Source: an uncultured Flavonifractor sp.
Lineage (GTDB): Bacteria > Bacillota > Clostridia > Oscillospirales > Oscillospiraceae
Direction: 5' to 3'
Assembly (NCBI RefSeq): GCF_944387675.1
Contig: NZ_CALXFV010000002.1
Coordinates: forward strand, 1-56,495
DNA length: 56,495 nucleotides
Shown: positions 1 through 56,495 of the stretch, one piece after another
How the letters are laid out: every line of letters begins with the position of its first letter
Numbering within the stretch: position 1 is the stretch's first letter
The notes under the pieces: model-generated
What the model was told of the DNA's origin: nothing
The model's input: only the letters and a program-made list of their open reading frames with translations
The model's database searches: none
Program-made: the position numbers and the translations under genes

Positions 1-858
1 GGGGGCGGAGCCGTGGATGGGTTCATACGGGCCGGGGGCGGTATCCCCGATGGAGGCGGAGGGCAGCAGGCCGATGGAGCCGGTGACCATAGAGGCCTCG
101 TCGGACAGGATATCGCCGAACATATTCTCGGTGACCACCACATCAAACTGGCCGGGGTCCCGGACCAGCTGCATGGCGCAGTTGTCCACCAGCACGTCCT
201 CATACGCCACGTCTGGATATTCTGCTGCCAGGCGGTGCATTACGCTTCGCCACAGGCGGCTGGTTTCTAGTACGTTGGCCTTGTCCACGCTGGACACCTT
301 CTTCCGGCGCAGCCGGGCCAGCTCAAAAGCACGGCGGCCGATGCGCTCAATCTCCTTTTCGGAGTAGGCCATCAAATCGGTGGCCTCCATTCCCCGGTCC
401 TGGGTCTGGTACTTGTCCCGCTTGCCGAAGTAGATGCCGCCGGTGAGCTCCCGGACCATCATCAGATCAATGCCTTTCTCCGCCGTCTCCTTTTTCAGGG
501 GACAGGCGTCGGCCATGGCGGGCCGCAGAGCCGCAGGCCGCAGGTTGGCGTACAGGCCCAGGTCCTTGCGGATGGCCAGAAGGGCGGTCTCCGGCCGCTG
601 CTCGGCGGGCTTGTCGCTGCCCCACTTGGGGCCGCCCACGGCGCCCAGCAGTACCGCGTCGCAGGCCCGGCACTTCTCGGCGGTCCCGTCGGGGTAGCTC
701 TTCCCCACCGCGTCGGTGGCGCAGCCGCCCAGCAGGACGTCCTCATAAGCAAAGGTATGTCCGAACTTCTTCCCCACGGTGTCCAGAACCTTGACGGCCT
801 CCTCCACCACTTCGGGTCCGATGCCGTCCCCCCGGATGAGGGCAATCTTATAGTTCAT
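1..858 (-). CDS. leuB: 3-isopropylmalate dehydrogenase, 3' end beyond window
   Basis: Third enzyme of leucine synthesis: cytosolic NAD-dependent oxidation and decarboxylation of 3-isopropylmalate. The first 286 residues are visible; the family is about 350-360 long, so roughly 70 are missing past the edge. Seen: [11 protein letters not shown] at the N-terminus, [10 protein letters not shown], the substrate-binding block LYANLRPA, and the metal-binding stretch [15 protein letters not shown] near the visible end, all typical of the isocitrate/isopropylmalate dehydrogenase family. The ATG at 858 overlaps the leuD TGA by four bases (ATGA), so the two are probably translationally coupled and form one leuCDB transcript. 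Confidence 0.96.
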
Positions 859-1340
859 TTCGCCACACCTCGCGCTTTCAGAGAGTTGAGCAGGCCGCCG
901 GCCTGAATGATGCCGTCCACAAAGTCCGGAAAGGGCGCTGCCTGCCAGGTCTTGCCCTGGGTCTCATCGGTGATGACACCGGTGGCAAAGTCCACGCTGA
1001 CGGTATCCCCCGCCTGAATAGCCGCGGCGGCCTCGGCGCTCTCCATAATGGGCAGGCCGATGTTGATGGCGTTGCGGTAGAAGATGCGGGCAAAGGAGGG
1101 GGCGATGACGCACTTGACACCGCAGGCCTTGATGGCCAGGGGGGCGTGCTCCCGGGAGGAGCCGCAGCCGAAGTTGCTGCCCGCCACGATGATGTCGCCC
1201 GTCTCCACCGTGGAGGCAAAGGCGGCGTCAATGTCCTCCATGCAGTGGGAGGCCAGGGACTTCTCGTCAGGGGCGTTGAGATACCGGGCGGGGATAATCA
1301 CGTCGGTATCCACGTTGTCGCCATACTTATATACTTTCAT
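855..1340 (-). CDS. leuD: 3-isopropylmalate dehydratase small subunit
   Basis: Small (swivel-domain) subunit of isopropylmalate isomerase, partner of LeuC in converting 2- to 3-isopropylmalate. 161 residues, the usual length of the short Firmicute/archaeal type. The start [15 protein letters not shown] and the block [14 protein letters not shown] are diagnostic. The open frame extends further upstream, but that part is read inside leuC and has no family similarity, so ATG 1340, 13 bases after the leuC stop, is chosen. The gene ends inside the leuB start codon. Confidence 0.97.
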
Positions 1341-1353
1341 ACCAAAACCTCCC

Positions 1354-2613
1354 TTACAGCTTCCTGGGGTCGGCCACGCAGCCCGCCACGGCGGAGGCGG
1401 CGGCCACCGCAGGATTGGCCAGAATAATCTCGGAGGATACGGGACCCATCCGCCCCACAAAATTTCGGTTGGTGGTGGAGATGGCCCGCTCGTTGTCGGA
1501 CAGCACCCCCATGTGTCCCCCCAGACAGGGGCCGCAGGTGGGGGTGGACACGGCGCAGCCCGCCTCAATGAAAATCTGAATCAGACCCTCCGCCATAGCG
1601 TCCAGGGTGATCTGCTGAGTGGCGGGGAGCACAATACACCGCACACCCTTGGCCACCTTCCGGCCCTTCAGCACCGCCGCAGCCTGGCGCAGGTCGTCCA
1701 GCCGCCCGTTGGTGCAGGAACCAATGACCACCTGCTGGATGGGGGTCCCCTCCACCTGGTCAATGGTGCGGGTGTTGGAGGGCAGGTGGGGCAGGGCCAC
1801 CGTGGGCTGGAGGGTGGACAGGTCGATGACCACCTCCTGGTCATACACTGCGTCCGGATCAGCTTCCACCGCCTCCCAGGGGCGGGTCACCCGGCCTGCC
1901 AGATAGGCCCGGGTCTTGTCGTCCACCGGGAAGATCCCGTTCTTGGCCCCCGCTTCGATGGCCATGTTGGCAATGGTGAAGCGGTCGTCCATGGACAGCT
2001 CTCCGACCCCCTCCCCGGCAAACTCCAGGGACTTGTACAGGGCTCCATCCACGCCGATGGTGCCGATGAGGTGGAGAATCACGTCCTTGCCGGACACATA
2101 GGGCTGGAGCTTGCCTTTCAGGGTGACCTTGATGGCGGCGGGTACCTTGAACCAGGCGAGACCGGTGGCCATACCGGCGGCCATATCGGTGGAACCCACG
2201 CCGGTGGAGAACATTCCCACGGCGCCGTAGGTGCAGGTGTGGGAGTCGGCGCCGATCATGCACTCGCCGGGGGCGGTAAGCCCCTGCTCCGGCAGCAGGG
2301 CGTGCTCCACGCCCATGCACCCCACGTCATAAAAGTGGGTGATGTCAAACCGCTCGGCAAACGCCCGGGCCTGGGCGCACAGCTGGGCGGATTTGATATC
2401 CTTGCAGGGGGTGGAGTGGTCCAGCACCAGGGCGATTTTGTCCTTGTCAAAGACCTGGGTCAGGCCCGCCTTGTCAAACTCCGTGATGGCAACCGGCGCG
2501 GTGATGTCGTTGCCCAGCACCAGATCCAGCTTCGCCTCCACCAGCTGGCCGGGGACAACGTGATCCAGACCGGCGTGCCTGGCCAGGATCTTCTGCGTCA
2601 TGGTCATTCCCAT
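1354..2613 (-). CDS. leuC: 3-isopropylmalate dehydratase large subunit
   Basis: Catalytic 4Fe-4S subunit of isopropylmalate isomerase (aconitase family). 419 residues, as expected for the short LeuC type that pairs with a separate LeuD. Cluster ligands can be placed at Cys300 (GSCTNGR, 298-304), Cys360 and Cys363 (TCGPCLGG). ADSHTCTYG near residue 122 is the family block for the active-site histidine. ATG 2613 is preceded by AAGGAGG nine bases upstream; longer starts run into the divergent intergenic region. First gene of leuCDB. No T-box or leader-peptide structure is visible in the 90 bp upstream. Confidence 0.97.
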
Positions 2614-2660
2614 GGTTGAGAGCCTCCTTACTTGATTTGAGGTCAGGATACCACAGGGGG

Positions 2661-2690
2661 TTGCCAAAAGAATGTAAACCATGCTACAAT
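2661..2690 (+). promoter_or_regulatory. Candidate sigma-A promoter of the Crp/Fnr gene
   Basis: TTGCCA (2661-2666), 18-bp spacer, TACAAT (2685-2690). It sits in the 96-bp divergent region between leuC and the Crp/Fnr gene. The predicted start point falls very close to the ribosome binding site at 2698, so the leader would be only about a dozen bases. A convincing minus-strand promoter for leuC was not found here. Confidence 0.45.
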
Positions 2691-2709
2691 TAAAAAAGGA
2701 GGGATGGCC

Positions 2710-3324
2710 ATGCTGCGCAACAACTGGACTCCGCTGGCCGACGGCCAGCCCATTCTGCACAAGCAGCCGGGACAGCTGATCTATCTGCAGGACACCCGGG
2801 CGGACTGTTTTTATTACATTGTCTCCGGTACGGTAAAGTGTTTCATCAGCTCGCCGGAGGGGGAGGAGCGCATCCTCACCCTGCCCCACGCGGGGGAGCT
2901 GATCGGCGAGGCCTCCTTTTTTGATCAGCAGCCCCGAGTCTCCTCCGCCATGGCGGTGACGAAATGCGCACTGGTTTCAGTGGACCGGCAGCGGCTGGAG
3001 CAGGTGTTCTCCGCCCGGCCCGGCCTGGCCATTGCCATGCTGGAGGATCTGGCCCGCCGGGTGAGGCTGCTCTCCAGCCATGTGGACGGGGAGTTCCTCC
3101 AGGCGGATAAGCGGATTGCCCGCCACCTGCTGTCGCTCATTCCGGAGGCGGACGGCAGGCTGCGGTGTACCCATGAGGAGATCGGCGCCTCAGTGGGGGT
3201 GAGCCGGGTAACCGTCAGCCGCGTGCTGGGGGAGTTTGACAAAAGAGGCTGGGTTCAGACCGGCTACAAGCTGCTGCGGCTGCTGGACCGGCAGGCGCTG
3301 GAGCGCTTTTTGCAGGACAGCTAA
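2710..3324 (+). CDS. Crp/Fnr family transcriptional regulator
   Basis: DNA-binding regulator with an N-terminal cyclic-nucleotide-binding-type beta-barrel (about 10-120), a dimerisation helix (about 125-140) and a C-terminal winged helix (about 150-200, containing [21 protein letters not shown]). 204 residues, a normal length. The GGAGG at 2698-2702 is too close to the in-frame ATG at 2704 but seven bases from ATG 2710, so 2710 is preferred. No Fnr-type N-terminal cysteine cluster is seen, so the effector is unknown. It is transcribed divergently from leuCDB, which makes that operon and itself obvious candidate targets (inference). Confidence 0.88.
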
Positions 3325-3325
3325 A

Positions 3326-3363
3326 AAAGGGCATGGGAAACGGAAAGGTTTCCCATGCCCTTT
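3326..3363. terminator. Bidirectional terminator between Crp/Fnr gene and spoIVA
   Basis: Perfect 15-bp stem AAAGGGCATGGGAAA (3326-3340) with its complement at 3349-3363 and an 8-base loop. On the minus strand the stem is followed by TTTTTT, a strong intrinsic terminator for spoIVA. In the plus direction the tail is only TTTG, so it is weaker for the regulator gene. Confidence 0.85.
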
Positions 3364-3364
3364 G

Positions 3365-4843
3365 TCACAATATGATACAGATAAGGCCGCCGGAGCCTTC
3401 GTTGATGATGCGCTGGAGGGTCTCCTGCAATTTGGCCCGGGCGTCCTCCGGCATCCGTTTGAGCTTGCCGTTGAGGTCTTCACTCACCAGCTCATGGAAG
3501 GACTTTCCGAAAATGTTGGACTGCCAGATGGCCTTGGTGTCCCCCTCAAACTCCTGGAGAAGGAAATTAACCATTTCCTCGCTCTGTTTCTCGTTGCCCA
3601 CGATGGGCGAGACCTCGGTCTCAATATCCGCCCGGATCATATGGATGGAGGGGGCGGAGGCCTTCAGCCGCACTCCGTAGCGCCCCCCCTGCTTGACGAT
3701 TTCCGGCTCCTCCAGCACCAGCTCGTCGGTGCTGGGGACCACAATGCCGTAGCCGGTGGCCTTGACCTCCTCCAGGGCGCCGGAGACCTTGTCGTACTCC
3801 GCCTTTACGTGGGACAGCTGGCTGAGCAGCTCCAGCAGGTCGCCGTCGTCGTGGACCGCAAAGCCGGACTGCTGGGAGAGGGTGTCGTAGAACAGCTCCC
3901 TGGGCAGCTCCAGACGGGCGGCCGACAGGCCGGTACCCAGGCTGATGTTGGTGATGGCGGCGCTGCTCACCCAGTCGCAGCCGCCGATGGCCTCCACCGT
4001 TTTTTCCACGTCCCGCACCCGGCGCATACCGGCGGCCCCCTCCCGGATGGCGGCGTACAGGCCGCTTTTGATGGGGTGGTCATAGGGCAGCGCATCCACC
4101 CAGGGGGGAAGAAACAGGTCCAGCTCCTTTACTGGGAACTCATAGAGCACTCCCTTGATGATCCTGGTCACCGCCTCCTCGTCCAGCTGAAGGCAGTCGG
4201 CGCACACCACCGTCACGTCATAGCGGGAGGCCAGGTCCGCCCGGATGGCTCTGGCCCGGTCGGAACTGGGGTCAGCAGAGTTGAGCACCACCAGAAAGGG
4301 CTTTCCCAGCTCCTTCAGCTCGTGGATCACCCGCTCCTCTGCCTCCAGATAGTCCTCTCGGGGAATGTCTGTAATGGTGCCGTCGGTGGTGACCACAATG
4401 CCGATGGTGGAGTGCTCGGCAATCACCTTCCGGGTGCCGATCTCGGCGGCTTCCGTCATGGGAATCTCATAGTCAAACCAGGGAGTGGTCACCATGCGGG
4501 GGCTGTCGTCCTCCATGGAACCCACGGCGCCCGGCACCAGATAGCCCACGCAGTCTATGAGCCGCACGGAAAAGGAGGCGCCGTTCTCCAGGTCAATCCG
4601 GACGGCCTCCTCGGGGACAAACTTGGGCTCCGCCGTCATCACGGTGCGGCCGGAGCCGCTCTGGGGCAGCTCATCCCTGGCCCGCTCCTTCCGGTATACG
4701 TTGTCAATGTTGGGGATGACCATGGTCTCCATAAACCGTTTGATAAATGTGGACTTTCCCGTGCGCACCGGCCCCACCACGCCGATATAGATATCCCCCT
4801 CGGTACGCAGGGCGATATCCTCATAGAGCTTGCGTTGTTCCAC
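3365..4843 (-). CDS. spoIVA: Stage IV sporulation protein A, coat morphogenetic ATPase
   Basis: ATP-hydrolysing protein that polymerises on the outer forespore membrane to form the coat basement layer. 492 residues from GTG 4843, the typical size of SpoIVA. Walker A is GPVRTGKST at 24-32; the conserved C-terminal tail GGLICIIL is present. An upstream in-frame TTG (4849) lies only two bases from AAGGAGG, whereas GTG 4843 is eight bases away and gives an opening (EQRKLYEDIALRTEGDIY) that lines up with family N-termini. It follows sipL and spoVM on the same strand; a sigma-E-like promoter lies just upstream, so it may be transcribed separately. Confidence 0.98.
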   Translation of the reverse strand: MEQRKLYEDIALRTEGDIYIGVVGPVRTGKSTFIKRFMETMVIPNIDNVYRKERARDELPQSGSGRTVMTAEPKFVPEEAVRIDLENGASFSVRLIDCVGYLVPGAVGSMEDDSPRMVTTPWFDYEIPMTEAAEIGTRKVIAEHSTIGIVVTTDGTITDIPREDYLEAEERVIHELKELGKPFLVVLNSADPSSDRARAIRADLASRYDVTVVCADCLQLDEEAVTRIIKGVLYEFPVKELDLFLPPWVDALPYDHPIKSGLYAAIREGAAGMRRVRDVEKTVEAIGGCDWVSSAAITNISLGTGLSAARLELPRELFYDTLSQQSGFAVHDDGDLLELLSQLSHVKAEYDKVSGALEEVKATGYGIVVPSTDELVLEEPEIVKQGGRYGVRLKASAPSIHMIRADIETEVSPIVGNEKQSEEMVNFLLQEFEGDTKAIWQSNIFGKSFHELVSEDLNGKLKRMPEDARAKLQETLQRIINEGSGGLICIIL

Positions 4844-4888
4844 TGGCAATTCCTCCTTCGGCCCCGTAAGCCGGTCGTTTTCTCTACA

Positions 4889-4917
4889 TACCTATGGGGA
4901 TAAGCCATAAAATATGC
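4889..4917 (-). promoter_or_regulatory. spoIVA: Candidate sigma-E promoter of spoIVA
   Basis: Minus-strand GCATATT (4917-4911), 14-bp spacer, CATAGGTA (4896-4889). This matches the known mother-cell sigma-E pattern (ATA-rich -35 and CATA-type -10 separated by about 14 bp), and sigma-E control of spoIVA is established in Bacillus. It lies 46 bp upstream of the GTG start. Confidence 0.5.
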
Positions 4918-4935
4918 GTCCGCCCGGCCAAAAGT

Positions 4936-4974
4936 GAGCAGGGACCCATGGCGGATGCCCGTGGGTCCCTGCTC
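4936..4974 (-). terminator. Terminator-like hairpin after sipL
   Basis: Perfect 13-bp stem, GAGCAGGGACCCA (4936-4948) against 4962-4974, with a 13-base loop, three bases downstream of the sipL stop. On the minus strand it is followed by a short ACTTTT tract. It separates sipL from the candidate spoIVA promoter. Confidence 0.6.
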
Positions 4975-4977
4975 AGA

Positions 4978-6504
4978 TCAGCGCTTCCGGGGAATGAGCA
5001 GCAGCCTGCCCCCCACCGGCGCGTCCTCCTCCAGGTCGTTGGCCTGGACGATGTCCCCGGCGGTGGTGCCGTAGGCCTTTGCAATGTCCCACAGCCGCTC
5101 GCCAGGTCCTACCATACGCAGAACAATGGAAGGCCGCTGGCTGTGGTCCAGGGGCTGATTCTCCTCGACGGTGATGCCGGAGATATCCGACACAGTCCGG
5201 GAGGCCAGGGCGGCATAGCGGAAGCTCACCGGAAAGCGCACCTCCAGTCCCCCCGCCGCCGCCACCGCGAAGACCGGCGCCGTACAGCAGCACTGGCAGG
5301 TACATCCGGCGTATTCCGGCAGCTCCAGGGTACAGGCCACCGACAGCGGCCGGGTGATCGACCCCATATTCCCGTCCTCCGCCTGATACAGGGCGGTGAC
5401 ATTGACCTGGGCCGTGACGGTCACCCGCTCCCCGTCCCTGCTCTGGGTGAGCGCACCGATGGAGGCATAGGCGTCGGCTGCGTCCTTCAGCAGCGCCCCT
5501 GTCTCCAGCAGCTCCCGAACGGTGATCTCCTTCTCCCCCCGGTCAATCAGCCGCTCCAGGGTATGGCTGCACCGCTGCACCGCCATGGGATAGGCGGTGG
5601 AGTAGGCATCGGTAAGCAGCTCCACCGTCCGCTCCTCCCGAATGACCGCCTGGGCCAGCAGTCCGAGGGAGACGCTGAACATCCGTCCGTCCCCGCCGTC
5701 CATGGTACACTCCAGGTCGGTGAGGATGACCTGGACCCCACAGCCGGCCTCCTCCCCCGCCCCGCTGACCTCCATGATCTGGGAGAAGGGCAGTTCAAAT
5801 TCCGTGGTGAACAGGTCGCCGTCCACACCCCGGCAGAGAAGCTGGAGCTGGGCCTCGCCCTTAAAGATGAGCTTGCTGCCGATCACCTTGGCCTCGTTGC
5901 AGCGCACATAGGCCCGGCTTTTCAGCAGCTCCTCCGCCTCCGGCTTGCCACCGGACAGAGTCAGATCGTCAGAAAACGTAAAGGGTTTTTCCCGTACACA
6001 TACGGTAGTATAAGTATCGTACCGCTCCCACATCTGTTCCATGCCGAAGCGCTCCGCCTCCGGTATGCCGCTGCACACCGAAACGCTGCCGGGACAGAAC
6101 ACCTGAACATCCGCAGCCAGGCTTACCCGGACCAGTACCTTTCTGGGATTGAGCAGCCTGGCGTCCGCCCCCTGCACCCTGGGCAGGGCGGTGATCTGGC
6201 AGGCGGGCGTAATGGCCGGCGCGTCGGCGGTGCAGGTAAAGGGCAGCGAGACCTCCATACGCCGGACTCCCTCCGCGCCGTCCGGCACGTAGAGCAGGAC
6301 CGCCCGAACCGTGCCGGACAGCTCCGCCCGCCCCTCCTGGGCCTCCTTCCCCGCCAGACAGACCGTCCCCTCCACGTCGCAGATCCGCAGAATATCCGGG
6401 CAGGCGTCCGGCACGATGGCCTCCATCGTCTCCTCACGGCAAACCGTGGTGTCCAGTACGGTATCCCAGCCGTTCAGCTCGGTTCGTTCCAGTTCCAGCT
6501 CCAT
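4978..6504 (-). CDS. sipL: SipL: SpoIVA-interacting DUF3794/LysM protein
   Basis: Mother-cell protein that in Clostridioides difficile binds SpoIVA and is required to tether the coat to the forespore. 508 residues. The bulk consists of repeated beta-rich DUF3794 (SipL/SPOCS-type) units; the C-terminus (about 460-506) is a LysM domain (GPGERLWDIAKAYGTTAGDI...), the part known to contact SpoIVA. ATG 6504 has AAGGAG nine bases upstream. It lies directly between spoVM and spoIVA, so the three physically linked basement-layer proteins are encoded side by side. There is no signal peptide, consistent with mother-cell cytosol. Confidence 0.92.
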   Translation of the reverse strand: MELELERTELNGWDTVLDTTVCREETMEAIVPDACPDILRICDVEGTVCLAGKEAQEGRAELSGTVRAVLLYVPDGAEGVRRMEVSLPFTCTADAPAITPACQITALPRVQGADARLLNPRKVLVRVSLAADVQVFCPGSVSVCSGIPEAERFGMEQMWERYDTYTTVCVREKPFTFSDDLTLSGGKPEAEELLKSRAYVRCNEAKVIGSKLIFKGEAQLQLLCRGVDGDLFTTEFELPFSQIMEVSGAGEEAGCGVQVILTDLECTMDGGDGRMFSVSLGLLAQAVIREERTVELLTDAYSTAYPMAVQRCSHTLERLIDRGEKEITVRELLETGALLKDAADAYASIGALTQSRDGERVTVTAQVNVTALYQAEDGNMGSITRPLSVACTLELPEYAGCTCQCCCTAPVFAVAAAGGLEVRFPVSFRYAALASRTVSDISGITVEENQPLDHSQRPSIVLRMVGPGERLWDIAKAYGTTAGDIVQANDLEEDAPVGGRLLLIPRKR

Positions 6505-6577
6505 ATTGTTCCACTCCTTGTATGGTCTGATGCAGTCCTGCTAAGAGACTATATGTCCAAGGAGTGTCCGGTATGCC

Positions 6578-6652
6578 TCAGCCCCGGATGCCGAATAAGG
6601 TTTTCAGGATTCCCCGCAGGGCCTTTGGAGATTTTACCACCACGATCTTCAT
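6578..6652 (-). CDS. spoVM: SpoVM, 24-residue forespore-membrane anchor peptide
   Basis: Amphipathic peptide that recognises the positively curved forespore membrane and recruits SpoIVA. The 24-codon frame begins MKIVVVKSPK and ends LKTLFGIRG. Like Bacillus SpoVM it has Lys2, Lys7, the helix-setting Pro9 and Lys10, then a basic amphipathic helix. The ribosome binding site GGGAGG is seven bases before the ATG. The start overlaps the stop of the 56-codon ORF upstream (ATGA), so it is probably translationally coupled. Gene order thiN-spoVM is the same as in B. subtilis. It is short enough to be missed by length-filtered gene callers. Confidence 0.88.
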   Translation of the reverse strand: MKIVVVKSPKALRGILKTLFGIRG

Positions 6653-6819
6653 AGCATTGCCTCCCTGTCGCTCCAAATTCGTCTGAGCCAGCTCTTGCCC
6701 CGGTATCCCACCCAGGCGCCTGCGCAGAAGGCGGCCAGCCACAGCGGGTGGAACAGCAGGACCGCGCCCGCCCCGCAGACCGCCGCCGCGCCCAGCCGCC
6801 TTTTGCCTGAAACCGTCAT
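6649..6819 (-). CDS. Small membrane protein coupled to spoVM
   Basis: 56-codon frame from ATG 6819, not recognised as a named family. It has a basic start (TVSGKRR), one hydrophobic segment (about residues 9-38, AAAVCGAGAVLLFHPLWLAA...), and a basic tail (GYRGKSWLRRIW), suggesting a single or hairpin membrane insertion. It ends with a four-base overlap into spoVM. Its ribosome binding site (AGGGGGG, eight bases before ATG) lies inside the right arm of a large hairpin. Its place between thiN and spoVM suggests either a sporulation role or a purely translational leader for spoVM; neither is demonstrated. Confidence 0.6.
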   Translation of the reverse strand: MTVSGKRRLGAAAVCGAGAVLLFHPLWLAAFCAGAWVGYRGKSWLRRIWSDREAML

Positions 6820-6873
6820 AAAAGCCGCCCCCCTTTACTGGTTCTGAGCCAGTATACGCAGGGGGCGGCTTTT
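6820..6873 (-). terminator. Hairpin between thiN and the spoVM unit, hiding an RBS
   Basis: Perfect 13-bp outer stem AAAAGCCGCCCCC (6820-6832) with 6861-6873, plus an inner 5-bp stem ACTGG/CCAGT (6837-6841, 6849-6853). It lies four bases after the thiN stop. Read on the minus strand the distal arm ends GGCGGCTTTTATG: the T tract runs into the start codon of the 56-codon ORF, and the distal arm contains its Shine-Dalgarno sequence. It could act as a terminator/attenuator or as a translational lock on the spoVM unit. Confidence 0.65.
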
Positions 6874-6877
6874 GTGT

Positions 6878-7537
6878 TCAATATCCAGCTGTCTCCTCCC
6901 GCTGGCTGCGGATGAGCAGCGCCCGGCCCTGGGCAATGGTGAGTTCCACCACACCGCGCCTGGGCTCGTTGCTGATGGACAGAGTGTCTCCCCGGGTCAG
7001 ATCGGTCTGCTCCAACGGATACTTCATGCCCCGTAGGGTAACGCCGGACACGGTGCGGTCCAGGGGAATCAGAGAGAGATAGTGGTAGTGGGGCCGGTCC
7101 TCCACCAGAAAATGCCCTGGGGTCAAAAGCCGCACCTCGTTGTCCCCATCCACAATCATGCCCTGCCCGCCCCGGTCTGCCAGCCACTCCAGCAGGAGCA
7201 GGTTAGAGGCGGTGTGGTCCAGCCGTCCGCCGGTACAGCCGCACAGCAGCAGCTGGGTAATCCCCATGGAGAGAGCCTGGTCCATGGCGGCCTGGAGATC
7301 GGTCATGTCCTTCTCCACCGGGAGGGTGATACAGGGAACCTCCAGCTCCGGCTGCGTCCCGGAGTCCCAGTCTCCGATGAGAAAATCCGGCCTCAGCCCG
7401 GCGGATAGGGCGTTGGCGTACCCTCCGTCGGCGCAGAATACCGTCCACCGGCCCTTTTCCAGATAGGGGGTCAGGAAGGCGCCGTCCGTCCAGGGGGCGG
7501 CGCCCACAATCAGTCCGCAGATCCCTTCCGTTGCCAT
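6878..7537 (-). CDS. thiN: Thiamine pyrophosphokinase
   Basis: Transfers pyrophosphate from ATP to thiamine to give thiamine diphosphate. 219 residues, matching the ThiN/TPK fold: ADGGYANAL (36-44) and GDWDS (55-59) form the nucleotide and metal site, GCTGGRLDH (about 100-108) is the second conserved block, and the C-terminal half is the beta-sandwich thiamine-binding domain. The start at 7537 overlaps the rsgA end by 28 bases. Order rsgA-thiN as in Bacillus, but the rpe gene that normally sits between them is absent. Confidence 0.93.
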   Translation of the reverse strand: MATEGICGLIVGAAPWTDGAFLTPYLEKGRWTVFCADGGYANALSAGLRPDFLIGDWDSGTQPELEVPCITLPVEKDMTDLQAAMDQALSMGITQLLLCGCTGGRLDHTASNLLLLEWLADRGGQGMIVDGDNEVRLLTPGHFLVEDRPHYHYLSLIPLDRTVSGVTLRGMKYPLEQTDLTRGDTLSISNEPRRGVVELTIAQGRALLIRSQREETAGY

Positions 7538-8403
7538 TGCGGCACTTCCTTTGCCTGTTCATACAGCCGCACATAGCTGGTGTGGCGGCTTTTGGGAATG
7601 GCCCCCAGCTTTACCGCCTCCAACACTGCACAGCCTTTTTCCTTTACATGTGAGCAGCCGGTGAAGCGGCACTGCTCCAGATAGGGGGCGAACTCCCGAA
7701 AGGTGCGTGCCAGCTCTTCCGGCCGGCGCGTCTCCATCTCCTCAGTGTCAAAGGAGGAGAACCCGGGAGTATCCGCCACAATGGCGCCGTTGTCCAGCCG
7801 AAACAGCTCCACATGCCGGGTGGTGTGCCGGCCCCGGCCCAACTTGTCCGAAATCTCCCCCACCCGCAGGCGGAATCCCGGCTGAAGGGCGTTGAGAATG
7901 CTGGACTTGCCCACGCCGGAATTTCCTGTAAAGGCTGAAACCTTTCCGGCAATCAGGCGGGCCAGGGCAGGAATGCCCTCCCCGGTTTCCGCGCTTACCC
8001 GGAGGGTGGCGAACCCGGCCTGCACATAGGTTCGGTACAGCTCCTCCGCCCCGTCCAGGTCGCACTTGTTCAGCACGACAATGCTCTCGCACCCCCGGCC
8101 CTCGGCCATGGACACCACCCGGTCGATGAGGAAAGGGTCGGTCACCGGGACCGCCCCGGAGGCCACCACCACCAGCTGGTCAATGTTAGCCACCGCAGGG
8201 CGCTGGAACTGGTTTTTTCGGGGGAGAATGCCATCCAGAATGCCGCTCTCCCCCTCCAGCGGGGTGAAGGACACTCGGTCCCCCACCAGTGGAGTCAGCT
8301 TTTGATGGCGGAACTTTCCCCTGCCCCGGCAGGCGATAAGGCGGCCGTCCCCGCCGTCCACGTAGTAGAAGCCGCTGAGGGCTTTCAAAATGACGCCTTC
8401 CAT
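7510..8403 (-). CDS. rsgA: Ribosome small subunit-dependent GTPase A
   Basis: Circularly permuted GTPase that assists late maturation of the 30S subunit. 297 residues: N-terminal OB-fold (about 1-65), permuted G domain with G4 NKCD (112-115), G1 GNSGVGKSS (160-168), G3 DTPGF (from 211), and a C-terminal zinc knuckle CRFTGCSHVKEKGC. The ATG at 8403 starts one base after the prkC stop; the upstream in-frame extension lies within prkC and was discarded. Confidence 0.97.
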   Translation of the reverse strand: MEGVILKALSGFYYVDGGDGRLIACRGRGKFRHQKLTPLVGDRVSFTPLEGESGILDGILPRKNQFQRPAVANIDQLVVVASGAVPVTDPFLIDRVVSMAEGRGCESIVVLNKCDLDGAEELYRTYVQAGFATLRVSAETGEGIPALARLIAGKVSAFTGNSGVGKSSILNALQPGFRLRVGEISDKLGRGRHTTRHVELFRLDNGAIVADTPGFSSFDTEEMETRRPEELARTFREFAPYLEQCRFTGCSHVKEKGCAVLEAVKLGAIPKSRHTSYVRLYEQAKEVPQWQRKGSAD

Positions 8404-8404
8404 G

Positions 8405-10498
8405 TCAGTTGAAGTTGATGGGTCTGGTCCAGGACTCCTGGCCGTCAATATAGACCGTGACGGTCCTGGTCCCGCTGGCGGTCAGCGGGATCAGCACCTT
8501 TTGCATTTTGGTTTCCACTGTGTCGCTGTACTGCTGCTGCCCGTCCACAGTGATCACCACCGACACAGACTCCCGCCCGTCTCTGGGCAGGTCCACCTCG
8601 ACGCTGATGGTGTTCTCCGTTACGCCGCTCTCCGGCGTGGAGACGGGTGAAGGACTGGGCTCCGCACTGGGTTCTGTGCTGGGTTCTGCGGTGGCGTTGG
8701 GGTCCGGCCCCTTGCTCACCCGGAACTGGATGGAGCTGCCCTTGGCCACCGAGGTACCGTTTTCAATGCTCTGCCAGGTAATCAGTCCGGCCTCCATCTC
8801 GCTAAACTCTTCCGTAACGCTGGACACCACCAGTTCCAGGTTTTCCTCCGCCTTCTGGCGGGCCTCATCCTCCGGCATACCCACAAAGGTAATCACCGTA
8901 ACCATTTCCGTTTTCTTGCCCAGGCTGACCACCAGCTTCACCTGCTCCACCTGGTCCAGAGGGGTCTCAGGAGCGGGGTCCTGGGAGATCACGTAGTCCT
9001 CATTCACATCGTCGGAATTTTGCTCTTCCAAAACCAGATTTCCGGCGGCTTTGGAGAAGCCCAGTTTTTCCAGCCGGTCCATGGCGATGCGGTAGTCCAG
9101 ATTCTCCACGTCCGGCATGGTGTCTCCCGCCTGACTGCTCTGGCTGCCGTCGCTGACCTCCACCGTAATGGTGGTACCGGGAGAGGCGTTGAGGCCGTGC
9201 TTCGGCGTCTGGCTGACGATATGGCCGGCGGGCAGGTCGCTGGCCACCGTGTCCCCCTGGACGATCTGGAACTGGGCCTCAATTACCTCATCCAGCGCCA
9301 GGGCCTCCTCCACGGTCTTGTTATAGAGGTTGGGAACGCTGTAAGTCGGGGTTCCGGTGATCCCCAGGCCGCTGAAGAAGGAGACAAACAGGAACACGCT
9401 GATGCCAACCAGAAACACCACCACGGCGATGATGGCCAGAATGATGGGCAGTCTGCTCCCCCGGTCGGCATAGTCGTCGTAGGGCTCCTCCCGCTCCGGC
9501 CTGCGGGGCCGCTTCTGGTGCTGAGGCTCCGGCGCCTCCTGGCCGTACTTGGCGTTGTGGGCGGGCTGGGGGCGCACGCTGTGGGGGGTGTTGGCCCCCA
9601 GCACCTGGGTGGGCTCCTCCCCGTCGTTCACCAGCAGGTCCGCAGAGGTGTAGTCAAAGTTGATGGAGGGATTTTTGCGGAACTCCTCCAGATCGGCCAG
9701 CATGGCGTCGGCGGAGATGTACCTCTGGTTGACGTCGGAGGCCATGGCCTTCATGGTAATGGCCTCCAGCGCCTCTGGAATCTCGGGGTCAATCTCTCTG
9801 GGGGAGAGCGGGATGGAATTGATATGCTGAATGGCCACCGCCACCGGGGAATCCCCCTCGTAGGGCAGACGGCCGGTGATCATCTCATAGAGCACCACGC
9901 CGGCGGAGTAGATGTCGCTGCGGGCGTCAATGTGGCTGCCCCGGGCCTGCTCCGGCGAGATATAGTGTACCGAACCCAGCGCCTCCTGGGTCAGGGTGGC
10001 CTGAGCGGCGGAGGTGAGTCGGGCGATGCCGAAGTCGGCCACCTTCAAACTGCCGTCCCGCAGCACCATCACATTATGGGGCTTGATGTCCCGGTGGATG
10101 ATCCCCCGGCTGTGGGCGTGGGAGAGGGCCTTCATGATCTGGGTGATGAAATGCAGCGCCTCCCGCCAGGCCAGCTTGCCCCCCTTCTTCTGCATGTACT
10201 GCTTGAGGGTGATGCCGTCCAGCAGCTCCATTACAATATAGTCCAGCTCCGGCGTGTGGGACACGTCGTACACCGCCATGATATTGGGATGAGAGAGCAT
10301 GGCCACGGCCTGGGACTCGTCATGGAAGCGGCGGCGGAACTCCGCGTCCTGGGCCAGCTCCTCCTTGAGAATCTTGATGGCTACCAGCCGGTTGAGCCGG
10401 TGGTCCCGGCCCTTGAACACCACCGCCATGCCGCCGATTCCGATCCGCTCCAGAATCTCATATCGGTTGTCGAGTAATTTCCCTATGTACTGATCCAT
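8405..10498 (-). CDS. prkC: PASTA-domain Ser/Thr protein kinase
   Basis: Membrane Hanks-type kinase that senses muropeptides and controls growth, wall synthesis and spore germination in Firmicutes. 697 residues: kinase domain 1-270 (Lys42, HRDIKPHN from 135, DFG 155-157), Pro/charged linker, one membrane helix at 350-375, three extracellular PASTA units (about 385-600), then a Ser/Pro/Glu-rich linker and an extra beta-rich C-terminal domain of about 80 residues. The partner phosphatase prpC ends 16 bp upstream, the usual pairing. Confidence 0.97.
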   Translation of the reverse strand: MDQYIGKLLDNRYEILERIGIGGMAVVFKGRDHRLNRLVAIKILKEELAQDAEFRRRFHDESQAVAMLSHPNIMAVYDVSHTPELDYIVMELLDGITLKQYMQKKGGKLAWREALHFITQIMKALSHAHSRGIIHRDIKPHNVMVLRDGSLKVADFGIARLTSAAQATLTQEALGSVHYISPEQARGSHIDARSDIYSAGVVLYEMITGRLPYEGDSPVAVAIQHINSIPLSPREIDPEIPEALEAITMKAMASDVNQRYISADAMLADLEEFRKNPSINFDYTSADLLVNDGEEPTQVLGANTPHSVRPQPAHNAKYGQEAPEPQHQKRPRRPEREEPYDDYADRGSRLPIILAIIAVVVFLVGISVFLFVSFFSGLGITGTPTYSVPNLYNKTVEEALALDEVIEAQFQIVQGDTVASDLPAGHIVSQTPKHGLNASPGTTITVEVSDGSQSSQAGDTMPDVENLDYRIAMDRLEKLGFSKAAGNLVLEEQNSDDVNEDYVISQDPAPETPLDQVEQVKLVVSLGKKTEMVTVITFVGMPEDEARQKAEENLELVVSSVTEEFSEMEAGLITWQSIENGTSVAKGSSIQFRVSKGPDPNATAEPSTEPSAEPSPSPVSTPESGVTENTISVEVDLPRDGRESVSVVITVDGQQQYSDTVETKMQKVLIPLTASGTRTVTVYIDGQESWTRPINFN

Positions 10499-10514
10499 AG
10501 TTCATTACCCCCTT

Positions 10515-11246
10515 TTAAACGATCTGAAAGAGGACGGCCGTCACATTGTCCGGCGCGCCTCTTGACAGGGTGATGTCCAGCAGCCGCTGGCAGCATTCCG
10601 CCGCCTCCCCGCCGTGGATCACCTCATACAAAATCTCCTGGTCTGTCACAATATTGCTCAGCCCGTCCGAGCAGAGCAGCAGATAATCCCCGGCCTCCAG
10701 CTGTTTTTCGTACAGATCCGCCCGAATCCGCTCCTCCGCCCCCAGCGCCCGGGTAATCAGGTTCTTTCTGGGGTGGGTGCGGGCCTGCTCCGGCGTGATG
10801 TCTCCCCTGGCCACCATGTCCTCCACCACGGAGTGGTCCCGGGTCAGGCGGGTGATGCCGTTCTCATTGATGTGATAGGCGCGGCTGTCGCCGATATTCA
10901 GCAGGTAGGCCACCTCCTCCACAATGAGCACCGCCACCATGGTGGTCCCCATGCCCCGGCAGTCCGGGTCGGAACAAGCCCGGCGGAACACGGCGGAGTT
11001 GGCCGCCTCCGCCGCCCGGCTCAAAACCGCGGGGGGGCCGGACTCCTCCTCCGGTCCCATGCCCTGCAAGGTGTCCACAAAGGTCTCCACCGCGATCAGG
11101 CTGGCGATGTTGCCCGCTTTGGCGCCGCCCATGCCGTCGCAAACCACGCCCACGGCCAGATGGTCCGAGGGGATGTCTAAGTAATAGCCGTCCTGGTTTT
11201 GTGTCCGGATCGCGCCCTTGTCGGTAACGCCCCATGCATGTATCAT
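10515..11246 (-). CDS. prpC: PP2C-type protein phosphatase
   Basis: Mn/Mg-dependent Ser/Thr phosphatase that reverses PrkC phosphorylation. 243 residues with the PPM metal motifs: TQNQDGYY near the N-terminus, VCDGMGGAKAGN, TMVAVLI and the C-terminal LSRGAPDNVTAVLF. Start: ATG 11246 (MIHAWGVTDKG), preceded by AGAGGCGG at seven bases; the open frame extends 16 codons further without similarity. Cytosolic; paired with prkC. Confidence 0.96.
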   Translation of the reverse strand: MIHAWGVTDKGAIRTQNQDGYYLDIPSDHLAVGVVCDGMGGAKAGNIASLIAVETFVDTLQGMGPEEESGPPAVLSRAAEAANSAVFRRACSDPDCRGMGTTMVAVLIVEEVAYLLNIGDSRAYHINENGITRLTRDHSVVEDMVARGDITPEQARTHPRKNLITRALGAEERIRADLYEKQLEAGDYLLLCSDGLSNIVTDQEILYEVIHGGEAAECCQRLLDITLSRGAPDNVTAVLFQIV

Positions 11247-11323
11247 TGTGAAACCGCCTCTTTCCCGTACAAAATTGGAAGGCGTCTCCCCCACCCTGTA
11301 CGGTTGGGTGGAGGGGCCGATAT

Positions 11324-12364
11324 CTATTCTGCCTGACCGGCCTGCTGCTCCTGAAGCCGCTTGCGGCGGAGCTGCCCGCAGGAGGCGTCGATGTCGCCCC
11401 CCAGCTTTCTGCGCACCGTGGTGGGGATCCCGTGGCTCTCCAGCCGCTGCTGAAAGGCGGCCACCCGGCGGCTGGGTTTCAGGGGACTCTCCGCCACATT
11501 GTTCAGGGGAATCAGATTCACGTGGCCGTGGGTCCCCTTCAGGTGGCGCGCCAACAGGTCCGCCTGCCAGTCGGCGTCGTTGACGCCGTCGATCATGGCG
11601 TATTCATAGGAGATCCGCCGGCCGGTTTTTTCAAAATACCGCCGGCAGGCGGCAAACAGCTGCTCCACTCCCACCCCGCGGTTCACCGGCATGATCCGGC
11701 TTCTGGTCTCGTCGTCCGGGGCGTGAAGGGAAACGGATAATGTTAATTGTAACTGATATTCCGCCAGTTTGTCAATTTTTTCAGTGGGCCCGCAGGTGGA
11801 CAGGGAGATGTGCCGCATGCCGATGTTCAGTCCCTCCGGGCTGTTCACCAGCTCCAGAAAGCGGAGCACTGCGTCAAAATTATCCAGCGGCTCTCCAATG
11901 CCCATGAGCACGATGTTGCTGACCGGCAGCCCGGAGTCCAGCTGAGTAAAGAGCACCTGGTCCAGCATCTCCGCCGCCGTCAGGTCCCGCACCTTCCCGC
12001 CCAGGGTAGAGGCGCAGAAGGCGCAGCCCATGCGGCAGCCCACCTGAGAGGAGATGCATACAGTATTCCCATGATGGTAGCGCATCAAAACCGTCTCAAT
12101 ACAGTTGCCGTCTCCCAGCCGCCACAGGTACTTGATGGTTCCGTCCAGAGCGGAGACCTGCCTGCGCTCCACCTGGGGCGGGCAGAGGGTGCAGCTGCTT
12201 TTCAGCTTCTCCCGCAGCGATTTGGAGAGATTGGTCATCTCATCAAAGGAGCGCGCCCCCCGGTGGAGCCACTGGAAGACCTGTCCGGCCCGAAAGGCGG
12301 GTTCTCCAAGCTCTTTGAAATAGGCGGCCATCTCCGCCGGATTCATGGATTTCAAATCAGTCAT
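11324..12364 (-). CDS. rlmN: 23S rRNA A2503 / tRNA A37 C2-methyltransferase
   Basis: Radical SAM enzyme that methylates C2 of A2503 in 23S rRNA and A37 in some tRNAs. 346 residues. The cluster motif is CRMGCAFC (Cys110, 114, 117), with downstream GIGEPLDNFD and SLSTCGPTEKI, and SLHAPDDETR followed by the IMPVNRG block. Short accessory N-terminal domain. Located between rsmB (90 bp upstream) and prpC as in B. subtilis. Confidence 0.97.
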   Translation of the reverse strand: MTDLKSMNPAEMAAYFKELGEPAFRAGQVFQWLHRGARSFDEMTNLSKSLREKLKSSCTLCPPQVERRQVSALDGTIKYLWRLGDGNCIETVLMRYHHGNTVCISSQVGCRMGCAFCASTLGGKVRDLTAAEMLDQVLFTQLDSGLPVSNIVLMGIGEPLDNFDAVLRFLELVNSPEGLNIGMRHISLSTCGPTEKIDKLAEYQLQLTLSVSLHAPDDETRSRIMPVNRGVGVEQLFAACRRYFEKTGRRISYEYAMIDGVNDADWQADLLARHLKGTHGHVNLIPLNNVAESPLKPSRRVAAFQQRLESHGIPTTVRRKLGGDIDASCGQLRRKRLQEQQAGQAE

Positions 12365-12454
12365 GTTACGCTCCCCCGCCCGGACGCTCCGGCGGTTTTA
12401 ATCCATATTTCTGGGCAAGCGTCCCCAAATACTTCGGACGCAGCGGCAGTTCTG

Positions 12455-13789
12455 CTAGGACAGCGGGGCAGTTCTTCTCAGCCTGGCAAAGAAAAAGCCG
12501 TCGGTGCCGTGGCGGTGAGGCCAGCAGGTCACCATGCCCTGATCGGCGCCGTCAAAGCCGTCTGGCAGTTCAAATCGCTCCAATGTAAAGTCCTTATGCC
12601 TTTCTAAAAAACAGCTCACCATGTCTTCATTCTCCCGTTCCAGCAGGGTGCAGGTGGCGTAGAGCAGCGTCCCGCCCGGTCTGACATAGCGGCACACATT
12701 GTCCAGAATGGCACTCTGCACCCTGGGCAGCCCCTCCAAGGGACCCGGGTCCTTATAGCGGATGTCCGGCTTTTTACGGATAATCCCAAGTCCGGAGCAG
12801 GGGACATCGGCAATCACCAGATCAAATCCGTCAAGGTATTCTTCCTTACAGGTCTTGCCGTCCAACAGCTCGGCCGAAATACAATCCAGGCCAAGCCGTC
12901 CGGCTCCGGCCTGAATCAGCGCCATCTTATGGGGGTGGATGTCGCAGGAGACAATCTGTCCCCGGTTCTCCATAGCGATGGCGGCGGCGAAGGATTTGCC
13001 CCCGGGAGCGGCGCAGGCGTCCAGTATCCGCATGCCCGGCTGGGGATTGGCGGCCAGCACCGCCAGCCGGGCGGCGGCGTCCTGGATGTAAAAGAGGCCC
13101 TCCTGAAAGGCGCCCAGCGCCTCCAGGCTGCCGGTGTGGGACAGCAGCAGGCAGTCCGGCAGCCAGGGGTGGGGCTGCACCTCCACGCCCTCCGCCTGGA
13201 GGGCGGCCAGGACCTGCGCCCCGGAGGCTTTGGTGGTGTTGACCTGGGCGCAGGTGGGAGGCTGGCTGTTGTCAGCGGCCATGAGCTGCTCCGCCTCCTC
13301 CCCGCCCAGCCGGGCGGCAAAGGCGTCCGCCAGCCACCGGGGATGGCTGTACCGCACCGCCGGGTCCGCCGGAGGCGCCAGCGTGTCCCGCTGCCGCACC
13401 AGGGTACGGAGCACGCCGTTGACCAGTCCGGCGGAGCGGGGATTTTTGGACCCGCACCTGGCCAGCTCCACCGCCTCGCTGACAGCGGCATGGTGGGGAA
13501 CTCTGTTAAGGAAAAGTACTTGATAGGCGCCGAGCCGCAAAGAGTTGCGGACAACAGGCTCCATCTTCTCCAGCTTCATGGTGGAGAGTCTGCCCAGATA
13601 ATCGTCCAGCAGCAGACGGTTCTGGAGCACACCGAAGCACAGCCGGGTGGCCAGGGCGGCGTCCCGGCTGTCCAGGCCGGCGGACCGGAGGGCCTTTTTC
13701 AGATAGCCGTCCGACCAGGCGCCCTGCCTCTCACAGGCCGTCAGCGCATCCAGCGCCACCTGGCGGGCTGAGCGGCTTCCCTGTTCCAT
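12455..13789 (-). CDS. rsmB: 16S rRNA C967 m5C methyltransferase
   Basis: SAM-dependent cytosine-C5 methyltransferase. 444 residues: N-terminal NusB-like RNA-binding domain (about 1-140, RQVALDALTACERQG...), then a Rossmann methyltransferase domain with DACAAPGGKS, the motif IV catalytic DVPCSGLGIIRKKPD and a C-terminal ATCTLLERENEDMV block. ATG 13789 follows GGAGGG with a six-base gap. It begins next to the yugP-like stop (13791). Confidence 0.96.
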   Translation of the reverse strand: MEQGSRSARQVALDALTACERQGAWSDGYLKKALRSAGLDSRDAALATRLCFGVLQNRLLLDDYLGRLSTMKLEKMEPVVRNSLRLGAYQVLFLNRVPHHAAVSEAVELARCGSKNPRSAGLVNGVLRTLVRQRDTLAPPADPAVRYSHPRWLADAFAARLGGEEAEQLMAADNSQPPTCAQVNTTKASGAQVLAALQAEGVEVQPHPWLPDCLLLSHTGSLEALGAFQEGLFYIQDAAARLAVLAANPQPGMRILDACAAPGGKSFAAAIAMENRGQIVSCDIHPHKMALIQAGAGRLGLDCISAELLDGKTCKEEYLDGFDLVIADVPCSGLGIIRKKPDIRYKDPGPLEGLPRVQSAILDNVCRYVRPGGTLLYATCTLLERENEDMVSCFLERHKDFTLERFELPDGFDGADQGMVTCWPHRHGTDGFFFARLRRTAPLS

Positions 13790-13790
13790 C

Positions 13791-14489
13791 TCAATCCCTC
13801 CGCCGTCCGCCGAAGGCCAGCAGGAACCGGAGCAGCTGGGCCAGGGATACCAGCAGGGCGGCCACATAGGTCAGGGCGGCGGCACCCAGCACCTTCTTTG
13901 CCCCGCGCAGCTCCTCCTCGTCCAGAAGGCGAGTCTCCCGCAGGCTGACAATAGCCCGCCGGGAGGCGTTGAACTCTACCGGCAGGGTGACAAGCTGGCC
14001 CACCACTGCCAGGGAAAAGAGCAGCACCCCCAGGCCGAACAGCGGCTGGGAGTAGAGCAGCAGCCCCACCACAATCAGGAGGATGGACAGCTGGGAGCCG
14101 ATGTTGCACACCGGAATAATGGCGGTGCGCAGCCTGATGGGCGCGTAACCCTGGGCATACTGCACCGCGTGGCCCGCCTCATGGGCAGCCACACCCACCG
14201 AAGCGATGCTGGTGGAGCCGTAGACGGCGTCGGACAGGCGGATCACATTGCTTCGCGGATCGTAGTGGTCGCTGAGCCGGCCGGCCACCCGCTCAATGCG
14301 TACATCATACACCCCATGGGTCCGCAGCACAGCCTCCGCCGCCTGGGCGCCGGTAAAGCCCCGGGCGCTGCCCACTCGGGAATAGCGGTTGAAGGTGGAG
14401 GACACGTTGAGCTGGGCCAGCAGGGCGATCAGCATGGCCGGAACTAAAATCATCCAGTAATAGGGGTCATAGTAATAAAAAAAGGGCAT
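13791..14489 (-). CDS. YugP-type neutral zinc metallopeptidase
   Basis: Membrane zinc peptidase of the Zn_peptidase_2 (YugP) family; substrate unknown. 232 residues, the usual size. An aromatic N-terminus (MPFFYYYDPYYW) leads into a first membrane helix, then the HEAGH motif (His103, Glu104, His107), and further hydrophobic segments at about 125-165 and 200-225. Lies between the PIG-V-like gene and rsmB. Confidence 0.88.
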   Translation of the reverse strand: MPFFYYYDPYYWMILVPAMLIALLAQLNVSSTFNRYSRVGSARGFTGAQAAEAVLRTHGVYDVRIERVAGRLSDHYDPRSNVIRLSDAVYGSTSIASVGVAAHEAGHAVQYAQGYAPIRLRTAIIPVCNIGSQLSILLIVVGLLLYSQPLFGLGVLLFSLAVVGQLVTLPVEFNASRRAIVSLRETRLLDEEELRGAKKVLGAAALTYVAALLVSLAQLLRFLLAFGGRRRD

Positions 14490-14501
14490 AGCAGTCTTCC
14501 T

Positions 14502-15749
14502 TTACATAATCTGGCCGCCGGTAAGGTAGCCATAGAGGGTGAGTCCAAAACCGAGGGACATCCCGCCCAGGAGCAGGGCGGTAAGCCAGCGCCGCTTTTC
14601 TGTCAGGGCGGCGGCAAACAGGAAAAAGGGCAGCGCGCAGGACAGGTACCGCCCGGCGCTGAGCAGCCAGGATAACGAGTAATTCAGAACCAGGTAGACA
14701 AAGCCGTACAGTGTATACATACTGCGAAACCGCCGCCGGGCATACACGGCCAGGGCAAAAAAGATGGGAAAGAGGACAAGGGTGGGAATCCAGATCTGAT
14801 ACCGCACCGCCTCTGAGGCGTAGTACAGGGCATTTTGCAGCACGTACCACAGCGTGTCGGAGATCCAGCAGAATCCCTGGCTCCAGTGCTCCTGCATGAT
14901 GGTAAAGGTAAAGGGGTCTCCCCCCACCCGCCAGTTGAGCAGCAGGTAGACCAGGGTACCAGCTGCCGGCAGCAGCAGGGCGGGCAGGCGGCGGCCAATC
15001 TCCCTCCAGTCAAACCGGCCACGGTCCTCCACCAGCTCGGCCGCCGCCGCACCGATAAGGAGGATGCCATGCATCCGGGTCATGGCGGCCAGGATACCTG
15101 CCAGCCCCGCCAGCCACCAGCGGTGCCGCCGGATATACCACAGGCCGGCGGCGGTGGTGAGGAGAAACAGGCTTTCCGTCATGATCCCGCCGAAAAAGAA
15201 GGCATAGGGGAAGACCGAGAGAAACAGCACCGCCCGGCGGGCGGCCCCCCTCCCCAGTTCCCAGGCGGCCAGCTTGTAGCAGTAGACGCAGCCGCCGGCG
15301 TAGGAGAGAAAGGAAATCAGCAGCCCTGCCGCCATAGTATGGCCGGTAAAGGCGGAAACCAACCGCATCAGCCAGGGATACAGGGGGAAAAAGACCAAAA
15401 ACAGATGCTTTCCGTCCTCCACGTATCCAGAATAGCCCAGCTCCGCCAGATTGACGTAATGCAGGGCATCCCAGCGCTTCCAGATTCCCAGGGCGGTGTC
15501 CATTCCGGAGCCGGGATAGAGCACCAGACAGGCAAACAATCCCACCAGCGCAAAAATCACCAGCCGGAACACCAGGGCCAGAAGAAATACCGCGGCCTCC
15601 TCCTCCCTGCCCACCTGGCAGCAGGCGGAAGCTGGGGTCCGGGCGGCCAGGGGGACCGGCACGCCGGCGGCGCCCAGCCAGCGCAGCACCAGGCCCAGCC
15701 CCAGCGCAATCACCGCCCCGGATACCAGGACGGTCCACAACAGCTCCAT
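14502..15749 (-). CDS. PIG-V-like membrane mannosyltransferase
   Basis: Integral membrane GT-C-type glycosyltransferase, probably using a polyprenyl-phosphate sugar donor. 415 residues with about ten hydrophobic segments. The marker is KRWDALHY around residue 91-98, matching the W-D-x-x-H loop of GPI mannosyltransferase 2/PIG-V-like bacterial proteins; a second loop carries SVFPYAFFFGGIMTES. The acceptor is unknown (surface glycan or lipid is inference). It sits downstream of fmt within the housekeeping run, a position not seen in B. subtilis. Confidence 0.75.
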   Translation of the reverse strand: MELLWTVLVSGAVIALGLGLVLRWLGAAGVPVPLAARTPASACCQVGREEEAAVFLLALVFRLVIFALVGLFACLVLYPGSGMDTALGIWKRWDALHYVNLAELGYSGYVEDGKHLFLVFFPLYPWLMRLVSAFTGHTMAAGLLISFLSYAGGCVYCYKLAAWELGRGAARRAVLFLSVFPYAFFFGGIMTESLFLLTTAAGLWYIRRHRWWLAGLAGILAAMTRMHGILLIGAAAAELVEDRGRFDWREIGRRLPALLLPAAGTLVYLLLNWRVGGDPFTFTIMQEHWSQGFCWISDTLWYVLQNALYYASEAVRYQIWIPTLVLFPIFFALAVYARRRFRSMYTLYGFVYLVLNYSLSWLLSAGRYLSCALPFFLFAAALTEKRRWLTALLLGGMSLGFGLTLYGYLTGGQIM

Positions 15750-15761
15750 GGCGGTCCTCCG

Positions 15762-16679
15762 TTATACCGGAATGGGGTGGCCCCTCAGATAATCGGCTGC
15801 CTTCATCCGCTTGCCCCCGTCTGGCTGGAGCTGGTCGATCCGCAGCACCGTGCCGCCGCCGCAGGCCACGTCAATCCCCGCTTTGTCCGCCCGGAGGATG
15901 GTGCCGGGAGCGGCGTCGGTACCGGTCTCCAGTATGGTAGTGGAAAATACTTTACATCGATTGCCGTTCAAAGTAGTCACTGCCGCGGGCCAGGGGAGCA
16001 GGCCCCGGACCTGGTTGTGGAGCTGCCCGGCGGGACGGGTAAAGTCCATGGCGGAGAGTTCTTTGGACAGCATGGGGGCCAGGGTGGCTCTGCTGTGGTC
16101 CTGGGGGGTGCGCCTGGCGGTGCCGGCGGCCAGGTCGGCCACCGCCTCCACCAGCAGCTCCGCCCCCAGCCGGGCCAGCCGGTCATAGAGCTCCGGCGCG
16201 GTTTCGTCCGGGCCGATTTCAGTGGAGCGCTGGGCAATGATGTCGCCGGCATCCAGATCGTGGGCCATATGCATAATGGTCACGCCGGTTTCCCGGTCTC
16301 CGTTGAGCACCGCCCAGTTGATGGGGGCGGCCCCCCGGTAGGCGGGGAGCAGTGAGGAGTGAACGTTGATACAGCCCACCGGCGGCGCGGCCAGAATGTC
16401 GTCGGGCAGAATGCGGCCGTAGGCCGCCACCACAATAAGCTCCGGCGCCAGCGCTTGGATCAGGGCCAGAGCGGTACCGTCCCGGAGCTTGACGGGCTGA
16501 TATACCGGGATATTATGGTGCTGGGCGCACACCTTCACCGGCGGGGGCAGCAGCTTCATACCCCGGTTCTTGGGCTTGTCCGGCTGGGTGAACACGCCGC
16601 ACACGCAATGTCCCGCCTCCACCAGACCCTCCAGAGAGGGTACGGCAAAATCGGGGGTTCCCATGAACAGGATTCTCAT
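15762..16679 (-). CDS. fmt: Methionyl-tRNA formyltransferase
   Basis: Adds a formyl group from 10-formyl-tetrahydrofolate to initiator Met-tRNA. 305 residues: N-terminal formyltransferase fold with MGTPDFAVP, QPDKPKNRG and the folate-site block HSSLLPAYRGAAPINWA, then the C-terminal OB-like domain. Overlaps the def stop by four bases (start 16679, def end 16676), giving the classic def-fmt coupling. Confidence 0.97.
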   Translation of the reverse strand: MRILFMGTPDFAVPSLEGLVEAGHCVCGVFTQPDKPKNRGMKLLPPPVKVCAQHHNIPVYQPVKLRDGTALALIQALAPELIVVAAYGRILPDDILAAPPVGCINVHSSLLPAYRGAAPINWAVLNGDRETGVTIMHMAHDLDAGDIIAQRSTEIGPDETAPELYDRLARLGAELLVEAVADLAAGTARRTPQDHSRATLAPMLSKELSAMDFTRPAGQLHNQVRGLLPWPAAVTTLNGNRCKVFSTTILETGTDAAPGTILRADKAGIDVACGGGTVLRIDQLQPDGGKRMKAADYLRGHPIPV

Positions 16680-17179
16680 GCCTCCTCTTCCTCCTCCTGG
16701 GCCTGGAGCAGCTCATCCAGCTCCTCGCTGGTATACAGCCGGTCGGTGTGCTCGGTAAACAGGTGGCCGTCCAGATGCTCCAGTTCGTGGCAGAAGCAGC
16801 GGGCCACAATGCCCTCCCCTTCCACCTCAAAAAAGGCGCCGTTGCGGTCCTGAGCCCGCACCCTGGCCTTTTGAGGCCGCTTGACCACACCCCAGCGGCC
16901 GGGGACGGAGAGGCAGCCCTCGAATCCCTCCTGCTCCCCCTCCTGGGCGATGAGCTCCGGATTCACCAGCTCCAGCATGTTCTCCTGGTCGTCCACCACA
17001 ATGACCACCCGGCGGAGAATACCCACCTGGGGCGCGGCCAGACCCGCGCCGTTGGCCTGGGCCAGAGTCTCTTTCAGGTCGTCAATCAGATCGTGGAGCC
17101 GTCCGTCAAAGCGGGTCACAGGCCGGCAGCTCTTGTGAAGGGCGGGATCATTGTCAGTCAGTATGGTACGCAGTGCCAT
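16676..17179 (-). CDS. def: Peptide deformylase
   Basis: Metal-dependent removal of the N-terminal formyl group from nascent proteins. 167 residues with all three motifs: GAGLAAPQVG (about 44-53), EGCLSVP and HELEHLDG (metal ligands Cys and two His). Acidic C-terminal tail (QAQEEEEEA). Starts 13 bp after the priA stop. Confidence 0.97.
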   Translation of the reverse strand: MALRTILTDNDPALHKSCRPVTRFDGRLHDLIDDLKETLAQANGAGLAAPQVGILRRVVIVVDDQENMLELVNPELIAQEGEQEGFEGCLSVPGRWGVVKRPQKARVRAQDRNGAFFEVEGEGIVARCFCHELEHLDGHLFTEHTDRLYTSEELDELLQAQEEEEEA

Positions 17180-17191
17180 GTGTGCTTCCTC

Positions 17192-19672
17192 CTAGTCCAG
17201 GGGATTGACATCCGCAAAGATGGAAGTCCCCTTGTTTTCTTTATCGGTTTGAGCACGCCGGAGCAGCTCGGCCACCAGGGTGCGGCTCTCTCTGGTATTG
17301 GCGCAGGCCAGGGTCAGACGGTAGCGGTACCGGTCGTTCACCTTGGCGATGCCGGCGGGCGCAGGTCCCAGAACCCGCACCTGGACGCGGTCAAAGGGAG
17401 GCCGGGCCAGCCAGCTCTCCAGCGTCTGGCGCAGGCGCATACAGGCCCGCAGGGCCGCCCCCTCCGACCTGGCGGAGGCGGTGAGTACAAACAGGTCCTG
17501 AAAGGGCGGACAGCCCCGCAGCCGCCGCAGCTCAATTTCATGGGCATAAAAGGCGTCGTAATCCTGGCGGGCGGCGGTGCGGATCACATCATTTTCCGGG
17601 GTGAAGGTCTGAATCAACGCCCGTCCGCCCTTGGCGCCCCGGCCCGCCCGGCCCACCACCTGGGTCAGCAGGGAGAAGGTGCGCTCCCCCGCTCGATAGT
17701 CGTCCGCGTACAGGGAGAGGTCGGCGGAAATCACCCCCACCAGGGTGACGTTCTCAAAGTCCAGACCCTTGGCCACCATTTGAGTCCCCACCAGAATGGG
17801 GATCTTCTCCCGCTCAAACCGGGTGAGCAGCGTTTCGTGGGTCTGGGCGGCGGAGATGGTGTCGGTGTCCATCCGCAGGACCTCCCGCTGGGGGAATGCC
17901 TCCCGCAGCTGCTCCTCCACCCGCTGGGTGCCGGTGCCGATGAAGTTCAGCCTGCCGCCGCAGGAGGGGCAGGCGTCGGGCAGCGGCTGGGAGTGGCCGC
18001 AGTAGTGGCACATCAGCCGCCCATTGGCCGAGTGATAGGTCAGGTGGACCGAACAGCGGGGACAGGTGGGTACCTCCCCGCACTCCCCGCAGGACACCAT
18101 GCGCCTGGCGCCCCGGCGGTTGAGAAACAGAATGCTCTGCTCTCCCCGGTCCATCGCCTCCTCCAGTCCGGCCCGCAGGGGGCCGCTGAGGTCGGTGCCG
18201 TTGCCGGCGCGCAGCTCCCGCTTCATATCCACAATCTCCACCGGAGGGAGAGGCCTGGTATTGTAGCGTCTGGACATGGTAAACAGATGATAGGCCCCCT
18301 GCCTGGCCCGGTACATGCTCTCCACCGACGGGGTGGCCGAGCCCAGCAGCAGCAGGGCCTTGTGCTGGACACAGCGGTATTTTGCCACATCTCTGGCGTG
18401 ATATTTGGGGGTATTTTCTGATTGGTAGGAGGGTTCCTGTTCCTCGTCCAGGATGATCAGCCCCAGCCGGCTCAGGGGGGCAAACACGGCGGAGCGGGTG
18501 CCGATCACCACCCGGGCCTGGCCGGCCCGGATACGCTTCCATTCGTCGTACCGCTCCCCCGCCCGAAGGGAGGAGTGGAGCACGGCGATTTTTTCCCCAA
18601 AGTGGGCGGAGAACAGCCGCAGCAGCTGAGGCGTGAGGGCGATTTCCGGCACCAGTACCAGAGCGGAGCCTCCCCGCTCCAGCACCCGGCGGATCAGCTT
18701 CAGATAGACCTGGGTCTTTCCGCTGCCCGTCACCCCGTAGAGCAAGGCGGCGGCGGCCTGCCCGGAGCGGGCCAGAGCGTCCAGCCCCTCGTATGCCAGC
18801 TGCTGCTCCTCGTTGAGCCGGGGCTCTTCTGCCGGGACCAGCCCCTGGGGGATTGCCACCCGCCGGTAGGTCTCCCGCTGCTCCAGGGTGAGGATGCCCC
18901 GCTTGGCCAAGGCCCGCAGGGTGGCGCCGGTGGCGCCGGTGAAGTAGCACAGCTCCTTGGCCGAGGCACTGCCCAGGCTGCACAGCAGCTCCACCAAGGC
19001 GTACTGGAGCGGGGCGGAGCGCCGCCTTCCGGAGACCTGGGCCATGGCCTCCTCCGGGGGAATGGCCAGAACGGCCACCTGTTCCGTCTTGTCGCCCACG
19101 CCCCGGGAGATGCTGGTCTCCAGGGTCACAATGCCCTTTTCATGCAGCAGCCGCAGAGCCGGGTTGGGGTCTTTCAGGCCGAATGCCTCCTTGATCTGCC
19201 CCACGTCTCCCTGTCCGCCCCAGGCCGCCAGCAGCTCCACCAGATGCCTGGCGTGCTCCGACCGGCCGGCGGCGGTCAGCGCCTGCTGCTTATCCACTCC
19301 GGGCGCAAACTGCCAGCGGTCCTGGAGGGAGAAGTACAGCCCCGCGGGCAGCATGGCCCTGGCGGCGTCATACACCGTGCAGAACCAGCGCTCCCGCATC
19401 CAGAGGGCCAGCCGGAGAGCGTCCCCGTCCAGCACCGGCTCGCCGTCCAGCACGGCGGCAATCTGCTTCCGTCTGGCGTCGGGCGGACAGCCCGGGGTCA
19501 GAGTCAGAACCAGGCCCTCCACCCGCCGGTTGCCTGCGCCAAAGGGTACCATCACCCGCATACCGGGGCGGAGCGTGTCCCGGACCTGCTCCGGCACAGC
19601 GTAGTCATAGGGCTTGTCGATGGCGTAGGTAGCGGCGCTCAGCGCAATCTTGGCCACCGTTATGCCGTCCAT
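17192..19672 (-). CDS. priA: Primosomal replication restart helicase
   Basis: 3'-5' helicase that reloads the replisome at stalled forks. 826 residues: N-terminal DNA-binding domain (AKIALSAATYAIDKPYDY...), helicase lobe 1 with Walker A YGVTGSGKTQVYL, Walker B LDEEQEPSY, a paired zinc-binding insert (CGECGEVPTCPRC then CHYCGHSQPLPDACPSCGG), and lobe 2 GTQMVAKGLDFENV. The Walker B reads DEEQ rather than the common DEEH. The start chosen is ATG 19672, nine bases from GGAGG; the ATG at 19678 is only three bases away. Confidence 0.96.
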   Translation of the reverse strand: MDGITVAKIALSAATYAIDKPYDYAVPEQVRDTLRPGMRVMVPFGAGNRRVEGLVLTLTPGCPPDARRKQIAAVLDGEPVLDGDALRLALWMRERWFCTVYDAARAMLPAGLYFSLQDRWQFAPGVDKQQALTAAGRSEHARHLVELLAAWGGQGDVGQIKEAFGLKDPNPALRLLHEKGIVTLETSISRGVGDKTEQVAVLAIPPEEAMAQVSGRRRSAPLQYALVELLCSLGSASAKELCYFTGATGATLRALAKRGILTLEQRETYRRVAIPQGLVPAEEPRLNEEQQLAYEGLDALARSGQAAAALLYGVTGSGKTQVYLKLIRRVLERGGSALVLVPEIALTPQLLRLFSAHFGEKIAVLHSSLRAGERYDEWKRIRAGQARVVIGTRSAVFAPLSRLGLIILDEEQEPSYQSENTPKYHARDVAKYRCVQHKALLLLGSATPSVESMYRARQGAYHLFTMSRRYNTRPLPPVEIVDMKRELRAGNGTDLSGPLRAGLEEAMDRGEQSILFLNRRGARRMVSCGECGEVPTCPRCSVHLTYHSANGRLMCHYCGHSQPLPDACPSCGGRLNFIGTGTQRVEEQLREAFPQREVLRMDTDTISAAQTHETLLTRFEREKIPILVGTQMVAKGLDFENVTLVGVISADLSLYADDYRAGERTFSLLTQVVGRAGRGAKGGRALIQTFTPENDVIRTAARQDYDAFYAHEIELRRLRGCPPFQDLFVLTASARSEGAALRACMRLRQTLESWLARPPFDRVQVRVLGPAPAGIAKVNDRYRYRLTLACANTRESRTLVAELLRRAQTDKENKGTSIFADVNPLD

Positions 19673-19715
19673 CCGCATCCACCTCCCCCGGCGCCGTTTT
19701 CTCCCTGCACAGGCA

Positions 19716-19753
19716 GAGGCAAGCGGCAGACCCTACGTCCCGCCGCTTGCCTC
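19716..19753 (-). other. Hairpin between rpoZ and priA
   Basis: Perfect 12-bp stem GAGGCAAGCGGC (19716-19727) with 19742-19753 and a 14-base loop, just downstream of the rpoZ stop. No T tract follows on the minus strand, so it is more likely an RNA-stability or processing structure than an intrinsic terminator. Confidence 0.5.
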
Positions 19754-19764
19754 CCTCTCTCTGG

Positions 19765-19965
19765 TCAGCCCTCTTCGTCCGTCAGGCTCAGCTTTCCCTC
19801 GGCCACCTCTCGAATGGCAATGGTCACCGGCTTGTCCTCCAGGGACAGCCCGGCGTCTTCCGCCTCGCTGGCCACCTGGCGCGCCCGCTGGGCCACCACA
19901 TTCACCAGCATATAGCGGCTGGGTACCTGCTTGAGCAGCTTATTCATCGGAGGTTCGAGCATCAT
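19765..19965 (-). CDS. rpoZ: RNA polymerase omega subunit
   Basis: Small subunit that helps fold and hold beta-prime in RNA polymerase. 66 residues, typical of Firmicute omega; SRYMLVNVVAQRARQV is the conserved core helix, preceded by the short N-terminal MMLEPPMNKLL. ATG 19965 lies six bases downstream of the gmk stop region; order gmk-rpoZ is conserved in Firmicutes. Confidence 0.93.
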   Translation of the reverse strand: MMLEPPMNKLLKQVPSRYMLVNVVAQRARQVASEAEDAGLSLEDKPVTIAIREVAEGKLSLTDEEG

Positions 19966-19971
19966 ATCGGA

Positions 19972-20577
19972 TCAGACTCCTTCTACAAAATTCATGCGGT
20001 TCTTGGTGCGGCAGTCCTCGGCGGTCAAAATGGCGATGATCTCCCCCGCCGCCTCGGACACCTTGTCATTGACCACCAGATAATCATAATGGCAGATCTG
20101 CTGGTACTCCTCCCTGGCCTTCCGCAGCCGGCCCTGGATGACCTCTTCCTGGTCGGTGGCCCGGCGGTGAAGGCGGCGGGACAATTCCTCAAAGGAGGGG
20201 GGGACAATGAAGATCAGCACCGCGTCGGGACACTTGGCCCGCACCTTGGCCGCCCCCTGCACCTCAATATCCAGCAGCACGTCAATCCCGGCGTCCAGCT
20301 TTTCCTGAATGACCTTCAGTGAGGTGCCGTAGTAATTATGGACATATTCCGCGTATTCCAGAAGCTCCCCCTTGGCGATCATCTCCTCGAAGGTCTCCCG
20401 GGTTACGAAGTGGTAGTTTACGCCGTCCGCTTCCCCCACACGGGGCTGCCGGGTGGTAAAGGAGACGGAAAAGTAAATGTCTTGCCGCTCACTCAAAAGC
20501 TCGGAAATCACCGTGCTCTTTCCCACGCCGGAGGGGCCGGAAACCACAATCAGCTGTCCGCGGGTCTTTTTCTTCAC
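19972..20577 (-). CDS. gmk: Guanylate kinase
   Basis: Phosphorylates GMP to GDP. 201 residues: P-loop GPSGVGKST (14-22), the GMP-binding segment SVSFTTRQPRVGEADGVNYH, lid region RRATDQEEVIQGRL. Starts two bases after the remA stop. Confidence 0.98.
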   Translation of the reverse strand: MKKKTRGQLIVVSGPSGVGKSTVISELLSERQDIYFSVSFTTRQPRVGEADGVNYHFVTRETFEEMIAKGELLEYAEYVHNYYGTSLKVIQEKLDAGIDVLLDIEVQGAAKVRAKCPDAVLIFIVPPSFEELSRRLHRRATDQEEVIQGRLRKAREEYQQICHYDYLVVNDKVSEAAGEIIAILTAEDCRTKNRMNFVEGV

Positions 20578-20579
20578 GC

Positions 20580-20852
20580 TTATGCCTCCTCACTTTCCTC
20601 TGCCGCCGGTTCGGACTCCTTGCCGGCCAGACGCCCGGCCACCGTCTCCGGCTGGAGGGCGGAGAGCACAATGTGGTCGCTGTCCATAATGAGCACCGCC
20701 CGGGTGCGGCGGCCGTAGGTGGCGTCAATCAGCACACCCCGGTCTCTGGCCTCCTGAATCGTCCGCTTGATGGGGGCGGATTCGGGACTGACCACAGCGA
20801 TGAGCCGGCCCGCGGAGACCATATTGCCAAAGCCGATATTGATGAGCTTCAT
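20580..20852 (-). CDS. remA: RemA/DUF370 regulatory protein
   Basis: DUF370 family; in B. subtilis RemA is a DNA-binding activator of biofilm matrix operons. 90 residues: conserved [18 protein letters not shown] and the basic [20 protein letters not shown], then an acidic Glu/Ala-rich tail absent from the shorter Bacillus version. Between yicC and gmk, the usual place. The regulatory role here is by family inference. Confidence 0.9.
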
Positions 20853-20866
20853 CCCGACCCACCGCC

Positions 20867-21745
20867 TTACTCCATGTTCTGGATCTGTTCCCGGATCTTC
20901 TCGATCTCGGCCTTGATGTCCACCACATAGCCGGCGGTTTCAATATCGTTGCATTTGGAGCCGATGGTGTTGGCCTCCCGGTTGAACTCCTGAATGAGAA
21001 AGTCCAGCTTGCGGCCCACCGGGCCGTCCTGATTCAGCAGATGACGCAGCTGGGACAGGTGGCTGCGCAGGCGCACCGTCTCCTCGTCCACCGCCACCTT
21101 GTCGGCGTAGATGGCCGCCTCGGTGAGGATGCGGCTCTCATCCAGCTGGGTGTTTTTCAGCACCTCCGACATCCTGGCCCACAGCCGCGCCCGGTAATCG
21201 GCCACAATGCCGGGTGCGCGGACCTCCACCTGGGACACCAGCCCCTCAATGGTGGCGGCGCGGCCGAGCACGTCCTGGCTCAGCTTCTCTCCCTCCCGCA
21301 GGCGCATGGCGTCAAAATCGCTGAGGGCCAGCTCCAGCACCGCACAAAGATCCGCCGACACCGCCTCCAGATCCTCCTGGGTCTTTTCCACCAGAAACAC
21401 ATCCTGGAACCGGGAGAGCAGGGAGACGGAGAGATCGTCCTTCAGGCCGTAAGCGTCCCGCAGGGCGCATAGGGCCGCGTAATAGCCGTCCGCCATGGGA
21501 CGGTTGACCGAGATGGTCACATCTCCGCCCTCGGAGGGGCCGATGGTGACAAATACATCCACCTTGCCCCGGGAAATATGGGACTGCACCGCCGCTTTTA
21601 TGGCGTCCTCCGCGAAGACGTAGATCCGCGGCAGCTTTACGGTGCAATCCAGGTAGCGGTTGTTCACCGACCGGACCTCTACGGTAATGGGCCGGCCGTG
21701 GAGCACAGCCTCCCCCCTGCCGTAGCCTGTCATGCTCTTGATCAA
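20867..21745 (-). CDS. YicC family endoribonuclease-like protein
   Basis: YicC/YloC family, recently assigned RNase activity in Gram-positive and enteric homologues; cytosolic. 292 residues with the hallmark [12 protein letters not shown] opening, [11 protein letters not shown], and the C-terminal [19 protein letters not shown]. The start is TTG 21745 (giving [10 protein letters not shown]) because GGGGGAG lies six bases before it and homologues begin there; the longer frame has no such support. First gene of the remA-gmk-rpoZ-priA run. Confidence 0.93.
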
Positions 21746-21820
21746 AGCCAGCTCCCCCTGTTCCTGGTAATCTCTATGGATCCCGCACTCCAACTCCGGC
21801 GGATAAAAAATCTCCTGAAA

Positions 21821-21849
21821 AGTATACCAGATCAGGTCCCTTTTCGCAA
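21821..21849 (-). promoter_or_regulatory. Sigma-A promoter of the yicC operon
   Basis: Minus strand: TTGCGA (21849-21844), 17-bp spacer, TATACT (21826-21821). It overlaps the last codons of the upstream membrane-protein gene and precedes the yicC start by 76 bp; it probably drives the long yicC-to-thiN housekeeping transcript. Confidence 0.65.
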
Positions 21850-22368
21850 GACCCTGTCCACCCGCGCCTCATAGAACCCGATGAGCTTGGAAAAACCCAC
21901 GTCGTAAATCACGAAAGCAACGCCTCCCCCTGCAAACACCATCCAGTTCCGGTTCAGCAGAGGCGGCAGAAAGGGCAGCAGCAGCTCCCGCAGGCCGAAC
22001 CAGAACAAGCACAGGATTGCGTAAAACACCGCCAGTTTGCACGCCCACTCCAGCACGCGGCCGGGCAGATGCTCCAGCAGGCTTTTCAACATGGGCCACA
22101 GGCCGAAAAACAGCAGGTAGAGGATCACATTCCCCTTTCCCGGCAGCAGCAGCAGGCCCAGAAGGCCGGTGGCGCCATAGCAGAAAAAGCCGGCCCGCAG
22201 CCCGGAGGAGATCACCGCCCCCGCGGGAAACAGACCCGCCACAGCCGTCAGTCCCAGCTTGGCCCCGGGGGATACGGCGGACAGATACAGAAAAAGGAGG
22301 GAAAGCGCGGTCAGAATGCCCACCAGCGCCGTCACATGGGCGGTCGCCCCAGTTCTCTTCCCCGCCAT
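21832..22368 (-). CDS. Multispanning membrane protein of unknown function
   Basis: 178 residues, not recognised. Five or six hydrophobic segments (about 12-32, 37-58, 60-78, 80-98, 108-130, 140-160), few charged loops, and a basic C-terminus (EARVDRVLRKGT). The size and layout resemble S-components of ECF vitamin transporters or a general membrane-integrity protein, but no diagnostic motif was seen. It begins three bases after the J-domain gene and closes that cluster. Confidence 0.8.
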   Translation of the reverse strand: MAGKRTGATAHVTALVGILTALSLLFLYLSAVSPGAKLGLTAVAGLFPAGAVISSGLRAGFFCYGATGLLGLLLLPGKGNVILYLLFFGLWPMLKSLLEHLPGRVLEWACKLAVFYAILCLFWFGLRELLLPFLPPLLNRNWMVFAGGGVAFVIYDVGFSKLIGFYEARVDRVLRKGT

Positions 22369-22371
22369 GGC

Positions 22372-22992
22372 TCAGTACCCGCCGCAGCCGCCGCACAGGC
22401 AGTTGAGGCACATACAGGCGGTACACATGTCGCAGGCGTCCATCCCGCCGCCATAGCCGTAGGGGCGGTAGGCCTGTCCCCCCTGGCGCATCATCATCAG
22501 CGCCTGGCGGTACTCCCCGTTGGAGGGGTCCATATTGCAGGCCATCTGGAAATGCTGGGTGGCCTCATCCAGCCAGCCCTTCCGGTAGGCGATGGAGCCG
22601 GAGAGGAAGTGCCACTCCGCGTCCTGGCCGGGGGCGCTGCGCAGCAGCTGCTCGGCCCGGCCGATGTCCCCCATGTTGATGGCCTGGCGGACCTGGGTAT
22701 ACAGGCTGCCGGAGGAGTTGCGGGCATACTGCTGCTGATACTGCTGCTGCTGATAGCCACCCTGGTAGGTGCTCTGCCCCTGGTAGCCCCCGGAGCCGCC
22801 TCCGCTGCGCATGCGGGTGATGGAGTCGTAGGCCTGATTGATCTCCTTCATCTTCTCTTCCGCCAGGTCGGCCAGGGGGTTGTTCTGATAGTTGTCCGGG
22901 TGGTATTTCCGCGCCAGCTCACGGTAGGCCCGCTTGATTTCCTCATCGCTGGCGTCCGGCTTGACACCCAATACGCTATACGGATCGCTCAT
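22372..22992 (-). CDS. J-domain protein with Cys-rich tail
   Basis: 206 residues. N-terminal J domain 1-60 ([23 protein letters not shown] motif in KYHPDNYQ), a Gly/Tyr/Gln linker (about 63-90), a helical tetratricopeptide-like region (about 95-165), and a C-terminal cysteine cluster with eight Cys in about 20 residues ([17 protein letters not shown]). It would stimulate an Hsp70 through HPD; the tail may bind zinc or another metal. The start overlaps the DUF5685 stop by four bases. It is not the canonical DnaJ, as it lacks the CxxCxGxG zinc fingers. Confidence 0.9.
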
Positions 22993-23858
22993 GTACTCTG
23001 TCTCCTGTTTCTGTGATTGGCGGCCTTCCAGCGGCCGGTAAATACCAGTTCCTCCACTGCGGGAAGGCCCAGGTATAAAATATTCTCCACCGTACCCTGC
23101 CAGTGGCCCAGTTCCAGCAGTCCCCCTGCGGAGCGGGCCAGGTTGAGGGAGTGGCGCAGGGTGGTGCGCAGATACTCCCGATGTTCCTCCGCCTGGCCGG
23201 AAAAGCGGGCGGCAATGGGGTTATAGCTGCCCCGGCGCCGGTCCTCCGCCAGGTCGTCCCAGGCGTCCACCAGGTAGATCCAGCGGCCCACGTGGTAGAG
23301 CAGCTGCTCCAGCGCCCGGTCCCGTCCGGAGTCCGGCGTCACGGGGGCGGCGGCGGCCAGAAGCCGGGCAAAGGTGTCCGCCGTCCGGTCCAGAGAGGGA
23401 CAGTTCTCCCCTTCCAGGGTCTGGAGCCGCTCCAGATTCTCCCGCACCGCTCGGTCAAAGTCCGGCCGGTTTGCCGCCGCCCGGCGGTAGCTGCCCCGGA
23501 ACAGCACCGAGAGCAGTCCGGCCCAGAGCCGCTTCCAAAAGGGGCCGTCCGCCACGGTGTCCCGCAGCTTCCAGTAGGCCAGAATGGTACCTGCGTCGGC
23601 GGCGGCGTCCACACCCCCGCCGGCGGCACAGCGCTTTTTCCGGCACCACAGCCGGGCGGGACAGGGACGGCGCTCCACCGCGGGCTTGTCCCCGTCCAGC
23701 AGCATGGCCAGAAAGGCGAAATCGTAGCTTAGAAACATCCGGGCCAGAAAGCCGTGCCGGCGGCCCAGCGCCCGGCACAGGCCGCAGTACAGCGCCTCAT
23801 AATCCCGCTGCTCCCGTACCTTCAGCTCGTCCCGGTATGGGCGCACATAACCGAACAT
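22989..23858 (-). CDS. DUF5685 family protein
   Basis: 289 residues starting [16 protein letters not shown] and containing [13 protein letters not shown], the signature of this uncharacterised family. Mostly helical, resembling all-alpha isoprenoid-synthase-like folds ([21 protein letters not shown] has a DDxxED-like acidic patch). Function unknown. Coupled by ATGA overlaps to rseC upstream and the J-domain gene downstream. Start ATG 23858 was chosen because it is where family similarity begins; the longer frame upstream reads through rseC antisense-free sequence without similarity. Confidence 0.85.
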
Positions 23859-24286
23859 CAGTCCTGGGGATTGATGGCCGTGATGCGGAAGGTAATGGAC
23901 TGGTCGCGGCGCACCTGCCGGTCCAGAAGGATGGCCAGCGCCACGCCGGCGGCAAAACCCAACCCGCCCACGGCGGCGCTGACGCCGCCGCTGAGCCGGG
24001 CCGCCGCACACAGAAAATAGCCCAGGAAGAACAGGAGGAAGGGGACCAGATAGACCACCACCGCCGCCTTGAGCACCCCGCCGGTGGAGGACTCCACCCG
24101 CACCATATCCCCGGGCATGGCCCGCACCGGGTTGGCCGCCACCACCGACACCGTGGAGCTGACCATCAGCTCGCTGCATCCGCCGCCGCACTTGGAGCAG
24201 TCGTGTCCGCAGGCGGACTGCCGCTTCACCGCCACCTCCGCAGTGCCGTTGTCCAGCACCCGGGTTACCTTTGCCGTTTGAATCAT
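23858..24286 (-). CDS. SoxR-reducing/RseC family protein
   Basis: 142-residue membrane protein of the RseC/SoxR_red family. N-terminal soluble domain with a cysteine group (ACGHDCSKCGGGCSEL, about 25-40), which may hold an Fe-S cluster or metal, then two membrane segments (about 72-95 and 103-122). In other bacteria RseC sits with Rnf/SoxR-reducing complexes; no rnf genes are visible here, so its redox partner is unknown. ATG 24286 lies 17 bp after cdaR. Confidence 0.88.
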   Translation of the reverse strand: MIQTAKVTRVLDNGTAEVAVKRQSACGHDCSKCGGGCSELMVSSTVSVVAANPVRAMPGDMVRVESSTGGVLKAAVVVYLVPFLLFFLGYFLCAAARLSGGVSAAVGGLGFAAGVALAILLDRQVRRDQSITFRITAINPQD

Positions 24287-24303
24287 TCCATACTCACCTT
24301 TTG

Positions 24304-25551
24304 TTATTCTCTCGTAATAGAGACCACAATATTGTAGTCCCCAACCACGCCCACGTCGCTGCTGCCGTCCAGATAGACCTTGACGGGAATGGTCTGGTTG
24401 CCGGTGGACAGCTCCACCTCGGACAGGTCGGCCACAATCCGCAGCTGGGAGGAGGTCACCGCCTCCACCGCCTCCTGCGTACCCCGGATCTGCACGCTGC
24501 ACGACTGGGTCACAACCTCGGCCAGATAACCCTCCGGCTTGTTGATGAAACTGATGTTGCTGACCTGCAAAACCTTGGTGTCCAGACCGTACACCGTCAC
24601 CGTCACCTCCGCCTCCGTAATGCCGCTGACGTTGGTCAGGGCGGAATCCAGCTGAATGGGCATGGACTGGGTCAGGGTGCTGAACACACCGGACAGGTCG
24701 ATCTCCCCCAGACTGATGCGGTCCAGGTTCTCCAGATCCGCGTCACTGCCCGATACCATGATGCTGTCCGGCTCGATGTCAATCTTCACATCATCCTCTG
24801 TCGCGCCGCCGCCGGGGATGAGGTCTACCGTCAGTTCCACTTCCTTCAGCTTTTCCACCGGCAGGGTGACCAGCACCGTGCTGGGGTCCAGCTCCAGGCC
24901 CGCCGGGTCCATGATCTCCCCGTTCAGGTCGATCAGCACATAGCCGATGTCCTGGCTGTAGGTGGCGTTCATATCCGTCTGGGTTACGGTTACTTTGGCG
25001 TAGTCAATCTGATCCACCAGCTCCTGGGGGCCGCTGACCGTCACCTGCTCCGGAGCCATGGAGAACTCTCCCCGCTGATAGCCGTCGGCAATACTGCCCT
25101 CGAAAGAACCCCGGACATCCACCTGCCTGCTGCTCCATTTGGAAATGGTGAAGGACACCGCGCCTGGGCTGGTGTACTGAAGATCAACAGAGTCGGACGT
25201 GGTAATGGAGCGGGGATAGTTGATGTTGCGGGAGGTGATGCTCACGCTCTGCATCCCCGGTTCGGTGATGCCGGAGACGTCTATGATCACAGTGGTCTCC
25301 CCCTGGTTCAGGCGATCCCACACATCCTTCCGGGTCCGAATCCGCAGGGAAACTGCCTGGTCCGCCCCCTCGGAAATCATCAGGCCCCGCTCTTCCAGCT
25401 TTTCCAGGCCGCTGAATACCACCTGAACGCCGCTGAGAGTGCTGGTTTTAATGGGATTGGCCTCTTTTCCAACATAAATCCACAGAATAAAGGCCAGCAG
25501 AAGGGAGACGATGACATAAAACCATCTGCTGTCAGTGACTCTTTTCCCCAC
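24304..25551 (-). CDS. cdaR: CdaR, YbbR-domain regulator of c-di-AMP synthase
   Basis: Membrane-anchored regulator of CdaA. 415 residues: one N-terminal membrane helix (about 10-28, FYVIVSLLLAFILWIYV) followed by four tandem extracellular YbbR beta domains. The start is GTG 25551 with GGGGGAG seven bases upstream, overlapping the cdaA end by 20 bases; the open frame continues upstream inside cdaA without similarity. The pairing with cdaA matches the established cdaA-cdaR operon. Confidence 0.94.
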   Translation of the reverse strand: MGKRVTDSRWFYVIVSLLLAFILWIYVGKEANPIKTSTLSGVQVVFSGLEKLEERGLMISEGADQAVSLRIRTRKDVWDRLNQGETTVIIDVSGITEPGMQSVSITSRNINYPRSITTSDSVDLQYTSPGAVSFTISKWSSRQVDVRGSFEGSIADGYQRGEFSMAPEQVTVSGPQELVDQIDYAKVTVTQTDMNATYSQDIGYVLIDLNGEIMDPAGLELDPSTVLVTLPVEKLKEVELTVDLIPGGGATEDDVKIDIEPDSIMVSGSDADLENLDRISLGEIDLSGVFSTLTQSMPIQLDSALTNVSGITEAEVTVTVYGLDTKVLQVSNISFINKPEGYLAEVVTQSCSVQIRGTQEAVEAVTSSQLRIVADLSEVELSTGNQTIPVKVYLDGSSDVGVVGDYNIVVSITRE

Positions 25552-26419
25552 TCTGCTTCTCCCCCTTTCCAGCCCGGAACAGGTTGGCCAATTTGAACTT
25601 GGGCGCCACCTCGACATCCTCCAGCTCAGGCAGCAGCTCATTGCGCAGCAGCCGCTCCAGGGTCTCCGGCGCCAGATGGCGCTTGAGCATGCCGCCCACC
25701 GCCACGGAAATGGAGCCGGTCTCCTCCGAGACAATGGCCACCACCGCGTCGGTGTGCTCGCTGGCGCCGATACCTGCCCGGTGGCGCATGCCCAGCTCCC
25801 GTGACAGGTTCACATTGCCAGACATGGGGAGCATACAGCCGGCCCCCACAATCCGTCCTCCCCGGACGATCACCGCCCCGTCATGGAGGGGCGCCTTGTT
25901 CCAGAAAATATTCTTCAGCAGTTCGGCATTTACCGTGCAGTCCAGGGCCGTGCCGGTCTTGATGGCGTCTTCCAGCATGTTTTTCCGCTCAAACACCATC
26001 AGTGCGCCGGTCTTGGACTTGGACAGGGAGGCGTAGGCCTCTACCGTCTGAGTGATGGCGCTGTCCAGCTCATTGCGCTCCTCGGCGTGGGTGAATACCT
26101 CCCCCAGATTGGCCCGGCCCACCTGTTCCAAAAACCGCCGGATCTCCGGCTGGAAGAGGATAACCAGCGCCAGCGCGCCGTACTCCACAATCTTGCCCAT
26201 CAGGAAATTCACCGTGTTGAGCTGGAGCACACCGGAGACCAGCAGCGCCAGCAGCAGCAGCAGGATACCCTTGGCCACCGCCCCGGTGCTGGTGCGGCGG
26301 ATAAACAGAATGACCCGGTAGATGATAAAGGCCATGATGAGGATATCGATGAGATCACGGACACCGAAGGGCGTCACCATCCCCTTAAACTGCTGCAACA
26401 GATATAAGATCACTTCCAT
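25532..26419 (-). CDS. cdaA: Diadenylate cyclase
   Basis: Makes c-di-AMP from two ATP; controls potassium, osmolyte and wall homeostasis. 295 residues: three membrane helices (about 20-40, 50-68, 75-92), then the DAC domain with DGA (180-182) and RHR (212-214), the two catalytic signatures. Preceded by a strong sigma-A promoter. First gene of cdaA-cdaR-rseC-DUF5685-J-domain-membrane protein. Confidence 0.97.
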   Translation of the reverse strand: MEVILYLLQQFKGMVTPFGVRDLIDILIMAFIIYRVILFIRRTSTGAVAKGILLLLLALLVSGVLQLNTVNFLMGKIVEYGALALVILFQPEIRRFLEQVGRANLGEVFTHAEERNELDSAITQTVEAYASLSKSKTGALMVFERKNMLEDAIKTGTALDCTVNAELLKNIFWNKAPLHDGAVIVRGGRIVGAGCMLPMSGNVNLSRELGMRHRAGIGASEHTDAVVAIVSEETGSISVAVGGMLKRHLAPETLERLLRNELLPELEDVEVAPKFKLANLFRAGKGEKQSGEKSH

Positions 26420-26474
26420 TTCCTCATCTCCCGCGTTCAGCCCACAGGGGCCTTCCCTTCCCTTTAACTAAATT

Positions 26475-26503
26475 ATTATACTGTATTCCCAGCCTCTTTA
26501 CAA
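26475..26503 (-). promoter_or_regulatory. Sigma-A promoter of cdaA operon
   Basis: Minus strand: TTGTAA (26503-26498), 17-bp spacer, TATAAT (26480-26475), 56 bp before the cdaA start. Near-consensus; no competing hexamers in the intergenic region. Confidence 0.8.
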
Positions 26504-26551
26504 GTATTACAAACCGGAGGAAAATCAATTTTCTGTAAACATCCCATGAAA

Positions 26552-26594
26552 GCGGCGGCTGTCTGCGGAAGTGCTCTCCGCAGACAGCCGCCGC
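26552..26594 (-). terminator. Terminator after the class V aminotransferase gene
   Basis: Perfect 18-bp GC-rich stem (26552-26569 with 26577-26594) and a 7-base loop, two bases after the stop codon at 26597. Only a short TTTC follows on the minus strand, but the stem is very stable. It also insulates the cdaA promoter. Confidence 0.75.
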
Positions 26595-26596
26595 CT

Positions 26597-27718
26597 TTAT
26601 GCTCCGGTCAGGCCGGATACCGCCCGCACCAGCTTGTCGATATCCGACGGGGTGTTGAAATCGGACACGCTGACCCGTATGGTCCCCGTCTCCAACGTAC
26701 CGGCGGACTGATGGGCGGCGGGGGCGCAGTGGAGGCCGGCCCGCACCGCAATGCCGCGGCTGCCCAGCACCTCCCCCACCGCCTCGCAGTCCCGGCCCTC
26801 CAGGCGGAAGGACAGCACCCCGGCCTGGGCCGCGGGGTCTGCCGCCGAAAAAACCTGCACCCCGGGAAGGCGGGCCAGCGCCCGGGCCGCACCCCGGATC
26901 AGGCCCCGTTCCCGGCGGAAAATGGCCTGGGTCCCCCGGGTACGGACGTACCGCAGCCCCGCCAGCAGTCCGGCGATTCCGGGCATGTTGTGGGTCCCCG
27001 CCTCCAGACGGTCGGGCAAAAAGTCCGGCATGCTCTGGAGCGCGGAGGCGCTCCCCGTCCCCCCCTCCAGCAGCGGCTCCGGATGGCCGCCGCAGAGCAG
27101 CAGGCCGGTTCCCTGGGGGCCGTAAAGTCCCTTGTGGCCCGGCATGGCGATATACTCGGCCCCCAACCGGTCCTGCCGTACCGGCAGACAGCCCGCGGAC
27201 TGGGAGGCGTCCAGAATCAGGGGGATTCCACGGCCCCGGCACAGGTCGGCAAGCTCCTCCACCGGCAGAATAAAGCCAAAGACGTTGGAGACGTGGTTGC
27301 AGATCACCGCTCTGGCGCCCCCCTCCAGGGCATCCTCGAAGGCGGCCAGTTGGCCCGCCCGGTCGAACAGAGGCCCCCGGGCCACCACCACCTCCGCCCC
27401 AATTCCGTGGAGCGGACGGGTGACGGCGTTGTGCTCCCAGCCGGAAATCACCACCCGGTCCCCAGGCCGCACCAGGGAGCGGATGGCGATATTCAGGCCG
27501 TGGGTGGCGTTGGAGGTGAAGACCACCCGCTCCGGGTCGGAGACGCCGAACAGCTCCGCCGCCGCCTGCCGGCAGGCAAAGGCGGCTTCCGCCGCCCGCA
27601 TGGCCGGCGGGTGTCCGCCACGGCCCGGGGAGGCCAGATGCCCGACCGCCCAGGCGGTGGCCCGGGCAACCGCCGGCGGCTTGTGCAGGGTGGTGGCCGC
27701 ACTGTCCAGGTAGATCAA
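26597..27718 (-). CDS. Class V aminotransferase / cysteine desulfurase-like protein
   Basis: PLP-dependent fold-type I enzyme of the cysteine desulfurase/selenocysteine lyase group. 373 residues: opening IYLDSAATTLHKPP, FTSNATHGLNIAI, the PLP-lysine region AMPGHKGLYGPQGTG (Lys in HK), and a C-terminal active-site-like Cys in AGLHCAPAAHQ. TTG 27718 is the start: AAGGAGG is seven bases upstream, and the TTG overlaps the DUF3343 stop. The neighbouring DUF3343 (putative Se/S carrier) suggests sulfur or selenium handling rather than housekeeping IscS. Confidence 0.9.
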   Translation of the reverse strand: MIYLDSAATTLHKPPAVARATAWAVGHLASPGRGGHPPAMRAAEAAFACRQAAAELFGVSDPERVVFTSNATHGLNIAIRSLVRPGDRVVISGWEHNAVTRPLHGIGAEVVVARGPLFDRAGQLAAFEDALEGGARAVICNHVSNVFGFILPVEELADLCRGRGIPLILDASQSAGCLPVRQDRLGAEYIAMPGHKGLYGPQGTGLLLCGGHPEPLLEGGTGSASALQSMPDFLPDRLEAGTHNMPGIAGLLAGLRYVRTRGTQAIFRRERGLIRGAARALARLPGVQVFSAADPAAQAGVLSFRLEGRDCEAVGEVLGSRGIAVRAGLHCAPAAHQSAGTLETGTIRVSVSDFNTPSDIDKLVRAVSGLTGA

Positions 27719-27969
27719 AGCAGCACCTCCTTGTAGCTGCCGTCTCCCGCTATGAGGTAGACCCGTTTGGGCGGCAGGCCCACCCTGCCCAGGATGCGCA
27801 GCGCGTTGGCCAGGTTGCGCTCCGACACCTTGACGCTGTGGCTGCATCCCTCCCGGTCTATGGCTCTGGGTGAGCGGCGGATGTGAGCTGTAATCCCCGC
27901 CCGCTCCAGCGCGGCGGCCGTCCGCTGGGCATAGGTCAGGGAGCGGCAGACGATCAGATAATAGACCAT
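27715..27969 (-). CDS. DUF3343, putative Se/S carrier protein
   Basis: 84-residue protein of DUF3343, a small ferredoxin-like-sized family annotated as a putative selenium/sulfur carrier. Conserved features: YYLIVCRSLTYAQRTAAAL with an N-terminal Cys, and GCSHSVKV with a second Cys. Four-base overlap with the aminotransferase gene, which could be its persulfide/selenide donor (inference). Confidence 0.8.
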   Translation of the reverse strand: MVYYLIVCRSLTYAQRTAAALERAGITAHIRRSPRAIDREGCSHSVKVSERNLANALRILGRVGLPPKRVYLIAGDGSYKEVLL

Positions 27970-27973
27970 AATA

Positions 27974-28017
27974 AAAACGCTCCTCTCGCACCAGTGTATG
28001 TGCGTGAGGAGCGTTTT
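27974..28017 (-). terminator. Terminator after ispF
   Basis: 12-bp stem AAAACGCTCCTC (27974-27985) with GAGGAGCGTTTT (28006-28017), continued by an inner CGCAC/GTGCG stem. Six bases beyond the ispF stop; the distal arm ends in a T tract on the minus strand. Confidence 0.75.
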
Positions 28018-28023
28018 GCGCCC

Positions 28024-28497
28024 TTATGTTTCCTCCAGCAGACACACGGCGTGGGCCGCCATGCCCGCCCCGCTGCCGGTAAAGCCCAGCTTTTCCTCGG
28101 TGGTGGCCTTCACATTGACCCGGTCGGGGGAAACCCCCATCCGCCGGGCCAGATTCTCCCGCATCTGCTTGATGTGGGGGGCCAGCTTGGGCCGCTGTGC
28201 CAGGATGGTGGCGTCCACATTGCCCACCCGGAAGCCAGCCCCGGCCAGCATCTCCATCACCCGGTCCAGCAGCTTCAGACTGTCGGCGCCGGCATAGGCC
28301 GGATCGGTGTCGGGAAAGGCCTTTCCAATGTCCCCCAGGCCAGCCGCGCCCAGCAGGGCGTCCATCACGGCGTGGGTGAGCACATCCGCGTCGGAGTGGC
28401 CCAGCAACCCCACCTCAAAGGGAATCTCCACCCCGCCCAGAATGAGCTTTCGGCCCTCTGTCAGGCGATGTACGTCATAGCCATGTCCAATTCTCAT
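28024..28497 (-). CDS. ispF: 2-C-methyl-D-erythritol 2,4-cyclodiphosphate synthase
   Basis: MEP-pathway enzyme forming MEcPP. 157 residues with the family blocks [41 protein letters not shown] and the C-terminal [21 protein letters not shown]. Metal ligands are in GYDVH and near HSDAD. Overlaps the ispD stop by four bases; ispD-ispF is a common pair. Confidence 0.98.
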
Positions 28498-29228
28498 CTC
28501 TCATCCTCCCAGTTCAGCAGCGCCTCCGCCATGGCCGCGTCCTCCGGCGTGGTCAGCTTCAAATTGCGGTAATCCCCCTGGGTCAGGGCCACTCCGATGC
28601 CCAGCCGCTCCACCGCGCCGCAGTCATCGGTGAGCTCCGCCCCCTCCTGAATAGCCTTGGTGAGGGCGGTGCGGATCAGGTCGGCCTGAAAGACCTGGGG
28701 GGTCTGGATGGCAAACAGCTCCGAGCGGTCCAGAGTCTCCCGCACCACCCCGTCCCTGGCCCGCTTGACGGTGTCCTTCACCGGTACCGCCGGGGCGGCC
28801 GCCCCGCATTGGGCCGCCCGGGTGATGACCGCCTCCAGCACCTTTTGGCTCACCAGAGGACGGGCGCCGTCGTGGATGGCGATCAGCTCCGCCCCTTCCC
28901 TTACCTCCGACACCCCGTTGAGTACCGAACGGGTCCTGGTCTCCCCGCCGGGAATCACCTTGGTTACCTTTCCAATCCCCCAGTCCCGGCACAGCTGGCC
29001 GATGGGGACGATCAGATCCCGCCGGGCCACCACCACAATCTCCGTGATATGCGGACAGCGCTCCAGCGCCCCCAGGGTGTGGGCCAGCACCGGCCGGTCC
29101 CCCAGGGGAAGCAGGATTTTGTCCCGCCCCGCCATGCGTGTGGAGCTGCCGGCCGCCGGCACCACCGCCGCGCACCGGATGGACGGCTCCTCCCGCCTGC
29201 CCAGCAGCCGTGACAACAGTCCAGCCAT
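28494..29228 (-). CDS. ispD: 2-C-methyl-D-erythritol 4-phosphate cytidylyltransferase
   Basis: MEP-pathway CTP-dependent transferase. 244 residues: a short hydrophobic/basic lead ([16 protein letters not shown]) then [13 protein letters not shown], the nucleotide loop, [11 protein letters not shown] and [13 protein letters not shown] 29228 has AAGGAGG six bases upstream, beyond which lies the carD terminator, so ispD must be transcribed from a start between them or by read-through. Confidence 0.97.
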
Positions 29229-29248
29229 GATTTTCCTCCTTCCTGAAA

Positions 29249-29270
29249 AAAGGAGCCCGCCGGCTCCTTT
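29249..29270 (-). terminator. Terminator between carD and ispD
   Basis: AAAGGAGCC / GGCTCCTTT stem (29249-29257, 29262-29270) with a 4-base loop and TTTTTT on the minus strand, a textbook intrinsic terminator 20 bp before ispD and 57 bp after carD. Confidence 0.85.
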
Positions 29271-29327
29271 CCAATCACCTATGTAAAGTCGGGGCGGCCG
29301 CGGCGGGCCGCCCACACCATTACCTTA

Positions 29328-29804
29328 TTAAGCCAGGGCTGTGTTGATGCGGGCTTCCACATCCTCATAGCTGGCGTTCTGGGAGAGGACGATCTCTGAA
29401 ATCAGAATCTGCTTGGCGGAGTGGAGCATTTTCCGCTCCCCGGTGGACAGGCCCCGCTCCCCTTCCCGCAGCATCAGGCCCTTTACCACTCGGGCCACCT
29501 CCAGCAGATCGCCGCTTTTCAGCCGGAGCATGTTCTCCCGGTAGCGCCGGTTCCAGTTGGGGGTCATGTCCACATCAATGTTGGGTATGGCGGCGAGCAC
29601 CCGGTCGGCCTCCTCCTGCTTCACCACGGGGCGCACACCGATCTCCTCGCTGTGCTCCGTGGGGATCATCACCAGCATTCCACCCACAGGTAGCTTGAGG
29701 ATATAGTATTCCCGTACTACGCCGTTGACCTTCTTCTGTACGATGCTGTCAATCACACCAGCACCATGCATCGGGTGCACGATTTTGTCCCCTACCTGAA
29801 ACAC
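29328..29804 (-). CDS. CarD/CdnL family RNA polymerase-binding regulator
   Basis: Binds the RNA polymerase beta subunit and stabilises open complexes. 158 residues: N-terminal Tudor-like RID (FQVGDKIVHPMHGAGVID to about 60), C-terminal helical DNA-binding domain with NWNRRYRENMLRLKSGDL. GTG 29804 is seven bases after GGGAGG; an upstream in-frame ATG has no such signal. Its promoter region abuts the palindromic insertion at 29870-30123. Confidence 0.93.
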   Translation of the reverse strand: MFQVGDKIVHPMHGAGVIDSIVQKKVNGVVREYYILKLPVGGMLVMIPTEHSEEIGVRPVVKQEEADRVLAAIPNIDVDMTPNWNRRYRENMLRLKSGDLLEVARVVKGLMLREGERGLSTGERKMLHSAKQILISEIVLSQNASYEDVEARINTALA

Positions 29805-29861
29805 GATTCCACCTCCCGGTCCAATCAACTCCAATTCGTATAACTTTGCGTGCTTATGAAT

Positions 29862-30131
29862 TTATTATAATGCGTACTGAACAAAGCCGAACGCCTTGAA
29901 AGCCAAGGCTTTCAAGGCCAAGTAGCTTTGTTCTCGTGCAAGGGTTTTGGAGCATTTCGCCCAAAACCCTTGCACCTTCCACTGGTGCGTCTTCACGCAC
30001 CAGTGGAAATACGCATTGTAACAATGGCTGAATTCCATCAAAGCGGCTCTTCTGCGCCGCTTTGATGGAATTGCGCGGCTGCCGCCGCGAGAATAAACCG
30101 CTTTACGGTTTATTCAGCAGACATTATTATA
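29862..30131. mobile_element. MITE-like palindrome array flanked by TTATTATA repeats
   Basis: Fills the otherwise gene-free gap between carD and the ispH-S1 terminator. TTATTATA occurs at 29862-29869 and 30124-30131, enclosing 254 bp. Inside are nested inverted repeats: AATGCGTA/TACGCATT (29869-29876, 30010-30017) enclosing three hairpins (12-bp arms 29893-29904/29907-29918; 15-bp arms 29936-29950/29961-29975; 14-bp arms 29977-29990/29995-30008), then 17-bp arms 30031-30047/30056-30072, 6-bp arms 30074-30079/30084-30089 and 10-bp arms 30091-30100/30106-30115. The two ends also resemble each other inverted (AATG..T.CTGAA.AAA..CCG). No coding sequence; non-autonomous element or structured RNA are both possible. 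Confidence 0.65.
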
Positions 30132-30191
30132 GACACTTTTTCGCATTATTGCAAGTAAATTTCTGATTTGCTCCTGAAAAAATACAAAAAA

Positions 30192-30221
30192 CCGCGCCGC
30201 TTCCCTAGGGAAGCGGCGCGG
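30192..30221 (-). terminator. Terminator after ispH-S1
   Basis: 14-bp perfect GC stem CCGCGCCGCTTCCC (30192-30205) with 30208-30221 and a 2-base centre, followed on the minus strand by TTTTTTGTATTTTTT. Strong terminator, seven bases beyond the stop. Confidence 0.9.
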
Positions 30222-30227
30222 CCGTGA

Positions 30228-32180
30228 TTACCCTTCGTTGTCAGTCTCGGCAGGCTCCTCAGCGGCGGGACCCTCCAGCAGGGCGCGAATGGACAGAGAC
30301 ACCTTCTGCTTTTCATAGTCGATGTCAATGATCTTCACGTCCGTCATCTGGCCCTCGCTGAGCACATCACCGGGCTTGTCGATGCGGTGGTCGGCAATCT
30401 GGGAGATGTGGATCAGACCGTCCACACCAGGCACGATCTCGGCAAAGGCGCCGAAGGTCATCAGCTTGACCACGCGGACATTGGCCACGTCGCCGGGCTG
30501 ATACTTGCCGGTAAAGACCTCCCAGGGGTTCTGGGAGCGGTCCTTCATGCCCAGGGAGATCTTCTTCTTCTCCTTGTCAAAGGAGATGACATACACCTCC
30601 ACCGTGTCGCCCACGGAGACCACCTCAGAGGGGTGCTTGATCCGGGACCAGGACAGCTCGGAGATGTGAACCATACCGTCCACGCCGCCGATATCCACAA
30701 AGGCGCCGTAGGAGGTCAGGCTCTTCACCGTGCCGGTGTAGCGCTTGCCTTCCTCGATGTTGTTCCACACCTCGGCGGCCCGGGCGGCCCGCTCCTCCGC
30801 CTCCACGGCGCGGATGGAACCCACCACCCGCTTGCGGGCGCGGTTGACCTCGGTGATGCGCAGGCGCACCTTCTGCTTGACCAGCTGGCTCATGGGAGTG
30901 TCCCGGGGCAGACCGGTCTGGGAGGCGGGAACAAACACCCGCACGCCCTTGATGGAAACCACCACGCCGCCCTTGTTCTCCTCGGTGACCACGCCCTCCA
31001 CGGTGGTGTGGTCCTCCTTGGCCTGCTCGATGTCCTCCCAGCTCTTCACGGTGTCAAGACGCTTCTTGGAGAGGGTGACCACACCCTCCTGGTCGTTTAC
31101 GCGCATGACATACGTCTCAATCTCGTCGCCGACTTTTACCAGATCCTCGACCTTAACCGTAGGGTCGTCGGTCAGTTCGGATACCGGTATGTAGCCGGCA
31201 TGCTTCGTACCGAGATCCACATAGATCTCCGTGGGCGTGATCCCAGTGACAACGCCCGTAACCTTCTCCCCTGTATTTAAAGTCTTGATCGATTTCTCCA
31301 GCATTTCAGCAAAGGATTCCTCGATCTCAATGTTTTCGTCGCTCATTTTGTCATAGACCTCCTTTATAATCCACTCAGGCGTGGACGCGCCCGCAGTGAT
31401 TCCAATAGAAGCCTTCCGACACAGGGTGGAAGGTTCCAGCTCCGCCGCCCGTTCGATCCAAACCACCTTGGGGCAGAGCGCCGCGCACAATTCCGCCAGC
31501 CGTTTGGTGTTGGAACTCTCCCGGCCTCCGATGACGACCATGGCATCGGAGTGGGCAGCCAATGCCTGAGCTTCGGACTGGCGTTTATACGTAGCATTAC
31601 ATATTGTATCAAAAATTTTTAAGTTTGTACACTCTTTTTTTGCTTTTTCTACGCACCCGTCCCAGATGGACCGGGTGGAGGTGGTTTGGGACACCATGGT
31701 GACCGGCAGCTCCCGGTGCCTGGAATCCTGCTCCAGCCAGGCGGAGAACTGCTCCACCCCCTCAAAAATCAGGGAATGGGTACACCAGCCGGCGATGGCC
31801 TCCACCTCCGGATGGGTGGGGGTTCCGATGATAATCACCTGCCGGCCGTTGGCCTCCGCAGCGGAAACAATCTGGTGGATGCGGGAGACATTGGGGCAGG
31901 TGGTGTCCACCAGAGGACAGCCCAGCCGCTCCAGCGTCTCATAGGCAAACCGCCCCTCCCCGTGGGAGCGGATGATCACCGCCGTACCCGGTTCGGCCTC
32001 CTCCGGGCTGCGGATCATCCCCACACCCAGAGAGGCCAGGTAGTCGATGACGCTGTTGTTGTGGATCACCGGCCCCAGCATCACGCAGGGTCGGCCCTCC
32101 GCCGCGGCCTGCTCCGCCATGTGGACCGCCCGGCGGACCCCGTAGCAGAATCCGGCGGACTTGGCCAGCTCCAGCTTCAT
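30228..32180 (-). CDS. ispH: IspH fused to ribosomal protein S1-type RNA-binding domains
   Basis: Bifunctional-looking fusion: residues 1-280 are 4-hydroxy-3-methylbut-2-enyl diphosphate reductase, the last MEP-pathway step, with Fe-S ligands in SAGFCYGVRRA (Cys12), DTTCPNVSR and DTICNATYKRQ. Residues about 300-640 are four S1 OB-fold repeats (TGITPTEIYVDLGTKHAGYI; SIKGVRVFVPASQ; SLTSYGAFVDIGGVDGMVHI; MTFGAFAEIVPGVDGLIHI), then an acidic tail. This fusion is known across Clostridia. It overlaps plsC by four bases in the rpiR-HI0933-cmk-plsC-ispH unit. Confidence 0.97.
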   Translation of the reverse strand: MKLELAKSAGFCYGVRRAVHMAEQAAAEGRPCVMLGPVIHNNSVIDYLASLGVGMIRSPEEAEPGTAVIIRSHGEGRFAYETLERLGCPLVDTTCPNVSRIHQIVSAAEANGRQVIIIGTPTHPEVEAIAGWCTHSLIFEGVEQFSAWLEQDSRHRELPVTMVSQTTSTRSIWDGCVEKAKKECTNLKIFDTICNATYKRQSEAQALAAHSDAMVVIGGRESSNTKRLAELCAALCPKVVWIERAAELEPSTLCRKASIGITAGASTPEWIIKEVYDKMSDENIEIEESFAEMLEKSIKTLNTGEKVTGVVTGITPTEIYVDLGTKHAGYIPVSELTDDPTVKVEDLVKVGDEIETYVMRVNDQEGVVTLSKKRLDTVKSWEDIEQAKEDHTTVEGVVTEENKGGVVVSIKGVRVFVPASQTGLPRDTPMSQLVKQKVRLRITEVNRARKRVVGSIRAVEAEERAARAAEVWNNIEEGKRYTGTVKSLTSYGAFVDIGGVDGMVHISELSWSRIKHPSEVVSVGDTVEVYVISFDKEKKKISLGMKDRSQNPWEVFTGKYQPGDVANVRVVKLMTFGAFAEIVPGVDGLIHISQIADHRIDKPGDVLSEGQMTDVKIIDIDYEKQKVSLSIRALLEGPAAEEPAETDNEG

Positions 32181-32773
32181 CGGCCCACCTGAGGCCTCAG
32201 GGCCTCAATCCGGGCCATAACCTCGTCGGCAATGGCACGGTATTCCTCCGGCGTGGCCCGCTTGCCCGCCACCACTGGGTGGTAGGGTTCGCCGATTACC
32301 ACCTGGTTCCAGCGCAGCCACCGCTTCTCCGCGGGGATGTAAATGGGAATAATGGGGACTCCGGTACGCACCGCCAGCATGGCGGCCCCTGTTTTGGCAT
32401 CGCCGAAGTCCCCGTCCTGATGCCGGGTTCCCTCGGGGAACATCAGCAGCAGCTCGCCGTTTTTCAGATACTTCATGGCCGTTTTGATGGCGCCGATGTC
32501 CGCCTGGCCCCGCTTGACCCCAAAAATGCCCCCCTGCTTGAGGATCCAGCCGATGAGGGGCCAATGCATGACCTCCTCCTTGGCCATTACGTGGATCTGA
32601 TGGCGCAGCCCCAGAGCGTAGGCCACAAACAGCGGGTCGCTCATCCGGGTGTGGTTGGCACACAGCAGCGCGCCCCCCTGGGGCAGATTCTCCCTGTGGA
32701 TGCACTTGGTGGGCTTGCAGATCCGGAAGGCCGGCCAAAGAAACAGATACGCCAAACAATACATGATATTCAT
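32177..32773 (-). CDS. plsC: 1-acyl-sn-glycerol-3-phosphate acyltransferase
   Basis: Makes phosphatidate at the membrane. 198 residues: hydrophobic N-terminus (YCLAYLFLWPAF), catalytic NHTRMSD (His41, Asp46), and FPEGTR (112-117) for glycerol-phosphate binding. Stops inside the ispH start and overlaps the cmk stop, so translation is coupled on both sides. Confidence 0.95.
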   Translation of the reverse strand: MNIMYCLAYLFLWPAFRICKPTKCIHRENLPQGGALLCANHTRMSDPLFVAYALGLRHQIHVMAKEEVMHWPLIGWILKQGGIFGVKRGQADIGAIKTAMKYLKNGELLLMFPEGTRHQDGDFGDAKTGAAMLAVRTGVPIIPIYIPAEKRWLRWNQVVIGEPYHPVVAGKRATPEEYRAIADEVMARIEALRPQVGR

Positions 32774-33453
32774 GCCTGCAAACGCTCCTTTGCAATCTGT
32801 ATGAGGAGCGCCAGACTCTGCTCCAGATCCTTGTCCGTGGTATCCGCCAGCACCGCATCCTCCGCCTGACGCAGCGGGGCGGCCGCCCGGTGGGTATCCC
32901 GGTCGTCCCGCTCCAGCACGTCCCGAAGCACCGTCTCATACGCCCTCTCCTGGCCCCGCTGCTTCAGCTCCAGCCAGCGGCGGCGGGCCCTGGCCTCCGG
33001 CGCGGCGGTGAGGAAAATCTTCACATCCGCGTCCGGCAGCACCACGGTTCCGATATCCCGGCCGTCCATCACCACGTCGTGCTCCTCCGCCAGCCTGCGC
33101 TGCTGGGCTAGCAGGAAGGCACGCACCTGGGGGATGGCCGACACAGCGGAGGCATAGGCGGAGATCTCATGCTGCCGGATGGCCTGGCTCACATCCTCCC
33201 CGTTGAGATACATGTGCTGGAGCCCGTCTTTCCCATGCTCCAGGCGGATCTGAAGCCGCTCCAGCAGCGCCATCACCGCCGCCGGGTCCGTGGGGTCCGT
33301 CCCGGTGCGGCAGGCCTGAAGCCCAACCGTGCGGTATATGGCGCCCGTATCCACATATAAGTAGCCCAGCGCTTCCGCCAGGGCCTTGGCCAGGGTGGAC
33401 TTTCCCGCCCCGGATGGTCCGTCTATGGCAATACTCTTGTGCTGCTTTGTCAC
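32770..33453 (-). CDS. cmk: Cytidylate kinase
   Basis: Phosphorylates CMP and dCMP. 227 residues: P-loop DGPSGAGKST (11-20), YVDTGAIYR, VMDGRDIGTVVLPDADVKIF and the lid RARRRWLELKQRG. The start is GTG 33453, preceded by AAGGAGG at nine bases and overlapping the flavoprotein stop as GTGA. Upstream in-frame sequence is inside that gene and was not used. Confidence 0.96.
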   Translation of the reverse strand: MTKQHKSIAIDGPSGAGKSTLAKALAEALGYLYVDTGAIYRTVGLQACRTGTDPTDPAAVMALLERLQIRLEHGKDGLQHMYLNGEDVSQAIRQHEISAYASAVSAIPQVRAFLLAQQRRLAEEHDVVMDGRDIGTVVLPDADVKIFLTAAPEARARRRWLELKQRGQERAYETVLRDVLERDDRDTHRAAAPLRQAEDAVLADTTDKDLEQSLALLIQIAKERLQA

Positions 33454-34709
33454 AGCTCCATTCCTCCTTGACCCGCCGCCTGCTCCGCCGCGCCCAGGCC
33501 GGCCGCCCGGCCGGTGGCCCAGGCGATCTGCAAATTGAATCCGCCGGTGTAGGCGTCCACATCCAACACCTCGCCGGCGAAAAAAACGCCCTCCGCCCGT
33601 TTGGACGCCATGGTGGCGGGATTGATTTCCGACACCTTGACTCCGCCGGAGGTGATGATGGCCTCCTCCAGGGGACGGGGGCCGGCGATATCGATGGCCA
33701 CGCACTTCAGCGTCTCCAGCAGCCTGCGCCGCTGGGGACGCGTAATGGAATTGGCCCGCTCCTTCCCCGGGATGCCGGTGAGTTCCAGCAGCACAGGCAC
33801 CATCATCCGGGGAACCAGACCCTCCAGCACGTGCCGGAACGTTCGGTTGGCGTTTTCCTCCAGATCCCGCAGCAGGCGCTTGTCCAGCGTCTCCTCGTCC
33901 AGAGCGGGTTTCAGATCTAGCAAAACGCGGTAATGCTCCCCTGCAAAGTCCGTCATGTGGGCGGAAGCGGTGAGAATCAGCGGCCCGGACAGGCCGAAGT
34001 GGGTAAACAGCAGCTCACCCTGCCCGGAAAAGACCACCTTGTTCCGGTCCGTCTTTACCCGGATGGCCACATTCCGCAGGCTCAGGCCCTGCATCCGGCC
34101 GCAGAACTCCTGTTTCGCCGCCACCAGCGGCACCAGGGAGGGCCTGAGGGGCAGCACCGTGTGGCCCAGGGCCTCCGCCAGGGCATAGCCGTCCCCGGTG
34201 GAGCCGGTCAGGGGGTAGGAGGCTCCGCCGGTGGCCACCACCGCCGCCCGGCAGGGGTAGGCGCCCCGCTCCCCCTTCACGCCGCGCAGCACTCCGCCGT
34301 CCAGCTCCAGGGCCACGGCCCGGTCCTGCACCACGCAGACGCCGGCCCGCCGGAGGGCGGCCCGCAGCGCGTCAATGATATCCGCGGCCCGGTCCGACTG
34401 GGGAAAGACCCGTCCCCCCCGCTCTGTTTTCAGGGGGACGCCACGCCGCTCAAAAAACTGCTTCACCGCCTCCGGCGGGAAGCGGGTCATGGCGCTGGTC
34501 AAAAAGCGGCCGTTGCGGGGAACGCGCTCCAATACCTCCTGCACCGTGCAGTCGTTGGTCACGTTGCACCGGCCCTTCCCCGTAATGTACAGCTTGCGGC
34601 CCAGCTTGGCGTTGCGCTCCAGAAGGGTGACGGAGACCCCCCGCTCCGCCGCGGACAGCGCCGCCATGCAGCCCGCCGCCCCTCCGCCGATCACAACCAC
34701 ATCACTCAA
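33450..34709 (-). CDS. HI0933-type NAD(P)/FAD-dependent flavoprotein
   Basis: 419-residue member of the HI0933/BaiN-like flavoprotein family. N-terminal FAD-binding VVIGGGAAGCMAALSA, the GRKLYITGKGRCNVTN block, ATGGASYPLTGSTGDGY, and the C-terminal TSGGVKVSEINPATMASK and GFNLQIAWATG. The family includes a bile-acid reductase in gut clostridia, but the general cellular role is unsettled. Overlaps rpiR and cmk by four bases each. Confidence 0.92.
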   Translation of the reverse strand: MSDVVVIGGGAAGCMAALSAAERGVSVTLLERNAKLGRKLYITGKGRCNVTNDCTVQEVLERVPRNGRFLTSAMTRFPPEAVKQFFERRGVPLKTERGGRVFPQSDRAADIIDALRAALRRAGVCVVQDRAVALELDGGVLRGVKGERGAYPCRAAVVATGGASYPLTGSTGDGYALAEALGHTVLPLRPSLVPLVAAKQEFCGRMQGLSLRNVAIRVKTDRNKVVFSGQGELLFTHFGLSGPLILTASAHMTDFAGEHYRVLLDLKPALDEETLDKRLLRDLEENANRTFRHVLEGLVPRMMVPVLLELTGIPGKERANSITRPQRRRLLETLKCVAIDIAGPRPLEEAIITSGGVKVSEINPATMASKRAEGVFFAGEVLDVDAYTGGFNLQIAWATGRAAGLGAAEQAAGQGGMEL

Positions 34710-35575
34710 CGGCTTGCTTCCGCCTTTTCATAGACATCGTAGGCATCCCAAATCCGCTCCAGGTTCGCAAAGGTCTTGGACAGATCCTCATCCTTCTTCC
34801 GCCCGATGGAGACGATCAGGGCGTTGATCAGGCTGAGGGGAGCCACCAGGGAGTCCACAAAAGAGGCCATGTCGCTCTTGGCCAGCAGCCGGTGGGTGGA
34901 ATAGGGGACCAGGGGCGAGGTCTCGCTGTCGGTGAGGGCGATGGCGGTGGCGCCCCGGTCATGGGCAAACTGCATGGCGGACACCGTGCGGCGGGAGTAG
35001 CGGGGAAAGCTGATGCCGATGATCACATCCCCCGGCCCGATGCGCAGCAGCTGCTCAAACACCTCGCTGATAGAGGTGGTGTGGATGATGGTGACGTGCT
35101 CAAAAATCAGGTTGAAATAGAACCCCAGAAAACTGGCCAGCGCGGCGGCCGAGCGCACGCCCAGAATGTAGATCCTCTTGGCGCCGACAATGGCCTCCAC
35201 CGCCTGGCTGAACTCCGCCCGGTCGGTCTCCTCCATGGTCATATGGATCTTCTCAATATCCGCCTGCATCACCATGGACAAAATATCATGGTCCCCAATC
35301 CGGTCGTTGGAGACCTCAATGCGCTGGATGGAGGTGAGCTTGCTGCGGATCATCTCCTGGAGCGCCTTCTGCATGGCGGGGTATCCGTCATACCCCAGCT
35401 CGGCGGCAAACCGGACCACTGTGGATTCGCTGACCTGAACGGTCTTCCCCAGCTTGCTGGCCGTCATAAAGGCGGCCTTGTCGTATGACTCCAGGATAAA
35501 ATTCGCAATGAGCTTCTGCCCTTTGGAAAAGGTACCCATATTGCTCTGGATCACCGATAAAATGTCCTTGGACAT
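34706..35575 (-). CDS. RpiR family transcriptional regulator
   Basis: 289 residues: N-terminal winged helix-turn-helix (about 1-75; KLGKTVQVSESTVVRFAAELGYDGYP) and a C-terminal SIS sugar-phosphate-binding domain (about 120-260; AKRIYILGVRSAAALASFL, GDVIIGISFPRYSRRT). Likely senses a sugar phosphate; target unknown. ATG 35575 has GGGAGG seven bases upstream. It is the first gene of the unit leading to ispH, so it may only be co-transcribed. Confidence 0.93.
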   Translation of the reverse strand: MSKDILSVIQSNMGTFSKGQKLIANFILESYDKAAFMTASKLGKTVQVSESTVVRFAAELGYDGYPAMQKALQEMIRSKLTSIQRIEVSNDRIGDHDILSMVMQADIEKIHMTMEETDRAEFSQAVEAIVGAKRIYILGVRSAAALASFLGFYFNLIFEHVTIIHTTSISEVFEQLLRIGPGDVIIGISFPRYSRRTVSAMQFAHDRGATAIALTDSETSPLVPYSTHRLLAKSDMASFVDSLVAPLSLINALIVSIGRKKDEDLSKTFANLERIWDAYDVYEKAEASR

Positions 35576-35663
35576 GTCCCAACCTCCCGGATTCCGGCCC
35601 ATATTCCGCCTCGGACCGGCTCATCCACGCATCCTGTCTGACGCAAAAATTTCAGCACGTACT

Positions 35664-35692
35664 ATGATACCGGGAATCCGGCAGAAAAGCAA
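35664..35692 (-). promoter_or_regulatory. Sigma-A promoter of the rpiR-ispH unit
   Basis: Minus strand: TTGCTT (35692-35687), 17-bp spacer, TATCAT (35669-35664). It lies in the 152-bp gap after rluB, 89 bp before the rpiR start. Confidence 0.65.
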
Positions 35693-35727
35693 TCCTTTTT
35701 TGCAAGTAAGGCTAATTTTCCTGCAAA

Positions 35728-36441
35728 TCAGCGCTCCTGATTCCCATGTACTTCCAGCAGCAGCTCCAGCTCCGCCGCCGTCAGATGCCGCCAGCAGCCG
35801 CTTTTCAGCGTCCCCAGGGTCAGGCCGCCCTCCCGCACCCGGCGCAGCCGGCGCACCGTCAGCCCGGCGGCCTGGCACATCCGCCGCACCTGCCGGTTGC
35901 GGCCCTCGTGGATGGTCACCGAGAGCAGACCCGGACCCAGCACCTCCACCCGGGCGGGGTGGAGCGCCACGCCATCCAGGGCCAGAGGTCCCCGCAGAAC
36001 GGGCAGCCCCCGCTCCACGTCCCCCGCCACCCAAACCTGGTACTCCTTTTCCACCTGGTGGCTGGGGTGGAGCAGCCGCTGGGTCAGCGCGCCGTCGTCC
36101 GTCAGGATCAGCAGTCCCTCCGAATCCAGGTCCAGCCGGCCCACCGGCCACACCCGGGCGCCGCAGCCGCTCACCAGCTGGGCCACCGTACGCCGCCCCC
36201 TTTCATCGGAGAGGGTGGTCACGCAGCCCCTGGGCTTGTTGAGCATCAGGTAGGTGCGCCGTTCCAGCGGCGGCAGGGGCCGGCCGTCCACCCGAATGTC
36301 GTCCCGCTGGGGGTCGGCCCGGTCGCCCAGCCCGGCGGGACGGCCATTGACCATCACCCGTCCGGCCTCCAGGTAGGCCTCCGCCGTCCGCCGGGAGGCC
36401 ACCCCCCGGGCGGAGAGAATTTTTTGCAGTCTCTCTTCCAT
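35728..36441 (-). CDS. rluB: 23S rRNA pseudouridine synthase, RluB family
   Basis: 237 residues: S4-like RNA-binding domain (1-60; RLQKILSARGVASRRTAEA), then the RsuA/RluB catalytic domain with GRLDLDSEGLLILTDDG (catalytic Asp in RLD) and HEGRNRQVRRM. It would modify U2605 of 23S rRNA or a nearby site; the exact target cannot be read from sequence. ATG 36441 follows GGGAGG at six bases. Confidence 0.94.
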   Translation of the reverse strand: MEERLQKILSARGVASRRTAEAYLEAGRVMVNGRPAGLGDRADPQRDDIRVDGRPLPPLERRTYLMLNKPRGCVTTLSDERGRRTVAQLVSGCGARVWPVGRLDLDSEGLLILTDDGALTQRLLHPSHQVEKEYQVWVAGDVERGLPVLRGPLALDGVALHPARVEVLGPGLLSVTIHEGRNRQVRRMCQAAGLTVRRLRRVREGGLTLGTLKSGCWRHLTAAELELLLEVHGNQER

Positions 36442-36460
36442 CTGCTTCCTCCCGCAGGAA

Positions 36461-36488
36461 AGGTCTGCCGCAACCTGGCGGCAGACCT
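36461..36488 (-). terminator. Terminator-like hairpin after dacF
   Basis: 11-bp stem AGGTCTGCCGC (36461-36471) with 36478-36488 and a six-base loop, 13 bases beyond the dacF stop; only TTTCC follows on the minus strand, so termination may be partial. Confidence 0.6.
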
Positions 36489-36500
36489 CTGCTCCTGTTT

Positions 36501-37598
36501 TTATCCGATTGCGGCTGTCAGTCCCAGCAGCCGTTCCAGCCAGCCGGCGGGCGCCCGGTCATCCGCCGCGCCCGTCTGATAGCAGAGGGGCAGACGCATC
36601 ACCGGCTCCCCCTCCAGGCTGAGCACCAGCTCCCCGGCAGGCGCGCCGGCGGTCACCGGCGCCTCCACCCGCTGAGGCAGGGATACCGCCGGGGACAGGC
36701 GCTCCCCCTCCGCCAGCGGATAGTATACCTCCCGCTCCAAACCGGCGGAGACAAACCGGCCCAGACTGCCCCCGCAGGGGATCAGCCAGCCGGTCCCCGC
36801 TTCCACGGCCAAGGTCCTGGGGTAGGTGGAAAAGCCGTAGTCAAACAGCGCCTCGTGATCCGCCCAGTCGTTGGGATCGTTCAGGGTGACGGCGATCAGC
36901 TCCTGCCCGTCCCGCAGGGCGCTGGACACCAGAGTGCGCCCCGCCTCGTCGGTATAACCGGTTTTCAGGCCGGTGCAGCCCTCATACCGCCACAGCAGCT
37001 TGTTGTGATTGGCCAGACTGCGCCCGGCGACAGCGGCGGTTCTGGAGCCGGCAATCCGCCGCAGGGACTCCTCCTCCAACACCGCCCGGGCCAGAAGCGC
37101 CATGTCGTAGGCGGTGGAATAGTGCTCCGGGTCGTCCAGGCCGTTGGGATTTGCAAAATGGGTGTTGTCCATGCCCAGTCCGGCCGCCGTCTCGTTCATC
37201 CGGGCCACAAAAGCCTCCACCGTCTCACAGCAGCTGCCGGCAATGGCCAGGGCCGCGTCGTTTCCCGAGGAGAGCAGCAGCCCGTACAGCAGTGCCTCCC
37301 TGGTGAGCCGCTCTCCCGGCCTGAGGTACATGGAGGAACCTTCCACCCCCGTCCACTCCGGACGCACCGTCACCTCCGCCGACAGGTCCGGACACAGGCG
37401 CACCGCCACCAGCGCCGTCATCAGTTTGGTGATGCTGGCAATGGGACGCCGCTGGTCCGGGTTCCGGGCATAGAGAACCCGGCCGCTCTCGCCGTCCATC
37501 AGGACGGCGGCGGATGCCGAGAGCGTTACCTCCGCCGCACCGCGGGCGGAGCCGGTCAGAACCAGAAGGGCCAGCAGCAGAGCGCACGCACGCCGCAA
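36501..37598 (-). CDS. dacF: D-alanyl-D-alanine carboxypeptidase (DacF type)
   Basis: Exported penicillin-binding protein 5-type carboxypeptidase that trims peptidoglycan stem peptides. 365 residues: signal peptide 1-21 (LLLALLVLTGSARGA), SITK (55-58, nucleophile Ser55), SGN (111-113), KTG (about 213-215), and a C-terminal beta domain ending in an amphipathic helix (APAGWLERLLGL) for membrane attachment. The start is TTG 37598 with GAGG nine bases upstream. Neighbours gerW and scpAB fit a sporulation/division context. Confidence 0.93.
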   Translation of the reverse strand: MRRACALLLALLVLTGSARGAAEVTLSASAAVLMDGESGRVLYARNPDQRRPIASITKLMTALVAVRLCPDLSAEVTVRPEWTGVEGSSMYLRPGERLTREALLYGLLLSSGNDAALAIAGSCCETVEAFVARMNETAAGLGMDNTHFANPNGLDDPEHYSTAYDMALLARAVLEEESLRRIAGSRTAAVAGRSLANHNKLLWRYEGCTGLKTGYTDEAGRTLVSSALRDGQELIAVTLNDPNDWADHEALFDYGFSTYPRTLAVEAGTGWLIPCGGSLGRFVSAGLEREVYYPLAEGERLSPAVSLPQRVEAPVTAGAPAGELVLSLEGEPVMRLPLCYQTGAADDRAPAGWLERLLGLTAAIG

Positions 37599-37635
37599 GG
37601 AACATCACCTCACCTTGATGCCCCTAGTATGGTCC

Positions 37636-38049
37636 TCAGAAGGGGGAACTATTCCCCGCCTTTTTGTCCTGCTGTTTTTCCACAAAGTCCGTCACCTTGT
37701 CGATGACCTCCGGCACCAGCTCCACCACCCGGTCCACCGTGTTGCAGGGCGGCGCCGCCACCGGCATCAGCTTGACCGTGTCCCCCTTGATGATCAGGAA
37801 AGCCACCGGGGAGAGATTCATCCCCGCGCCGCTGCCGCCGCCGAAAGAGTTGTCGCTCTCCGGCTTCTGGTTTTTGGATACAAAATCGCTGCCGCCGGAG
37901 GCAAAGCCCACCGTCAGCTTGGAGATGGGGATGATGGTGATCTCCCCCGCCTGGATGGGCTGGCCGATGATGGTGTTCACGTCCGCGATTTCCCGGATCT
38001 TCTGCATGGTGGTGGTCATCAGATCGCCGATTGGATGTTGCTTTTCCAT
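37636..38049 (-). CDS. gerW: GerW (YtfJ) spore protein
   Basis: 137-residue GerW/YtfJ family protein, needed for normal germination responses in Bacillus. Features: PIGDLMTTTMQKIREIADVN, GEITIIPISKLTVGFASGGS, then a Gly/Ser loop (FGGGSGAGMNLSP) and AFLIIKGDTVKLMPV. ATG 38049 follows AGAGGCGG at seven bases and lies two bases after the DUF2953 stop; the longer frame lacks similarity. Confidence 0.93.
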   Translation of the reverse strand: MEKQHPIGDLMTTTMQKIREIADVNTIIGQPIQAGEITIIPISKLTVGFASGGSDFVSKNQKPESDNSFGGGSGAGMNLSPVAFLIIKGDTVKLMPVAAPPCNTVDRVVELVPEVIDKVTDFVEKQQDKKAGNSSPF

Positions 38050-38051
38050 GT

Positions 38052-38657
38052 TCAAACCGCCTCTTTCTGTGCTGTATCTGTCCGGCTCCGTCCCCGCTCT
38101 TTCCCCATTGCCTGGGGCAGCCTGGGCGCCAGCCAAACTGCCAGCGCCAGGGCCTGTCCCACGGTGAGGGTGGCCTCCGCGTTCAGGCTGGCGGTGGGCT
38201 TGTCGGCCTCAAAGTCCACCCGGGTGCGGATGTTCCGGTCCTTCACGTTAAAATTTTGCTCCACCATGGGCCAAATCATACCCACAGCCGCGTTGATCCC
38301 ACCGAAGGCCAGGGCCGCGCTGGCGGGGTCCGGCGCGGCGGCGGTCACGTCCAGCTCGATCCGGTCCAGGCGCACCTTCCGCCGCAGATGCCCCGCCGCC
38401 TCCGCCACAAGGGGCAGCATCCGGCGGAGCTGCTCCAGCATATCCCCCCTGCCCTTTGGCGGGGCGGAGGGCGTCTGGCGGGGAGGCTGCTTGCGCCGCC
38501 TCCGTCCGGTCCGGGGCAGCAGGGTCAGCCTCACCGGCCCCACCCACGCCCGAAGGGTCAGCTGGTCGGAATTCCATCTCACCTGGACCCCAAGGCGGAG
38601 GAGACTGACAAGTGCCAGCGCCGCCGCGATCAGCGCCAGGATAAGCACTCCCTTCAC
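38052..38657 (-). CDS. DUF2953 (YtfI-like) membrane protein
   Basis: 201 residues: one N-terminal membrane helix (MKGVLILALIAAALALVSLL), a basic linker rich in Arg/Lys/Pro (RTGRRRRKQPPRQTP), then a soluble domain. DUF2953 genes normally precede gerW, as here (ytfI-ytfJ in B. subtilis). Function unknown, probably sporulation-related by association. Confidence 0.85.
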   Translation of the reverse strand: MKGVLILALIAAALALVSLLRLGVQVRWNSDQLTLRAWVGPVRLTLLPRTGRRRRKQPPRQTPSAPPKGRGDMLEQLRRMLPLVAEAAGHLRRKVRLDRIELDVTAAAPDPASAALAFGGINAAVGMIWPMVEQNFNVKDRNIRTRVDFEADKPTASLNAEATLTVGQALALAVWLAPRLPQAMGKERGRSRTDTAQKEAV

Positions 38658-39310
38658 TGCTCCGTGCCTCCCTCCGTCCGGGCCATGTCCCGGGCGGCCT
38701 GCTCCAGCTCAGCCTCCGTCACATCGGACACGTCCTGAGACTGCTGGAGCCGGGCCACCGCCGCCTGCATCTCCAGGGTGAGCTGGCCGTCTTCCGGCGC
38801 GGTGTTGGGCAGCTCGGGCAGCTCCTCCAGGCTGGACAGCCCGAAGGAGCGGAGGAAATTTTGGGTGGTGCGGTACTGGATGGGCCGGCCGGGTACCGCC
38901 AGGCGGCCGCACTCCTCGATCAGTTCCCGCTCCAGCAGCAGGCCCACGGTATAGGAGCTGTCCACCCCCCGGATCTGGTCCACATAGGCCCGGGTGGCGG
39001 GCTGATAGTAGGCGATGATGGCCAGCACCTCCAAAGCCGGCTGGCTCAGCCGGGCCGGACGCCGGCTCTCAAAGGCCCGGCGGATATTGGGGGCAAACTG
39101 GGGGGCGGAGCAGAGCTGATAGCTGCTGTCCAGCCGCAGCAGGCGGATGCCCCGCCGCTCATAGCTGTAATAGTCGGCCAAGCGCTGGCAAACCGCGTCC
39201 GCCGTGTTCCGGTCAATGTCCAGCGCCAGGCACAGCCGCTCCACACCCACCGGCTCCCCGGCGGCAAACAGAATGCCCTCAATGGCGGCTTCCAGTTCCT
39301 TCAGCTCCAT
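38654..39310 (-). CDS. scpB: Segregation and condensation protein B
   Basis: Winged-helix subunit of the SMC condensin complex. 218 residues; ELEAAIEGILFAAGEPV at the N-terminus and LSQPALEVLAIIAYYQPATRAYVDQIRGV in the second winged helix are diagnostic. Overlaps scpA by ten bases and the DUF2953 gene by four. Confidence 0.97.
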   Translation of the reverse strand: MELKELEAAIEGILFAAGEPVGVERLCLALDIDRNTADAVCQRLADYYSYERRGIRLLRLDSSYQLCSAPQFAPNIRRAFESRRPARLSQPALEVLAIIAYYQPATRAYVDQIRGVDSSYTVGLLLERELIEECGRLAVPGRPIQYRTTQNFLRSFGLSSLEELPELPNTAPEDGQLTLEMQAAVARLQQSQDVSDVTEAELEQAARDMARTEGGTEQ

Positions 39311-40137
39311 GTCATTCCCCCGTCCGCCGGTTCATATACATCCGTGGAAAATTCCAGCCGCTCCCCCTCTTCCCCGTCGGTGGAGGTCACCGTGCAGTCC
39401 GTCTCGGTGCCTGCCAGGCGCAGCCGGCGGGCCTTGCACAGCTCCAGCACCGCGATAAAGGTGGCTACAATCTCCGAGCGGCTGCGGTTGCCCTGAAACA
39501 GGCTCCGGAACCGGGTCACCCCGAACCGGGCCAGCCGGGTCAGAATCTCATCCGCCTTGTCCGCCACCGGATAGGGTTCCCGGCCCACGATCCCCTCAAA
39601 GGCGGCCATGGGGGGCGGCAGCCGGTGGTCCGCCCGGGCCAACACGCTCTGCATGGCGCGCAGCAGATCCTCCGGATGGTGGACGTACCGGTAGGTCTTG
39701 TTCACCGGCAGCACCTCCGGCGTCTTGGTCAGGTAGTCCCGGCCCACGGCATAGCGGTCGGACAGCTGGGGTACCACCGCCCTGATGCGGGCAAAGCTCT
39801 CATGCCGCTGATGCTCCTCCAGAGAGGCCATCAGCTGTTCCAGCTCGGACAGCGCCTCCTCGTCGTGGATGGACAGCAGCATCCGGGTTTTGATGAACAC
39901 CAGCTGGGCGGCCATGGTGACAAACTCGCTGGCTACCTCCAGATCCAGCTGCTTGCGCCGGTCCATCCAGGCCAGATACTGCTCCAAAATCAGAGAGATC
40001 TGGATGTCCTTGATTTCCATTTTGTTCTTGGACAGCAGGTGGAGAATGAGGTCCAGCGGACCGTCAAAGTCCTCCATGTCCTCCCGGTTCTTCACCACTT
40101 TTTCCAGATGGTAAATCGGCGTTTCGATGGGACTCAC
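39301..40137 (-). CDS. scpA: Segregation and condensation protein A
   Basis: Kleisin bridging SMC heads. 278 residues with YHLEKVVKNREDMEDFDGP and LDLILHLLSKNKMEIKDI at the N-terminus and a C-terminal winged helix. GTG 40137 is the start, one base from the M50 protease stop. The alternative ATG at residue 21 would remove the conserved N-terminal strand. Confidence 0.96.
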   Translation of the reverse strand: MSPIETPIYHLEKVVKNREDMEDFDGPLDLILHLLSKNKMEIKDIQISLILEQYLAWMDRRKQLDLEVASEFVTMAAQLVFIKTRMLLSIHDEEALSELEQLMASLEEHQRHESFARIRAVVPQLSDRYAVGRDYLTKTPEVLPVNKTYRYVHHPEDLLRAMQSVLARADHRLPPPMAAFEGIVGREPYPVADKADEILTRLARFGVTRFRSLFQGNRSRSEIVATFIAVLELCKARRLRLAGTETDCTVTSTDGEEGERLEFSTDVYEPADGGMTWS

Positions 40138-40138
40138 C

Positions 40139-40849
40139 TCAAAACAGATTCAGGATGGCGGAGACATCCTGACAAATCCACAGTACCTCCGCCGGCATAC
40201 CCACCGCCCGGCACATGCCCTGGAGGACATGGATCATCAAAAAGCTCAGCGGACCGCTGAACACCCCCAGCATAACCAGGACGAACAGCGCAATGCCCAC
40301 ATACCGCTCATAGCGGAGAATGCGGTAATATACCCGGCTGGGCAGCAGAGCAAACAGGATTTTGGAGCCGTCCAGGGGAGAAATGGGAATCAGGTTGAAC
40401 AGGCCCATGCCCACCCCCAGCAGCGCCACGTTGGACAAAAAGCACAGCACCAGCAGGGCGGCGTGGCTCACCCGGCCGAAGTTCCAGATCAGGGAGGCCA
40501 GCGCCACCGCCGCCAGGGCGGTGAGAAAATTGGCCGCCGGACCCGCCAGGGCGGTGAGCGCCATACCCGCCTTGGGCCGCTTGAAATACCGCATGTCCAC
40601 CGGAACCGGTCTGGCCCAGCCCACCTTGGCGATGAGCATCATAAGCAGCCCCACCGGGTCCAGATACCTGATGGGGTTCAGGGTCAGGCGCCCCGCCTGC
40701 TTGGCGGTGGGGTCTCCCAGCCTCCAGGCCACAAAGCCGTGGGAGAGCTCGTGGAGCGTAATGCACAGCAGGGCGGCCACCGCGCTGATAAGCAGGGTGA
40801 TCAGCCCCCACCAGTCCATCTGCCGTGCAAATTCCGCAAAAGACGCCAC
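40139..40849 (-). CDS. Site-2 protease family (M50) metalloprotease
   Basis: Intramembrane zinc protease. HELSH (33-37 from the start used) supplies zinc ligands and catalytic Glu; the third ligand is in NLIPISPLDGSK. About five membrane helices. GTG 40849 (M-A-S-F-A-E-F) follows GGGGGA at eight bases and gives the usual short lead before HExxH. A longer frame to 40906 would start about 14 bases after the predicted transcription start without a ribosome binding site. Substrate unknown; the M50-scpA-scpB linkage is common in Clostridia. Confidence 0.88.
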   Translation of the reverse strand: MASFAEFARQMDWWGLITLLISAVAALLCITLHELSHGFVAWRLGDPTAKQAGRLTLNPIRYLDPVGLLMMLIAKVGWARPVPVDMRYFKRPKAGMALTALAGPAANFLTALAAVALASLIWNFGRVSHAALLVLCFLSNVALLGVGMGLFNLIPISPLDGSKILFALLPSRVYYRILRYERYVGIALFVLVMLGVFSGPLSFLMIHVLQGMCRAVGMPAEVLWICQDVSAILNLF

Positions 40850-40926
40850 CGTGTAATTCCCCCATCCATATCCGCCGGCTCCGTTCCGCTGCAAATCTGC
40901 CGCCACGGAGTTGTTCAGCAGTCCTT

Positions 40927-40955
40927 ATTATAACAAACCCCTCCCCAAAACACAA
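40927..40955 (-). promoter_or_regulatory. Sigma-A promoter of the M50-scpAB-dacF unit
   Basis: Minus strand: TTGTGT (40955-40950), 17-bp spacer, TATAAT (40932-40927). It follows the xerD terminator and starts the M50, scpA, scpB, DUF2953, gerW, dacF series. Confidence 0.7.
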
Positions 40956-40987
40956 GGGAGACAATCCCAGCCCCGGCAGGCAAAAGA

Positions 40988-41009
40988 GCCGGCACCACCG
41001 GGTGCCGGC
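40988..41009 (-). terminator. Terminator after xerD
   Basis: 9-bp GC stem GCCGGCACC / GGTGCCGGC (40988-40996, 41001-41009) with a 4-base loop and TCTTTTGCC following on the minus strand, five bases beyond the xerD stop. Confidence 0.7.
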
Positions 41010-41013
41010 CCCT

Positions 41014-41892
41014 CTACGCCCTGGGATGGGCTTTGTTGTAGACATCCTTCAGCTTCTGATTGACCAGCTGGGCGTAAATCTGGGTGGAGGAGATATCGGC
41101 ATGGCCCAGCATCTCCTGAATGGAGTGCAGGTCCGCTCCGTTCTCCAGCAGATGGGCGGCAAAGGAGTGGCGCAGCGTATGGGGCGTGATGTCCTTCTGA
41201 ATTCCCGCCGTCTCCTGATAGTGCTTGATGATCTTCCAAAAGCCCTGACGGCTCATCCGCTCCCCGTTCATGTTCACAAACAGCGCCCGCTCCTCCGGGT
41301 GCTCAATGACCTGAGGGCGGACATGCTCCAGATAGTCCTGGAGGGCCTTCACCGCCGCCGGATACAGAGGGATGATGCGCTCCTTCCCGTGGCCGGTACA
41401 CCGGATGAAGCCGGCGGAGAGGTTGATGTTCTCCAAATCCAGCCCGATCAGCTCGGATACGCGGATTCCCGTGGCATACAGCAGCTCCAGCATGGCCCGG
41501 TCCCGACATCCCTTGGCCTCCGAGGCGTCGGGCTGCTCCAGAAAAACCTCCACCTCCTTAGCGGTGAGGATGCGGGGCAGCTTCCGTTCCACCTTGGCCG
41601 GCGCCAGCCCTCTGGCCGGATTGACCACCACCAGCCCCCGCTCCATCAGGTATGTATAGAAGGACTTCAGAGACGCCAGGGAGCGGGTCACCGTGGCGGC
41701 GGACTTTCCCTTGGCGCTCAGGGTCCTGATATATCCCTCCACATCGCCCTGGGCGGCCTGCTCCGGCGTCAGCCCCTCACCATTCAGCCAGGACAGATAT
41801 TGCCGGATATCCCGCAGATAGGAACTGAGGGTATTGGGCAGAGCCTTCTTCTCCTCTTTTAAATATTGTTCATATTCCGCCAGATACTCCAT
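41014..41892 (-). CDS. xerD: Tyrosine recombinase XerD
   Basis: Chromosome-dimer resolving recombinase. 292 residues: N-terminal SAM-like core-binding domain (1-95), catalytic domain with Arg144 (GIRVSELIGLD), Lys170, His238-x-x-Arg241 (TPHTLRHSF), His264 (LGHADISST) and nucleophile Tyr273. Length and context (next to spoIIM, as in B. subtilis spoIIM-ripX) indicate the housekeeping XerD rather than a phage integrase. Confidence 0.94.
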   Translation of the reverse strand: MEYLAEYEQYLKEEKKALPNTLSSYLRDIRQYLSWLNGEGLTPEQAAQGDVEGYIRTLSAKGKSAATVTRSLASLKSFYTYLMERGLVVVNPARGLAPAKVERKLPRILTAKEVEVFLEQPDASEAKGCRDRAMLELLYATGIRVSELIGLDLENINLSAGFIRCTGHGKERIIPLYPAAVKALQDYLEHVRPQVIEHPEERALFVNMNGERMSRQGFWKIIKHYQETAGIQKDITPHTLRHSFAAHLLENGADLHSIQEMLGHADISSTQIYAQLVNQKLKDVYNKAHPRA

Positions 41893-41917
41893 CCATCCAA
41901 CACCTTCTCACCTTTCT

Positions 41918-42550
41918 CTATCCGCCCAGGATCATACCCGCCGCACCGGACACCAGCACCGGCACGGCAAAGCGCTCCAGCAGCAAACACACACACAGCG
42001 CGGCCCCACAGCCGCCGCAGCGGAGAAAATAGGCCCGCCCATAGGGGGATGGGGCCTTTCCTCCGCCTAAAAAACGGCTGGCCAGCGCCCTGGCCGCCGT
42101 CAGGCCCTGCGCCCCCAACACAAACAGCGCCGGCACCGAAAAGCAGCCCCCCACGCCGAAGAGCAGGAAGGCCAGCACACACCCGGCGCTGCCAAACATC
42201 TGCACAAAAGCCGAGATGGAAAAAGCCAGCAGAAAACCCCTGGCCGCAAACAGCACCGGCAGGCCCAGCACACCCAGCGCCGTAAAGCCCAGCAGCAGCG
42301 CAAGCGCGGGCCAGCGCAGCACGTCCCACAGCTGAGCCGCCAGACCGGGCGCGGCAGCCCCCTCTCCCTGGGCCGTGGTGAGAAAGGCCTCCAAATACAG
42401 CCTGAGGCTCTCCGCGCCCGCCCCGCCCACAAAAGTGGACAGACAGCAGCCCGCTACGCCGCCCAGAAAAAAGCTGACCGAGATCACCGCCAGCGCGGGC
42501 AGCATTCCCTCCTCCGGCACATTCCAGGCGCCTCCCACGGCTCTGCGCAT
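41918..42550 (-). CDS. spoIIM: Stage II sporulation protein M
   Basis: Membrane component of the DMP (SpoIID-SpoIIM-SpoIIP) engulfment complex. About 210 residues with five or six membrane helices; FFLGGVAGCCLSTFVGG and the Gly/Pro-rich loops fit DUF95/SpoIIM. Similarity is recognisable rather than strong; the position next to xerD supports it. ATG 42550 is eight bases from GGGGG; an in-frame GTG at 42559 is the alternative. A consensus-like sigma-A promoter lies upstream. Confidence 0.82.
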   Translation of the reverse strand: MRRAVGGAWNVPEEGMLPALAVISVSFFLGGVAGCCLSTFVGGAGAESLRLYLEAFLTTAQGEGAAAPGLAAQLWDVLRWPALALLLGFTALGVLGLPVLFAARGFLLAFSISAFVQMFGSAGCVLAFLLFGVGGCFSVPALFVLGAQGLTAARALASRFLGGGKAPSPYGRAYFLRCGGCGAALCVCLLLERFAVPVLVSGAAGMILGG

Positions 42551-42623
42551 CAGCCTCACCCCCAGGGCAGTTTATGTCCCCTGGACAAACGCAAGAACCG
42601 GAAAACACACCCAATTTTATATT

Positions 42624-42652
42624 ACTATAGCTTACCCTTGGCCCTTGTGCAA
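42624..42652 (-). promoter_or_regulatory. Promoter upstream of spoIIM
   Basis: Minus strand: TTGCAC (42652-42647), 17-bp spacer, TATAGT (42629-42624). The 303-bp gap between spoIIM and the SCIFF maturase holds this promoter, a small leader hairpin (CCAGGG/CCCTGG just before spoIIM) and the maturase terminator; nothing coding was seen. Confidence 0.65.
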
Positions 42653-42732
42653 GAACCGTCAAAGAAAAACACCATTTTTGTCTATTATGCCGAAATATTA
42701 TGTATACTTAATTATGTAAACTTAGTAAAGGA

Positions 42733-42766
42733 AAAGGGACGGCGCATCCCGGGATGCGTCGCCCCA
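42733..42766 (-). terminator. Terminator after the SCIFF maturase gene
   Basis: Palindromic core CGCATCCC/GGGATGCG (42743-42758) extended by GGG.CG/CG.CCC, followed on the minus strand by CCCTTTTCCTTT. About 100 bases beyond the stop codon. Confidence 0.65.
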
Positions 42767-42862
42767 AGCTCAAGATGTGGTATTTGATGCCGCCGGCCCG
42801 GCATAGATCTGGTTTAAGGCCCGCCAGGCGATTACGCTTTGTATAATTACGCTCCGTATAGG

Positions 42863-44242
42863 CTAGTCCGCCAGACCCGCGGCAATGGCCCGCAGGGCAA
42901 TGGCGCACTCCAGGCGCTTGCGCTCCAGCTCACAGCCTACCTTGTGGGGCTGCTTTATGTCGCCGTTGACAAGCAGGTTGGAGGCCGAACAGCCGCCGGA
43001 GCAGTAGAAGCGCGCCCAGCAGCGGGAGCAGGCCTCCCGGGTGTAGATGTTCAGGGCGGCGAATCGTCCGGAGAGGGCCGTGTCAAAGCTGCCGTCGTAC
43101 ACGCTGCCCAGCCGGTAATCCGGGTTGCCCACAAACTGATGGCAGGGGTAGATTTCCCCGTCCGGGGTGACAGCCACATATTCGCACCCGGCGCCGCAGC
43201 CCCGCAGCCGCTTGATGACGCAGGGTCCCTGGGCCAGGTCCACATTGAAGTGGAAGAAGTTGGTCTCCGGATGATCCCGCAGATACTCCGCCAGGCGCTC
43301 GTACTCCGCCTTCAGCTCCGGCAAGTCGGCCTCCTGGAGGGCATAAGGGTCCTCCTCCTTCCCCACCACCGGCTCCACCGACACATTTCTGCCGATGGCG
43401 GCCAGCTCCTTCACATCCTGGGCAAAGTCCTTGTGGAACCGGGTGAAGGTTCCCCGAAGGTAGTAGTCCTTCTTGCCCCGGCCTGCAATCAGCTTTTTGA
43501 ACTTGGGTACGATCACATCGTAGGAGCCCTTGCCGCTGATGGTGGGCCGCAGATCGTCGTTGACCTCCCGCCTGCCGTCCAGGGAGAGCACCGCGTTGGA
43601 CATCTCCCGGTTGATATAGTCGATGGTGTCATCGTTGAGGAGCACACCGTTGGTGGTAATGGTAAAGCGGAAGCACTTTCCGTGCTCCTGTTCGATGGAG
43701 CGGGCGTACTCCACGGTGGCCTTGACGGTGTCCATGGCCATCAGCGGCTCTCCGCCGAAAAAGTCCACCTCGATATTGCGCCGCCCCCCCGACTTGGCAA
43801 CCACAAAGTCAATGGCCTTTTTGGCGGTCTCCACATCCATGGTCATCCGCCTGCCGGTGCCGAAGTCGCCGGTGGAGGCAAAGCAGTATTTACAGCGCAG
43901 GTTGCAGTCGTGGGAGACGTGGAGGCAGAGGGCCTTCACCAAGGCCTGCTGCTGCATGGAGGCCGCCTTCTCCCGGTCAATGTAGTCGTCCTCCTCAAAC
44001 AGAAGACCCTGCTCCCGCAGCTGGCCCAGCTCCGCCCAGGCGTCGGCCAGGGCGGCGGGGTCGTGCTGGGGCAGCAGCGCCACCAGTTCCGCCGGCAGCG
44101 GACCGGCCAGCAGCTCCCCATTGTCATCCCGCTCCGCCAGCGCGGTGAGCAGGTCGAATATGACGCCGTCCAGCACATGGACGGCGCCGCTGTTTACGTC
44201 CACGGCCACATTGACGCCGAGGCACCGAAAGGTATGTACCAT
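42863..44242 (-). CDS. Radical SAM/SPASM maturase of the SCIFF peptide
   Basis: Installs thioether crosslinks in the neighbouring SCIFF peptide (ranthipeptide maturase; CteB/Tte1186-type). 459 residues: N-terminal RRE-like peptide-binding region (1-95), radical SAM motif CNLRCKYC (Cys113, 117, 120), FFGGEPLMAMDTV, and a SPASM region with GCGAGCEY, IYPCHQFVGN, ACSRCWARFYCSGGC and a final KVGCELERKRLEC for auxiliary 4Fe-4S clusters. Lies 66 bp after the precursor gene. Confidence 0.95.
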   Translation of the reverse strand: MVHTFRCLGVNVAVDVNSGAVHVLDGVIFDLLTALAERDDNGELLAGPLPAELVALLPQHDPAALADAWAELGQLREQGLLFEEDDYIDREKAASMQQQALVKALCLHVSHDCNLRCKYCFASTGDFGTGRRMTMDVETAKKAIDFVVAKSGGRRNIEVDFFGGEPLMAMDTVKATVEYARSIEQEHGKCFRFTITTNGVLLNDDTIDYINREMSNAVLSLDGRREVNDDLRPTISGKGSYDVIVPKFKKLIAGRGKKDYYLRGTFTRFHKDFAQDVKELAAIGRNVSVEPVVGKEEDPYALQEADLPELKAEYERLAEYLRDHPETNFFHFNVDLAQGPCVIKRLRGCGAGCEYVAVTPDGEIYPCHQFVGNPDYRLGSVYDGSFDTALSGRFAALNIYTREACSRCWARFYCSGGCSASNLLVNGDIKQPHKVGCELERKRLECAIALRAIAAGLAD

Positions 44243-44270
44243 ATGTCTGTTCCTTCCTCAGAGCATAGAA

Positions 44271-44295
44271 AAAGGTGGGCTGCACACCCACCTTT
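44271..44295 (-). terminator. Attenuator hairpin between SCIFF peptide and maturase
   Basis: 9-bp stem AAAGGTGGG (44271-44279) with CCCACCTTT (44287-44295) and a 7-base loop; TTTTC follows on the minus strand. Such a structure would yield more precursor than maturase transcript. Confidence 0.65.
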
Positions 44296-44307
44296 CCCCT
44301 GTGTTTG

Positions 44308-44448
44308 TTACTGGTTCTCGCACTTCTGGTTGGCCACGGTGCAAGAGGTCTTACAGGCGGACTGGCAGGAGGTCTGGCACTCGCCGCAGCCGCCGTGGGC
44401 GGCGCTCTTCTTCAAGGTCGCGCCGTTGAGCGTCTTAACATGCTTCAT
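44308..44448 (-). CDS. SCIFF ranthipeptide precursor
   Basis: 46-residue precursor with six cysteines at 21, 24, 28, 32, 36 and 43 (six cysteines in forty-five residues). Leader MKHVKTLNGATLKKSAAHGG, core containing CGECQTSCQSACKTSC. The maturase downstream would crosslink Cys to nearby Thr/Ser/Ala positions. ATG 44448 has GGGAGG nine bases upstream. The mature role is unknown; the family is widespread in Clostridia. Confidence 0.95.
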   Translation of the reverse strand: MKHVKTLNGATLKKSAAHGGCGECQTSCQSACKTSCTVANQKCENQ

Positions 44449-44506
44449 TTCGATTTCCCTCCCCAAACAAAGGTTAGAGGCATTATACCACAGGAACAGG
44501 CGGATT

Positions 44507-44932
44507 TCAACGTTTTCTGTATTTTTTCCGGGCAGGTCTCCCTTTCCCGCCGTTCAGAAGGCCGGCCAGCGCGCCGCCGCACAGGCCGCCGCACAGCAGG
44601 CCGATCCCTCCCGCCTCCAGCTCTATCGTCTGGAAAAACAGCGTTCCAATAGTGAGCAGCAGCAGAAACAGCACTCCGCCCACCGCCAGACCGGTGAGCA
44701 GCGCGCCGCTGCACTGCCTGGCGGCGAACATGCCGCCCCCGAAGCCCCCCAGCACACACCCCACAATGGTGAGCTGGTAGATCAGCCCTTCGCCCACCAC
44801 GCCGCTGGAAATGGCCACCGAGGCCCCCAGCAAAAACAGGCAGCAGATTGCCAGCGCCATCACGCCGCCCAGCAGAATTCCCACGCCGCAGCGGATGAGC
44901 CGCGCGCTCTGCTCCTCCTCCCTTTTTCGCAT
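44507..44932 (-). CDS. TIGR04086 family membrane protein
   Basis: 141 residues, four membrane segments (about 17-40, 50-68, 75-95, 105-125), basic ends (RKREEEQSARL and GGKGRPARKKYRKR). Matches the small membrane family that regularly accompanies SCIFF and yajC in Clostridia; function unknown, possibly linked to SCIFF export or sensing (inference). Confidence 0.85.
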   Translation of the reverse strand: MRKREEEQSARLIRCGVGILLGGVMALAICCLFLLGASVAISSGVVGEGLIYQLTIVGCVLGGFGGGMFAARQCSGALLTGLAVGGVLFLLLLTIGTLFFQTIELEAGGIGLLCGGLCGGALAGLLNGGKGRPARKKYRKR

Positions 44933-44996
44933 AAAAACTCCCTCCCTTGCCGTCGGTTCCTACTGGAAGCCTATGCAGGGAGGGCGCTGTTATGTC

Positions 44997-45347
44997 TTAC
45001 TTTTTGTCCTTGGTCTCGCCGGCACCGTCCTCCACAGCCTGAGTTCCCTTGGTGGAGACGGCCCACTTGGTGAACTCAACGCGGACCCGGTCGGCGCTGG
45101 TCTCAATCACAATCGTGTCTTCCTTCACGGCGCAGATGGTTCCCACAATTCCGCCGATGGTGGTGATCTGATCCCCCACCGCCAGCTCGGAACGCATCTT
45201 GGCGGCCGCCTTTTTCTTCTTGTTCTCGGGACGGATGAGCAGGAAATAGAAGATGGCGATCATGGCCACAACCATGACGATCATGCTTACCCCGCCGCCT
45301 GTGCCTCCCACATTGGTCAGCAGTCCGCCCGCAATCTGTGTCAGCAA
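44997..45347 (-). CDS. yajC: Preprotein translocase subunit YajC
   Basis: Accessory SecDF-YajC subunit. 116 residues: a hydrophobic segment (about 20-40, MIVMVVAMIAIFYFLLIRP), then the conserved basic RPENKKKKAAAKMRSELAVG and TIGGIVGTI. The start is TTG 45347 with GGAGGGG six bases upstream. It has its own near-consensus promoter. Confidence 0.95.
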   Translation of the reverse strand: MLTQIAGGLLTNVGGTGGGVSMIVMVVAMIAIFYFLLIRPENKKKKAAAKMRSELAVGDQITTIGGIVGTICAVKEDTIVIETSADRVRVEFTKWAVSTKGTQAVEDGAGETKDKK

Positions 45348-45395
45348 ATTGATCCCCTCCGATAGTTACTTGATGTGGTACATCATCAATGGGAC

Positions 45396-45424
45396 ATTAT
45401 AAAACGAATTTGAGGATTTGACAA
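45396..45424 (-). promoter_or_regulatory. Sigma-A promoter of yajC-SCIFF
   Basis: Minus strand: TTGTCA (45424-45419), 17-bp spacer, TATAAT (45401-45396). The leader (about 40 nt) contains a small GATG/CATC hairpin before the TTG start. Confidence 0.8.
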
Positions 45425-45451
45425 GCATTTTTCCGCTATTTTCCCAAAACT

Positions 45452-46582
45452 TCACAGCCGGCCCGCCAACTTTTGGCTGTACTCCGCCCGAAACGCGGCA
45501 AAGGCTCCGCCGTCCAGCGCCTCCCGGATGCGCTGGGTCAGCTTGTTGTAAAAATACAGATTGTGGAGCACCGACAGGCGCATGGCCAGCATCTCCTCCG
45601 CCACAAACAGGTGGCGGAGATAGGCCCGGGAAAAGCTCCGGCACACCGGGCAGTCGCACTCCGGGTCAATGGGACCCTCGTCCAGTTTGTACTTCTCATT
45701 GCGGATGTTCAGCGCCCCGGACCAGGTGAAGAGCTTGGCGTGGCGGGCGTTGCGGGCGGGCATGACGCAGTCGAAGAAATCCACCCCCCGGGCCACCCCC
45801 TCGATGATGTTGGAGGGTGTACCCACCCCCATAAGGTAGCGGGGCTTGTCCGAAGGCATATAGGGTTCCACCGCCTCAATGATCTCATACATCACCTGAG
45901 TGGGTTCCCCCACCGCCAGGCCGCCGATGGCGTATCCCTGGCAATCGATCCCGGCGATCTGCTGCATGTGCCAGATCCGCAGGTCGGGATAGGTGGCGCC
46001 CTGGTTGATGCCGAAGAGCATCTGGCTGGGATTTACCGTATCCGGCAGGGCGTTGAGCCGGTCGTGCTCCGCCTTGCACCGCTCCAGCCAGCGCAGGGTA
46101 CGCGCACAGGAGGCCTTGGCATATTCGTAGGTGGCCGGATTCTCCACGCATTCGTCGAAGGCCATGGCGATATCGCTGCCCAGATTGGACTGGATCTGCA
46201 TGGACTCCTCCGGACCCATGAAGATCCGCCGTCCGTCGATGTGGGAGGCAAAGGTGACCCCCTCCTCCCGGATCTTCCGCAGGCCGGAGAGGGAGAACAC
46301 CTGAAAGCCGCCGGAGTCGGTGAGGATGGGTCCGTCCCACCTCATGAATTTGTGCAGTCCCCCCAGCTGGCGCACCACCTGGTCTCCGGGCCGGAGATGG
46401 AGGTGGTAGGTGTTGGACAGCTCCACCTGGCAGCCGATCTCCCTGAGGTCAAAGGCGGACACCGCACCCTTAATGGCGCCCTGAGTCCCCACATTCATGA
46501 AAACCGGCGTCTGCACCGTGCCGTGGGCGCAGGTGAAGATCCCCCGCCGGGCCTTGCCCTCCGTCCTGATTACTTCAAACAC
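45452..46582 (-). CDS. tgt: tRNA-guanine transglycosylase
   Basis: Exchanges guanine 34 for the queuosine precursor in GUN-anticodon tRNAs. 376 residues: TDSGGFQVFSL (catalytic Asp), FDECVENPA, GGLAVGEP, MGVGTPSNI, FDCVMPARNARHA (second catalytic Asp) and the zinc site CDCPVC with a downstream His. Starts GTG 46582. The tgt-yajC order is widely conserved. Confidence 0.97.
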   Translation of the reverse strand: MFEVIRTEGKARRGIFTCAHGTVQTPVFMNVGTQGAIKGAVSAFDLREIGCQVELSNTYHLHLRPGDQVVRQLGGLHKFMRWDGPILTDSGGFQVFSLSGLRKIREEGVTFASHIDGRRIFMGPEESMQIQSNLGSDIAMAFDECVENPATYEYAKASCARTLRWLERCKAEHDRLNALPDTVNPSQMLFGINQGATYPDLRIWHMQQIAGIDCQGYAIGGLAVGEPTQVMYEIIEAVEPYMPSDKPRYLMGVGTPSNIIEGVARGVDFFDCVMPARNARHAKLFTWSGALNIRNEKYKLDEGPIDPECDCPVCRSFSRAYLRHLFVAEEMLAMRLSVLHNLYFYNKLTQRIREALDGGAFAAFRAEYSQKLAGRL

Positions 46583-46615
46583 AGCAATGAAACCCCTTTG
46601 TCGTCAAGTGTGTTT

Positions 46616-46644
46616 ATCATACCAGACCGGCAGGCAAATAACAA
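46616..46644 (-). promoter_or_regulatory. Sigma-A promoter of tgt
   Basis: Minus strand: TTGTTA (46644-46639), 17-bp spacer, TATGAT (46621-46616), 34 bp before the GTG start, in the short gap after ccdA/tlpA. Confidence 0.7.
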
Positions 46645-46647
46645 GAG

Positions 46648-47928
46648 TCATCCGGCCACGCTCTCCATGGTCTGCTGGACGATGGACTCCATGATCTCGC
46701 CGGTCAGGGCGCCGGGTACGTACCCGTACACATTGCCGTTGGAATCAATCATAAAGGTAGTGGGAAAGGCGGAGATGGCGTAGTAGGACAGCAGCTCCCC
46801 CGTCAGATCCATCACCACCGGGAAGGTATAGCCGTTTTCCTCCAGGAACTGCTCCACCTCCTCCTGGGTTCCCTCGTTGGTAAAGGGGTTCTCCTCCGTC
46901 CTGGGGGTGGCCACCCCCAGCACCACCAGGTCCCCTTCGTTCTCCCCGTAGGCCTCGTAGAGAGCCTGGATATCCGGCATCTCGCTTTTGCAGGGGCCGC
47001 ACCAGGTGGCCCAGAAATTCAGAAAAACCGTTTTGCCCACATAGTCGGACAGGGTGTGGGAATTGCCGTACTGGTCGGTGAGGGTGAAATCCGGCGCGGG
47101 GATCACCGGCAGCTGGCTCTCCTCCGGCTCCGGGGACTCCGCTGCCTGGCTTTCCACAGCCTCCGGCGCCGCGCTCTCCGCTGCCCCCGATGTCCCGGCT
47201 ACCCCGGAGAGATAGCCGGTGATTCCGTTCATAAAGCCGGTCAGGGTCATCACGCCCATAAAAACCAGCAGGGCCGCGCCCACCTTCACCGTGTAGCGCA
47301 CCACCTTCTGGTGGCGTTTAAAGAAGCCCAGCACCGTGCCTGTAAACAGGCCCACCGCCAGGAAGGGGAGAATGAAGCCGGCGGTGTAGACGCCGATGAG
47401 CAGAAAGCCCCGGGAGGCGCTGGAGGCGGAGGAGGCCATCAGCAGCACGCTGCTCAGGGTGGGTCCCACACAGGGCGTCCAGGCAAAGCTGAAGGTAAAG
47501 CCCAGAAGCAGGGCCACCAGGGGGTTGACCCTCCACCGGTCCAGCCGGAAGGGCAGCCGGTGCTCCCGCTCCAGCGCGGCGGCCTTTCCGAAGAAGCCAA
47601 ACTGATATACGCCGAACAGGATCATCACAATGCCGCTGATCCGGGCAAACCAGGTCTGATACCGGGTAAAAAAGCGGCCCAGCGCCGTAAAGCCGAAACC
47701 CAGCAGGAAAAAGGCAAAGCTGATCCCCAGGACGAAAAACACCGTGTTCAGCAGCACCTTTCCCCTGGGATAGCGGATGATGCCGTTTGGGTCCACCCTG
47801 CCGGTCCCGCCGGCCAGATAGCCCACATAGAGGGGAACCAGGGGGAGGACGCAGGGGGAGAAAAAGCTCAGCAGTCCCTGGAGCAGTACCGTAATGGCCG
47901 GCACGCTGGTCTCAAGATCAAAGCCCAC
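46648..47928 (-). CDS. CcdA-TlpA fusion: membrane electron carrier plus thioredoxin domain
   Basis: 426 residues. Residues 1-235 form a CcdA/DsbD-beta membrane domain of about six helices with redox cysteines Cys26 (FFSPCVLPL) and Cys153 (AWTPCVGP). A Ser/Glu/Pro/Ala-rich linker (245-278) leads to a TlpA/ResA-type thioredoxin domain with TWCGPCKSE (Cys310, Cys313). Electrons would pass from cytosolic thioredoxin through the membrane to the extracellular domain. GTG 47928 follows AAAGGAG at seven bases. Last gene of trxA-trxB-rrf2-ccdA/tlpA, which supplies the cytosolic reducing end. Confidence 0.94.
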   Translation of the reverse strand: MGFDLETSVPAITVLLQGLLSFFSPCVLPLVPLYVGYLAGGTGRVDPNGIIRYPRGKVLLNTVFFVLGISFAFFLLGFGFTALGRFFTRYQTWFARISGIVMILFGVYQFGFFGKAAALEREHRLPFRLDRWRVNPLVALLLGFTFSFAWTPCVGPTLSSVLLMASSASSASRGFLLIGVYTAGFILPFLAVGLFTGTVLGFFKRHQKVVRYTVKVGAALLVFMGVMTLTGFMNGITGYLSGVAGTSGAAESAAPEAVESQAAESPEPEESQLPVIPAPDFTLTDQYGNSHTLSDYVGKTVFLNFWATWCGPCKSEMPDIQALYEAYGENEGDLVVLGVATPRTEENPFTNEGTQEEVEQFLEENGYTFPVVMDLTGELLSYYAISAFPTTFMIDSNGNVYGYVPGALTGEIMESIVQQTMESVAG

Positions 47929-47932
47929 AGGC

Positions 47933-48361
47933 TCACTCCTTTCCGGCGGCCGGCTCCAGCCGGGCCTCCAGGTCGGCCAGGCTCAGCTGGGCCAACCGCG
48001 CCCGGCACCGCCGGTCCAAATCGTCAAACAGCCCGTCCATCACCCCGGCCATGCCGGAGGCCACCAGACAGCCGCAATCCACTTCCCCGCCGCTGTGCCA
48101 GGCCGGCTCCACAAACCGCACCTCCAGCGCGGCGGCAATCCGGTCCAGGGTCAGCTCCCCCGGAGCCAGCAGCGGGCAGTACCCCCCCTCGTTCCCCGCC
48201 TTAGTGGCTACCAGACCAGCCTTTTTCAGCTTGGCCATCACCTTCCGCACCCGGGCGGGGTTGGTACAGATGTTGGCCGCCAGCTCTTCGCTGGAGAGCA
48301 TACATCCCCGCTTGTCCAGATAGATCAGGGCGTGTACCGCCACGCAAAACAGTCCGTTCAT
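47933..48361 (-). CDS. Rrf2 family transcriptional regulator
   Basis: 142 residues. N-terminal winged helix (FCVAVHALIYLDKRGCMLSSEELA, NPARVRKVMAKLKKAGLV), dimerisation helix at the C-terminus. Cysteines include the close pair DCGC (about 95-97), the region where Fe-S-binding Rrf2 proteins carry ligands, so it may sense thiol redox or metal state. Located inside the thioredoxin operon, whose promoter has a matching-size inverted repeat; autoregulation is likely (inference). Confidence 0.9.
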   Translation of the reverse strand: MNGLFCVAVHALIYLDKRGCMLSSEELAANICTNPARVRKVMAKLKKAGLVATKAGNEGGYCPLLAPGELTLDRIAAALEVRFVEPAWHSGGEVDCGCLVASGMAGVMDGLFDDLDRRCRARLAQLSLADLEARLEPAAGKE

Positions 48362-48377
48362 GTCAGGCGGTCACCCT

Positions 48378-49295
48378 TTACTGTTTATTCAGAAGATAGG
48401 CTTCCGCAAAATAGGCGGCGTTGGCTCCGTCCGCCGCCGCGGTGACCACCTGGCGCACCGCCTTGGTGCGCACGTCCCCCACGGCAAACACGCCGGGCAG
48501 GCTGGTGCGGCAGCTCTCGTCCGCCACAAGGTAGCCGGCGGAGTCCAGTTCCACCTGGCCGGCAAACAGCCCGGTGTCCGGCACACGGCCCACGGCCACA
48601 AAAATGCCGTCGCAGGCCAGCTCCCGCCTGGCTCCGGTCTGCACGTCCTCCAGCTCCACGCCGGTGAGGCGCGTATCCTTCCGCAGGGCGGTGACCCGGC
48701 TGTTCCACAGGATCTCCACCCCCTGCTCATCCAGCCGTTTACGGTAGACCGGAGAGGCCCGGAGCTGATCCCGGCGGTGGACCAGGTAAACCTTGGCGCA
48801 CAGCCGGGACAGGTAGAGGGCGTCCTCCACCGCGGTATTCCCCCCGCCGTTTACCACCACCGTCTTGCCCCGGAACATCATGCCGTCGCAGGTGGCGCAG
48901 TAGGCCACTCCCCTGCCCCGCAGTTCCTGCTCCCCGGGCAGTCCCAGCTCTCGGGGATAGGCTCCGGTGGCCAGAATCACCGTCCGGCCCGCAAACTCCC
49001 CCTCACTGCTGCGGATGATCTTCGGCGTTCCGGCCAGCTCTACCTCCGTCACCTCGCCGTAGATAGTCTCCGCCCCGTATTTTTGGGCCTGCTCCGCCAT
49101 CCGCTCACCCAGCTCGAAGCCGTCCACGCCGTCGGGAAAGCCGGGAAAGTTCTCGATGGTGGAGGTGGTGGCCATCTGCCCGCCGGCGGACAGTTTCTCC
49201 AGCACCGCCACGCTCAGCCCGCTTCTGGCCGCGTACAGCGCCGCGGTATAGCCGCCGGGGCCGCCGCCCACCACAATGACATCATAGCTCTTCAC
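48378..49295 (-). CDS. trxB: Thioredoxin reductase
   Basis: 305-residue low-molecular-weight NADPH-type reductase: FAD motif VVGGGPGGYTAALYA, redox CATC in VAYCATCDGMMF, NADPH motifs GGGNTAVEDA and HRRDQLR, and a C-terminal FAVGDVRTK. The start GTG 49295 has GGGGGAG seven bases upstream. 20 bp after trxA. Confidence 0.96.
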   Translation of the reverse strand: MKSYDVIVVGGGPGGYTAALYAARSGLSVAVLEKLSAGGQMATTSTIENFPGFPDGVDGFELGERMAEQAQKYGAETIYGEVTEVELAGTPKIIRSSEGEFAGRTVILATGAYPRELGLPGEQELRGRGVAYCATCDGMMFRGKTVVVNGGGNTAVEDALYLSRLCAKVYLVHRRDQLRASPVYRKRLDEQGVEILWNSRVTALRKDTRLTGVELEDVQTGARRELACDGIFVAVGRVPDTGLFAGQVELDSAGYLVADESCRTSLPGVFAVGDVRTKAVRQVVTAAADGANAAYFAEAYLLNKQ

Positions 49296-49315
49296 AACGC
49301 CGCTCCCCCTCTCTT

Positions 49316-49630
49316 TTACAGCCCGGCCCACGCCACAATCTGCGCCTTGGAGCCGGGATTCACAATGGGCTCTCCCGCCTGCCCGTTCCGGAAGAGATAC
49401 AGGGTGGGGATGACCTCCACCCCGAACCGCTCCTCCAGCTCGGGCTGCTGGTCAATATTCACCTTGCACACCGCCAGCCGGCCGTCATATTGCTGGGAGA
49501 GCTGATCCAGCACCGGAGAGATTCTCCGGCAGTAGCCGCACCAGGGCGCCCAAAAATCCACCAGTACCGGCACCTGGGACTGGAGCACCACGGAGTCGAA
49601 ATTTTCTTTGGTAAGGTCGATGATGTTCAT
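49316..49630 (-). CDS. trxA: Thioredoxin with WCGYC active site
   Basis: 104-residue thioredoxin; active site FWAPWCGYCRR (Cys31, Cys34) has Tyr in place of the usual Pro, which should shift its redox potential. cis-Pro loop VEVIPTLYLF is present. ATG 49630 has AGGA eight bases before; the longer frame reads through the promoter region. First gene of the redox operon. Confidence 0.94.
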   Translation of the reverse strand: MNIIDLTKENFDSVVLQSQVPVLVDFWAPWCGYCRRISPVLDQLSQQYDGRLAVCKVNIDQQPELEERFGVEVIPTLYLFRNGQAGEPIVNPGSKAQIVAWAGL

Positions 49631-49674
49631 ATAAAACGTCCTTTCTATCTGTAACTTTTTTAGTTTCAATTATA

Positions 49675-49695
49675 CTGTAACTATAACAGTTACAG
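49675..49695 (-). promoter_or_regulatory. Inverted-repeat operator in the trxA promoter
   Basis: CTGTAAC (49675-49681), 7-base spacer, GTTACAG (49689-49695). It overlaps the -10 box and part of the spacer, so a bound protein would block transcription. A third CTGTAAC lies at 49649-49655, within the leader. The Rrf2 protein encoded three genes downstream is the obvious candidate binder (inference). Confidence 0.65.
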
Positions 49696-49708
49696 ATCCC
49701 CTTGTCAA
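49680..49708 (-). promoter_or_regulatory. Sigma-A promoter of the trx operon
   Basis: Minus strand: consensus TTGACA (49708-49703), 17-bp spacer, TATAGT (49685-49680), 50 bp before trxA. A strong promoter with an embedded operator points to conditional repression. Confidence 0.85.
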
Positions 49709-49725
49709 TCCTTTTTTGCCCGCAC

Positions 49726-49748
49726 ACCTCCTTTTTATTCCCGGCATA
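49726..49748 (+). promoter_or_regulatory. Possible sigma-K-like promoter of the collagen-like gene
   Basis: AC (49726-49727), 17 bp, CATA (49745-49748), resembling the AC / CATA elements of late mother-cell sigma-K promoters, about 50 bp before the ATG at 49797. No sigma-A-like promoter was seen in this gap. A 6-bp TGTGGC/GCCACA hairpin follows in the leader. Short motif, so chance occurrence is possible. Confidence 0.3.
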
Positions 49749-49796
49749 AACTGTCATGTGGCACAGCCACAAGCCAAGCGGATAAAGGAGTATATC

Positions 49797-50309
49797 ATGA
49801 ATCACTATCATCCCACCGACTGGGAGTGGAAACGGAAGCAAGAGGGCGCAGCCTGCTGCTGTCCGCCGGGCTGCTGCCCGCCCCCCTGTCCACCTCCCCG
49901 TCCCATTCCAGGTCCTACCGGCCCCACTGGTCCCACCGGTGCTGCCGGAGCGACTGGTCCCACCGGTCCCACCGGACCCGCCGGCACGGGAGCCGCCGGA
50001 CCCACCGGACCCACCGGTGCGCAGGGTCCCACCGGACCTGCCGGACCTGCCGGACCCGCCACCCCCGGCCCCACCGGCCCAGCGGGAGCGACTGGTCCCA
50101 CCGGACCAACCGGCCCCCAGGGTATCCCCGGTCCGGACGGCGCCACCGGGGCGCTTTGCATAGGAAAGGCAACGCCCTGTAAAAACGCGGTTTCTTATCA
50201 AACCGCCTCGTTGTGGGGATTGAGCTCCATAAATCCTTCCAGCCGGCGCAGCTCGTCGGCAAAGCGGAACACAATGCCGATCTTTCCGCCCTCATACACC
50301 TTGATATGA
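49797..50309 (+). pseudogene. Collagen-like surface protein, 5' part, interrupted by mobile element
   Basis: ATG 49797 has AAAGGAG six bases upstream. The protein opens [17 protein letters not shown], then a Cys/Pro-rich head ([16 protein letters not shown]), then Gly-X-Y triplets rich in GPT, GAT and GPA from about residue 39 to 118, the pattern of BclA-like exosporium and surface filaments. The repeat ends abruptly at 50149 and reads on into element sequence ([14 protein letters not shown]...) to a stop at 50309, giving a 170-residue truncated product. The repeat resumes in the same frame at 56302. Excision of the element would rejoin them. Confidence 0.88.
50144..50149 (+). other. Left junction (attL) core CACCGG
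   Basis: CACCGG is the longest sequence shared by the two boundaries (also 56301-56306). It falls in codons GCC-ACC-GGx of the collagen repeat. Just inside the element, AGGAAAG (50162-50168) mirrors CTTTCCT (56289-56295) at the other end, so the reconstructed attP has an inverted repeat roughly centred on the core. CACCGG is frequent in this repeat, so the exact exchange point is inferred. Confidence 0.6.
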
Positions 50310-51880
50310 TCCACCAGCTCAATGAGAATGTCCCGCGTCAGCCTGTCGATATTCTGATTCTGGCGAAATGCGGTCAAACATGGGTTTTCGGTGTCCACGC
50401 CGTTTTTCAGCTCCGACTGTTCTGCCCGGAGGGTTTGCAGCACTTTCTCCAGAGCCTGGGCCCGCTGCTCATAGTCCTCTTTCATGTGTCGGTACTCCGA
50501 GCGGCTGATTTCTCCGTCCTTCCAGTCCTGATAGATCAACTGCCTGTAGCGGGAGATTTTCGATAGCTCCCGTTCTTTTTGTTTTATCGCATCCATTACC
50601 TTCCGGGACTGGCCTTTTTCCAGCGGGGTCCGGCTGATCCGCTCAATGATCCCGGCACAGTCCACCGCCAGATAGACCTGCTGCTGAATGGCGCAGAGGA
50701 CAGCGGCCTCCAGGCGGTCATGCTTGATGGTATGTTTGGTGCAGGCTGTTTTGGATTGGTCTTTATAAGTACGGCAGTAGTAGTACACCACGCCGTCCAC
50801 CTTGCTCCGGCTCATGGCCTTGCCGCAGTCGGCACATTTCAGAAACCCGCTGAACAGATACAGCTTTTTCTGCCGGGGGCCTGTGCGGGTGGCCCGGTTC
50901 AAGAGACGCTGCACCTTTTCAAACGTGTCCCGGTCAATAATTGCCTCGTGCGTGTTTTCCACGATGTACCATTCCTCTTTGGGAACCACCTCTTGAATAT
51001 GCACCTTGTAGCTTTTTTTGCGGTAGCGCCCCTGCACCATATCCCCGCAGTACATCCGGTTTTTCAAGATGGTAGTTACCGACATTGCGCACCACAAGGG
51101 CCGTTTCGCGGGATCAATGCTGGGGTTTTGGTAGTTCAGCCCCAGGCGTTCCCGTTTGTAGGCGGCGGGACAGAGAACACCGTGCTCGTTGAGATAGTGG
51201 ACAATGGCATTTTTACTCATGCCGTCCAGGAACATGGAGAAGATCTCCCGGACAACGGCAGCGGCTTCCTCGTCCACCACCAAGGCGTTTTTGTCGCCCG
51301 GATCCTTGAGGTAGCCATAGGCCGCGAAGGAGCCGATGTGCTCCCCGTTGCGGCGTTTCATGTCAAATACCTCCCGCACCTTGTCAGAGGTTTCCGCACA
51401 ATGGTTTTCATTGAGCACCCCCTGGATGGGAACCGCGATGCTCCGCATATTTTGGGGCTCTTTGTAGCTGTCCAGGGGCTGGTGAAACAGAGAAATAAAA
51501 CGGACCTTGTACCGGGGGAACCAGTCATCCAGATAATAGCCCTGATCGCTGTAATTACGGAAGGAACGGGCCAGGTCTTTGACGATCACGCAGTTCACGC
51601 GTCCCCGCTTGATGTCGGCCAGCATCCGCTGAAAATCATCCCGCTCATCATCCGTTGTGCCGGAAATGCCGTCATCCACATATTCGTCCACAATCATGTA
51701 CTGGTCGCCGTCGTGAAAGGCGGCGATATGCTCCTCAATGATTGCCCGCTGATTGGTGACGCTTTCGGATTCGTACAGACAGCGAGTGTCCTCTCTGGAA
51801 AGGCGGATATAGATGGCGATCCTCCACACCCGTTCCTTTGGAGCAGCGGCGTGAACGGCGGCTCTGTTTGTTCGCTCCAT
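50198..51880 (-). CDS. Large serine recombinase
   Basis: 560-residue site-specific recombinase of the TnpX/SpoIVCA-like group. N-terminal resolvase domain (about 18-165) with catalytic Ser28 in YIRLSRED and the arginine block DLARSFRNY; recombinase domain (about 190-300, [20 protein letters not shown]); zinc ribbon with [11 protein letters not shown] and [13 protein letters not shown]; long C-terminal coiled coil (about 420-490) that governs integration versus excision. Intact, no frameshift. GGAGGG lies just before the ATG at 51880, 12 bp after the small ORF. It ends beside the left boundary, the usual place for an att-adjacent integrase. Confidence 0.96.
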
Positions 51881-51892
51881 GCGCTTCCCTCC

Positions 51893-52156
51893 TTAAAGTC
51901 CGCTCTTTTTTCGCCGAAAGAACTCGAAAAGGGCATCCTGTAAGGATGGGACGCTGTCCAGAAACTCCAGCTGAACACCCAAGTCTCCCACGCGGAAACA
52001 GTAGGGATTCCCCGTCGCTTTTAAGAGATGCCCCGCCCGAAGTTTCCGTGGGATGCCGGGATCAAGAGCCAGACCGCTGACATCCGTTAATTCATCCTTG
52101 TTTATCTTCTGAATCTCAACACTTGCCAGCTCCAAGCGCGTGATGGGATCATTCAT
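51893..52156 (-). CDS. Small recombinase-associated protein
   Basis: 87 residues from ATG 52156 (GGGGGG seven bases upstream). Sequence begins MNDPITRLELASVEIQKI and includes NPYCFRVGDLGVQLEF and a C-terminal basic FFRRKKSGL. The NPYCFRVG-type core resembles small proteins (DUF6870-like) that sit beside serine recombinases in Clostridial elements; family assignment is from memory and uncertain. Being co-transcribed immediately upstream of the recombinase, it could be a directionality factor or a regulator, which is untested. Confidence 0.7.
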   Translation of the reverse strand: MNDPITRLELASVEIQKINKDELTDVSGLALDPGIPRKLRAGHLLKATGNPYCFRVGDLGVQLEFLDSVPSLQDALFEFFRRKKSGL

Positions 52157-52583
52157 GCGTATTCCCCCCTTCCAATCATAGTTATGGCACAATTGCTTGT
52201 CCCATGATGGATCGGGCAATTCCGTATGAGATTCCCGCGTTGTCAAGGGATGCGGCAGATGGTATAATAACCGGCAAGAGCTGGATCGATTTTCCCTTAT
52301 GGATCTGGCGGCACCATCGCTGCAAAAGCAGAGATGTTTCATGCGGCCCAGGCAGACAACCGGAGGCCCGCGGCAGATTATGCCCTCCGCGCAGGCATCC
52401 TCGCTCGGTCGAACGGTCTGCATCTGGGGAAAATTCATCAAGCCAAACTGCGGAGCTCTGGACCAGACTCAGAACTTATGAGCTGCGCTTTTCCACCTCT
52501 GCCAGTGGTCCGGACCGCTTCCGGCAGGACTCTCAGGGAACTTTTGAGATCGGATCTGAAGCAAAGACAAGGAGGAATGAGAG
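52157..52583. other. Gene-free divergent region and long leader
   Basis: Separates the recombinase unit (leftward) from the alkylsulfatase (rightward). It holds the plus-strand promoter at 52240-52268 and about 310 nt of leader. A weak minus-strand candidate for the recombinase unit is GGGACA, 17 bp, TATGAT near 52170-52200. Short open frames on either strand have no recognisable similarity and no ribosome binding sites. Confidence 0.5.
52240..52268 (+). promoter_or_regulatory. Sigma-A promoter of the alkylsulfatase
   Basis: TTGTCA (52240-52245), 17-bp spacer, TATAAT (52263-52268). Near-consensus. The predicted start point near 52275 leaves a leader of about 310 nt before the ATG at 52584. 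Confidence 0.75.
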
Positions 52584-54581
52584 ATGAAGCATTGGAAACC
52601 GTGGGTGTCCGTTCTCTGCCTGATGGGTATGACGGTCTCCCTCCTCTCCGGTTGCCGGGAGGCTCCGGCGGCGGACAGCGAGGCATCCGCGCTGAACGGG
52701 GAGCAGAAGGGCGCCACCCAGATCACCGCCCAGCTCAACCAGGAGGTATACGCTTTGCTGGACTTTGACGACCAGCAGGAGCTGGAGTTTGCCCAGCGGG
52801 GCCTTATCAGCGCCCCGGAATCTTTGGAGCTGCGGGACGAGAGCGGCAAAGTGATCTGGAGCCAGGACGCCTACGCCTTCCTGGAGGATGCCGACGCCCC
52901 CGACACCGTCAACCCCAGCCTGTGGCGCAACACCCAGCTTAACCACATCTACGGCCTGTTTGAGGTGATTGACGGCATCTACCAGGTCCGGGGCTACGAT
53001 ATGTCCAACATCACCTTTGTCAAGGGAGAAACCGGCTGGATCGTCTTTGATCCCCTCATGTCGGTGGAATGTGCTCAGGCCGCCAAGGAGCTGGTAGATG
53101 AGCAGCTGGGTGAGTATCCCATCATGGGCGTTATTATCAGTCACTCTCACGTGGACCACTTCGGCGGCATCAAGGGCATTGTCTCCGAGGAGGAGGTGGC
53201 GGAGCGGAACATTCCCATTATCGCCCCCGAGGGCTTTGAGGAGCATGCCATCAGCGAAAACGTGTACGCCGGAACCGCCATGGGCCGCCGGGCGGCCTAC
53301 CAGTACGGCACCCTGCTGGACAAGGATGAGGAGGGCGCCATGTGTATCGGCATCGGTATGGGCCAGTCTAAGGGTACCCTGTCCTACCTCTCCCCCACCG
53401 ACATCATCTGTGAGACCGGTGAGATCCGGGTCATCGACGGGGTTACCTTTGAGTTCCAGATGACTCCCGGCACCGAAGCCCCCGCCGAGATGAACACCTG
53501 GCTGCCCGAAAAGAACGCCCTGTGGCTGGCGGAGAACTGCACCGGCACCCTGCACAACCTGTACACCCTCCGGGGCGCCCAGGTTCGGGACGGCAATGCC
53601 TGGGCCAACTACATCATGGAGGCCCTGGCCCGCTACGGCGGGCAGGCCCAGGTAGTGTTCCAGTCTCACAACTGGCCTCACTGGGGCAGCGACGTGATCC
53701 AGGAGTATATGGAGAACACGGCGGCGGTGTACAAATTCATCCACGATCAGACTCTCCTATACATCAATCAGGGCTACACCGAAACCGAGATCACAGATAT
53801 GATCCAGCTGCCCGCGGACCTGGAGAAAGTGTGGTATACCCGCCAGTACTATGGTACGCTGAAACACAACGTCAAGGCGGTCTACCAGAAGTACATGGGC
53901 TGGTACGATGCCAACCCCATCCACCTGGATGAGCTGGCTCCCACGGAATACGCCCAGAAGCTGGTGGAATATCTGGGGGACACGGACAAGGTGCTGGAGA
54001 TGGCCAAGGCGGACTTTGAGAAGGGCGAGTACCAGTGGGTGGCGGAGATTACCAACGCCCTGGTATACGCGGACCCGGAAAATCTGGACGCCCGCTACCT
54101 GTGCGCCGACGCTCTGGAGCAGCTGGGTTATCAGGCCGAGTCCGGCCCCTGGCGCAACGCCTACCTCACCGGCGCCCAGGAACTGCGCAGCATGCAGCCG
54201 CCTGCCTCCAATCCCATGAGCGGTGCCGCGGAGATGCAGATGAAAATGGGCGTGGATCTCATGCTGGAGTATCTGGGCATCCGCCTGGACAGCAATGCGG
54301 CGGAGGACCTGAACGGCACCATCAACCTGGTGGTCACCGATCTGGAGGAAGCGTATGTGATCACTCTGCGCTCTGGAGTGCTCCTCTATCAGGAAGACGT
54401 TCAAAGCTCTGAGGCCGATGCCACCTGGAGCATGCCCAAGGCGGCTCTCTTCGCCTTGCTCCAGGGCAATGCGGACGGCGTGCGGCAGGCAGCGCAGCTT
54501 CAGGGCGGCGAGGATCTGCTGGACTCCCTCTGTGCGCATATCCAGATCTTTACGCCTGATTTTGCGATCATCGAGCCGTAA
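52584..54581 (+). CDS. Lipoprotein alkylsulfatase, metallo-beta-lactamase fold
   Basis: 665-residue SdsA1/BDS1-type (class III) zinc alkylsulfatase, predicted to cleave alkyl sulfate esters outside the membrane. Signal peptide with lipobox LLSGC (lipidated Cys24). Metallo-beta-lactamase domain about 125-345 with SHSHVDH (His187, His189, Asp191, His192); further conserved AENCTGTLHNLYTLRGAQVRD and QSHNWPHWG; then the alkylsulfatase dimerisation domain (about 390-530) and a C-terminal sterol-carrier-like domain (about 540-660). ATG 52584 has GGAGG eight bases upstream. Intact cargo of the element; unlike type I sulfatases it needs no maturase. Confidence 0.93.
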   Translation: MKHWKPWVSVLCLMGMTVSLLSGCREAPAADSEASALNGEQKGATQITAQLNQEVYALLDFDDQQELEFAQRGLISAPESLELRDESGKVIWSQDAYAFLEDADAPDTVNPSLWRNTQLNHIYGLFEVIDGIYQVRGYDMSNITFVKGETGWIVFDPLMSVECAQAAKELVDEQLGEYPIMGVIISHSHVDHFGGIKGIVSEEEVAERNIPIIAPEGFEEHAISENVYAGTAMGRRAAYQYGTLLDKDEEGAMCIGIGMGQSKGTLSYLSPTDIICETGEIRVIDGVTFEFQMTPGTEAPAEMNTWLPEKNALWLAENCTGTLHNLYTLRGAQVRDGNAWANYIMEALARYGGQAQVVFQSHNWPHWGSDVIQEYMENTAAVYKFIHDQTLLYINQGYTETEITDMIQLPADLEKVWYTRQYYGTLKHNVKAVYQKYMGWYDANPIHLDELAPTEYAQKLVEYLGDTDKVLEMAKADFEKGEYQWVAEITNALVYADPENLDARYLCADALEQLGYQAESGPWRNAYLTGAQELRSMQPPASNPMSGAAEMQMKMGVDLMLEYLGIRLDSNAAEDLNGTINLVVTDLEEAYVITLRSGVLLYQEDVQSSEADATWSMPKAALFALLQGNADGVRQAAQLQGGEDLLDSLCAHIQIFTPDFAIIEP

Positions 54582-54601
54582 CGATGGATCTCCTACAAGA
54601 A

Positions 54602-54875
54602 GGATGGCGGACTGCATCGCCATCCCCAGTCTGTCGAAAAACCTTCCTCAGAGGAAGCCTCGCAGAGTTCCGTCGCCCGCAGGCGACGGAATAAAATCAA
54701 AATCCGTCATTTCCGGGGACATGTGCCTCGGAAATGACACTTCTCATGACGGATGGGGTGACTTTTTCGCAAGAAATCGAGCCCCATCCGTCATGCAGCC
54801 TCTTGTCGAAAAAGGCACATGTGCCTTTTTCGACAGTCTCAGGATGGCGGACTGCATAAATGCAGTCCGCCATCC
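54602..54875. repeat. Palindrome array with 16-bp terminal inverted repeats
   Basis: 274 bp after the alkylsulfatase. GGATGGCGGACTGCAT (54602-54617) is repeated inverted at 54860-54875; inside that, CTGTCGAAAAA (54631-54641) is inverted at 54826-54836. Separate hairpins: 10-bp arms 54668-54677/54682-54691, 10-bp arms 54706-54715/54729-54738, 14-bp arms 54745-54758/54782-54795, a perfect 32-bp palindrome 54804-54835, and 16-bp arms 54842-54857/54860-54875 followed by CCCTTTT, which can terminate the alkylsulfatase transcript. Non-coding; same architecture as 29862-30131 but unrelated sequence. Confidence 0.7.
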
Positions 54876-54900
54876 CTTTTCATATGGTGGGCCATTCTGC

Positions 54901-55454
54901 TCAAGTACTTTCTTTCCAGTCGGCCAAAACCCGGGCAAAAAAGCGCTGATAGCCCTTGCACAGGTAATTTTTTCCCCCGCTGAGCCGGCCCTTTGGGCAG
55001 CCGCCGAAGCACAGCCGCACAGCGGGTCGTGGACGCACAGGATGGAGGGCAGGCCCTGGAGATGCCCCAGCGTGACATCAAACAGCTTCACATGGAGCTT
55101 CCCCACGTCCTGTCGGAGCCACTCCTCCCAGACGGCACACAGAAACTCGCCGTACCCCTCCGGCGTGACGGAGAAAGGGGCAACCGGATGGGGCATTCCC
55201 AACGGGTGGATCCCGGGCGGGGTGGCCGTACGCTGCCCCATATCCGTCTCATACGCAGCAGGCAGGGCCTCCACTACGGGAAGAAACTGGATGTAGTCGG
55301 TAAGCCCGCGCAGAAAGCGGTAGACCTCCAGGGGATATTTCATGTTGGCCCGGTTGACCATGGTCAGCGCGCTGAAGGGAACGCCATGCCGCCGCAGCCG
55401 CCGGACGCCTTCCATCGTGGCTTGAAAGGACCTGGAGCCGTCCTCCCTCGTTCG
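54901..55454 (-). pseudogene. Anaerobic sulfatase maturase remnant
   Basis: Pieces of an anSME radical SAM enzyme, which converts a Cys/Ser of type I sulfatases to formylglycine. Recognisable: MVNRANMKYPLEVYRFLRGL, TDYIQFLPVVE, PEGYGEFLCAVWEEWLRQDV, KLFDVTLGHLQGLPSILCV, then, in a different frame, CFGGCPKGRLSGGKNYLCKG and a stop at 54901-54903. The N-terminal radical SAM CxxxCxxC domain is missing, an internal segment (about 70 residues) is deleted, and the frame shifts before the C-terminus. It is joined in frame to the sulfatase remnant. Confidence 0.8.
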
Positions 55455-55999
55455 ATACAGATTGTGGAGCTCCTCAGGGTCCTGGTTGAGATCAAAGAGC
55501 CGCACATCGTTTTTCTCATAGAGTTCCTCAATTGTGGTGGGGGTATTGAACTCCAGCGGAGAGAAGTAGCGCACAAACTTATAGTCTTCCGTGATCAGTC
55601 CCCGCACCATGCCCCGGATGGAGAGATCCGCCTGATAGCTCATCGTCTTGTCCGGATTTACGTCCACCTGGACCGCACTCATCAGCAGCGACTCATAGCA
55701 GAACAGCGCGCCGTCCCGGACAGACTCCTTGGAACCGTCCATCAGATCCATCAGGCTGCTGCCGGGAAGCCCCTGGCTGAGCTACGCCTTTTCCGCATCG
55801 TCCAGACCGGTCATATCCAAAAAGGTGGGCGCCAGGTCCAGATGGCTGGTGAGGGCAGAGATCGTCCGCCCACCCTCATATTCCGGGTGAACGATGTACA
55901 AGAGGGTACATGGACGCAGTTTTCGTAGTAGTAATCCTGATAATCCTTCCAGCCATCCTCGCTGGTGACCGAGCCGGTGTACACGCTCCACTCTTCATT
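55455..55999 (-). pseudogene. Type I sulfatase remnant, C-terminal part
   Basis: C-terminal fragment of a formylglycine-type sulfatase. In order: WKDYQDYYYENCVHVP, a frameshift near 55904, then HPEYEGGRTISALTSHLDLA, PTFLDMTGLD, an in-frame TAG at 55784-55782, LPGSSLMDLMDGSKES, TEDYKFVRYFSPLEFN and LFDLNQDPEELHNLY. The catalytic N-terminal half with the C/S-x-P-x-R motif is absent. After EELHNLY the frame runs straight into the maturase fragment, so a deletion appears to have fused two neighbouring genes. Confidence 0.8.
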
Positions 56000-56151
56000 G
56001 TATAATTTCCATCTTCGTTTTTGACTGCCTCCCGGGCGGGCGCTTGGCTGCTCTCTGGAGCAGCAGGCTGACAGCCCGATAAGGAGCATGCGGAGGCCGC
56101 CGCCAGTGCGGTTGCCGCAAAGCGCAGTCTCGCTTAGTTGGTATGTCGCAT
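56000..56151 (-). pseudogene. Lipoprotein N-terminus remnant
   Basis: ATG 56151 with GGGAGG nine bases upstream reads M-R-H-T-N and then a TAA stop; the same frame continues ARLRFAATALAAASACSLSG and C, a lipoprotein signal peptide with lipobox, then QPAAPESSQAPAREAVKNED. It therefore looks like a secreted lipoprotein (perhaps the start of the sulfatase, perhaps another gene) killed by a nonsense codon and later frame changes. Confidence 0.55.
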
Positions 56152-56300
56152 ATGTGCTCTCCTCCCTTCCCTCTATCTGGCGCCAGGCCTGCCGGCGGAC
56201 GGCAAGCCCCAGATGCATTGTAAGATAAAATATAATATTTTTACAGAAGAATCAATCCCGGCGGTATTCCCTGGCGGGCATGCGCCCACTTTCCTTGTTT

Positions 56301-56306
56301 CACCGG
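56301..56306 (+). other. Right junction (attR) core CACCGG
   Basis: Second copy of the boundary hexamer. Upstream of it the element ends in an AT-rich stretch (56220-56250) and CTTTCCT (56289-56295), the inverted partner of AGGAAAG at the left end; from 56220 to 56300 no gene was seen. Downstream the collagen frame resumes at ACC 56302. Confidence 0.6.
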
Positions 56307-56495
56307 CCCCACCGGACCCACCGGACCTCAGGGCATTCCCGGCCCGGACGGCGTCACGGGTCCCACCGGACCTGCCGGTGCCGCCGGAGCAACCGGTCCC
56401 ACCGGACCTGCCGGTGCCGCCGGGGCAACCGGTCCCACCGGACCTGCCGGTGCCGCCGGAGCAACCGGTCCCACCGGACCTGCCGGTGCCGCCGG
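56302..56495 (+). pseudogene. Collagen-like surface protein, 3' part, start-less, runs off window
   Basis: Open Gly-X-Y frame from 56302 to the window edge: [20 protein letters not shown], then a 36-bp unit encoding the 12-residue period [12 protein letters not shown] repeated about three and a half times from 56368. Going upstream in frame there is no ATG, GTG or TTG before the stop TAA at 56233, and no ribosome binding site, so this is not an independent gene. It is the continuation of the gene that starts at 49797. Confidence 0.88.

Follow-up and report, generated by a model that had tools for sequence, protein, structure and literature searches.

A serine recombinase element splits a collagen-like gene in Flavonifractor and belongs to a recurrent family with promoter-like signs of sporulation control

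In an uncultured Flavonifractor sp., a gene of Gly-X-Y repeats is split by a 6,157-bp element that carries a large serine recombinase. Judged by its sequence, the element is one member of a recurrent family with a conserved two-gene core. We think it probable that these are mobile elements of BclA-type genes, removed in the sporulating mother cell through a DUF6870 protein and the recombinase. The window, meaning the whole stretch of DNA analysed, is the entire contig C2 (56,495 nucleotides), whose end falls within the repeat.

The 5' half of the gene (49797..50149, plus strand) matches Pfam Collagen and has genus orthologues at the same place, beside trxA and trxB; the 3' half starts at 56302, also on the plus strand, and runs to the contig end at 56495. 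A preliminary description had the Gly-X-Y frame halting at 50149 and resuming at 56302, the two halves joining in frame at a shared CACCGG, and the right half lacking a start codon. These three points hold: both frames are confirmed; deletion of 6,157 bp in silico at CACCGG gives an uninterrupted in-frame Gly-X-Y repeat; and the frame leading into the 3' half showed no ATG from its last stop up to the repeat. At the split point of the window gene, relatives have a protein doublet, of which one copy is present in each half in the window.

The description had also asked whether the downstream collagen part might be out of frame or broken. The continuation of the gene is on another contig of the assembly, C7, which starts in the same repeat and remains in frame to a stop. 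The order there is repeat, BclA-like tail, and glycosyltransferase; the same glycosyltransferase follows intact copies of the gene. C7 is syntenic with the intact locus of genome G010 (79.6% over 1,051 aligned positions and 81.9% over 5,968). Given this synteny and a frame open to its stop, the downstream part, as far as it is readable, is in frame and unbroken. The bridge between C2 and C7 falls in a repeat and is absent from the assembly, which is fragmented and 86% complete.

Copies of the core CACCGG lie at 50144..50149 and 56301..56306 (plus strand). The left arm of the element (50150..50167, plus strand) follows the core GG with N12 and then AGGAAA, and the GG-N12-AGGAAA geometry recurs in three related elements (L072, L074, and L075); the right arm (56290..56306, plus strand) reads TTTCCT-N9-GG, as in L074 and L075. 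In both sequence and spacing, the ends thus agree with the ends of related elements. The two ends have CACCGG in common in the window element, but just GG in L074, which locates the crossover only approximately. As in gene-intervening elements, the shared core is short and precise removal restores the frame.

Uninterrupted alleles, which the description had proposed to look for, do exist. Across 20 genomes of the genus, the collagen-like gene is uninterrupted in seven, interrupted in three, and unreadable in ten. One close pair consists of G008, which has a 13.9-kb element, and G010, which has none; their flanks are 92.7% and 89.1% identical. The outer flanks on both sides of the window element are likewise syntenic with intact alleles. 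Together with the att-type ends and the open recombinase frame, these alleles bear out the idea of an excisable-looking serine recombinase element in a collagen-like gene.

The recombinase (P0001, 560 aa; 50198..51880, minus strand) matches Pfam Resolvase, Recombinase, and Zn_ribbon_recom, and is intact as first described, with no internal stop. It lies near one end of the element, 49 nt from the left core, another feature of gene-intervening elements, and is 33.7% identical to a TndX from plasmid records. Next to it is an 87-aa DUF6870 protein (51893..52156, minus strand; Pfam PF21757, 1.9e-19), whose gene lies upstream of the recombinase gene at 74 of 86 loci. This protein is a candidate recombination directionality factor (RDF) for the recombinase. 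The element also contains the following: an alkyl-sulfatase-type gene (52584..54581, plus strand; Pfam Alkyl_sulf_dimr 3.1e-59 and Alkyl_sulf_C) with a homologue in genome G013; a dispersed short repeat (54612..54844, no strand assigned) present at four further places in its own genome and at many in other genomes of the genus; and a decayed sulfatase/sulfatase-maturase remnant (54920..55993, minus strand). The homologous G013 DNA has open frames of 604 and 382 aa, the former in our reading a sulfatase, and a window ORF at 54744-55751 has a sub-cut-off match (1.1e-33) to anaerobic sulfatase maturase. No phage genes were found by Pfam and NCBIfam among the five proteins of the element that were scanned, whose matches are confined to recombinase, DUF6870, alkyl sulfatase, and maturase.

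The arrangement is not confined to the window. Among the best 80 of 587 recombinase relatives from a genome scan, the recombinase end adjoins collagen-like coding DNA in 21, including two loci (L076 and L134) assigned by eye. In 19 of 78 loci there is Gly-X-Y coding DNA no more than 250 nt from the recombinase stop; among background windows at distances above 4 kb, the count is nine of 2,578. Isolate genomes have the same arrangement, and complete elements are present in the isolates Lacrimispora algidixylanolytica SPL73 (L075) and Flavonifractor sp. An82 (L060, 13.9 kb). In the smallest element, L075 (2,322 bp), the recombinase strand carries only the recombinase and the DUF6870 protein. Of 17 3' halves examined, 16 are open through a tail of 34-180 aa, whereas cargo in the window element has decayed.

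Members of the family also occur elsewhere. Over 6.68 kb, the G008 element shares 99.9% identity with DNA of Mediterraneibacter catenae that lies outside a collagen gene, and the recombinase of locus L148, identical to that of collagen element L147, is located elsewhere; the elements are therefore mobile and sometimes insert away from their target. Some of the recombinase subfamily is inserted at many other sites, and the G008 element also holds a second recombinase and genes for DUF3801 and DUF6017. Two scans of viral contigs found nine relatives of P0001 and none of the G008 recombinase; of the seven P0001 relatives with readable sequence after the recombinase, none has Gly-X-Y there. On these grounds a phage origin of the element was rejected.

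No description of such recurrent elements was found in the open-access literature searched. The main text of a study of large serine recombinases (PMC10083194) uses "collagen" 0 times, and in the accessible portion of a survey of C. difficile BclA proteins (PMC13188886) "interrupted" denotes assembly breaks and "recombinase" occurs 0 times.

What kind of gene is being split? The preliminary description named a BclA-like exosporium gene, and this stands in part. Upstream of the collagen gene is a predicted sigma-K-type promoter (ACC-N16-CATA; 49726..49753, plus strand), and all 12 genus orthologues have AC[AC]-N16-CATA 71-79 nt ahead of the ATG, with differing spacers, where chance would give it in about 1-4% per sequence. 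The N-terminal leader of the gene product has a Cys/Pro-rich stretch. Another interrupted gene, L086, has a tail that matches Pfam BclA_C at 5.5e-43; against the label, the window gene's own C-terminal tail matches at 4.3e-7 and 30.3 bits, below the gathering cut-off of 38. In C. difficile, bclA1-3 are described as being under sigma-K control (PMC3789822, in part). By its predicted promoter and sub-cut-off BclA-like tail, the interrupted gene may be a sporulation (mother-cell) gene.

The DUF6870-recombinase operon is preceded by a promoter-like block, TCATGGGACAA-N-CATA (52179..52207, minus strand), that is similar to this genome's own sigK promoter; the GGACAA-N-ATA block is also found in the sigK promoter in 12 of 13 genomes of the genus. 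After 78 upstream regions were reduced to 43 non-redundant ones, a sigma-E-like pattern preceded the operon in 12 of 19 collagen elements (0.57 expected) versus two of 23 others, with a pattern picked after the data were seen and in loci that are related to one another. A first, stricter form had given six of 21 collagen, two of 52 other, and none of five ABC regions; looser forms were tried after it, so the pattern is post hoc and new loci offer the only fresh test. Forty of these (L172-L211; L171 is the window's own locus), reduced to 26, gave four of six collagen loci (0.18 expected) versus four of 20 others; L189 and L200 are collagen-like by eye, yet were counted as other. The fit is uneven: the block in the window reads ATG in place of the ATA of the strict pattern; the block of type B elements is less similar to a SpoIIID box; and the C. 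difficile SpoIIID consensus, KRTAACARK, fits the operon block less well than does the B. subtilis consensus.

The sigma-K pattern was found on the recombinase operon in none of the 19 collagen elements; operon and collagen gene therefore differ in promoter type. A simple vegetative pattern (TTGAC...) occurred in none of the 43 upstream regions, a weak indication. Overall, the promoter-like motifs favour sporulation control of both the collagen gene and the recombinase operon. Other sporulation genes are also split in the genus.

From these features we infer that the element is excised, when and in which cell this happens, and what DUF6870 does. Serine recombinase elements would integrate where collagen-like (BclA-type) spore-surface genes encode Gly-Pro-Thr-Gly, and the gene would stay split as long as the element is integrated. 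During sporulation, a sigma-E/SpoIIID-type promoter would turn on the DUF6870-recombinase operon in the mother cell; DUF6870 would shift the recombinase towards excision; and the rejoined collagen gene would be transcribed from its own sigma-K-type promoter. The forespore would retain the element. The skin-like developmental excision first proposed thus gains from the promoter motifs and the other split sporulation genes; an excision product was not observed.

Could these be ordinary mobile elements, landing in Gly-Pro-Thr-Gly DNA that is repeated and widespread, excising rarely and for transfer only, and leaving the host without a collagen gene until they depart? Element stretches that are nearly identical between two bacterial families and that also occur away from collagen genes, the many other insertion sites of part of the subfamily, and the additional genes of the G008 element are what such a history would leave. 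Yet the target gene bears a sigma-K-type promoter, the recombinase operon bears a sigK-like block, nearly all 3' halves are open (16/17), and some elements are very small and have no transfer genes; we regard the idea as unlikely. Serine recombinases together with a directionality factor can toggle, and the site is precise, in frame, and reversible, as phase variation of a surface collagen in part of the vegetative population would require; excised circles without a replicon would nevertheless be lost, the target promoter looks sporulation-specific, and nothing points to vegetative expression. Such an on/off switch, the other suggestion of the preliminary description, has no specific support and is very improbable. 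An assembly chimera or a simply dead gene, for which the fragmented assembly, the contig end in a repeat, and the unassembled C2-C7 bridge might speak, is hardly credible in view of the matching element ends, the outer flanks and C7 syntenic with intact alleles, the 3' part open to a stop, the recurrence in isolate genomes, and the Gly-X-Y enrichment beside the recombinase, and the chimera was rejected.

If excision in the mother cell is the rule, the wider picture, on which we are evenly divided, is of widespread minimal, sporulation-timed interruptions: a DUF6870-recombinase unit that keeps invading collagen-like spore-surface genes throughout Bacillota and leaves in the doomed mother cell. 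Removal there would make the landing site cheap for the host, and DUF6870 would serve this recombinase group as its directionality factor at family level, a function hypothesis for that domain. Intervening elements in sporulation genes have so far been described as single cases. Here one recombinase subfamily has members in the collagen-like genes of numerous species, the minimal form having two genes and the promoter-like signals matching the programme of the host, a combination that makes the persistence of such elements testable. Collagen-like spore genes that seem broken in a genome sequence may become whole once an element is excised, and repeats at contig ends conceal such split genes.

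Several known systems offer comparisons. TndX and the multi-targeting large serine recombinases share the domain plan of P0001, and relatives of P0001 insert at many sites; DUF4368, present in 63% of the multi-targeting clade according to part of PMC10083194, has no Pfam match in P0001. In sigK of B. subtilis and C. difficile, the skin element, with a large serine recombinase, splits a mother-cell gene, as may be the case here, and its excision genes are under sigma-E and SpoIIID (PMC517825, PMC5025042): in C. difficile, an RDF controlled by these two factors restricts excision, and B. subtilis spoIVCA needs SpoIIID. Unlike skin, the window element has a collagen-like target, no phage genes noted, and an operon-like pair of recombinase and DUF6870 genes, and its excision is proposed from sequence.

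The gin element in gerE of B. cereus ATCC10987 is a non-phage element with a serine recombinase (GirC), a 42-aa RDF (GirX), and excision in sporulation (PMC5595907, in part); unlike the window element it spans 28.6 kb, has three recombinases, and lies within a regulator gene. The yin element in yabG of C. botulinum, a serine recombinase element in a spore-coat related gene, shows growth-phase dependent excision (PMC10747680, in part). It is prophage-like and is reported to be unique, whereas the window family consists of recurrent elements in one gene type. In B. subtilis, SP-beta splits spsM, a spore-surface gene restored by a serine recombinase and a small RDF, the arrangement proposed here; SP-beta differs in being an active prophage with SOS induction. 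In an engineered minimal SP-beta, the recombinase and one small RDF suffice for excision in sporulation (PMC4191935, in part), and L075 is a natural two-gene form.

The collagen-like gene starts at 49797 on the forward strand with a 17-letter N-terminal stretch followed by Gly-X-Y repeats, breaks at 50149, and takes up the repeat again, on the same strand, from 56302. The intervening element is bordered by CACCGG on both sides, and deletion of 6,157 bp restores the frame. Between the collagen halves lie a large serine recombinase (560 aa, minus strand) and, immediately upstream of it, an 87-aa DUF6870 protein, a candidate recombination directionality factor (RDF); the element also contains a 665-aa alkyl-sulfatase-type protein and a decayed sulfatase/maturase remnant. 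In another genome of the genus (G013), the DNA homologous to this remnant holds two open frames, 604 and 382 aa long. Thus, the window's cargo is decaying, whereas both collagen halves, the recombinase gene and the DUF6870 gene are all open. A dispersed short repeat within the element (54612-54844) has inverted parts, with four more copies in the same genome and others in many genomes of the genus.

The window is contig C2, one of 168 in the assembly, and ends inside the collagen repeat. Contig C7 begins with the same repeat (32 nt at 100% identity, 37 nt at 97%), a match made of repeat units, so the overlap is not unique. There the frame continues through the repeat and a 142-aa tail up to a stop codon. 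This tail resembles BclA_C (4.3e-7), short of the Pfam cut-off. Beyond lies a gene read as glycosyltransferase, which also lies 3' of the intact collagen gene in G010. Relatives have a doublet, a 24-letter protein stretch, at the point where the window's gene is split; each half of the split gene has one copy of the doubled unit. Among 17 3' halves examined, that on C7 included, 16 continue through a 34-180-aa tail before the stop; at the exception, L141, the stop comes 2 aa past the repeat.

Both alleles occur in the genus. Across 20 genomes, the gene next to trxA reads through to its stop without interruption in seven (G001, G003, G007, G010, G012, G016, and G018) and interrupted in three (the window, G008, and G013); it runs off the sequence in two (G014 and G019), its leader is unreadable in six, and it was not found in two. 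G008 and G010 form a close pair: a 13.9-kb element occupies the gene in G008 and none does in G010, with flanks 92.7% and 89.1% identical. In G013 the gene holds an element end of this kind as well, with 88% identity to the G008 one across 142 nt; after that the contig stops. Upstream of the collagen gene, AC[AC]-N16-CATA stands 71-79 nt before the ATG in 12 of 12 regions, with differing spacers (chance of a match, about 1-4% per region). Parts of the literature place B. subtilis sigma-K promoter elements 14-16 nt apart (excerpt of PMC517825) and C. difficile bclA1-3 under sigma-K control (excerpt of PMC3789822).

The arrangement recurs. A genome scan with five recombinases gave 587 relatives; in 21 of the best 80, the recombinase end adjoins collagen-like coding DNA (19 assigned by script, L076 and L134 by eye), in hosts including Paenibacillus, Lacrimispora, Lachnotalea, Faecalispora, Kineothrix, and Flavonifractor. 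Of these best 80 of 587, 78 loci had enough sequence, and 19 of them have Gly-X-Y coding DNA no more than 250 nt from the recombinase stop; among background windows over 4 kb off, the count is 9/2,578. The loci are related, so these and other locus counts are not independent. Searching with a 12-row alignment (E <= 1e-120) found relatives in 9/398 genomes of a phylum sample and 61/394 of an order sample, each including the window's genome. Ten of 40 loci fetched from these samples were collagen-adjacent by script, G008 recurring as one. Element ends are of two types: TTTCCT...AGGAAA arms define type A, to which the window's element belongs, and TTGTGCATA...TATGCACAA arms define type B, present in G008 and G013. 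A recombinase tree (83 rows) places its 22 collagen rows in both main halves, requiring seven changes; a 50-row group has other insertion sites, and a six-row group (L126-L130, L139) inserts in DNA interpreted as encoding the Walker A motif of an ABC transporter. The Walker A codons beyond the recombinase stop, a motif identified by reading, resemble Gly-Pro-Thr-Gly DNA.

These elements are mobile: a 6.68-kb stretch of the G008 element recurs at 99.9% identity in Mediterraneibacter catenae, there outside a collagen gene, and loci L147 and L148 have the same recombinase but L148 is inserted elsewhere. At L060:12654-16311, the G008 element also holds DUF3801 and DUF6017 genes and another recombinase, which has DUF4368, and so may be one mobile element within another. 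Plasmid CP141730.1 (L150, 54024-71718; Oscillospiraceae bacterium MB08-C2-2) encodes a 66% identical recombinase; downstream, TTTTCCT and AAGGAAA arms lie near each other around CCGG, perhaps an unused attP.

Promoter-like blocks recur before the recombinase operon: type A elements share TCATAGGACAA...CATATATT, and type B elements TCATATCGTACAAG...GCATATTCT. For comparison, sigK in this genus has the promoter TATAGGGACAAAC...GGAATACAGT, with the block present in 12 of 13 genomes, the window's own among them. The sigma-E-like pattern [GT][AC]ATA-N16-18-CATA, selected post hoc with the data already seen, occurs in non-redundant regions of 12/19 collagen elements (0.57 expected from shuffles), 2/23 others (0.15 expected; L087 and L150, both placed among collagen elements by the tree), and 0/1 ABC region; the window's own block has ATG where this pattern has ATA. 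On new loci it occurs in 4/6 collagen elements (0.18 expected) and 4/20 others (0.42 expected). At L177 (G425:C68), recombinase genes lie side by side, preceded by the same TCATAGGACAATCC...TTTCATA block. A second pattern, GGACAA-N9-12-ATA, is found in 12/21 collagen elements, counting the window; in 2/57 others; and in 4/40 new loci, L183 being the sole collagen one by script. GGACAA resembles the B. subtilis SpoIIID box. It fits the C. difficile consensus, KRTAACARK in an excerpt of PMC5025042, less well.

Other sporulation genes of the genus look split as well. The spoIVA gene lies in the window (3368-4840) and scores above cut-off in 18 of 20 genomes. In G002 it forms two pieces about 46 kb apart (G002:C13:22670-23881 and 70213-70494; L158 and L159), with a 555-aa recombinase frame next to the 3' piece. 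The 3' piece in G009:C226 (L160) is arranged likewise, a recombinase lying at the junction; in G015, too, spoIVA is in two pieces, located on separate contigs. The sigK model gave no match at cut-off in the 20 genomes or in the B. subtilis control; because matches fell under cut-off, sigK is named from sequence and split position. So named, it is apparently split right after LVAHI in the window's genome and six more of 13 read (G004, G007, G008, G009, G016, and G017), the position seen with skin elements. The loci that look split are L156 (G000:C76), L157 (G008:C1:241500-261000), and L216-L220.

The element, its target gene, and the recurrence of the family are well supported; excision in the mother cell is most likely how the element works, and is unproven. 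No excision event was observed. For skin, sigma-E and SpoIIID govern the excision genes, according to portions of PMC517825 and PMC5025042. Among 86 loci, 74 have a DUF6870 homologue upstream of the recombinase (L143 and G008 being one element, and 6 of the 12 misses having <350 nt upstream), as do 6/6 collagen and 18/20 other new loci. DUF6870 is named in no paper of the open-access literature searched. The L075 element of Lacrimispora algidixylanolytica SPL73, 2,322 bp long, has only DUF6870 and the recombinase as ORFs of at least 75 aa on the recombinase strand, with two short ORFs opposite. This natural two-gene element is similar in make-up to the engineered minimal SP-beta; there, as part of PMC4191935 describes, a recombinase and a 58-aa RDF are enough for excision in sporulation.
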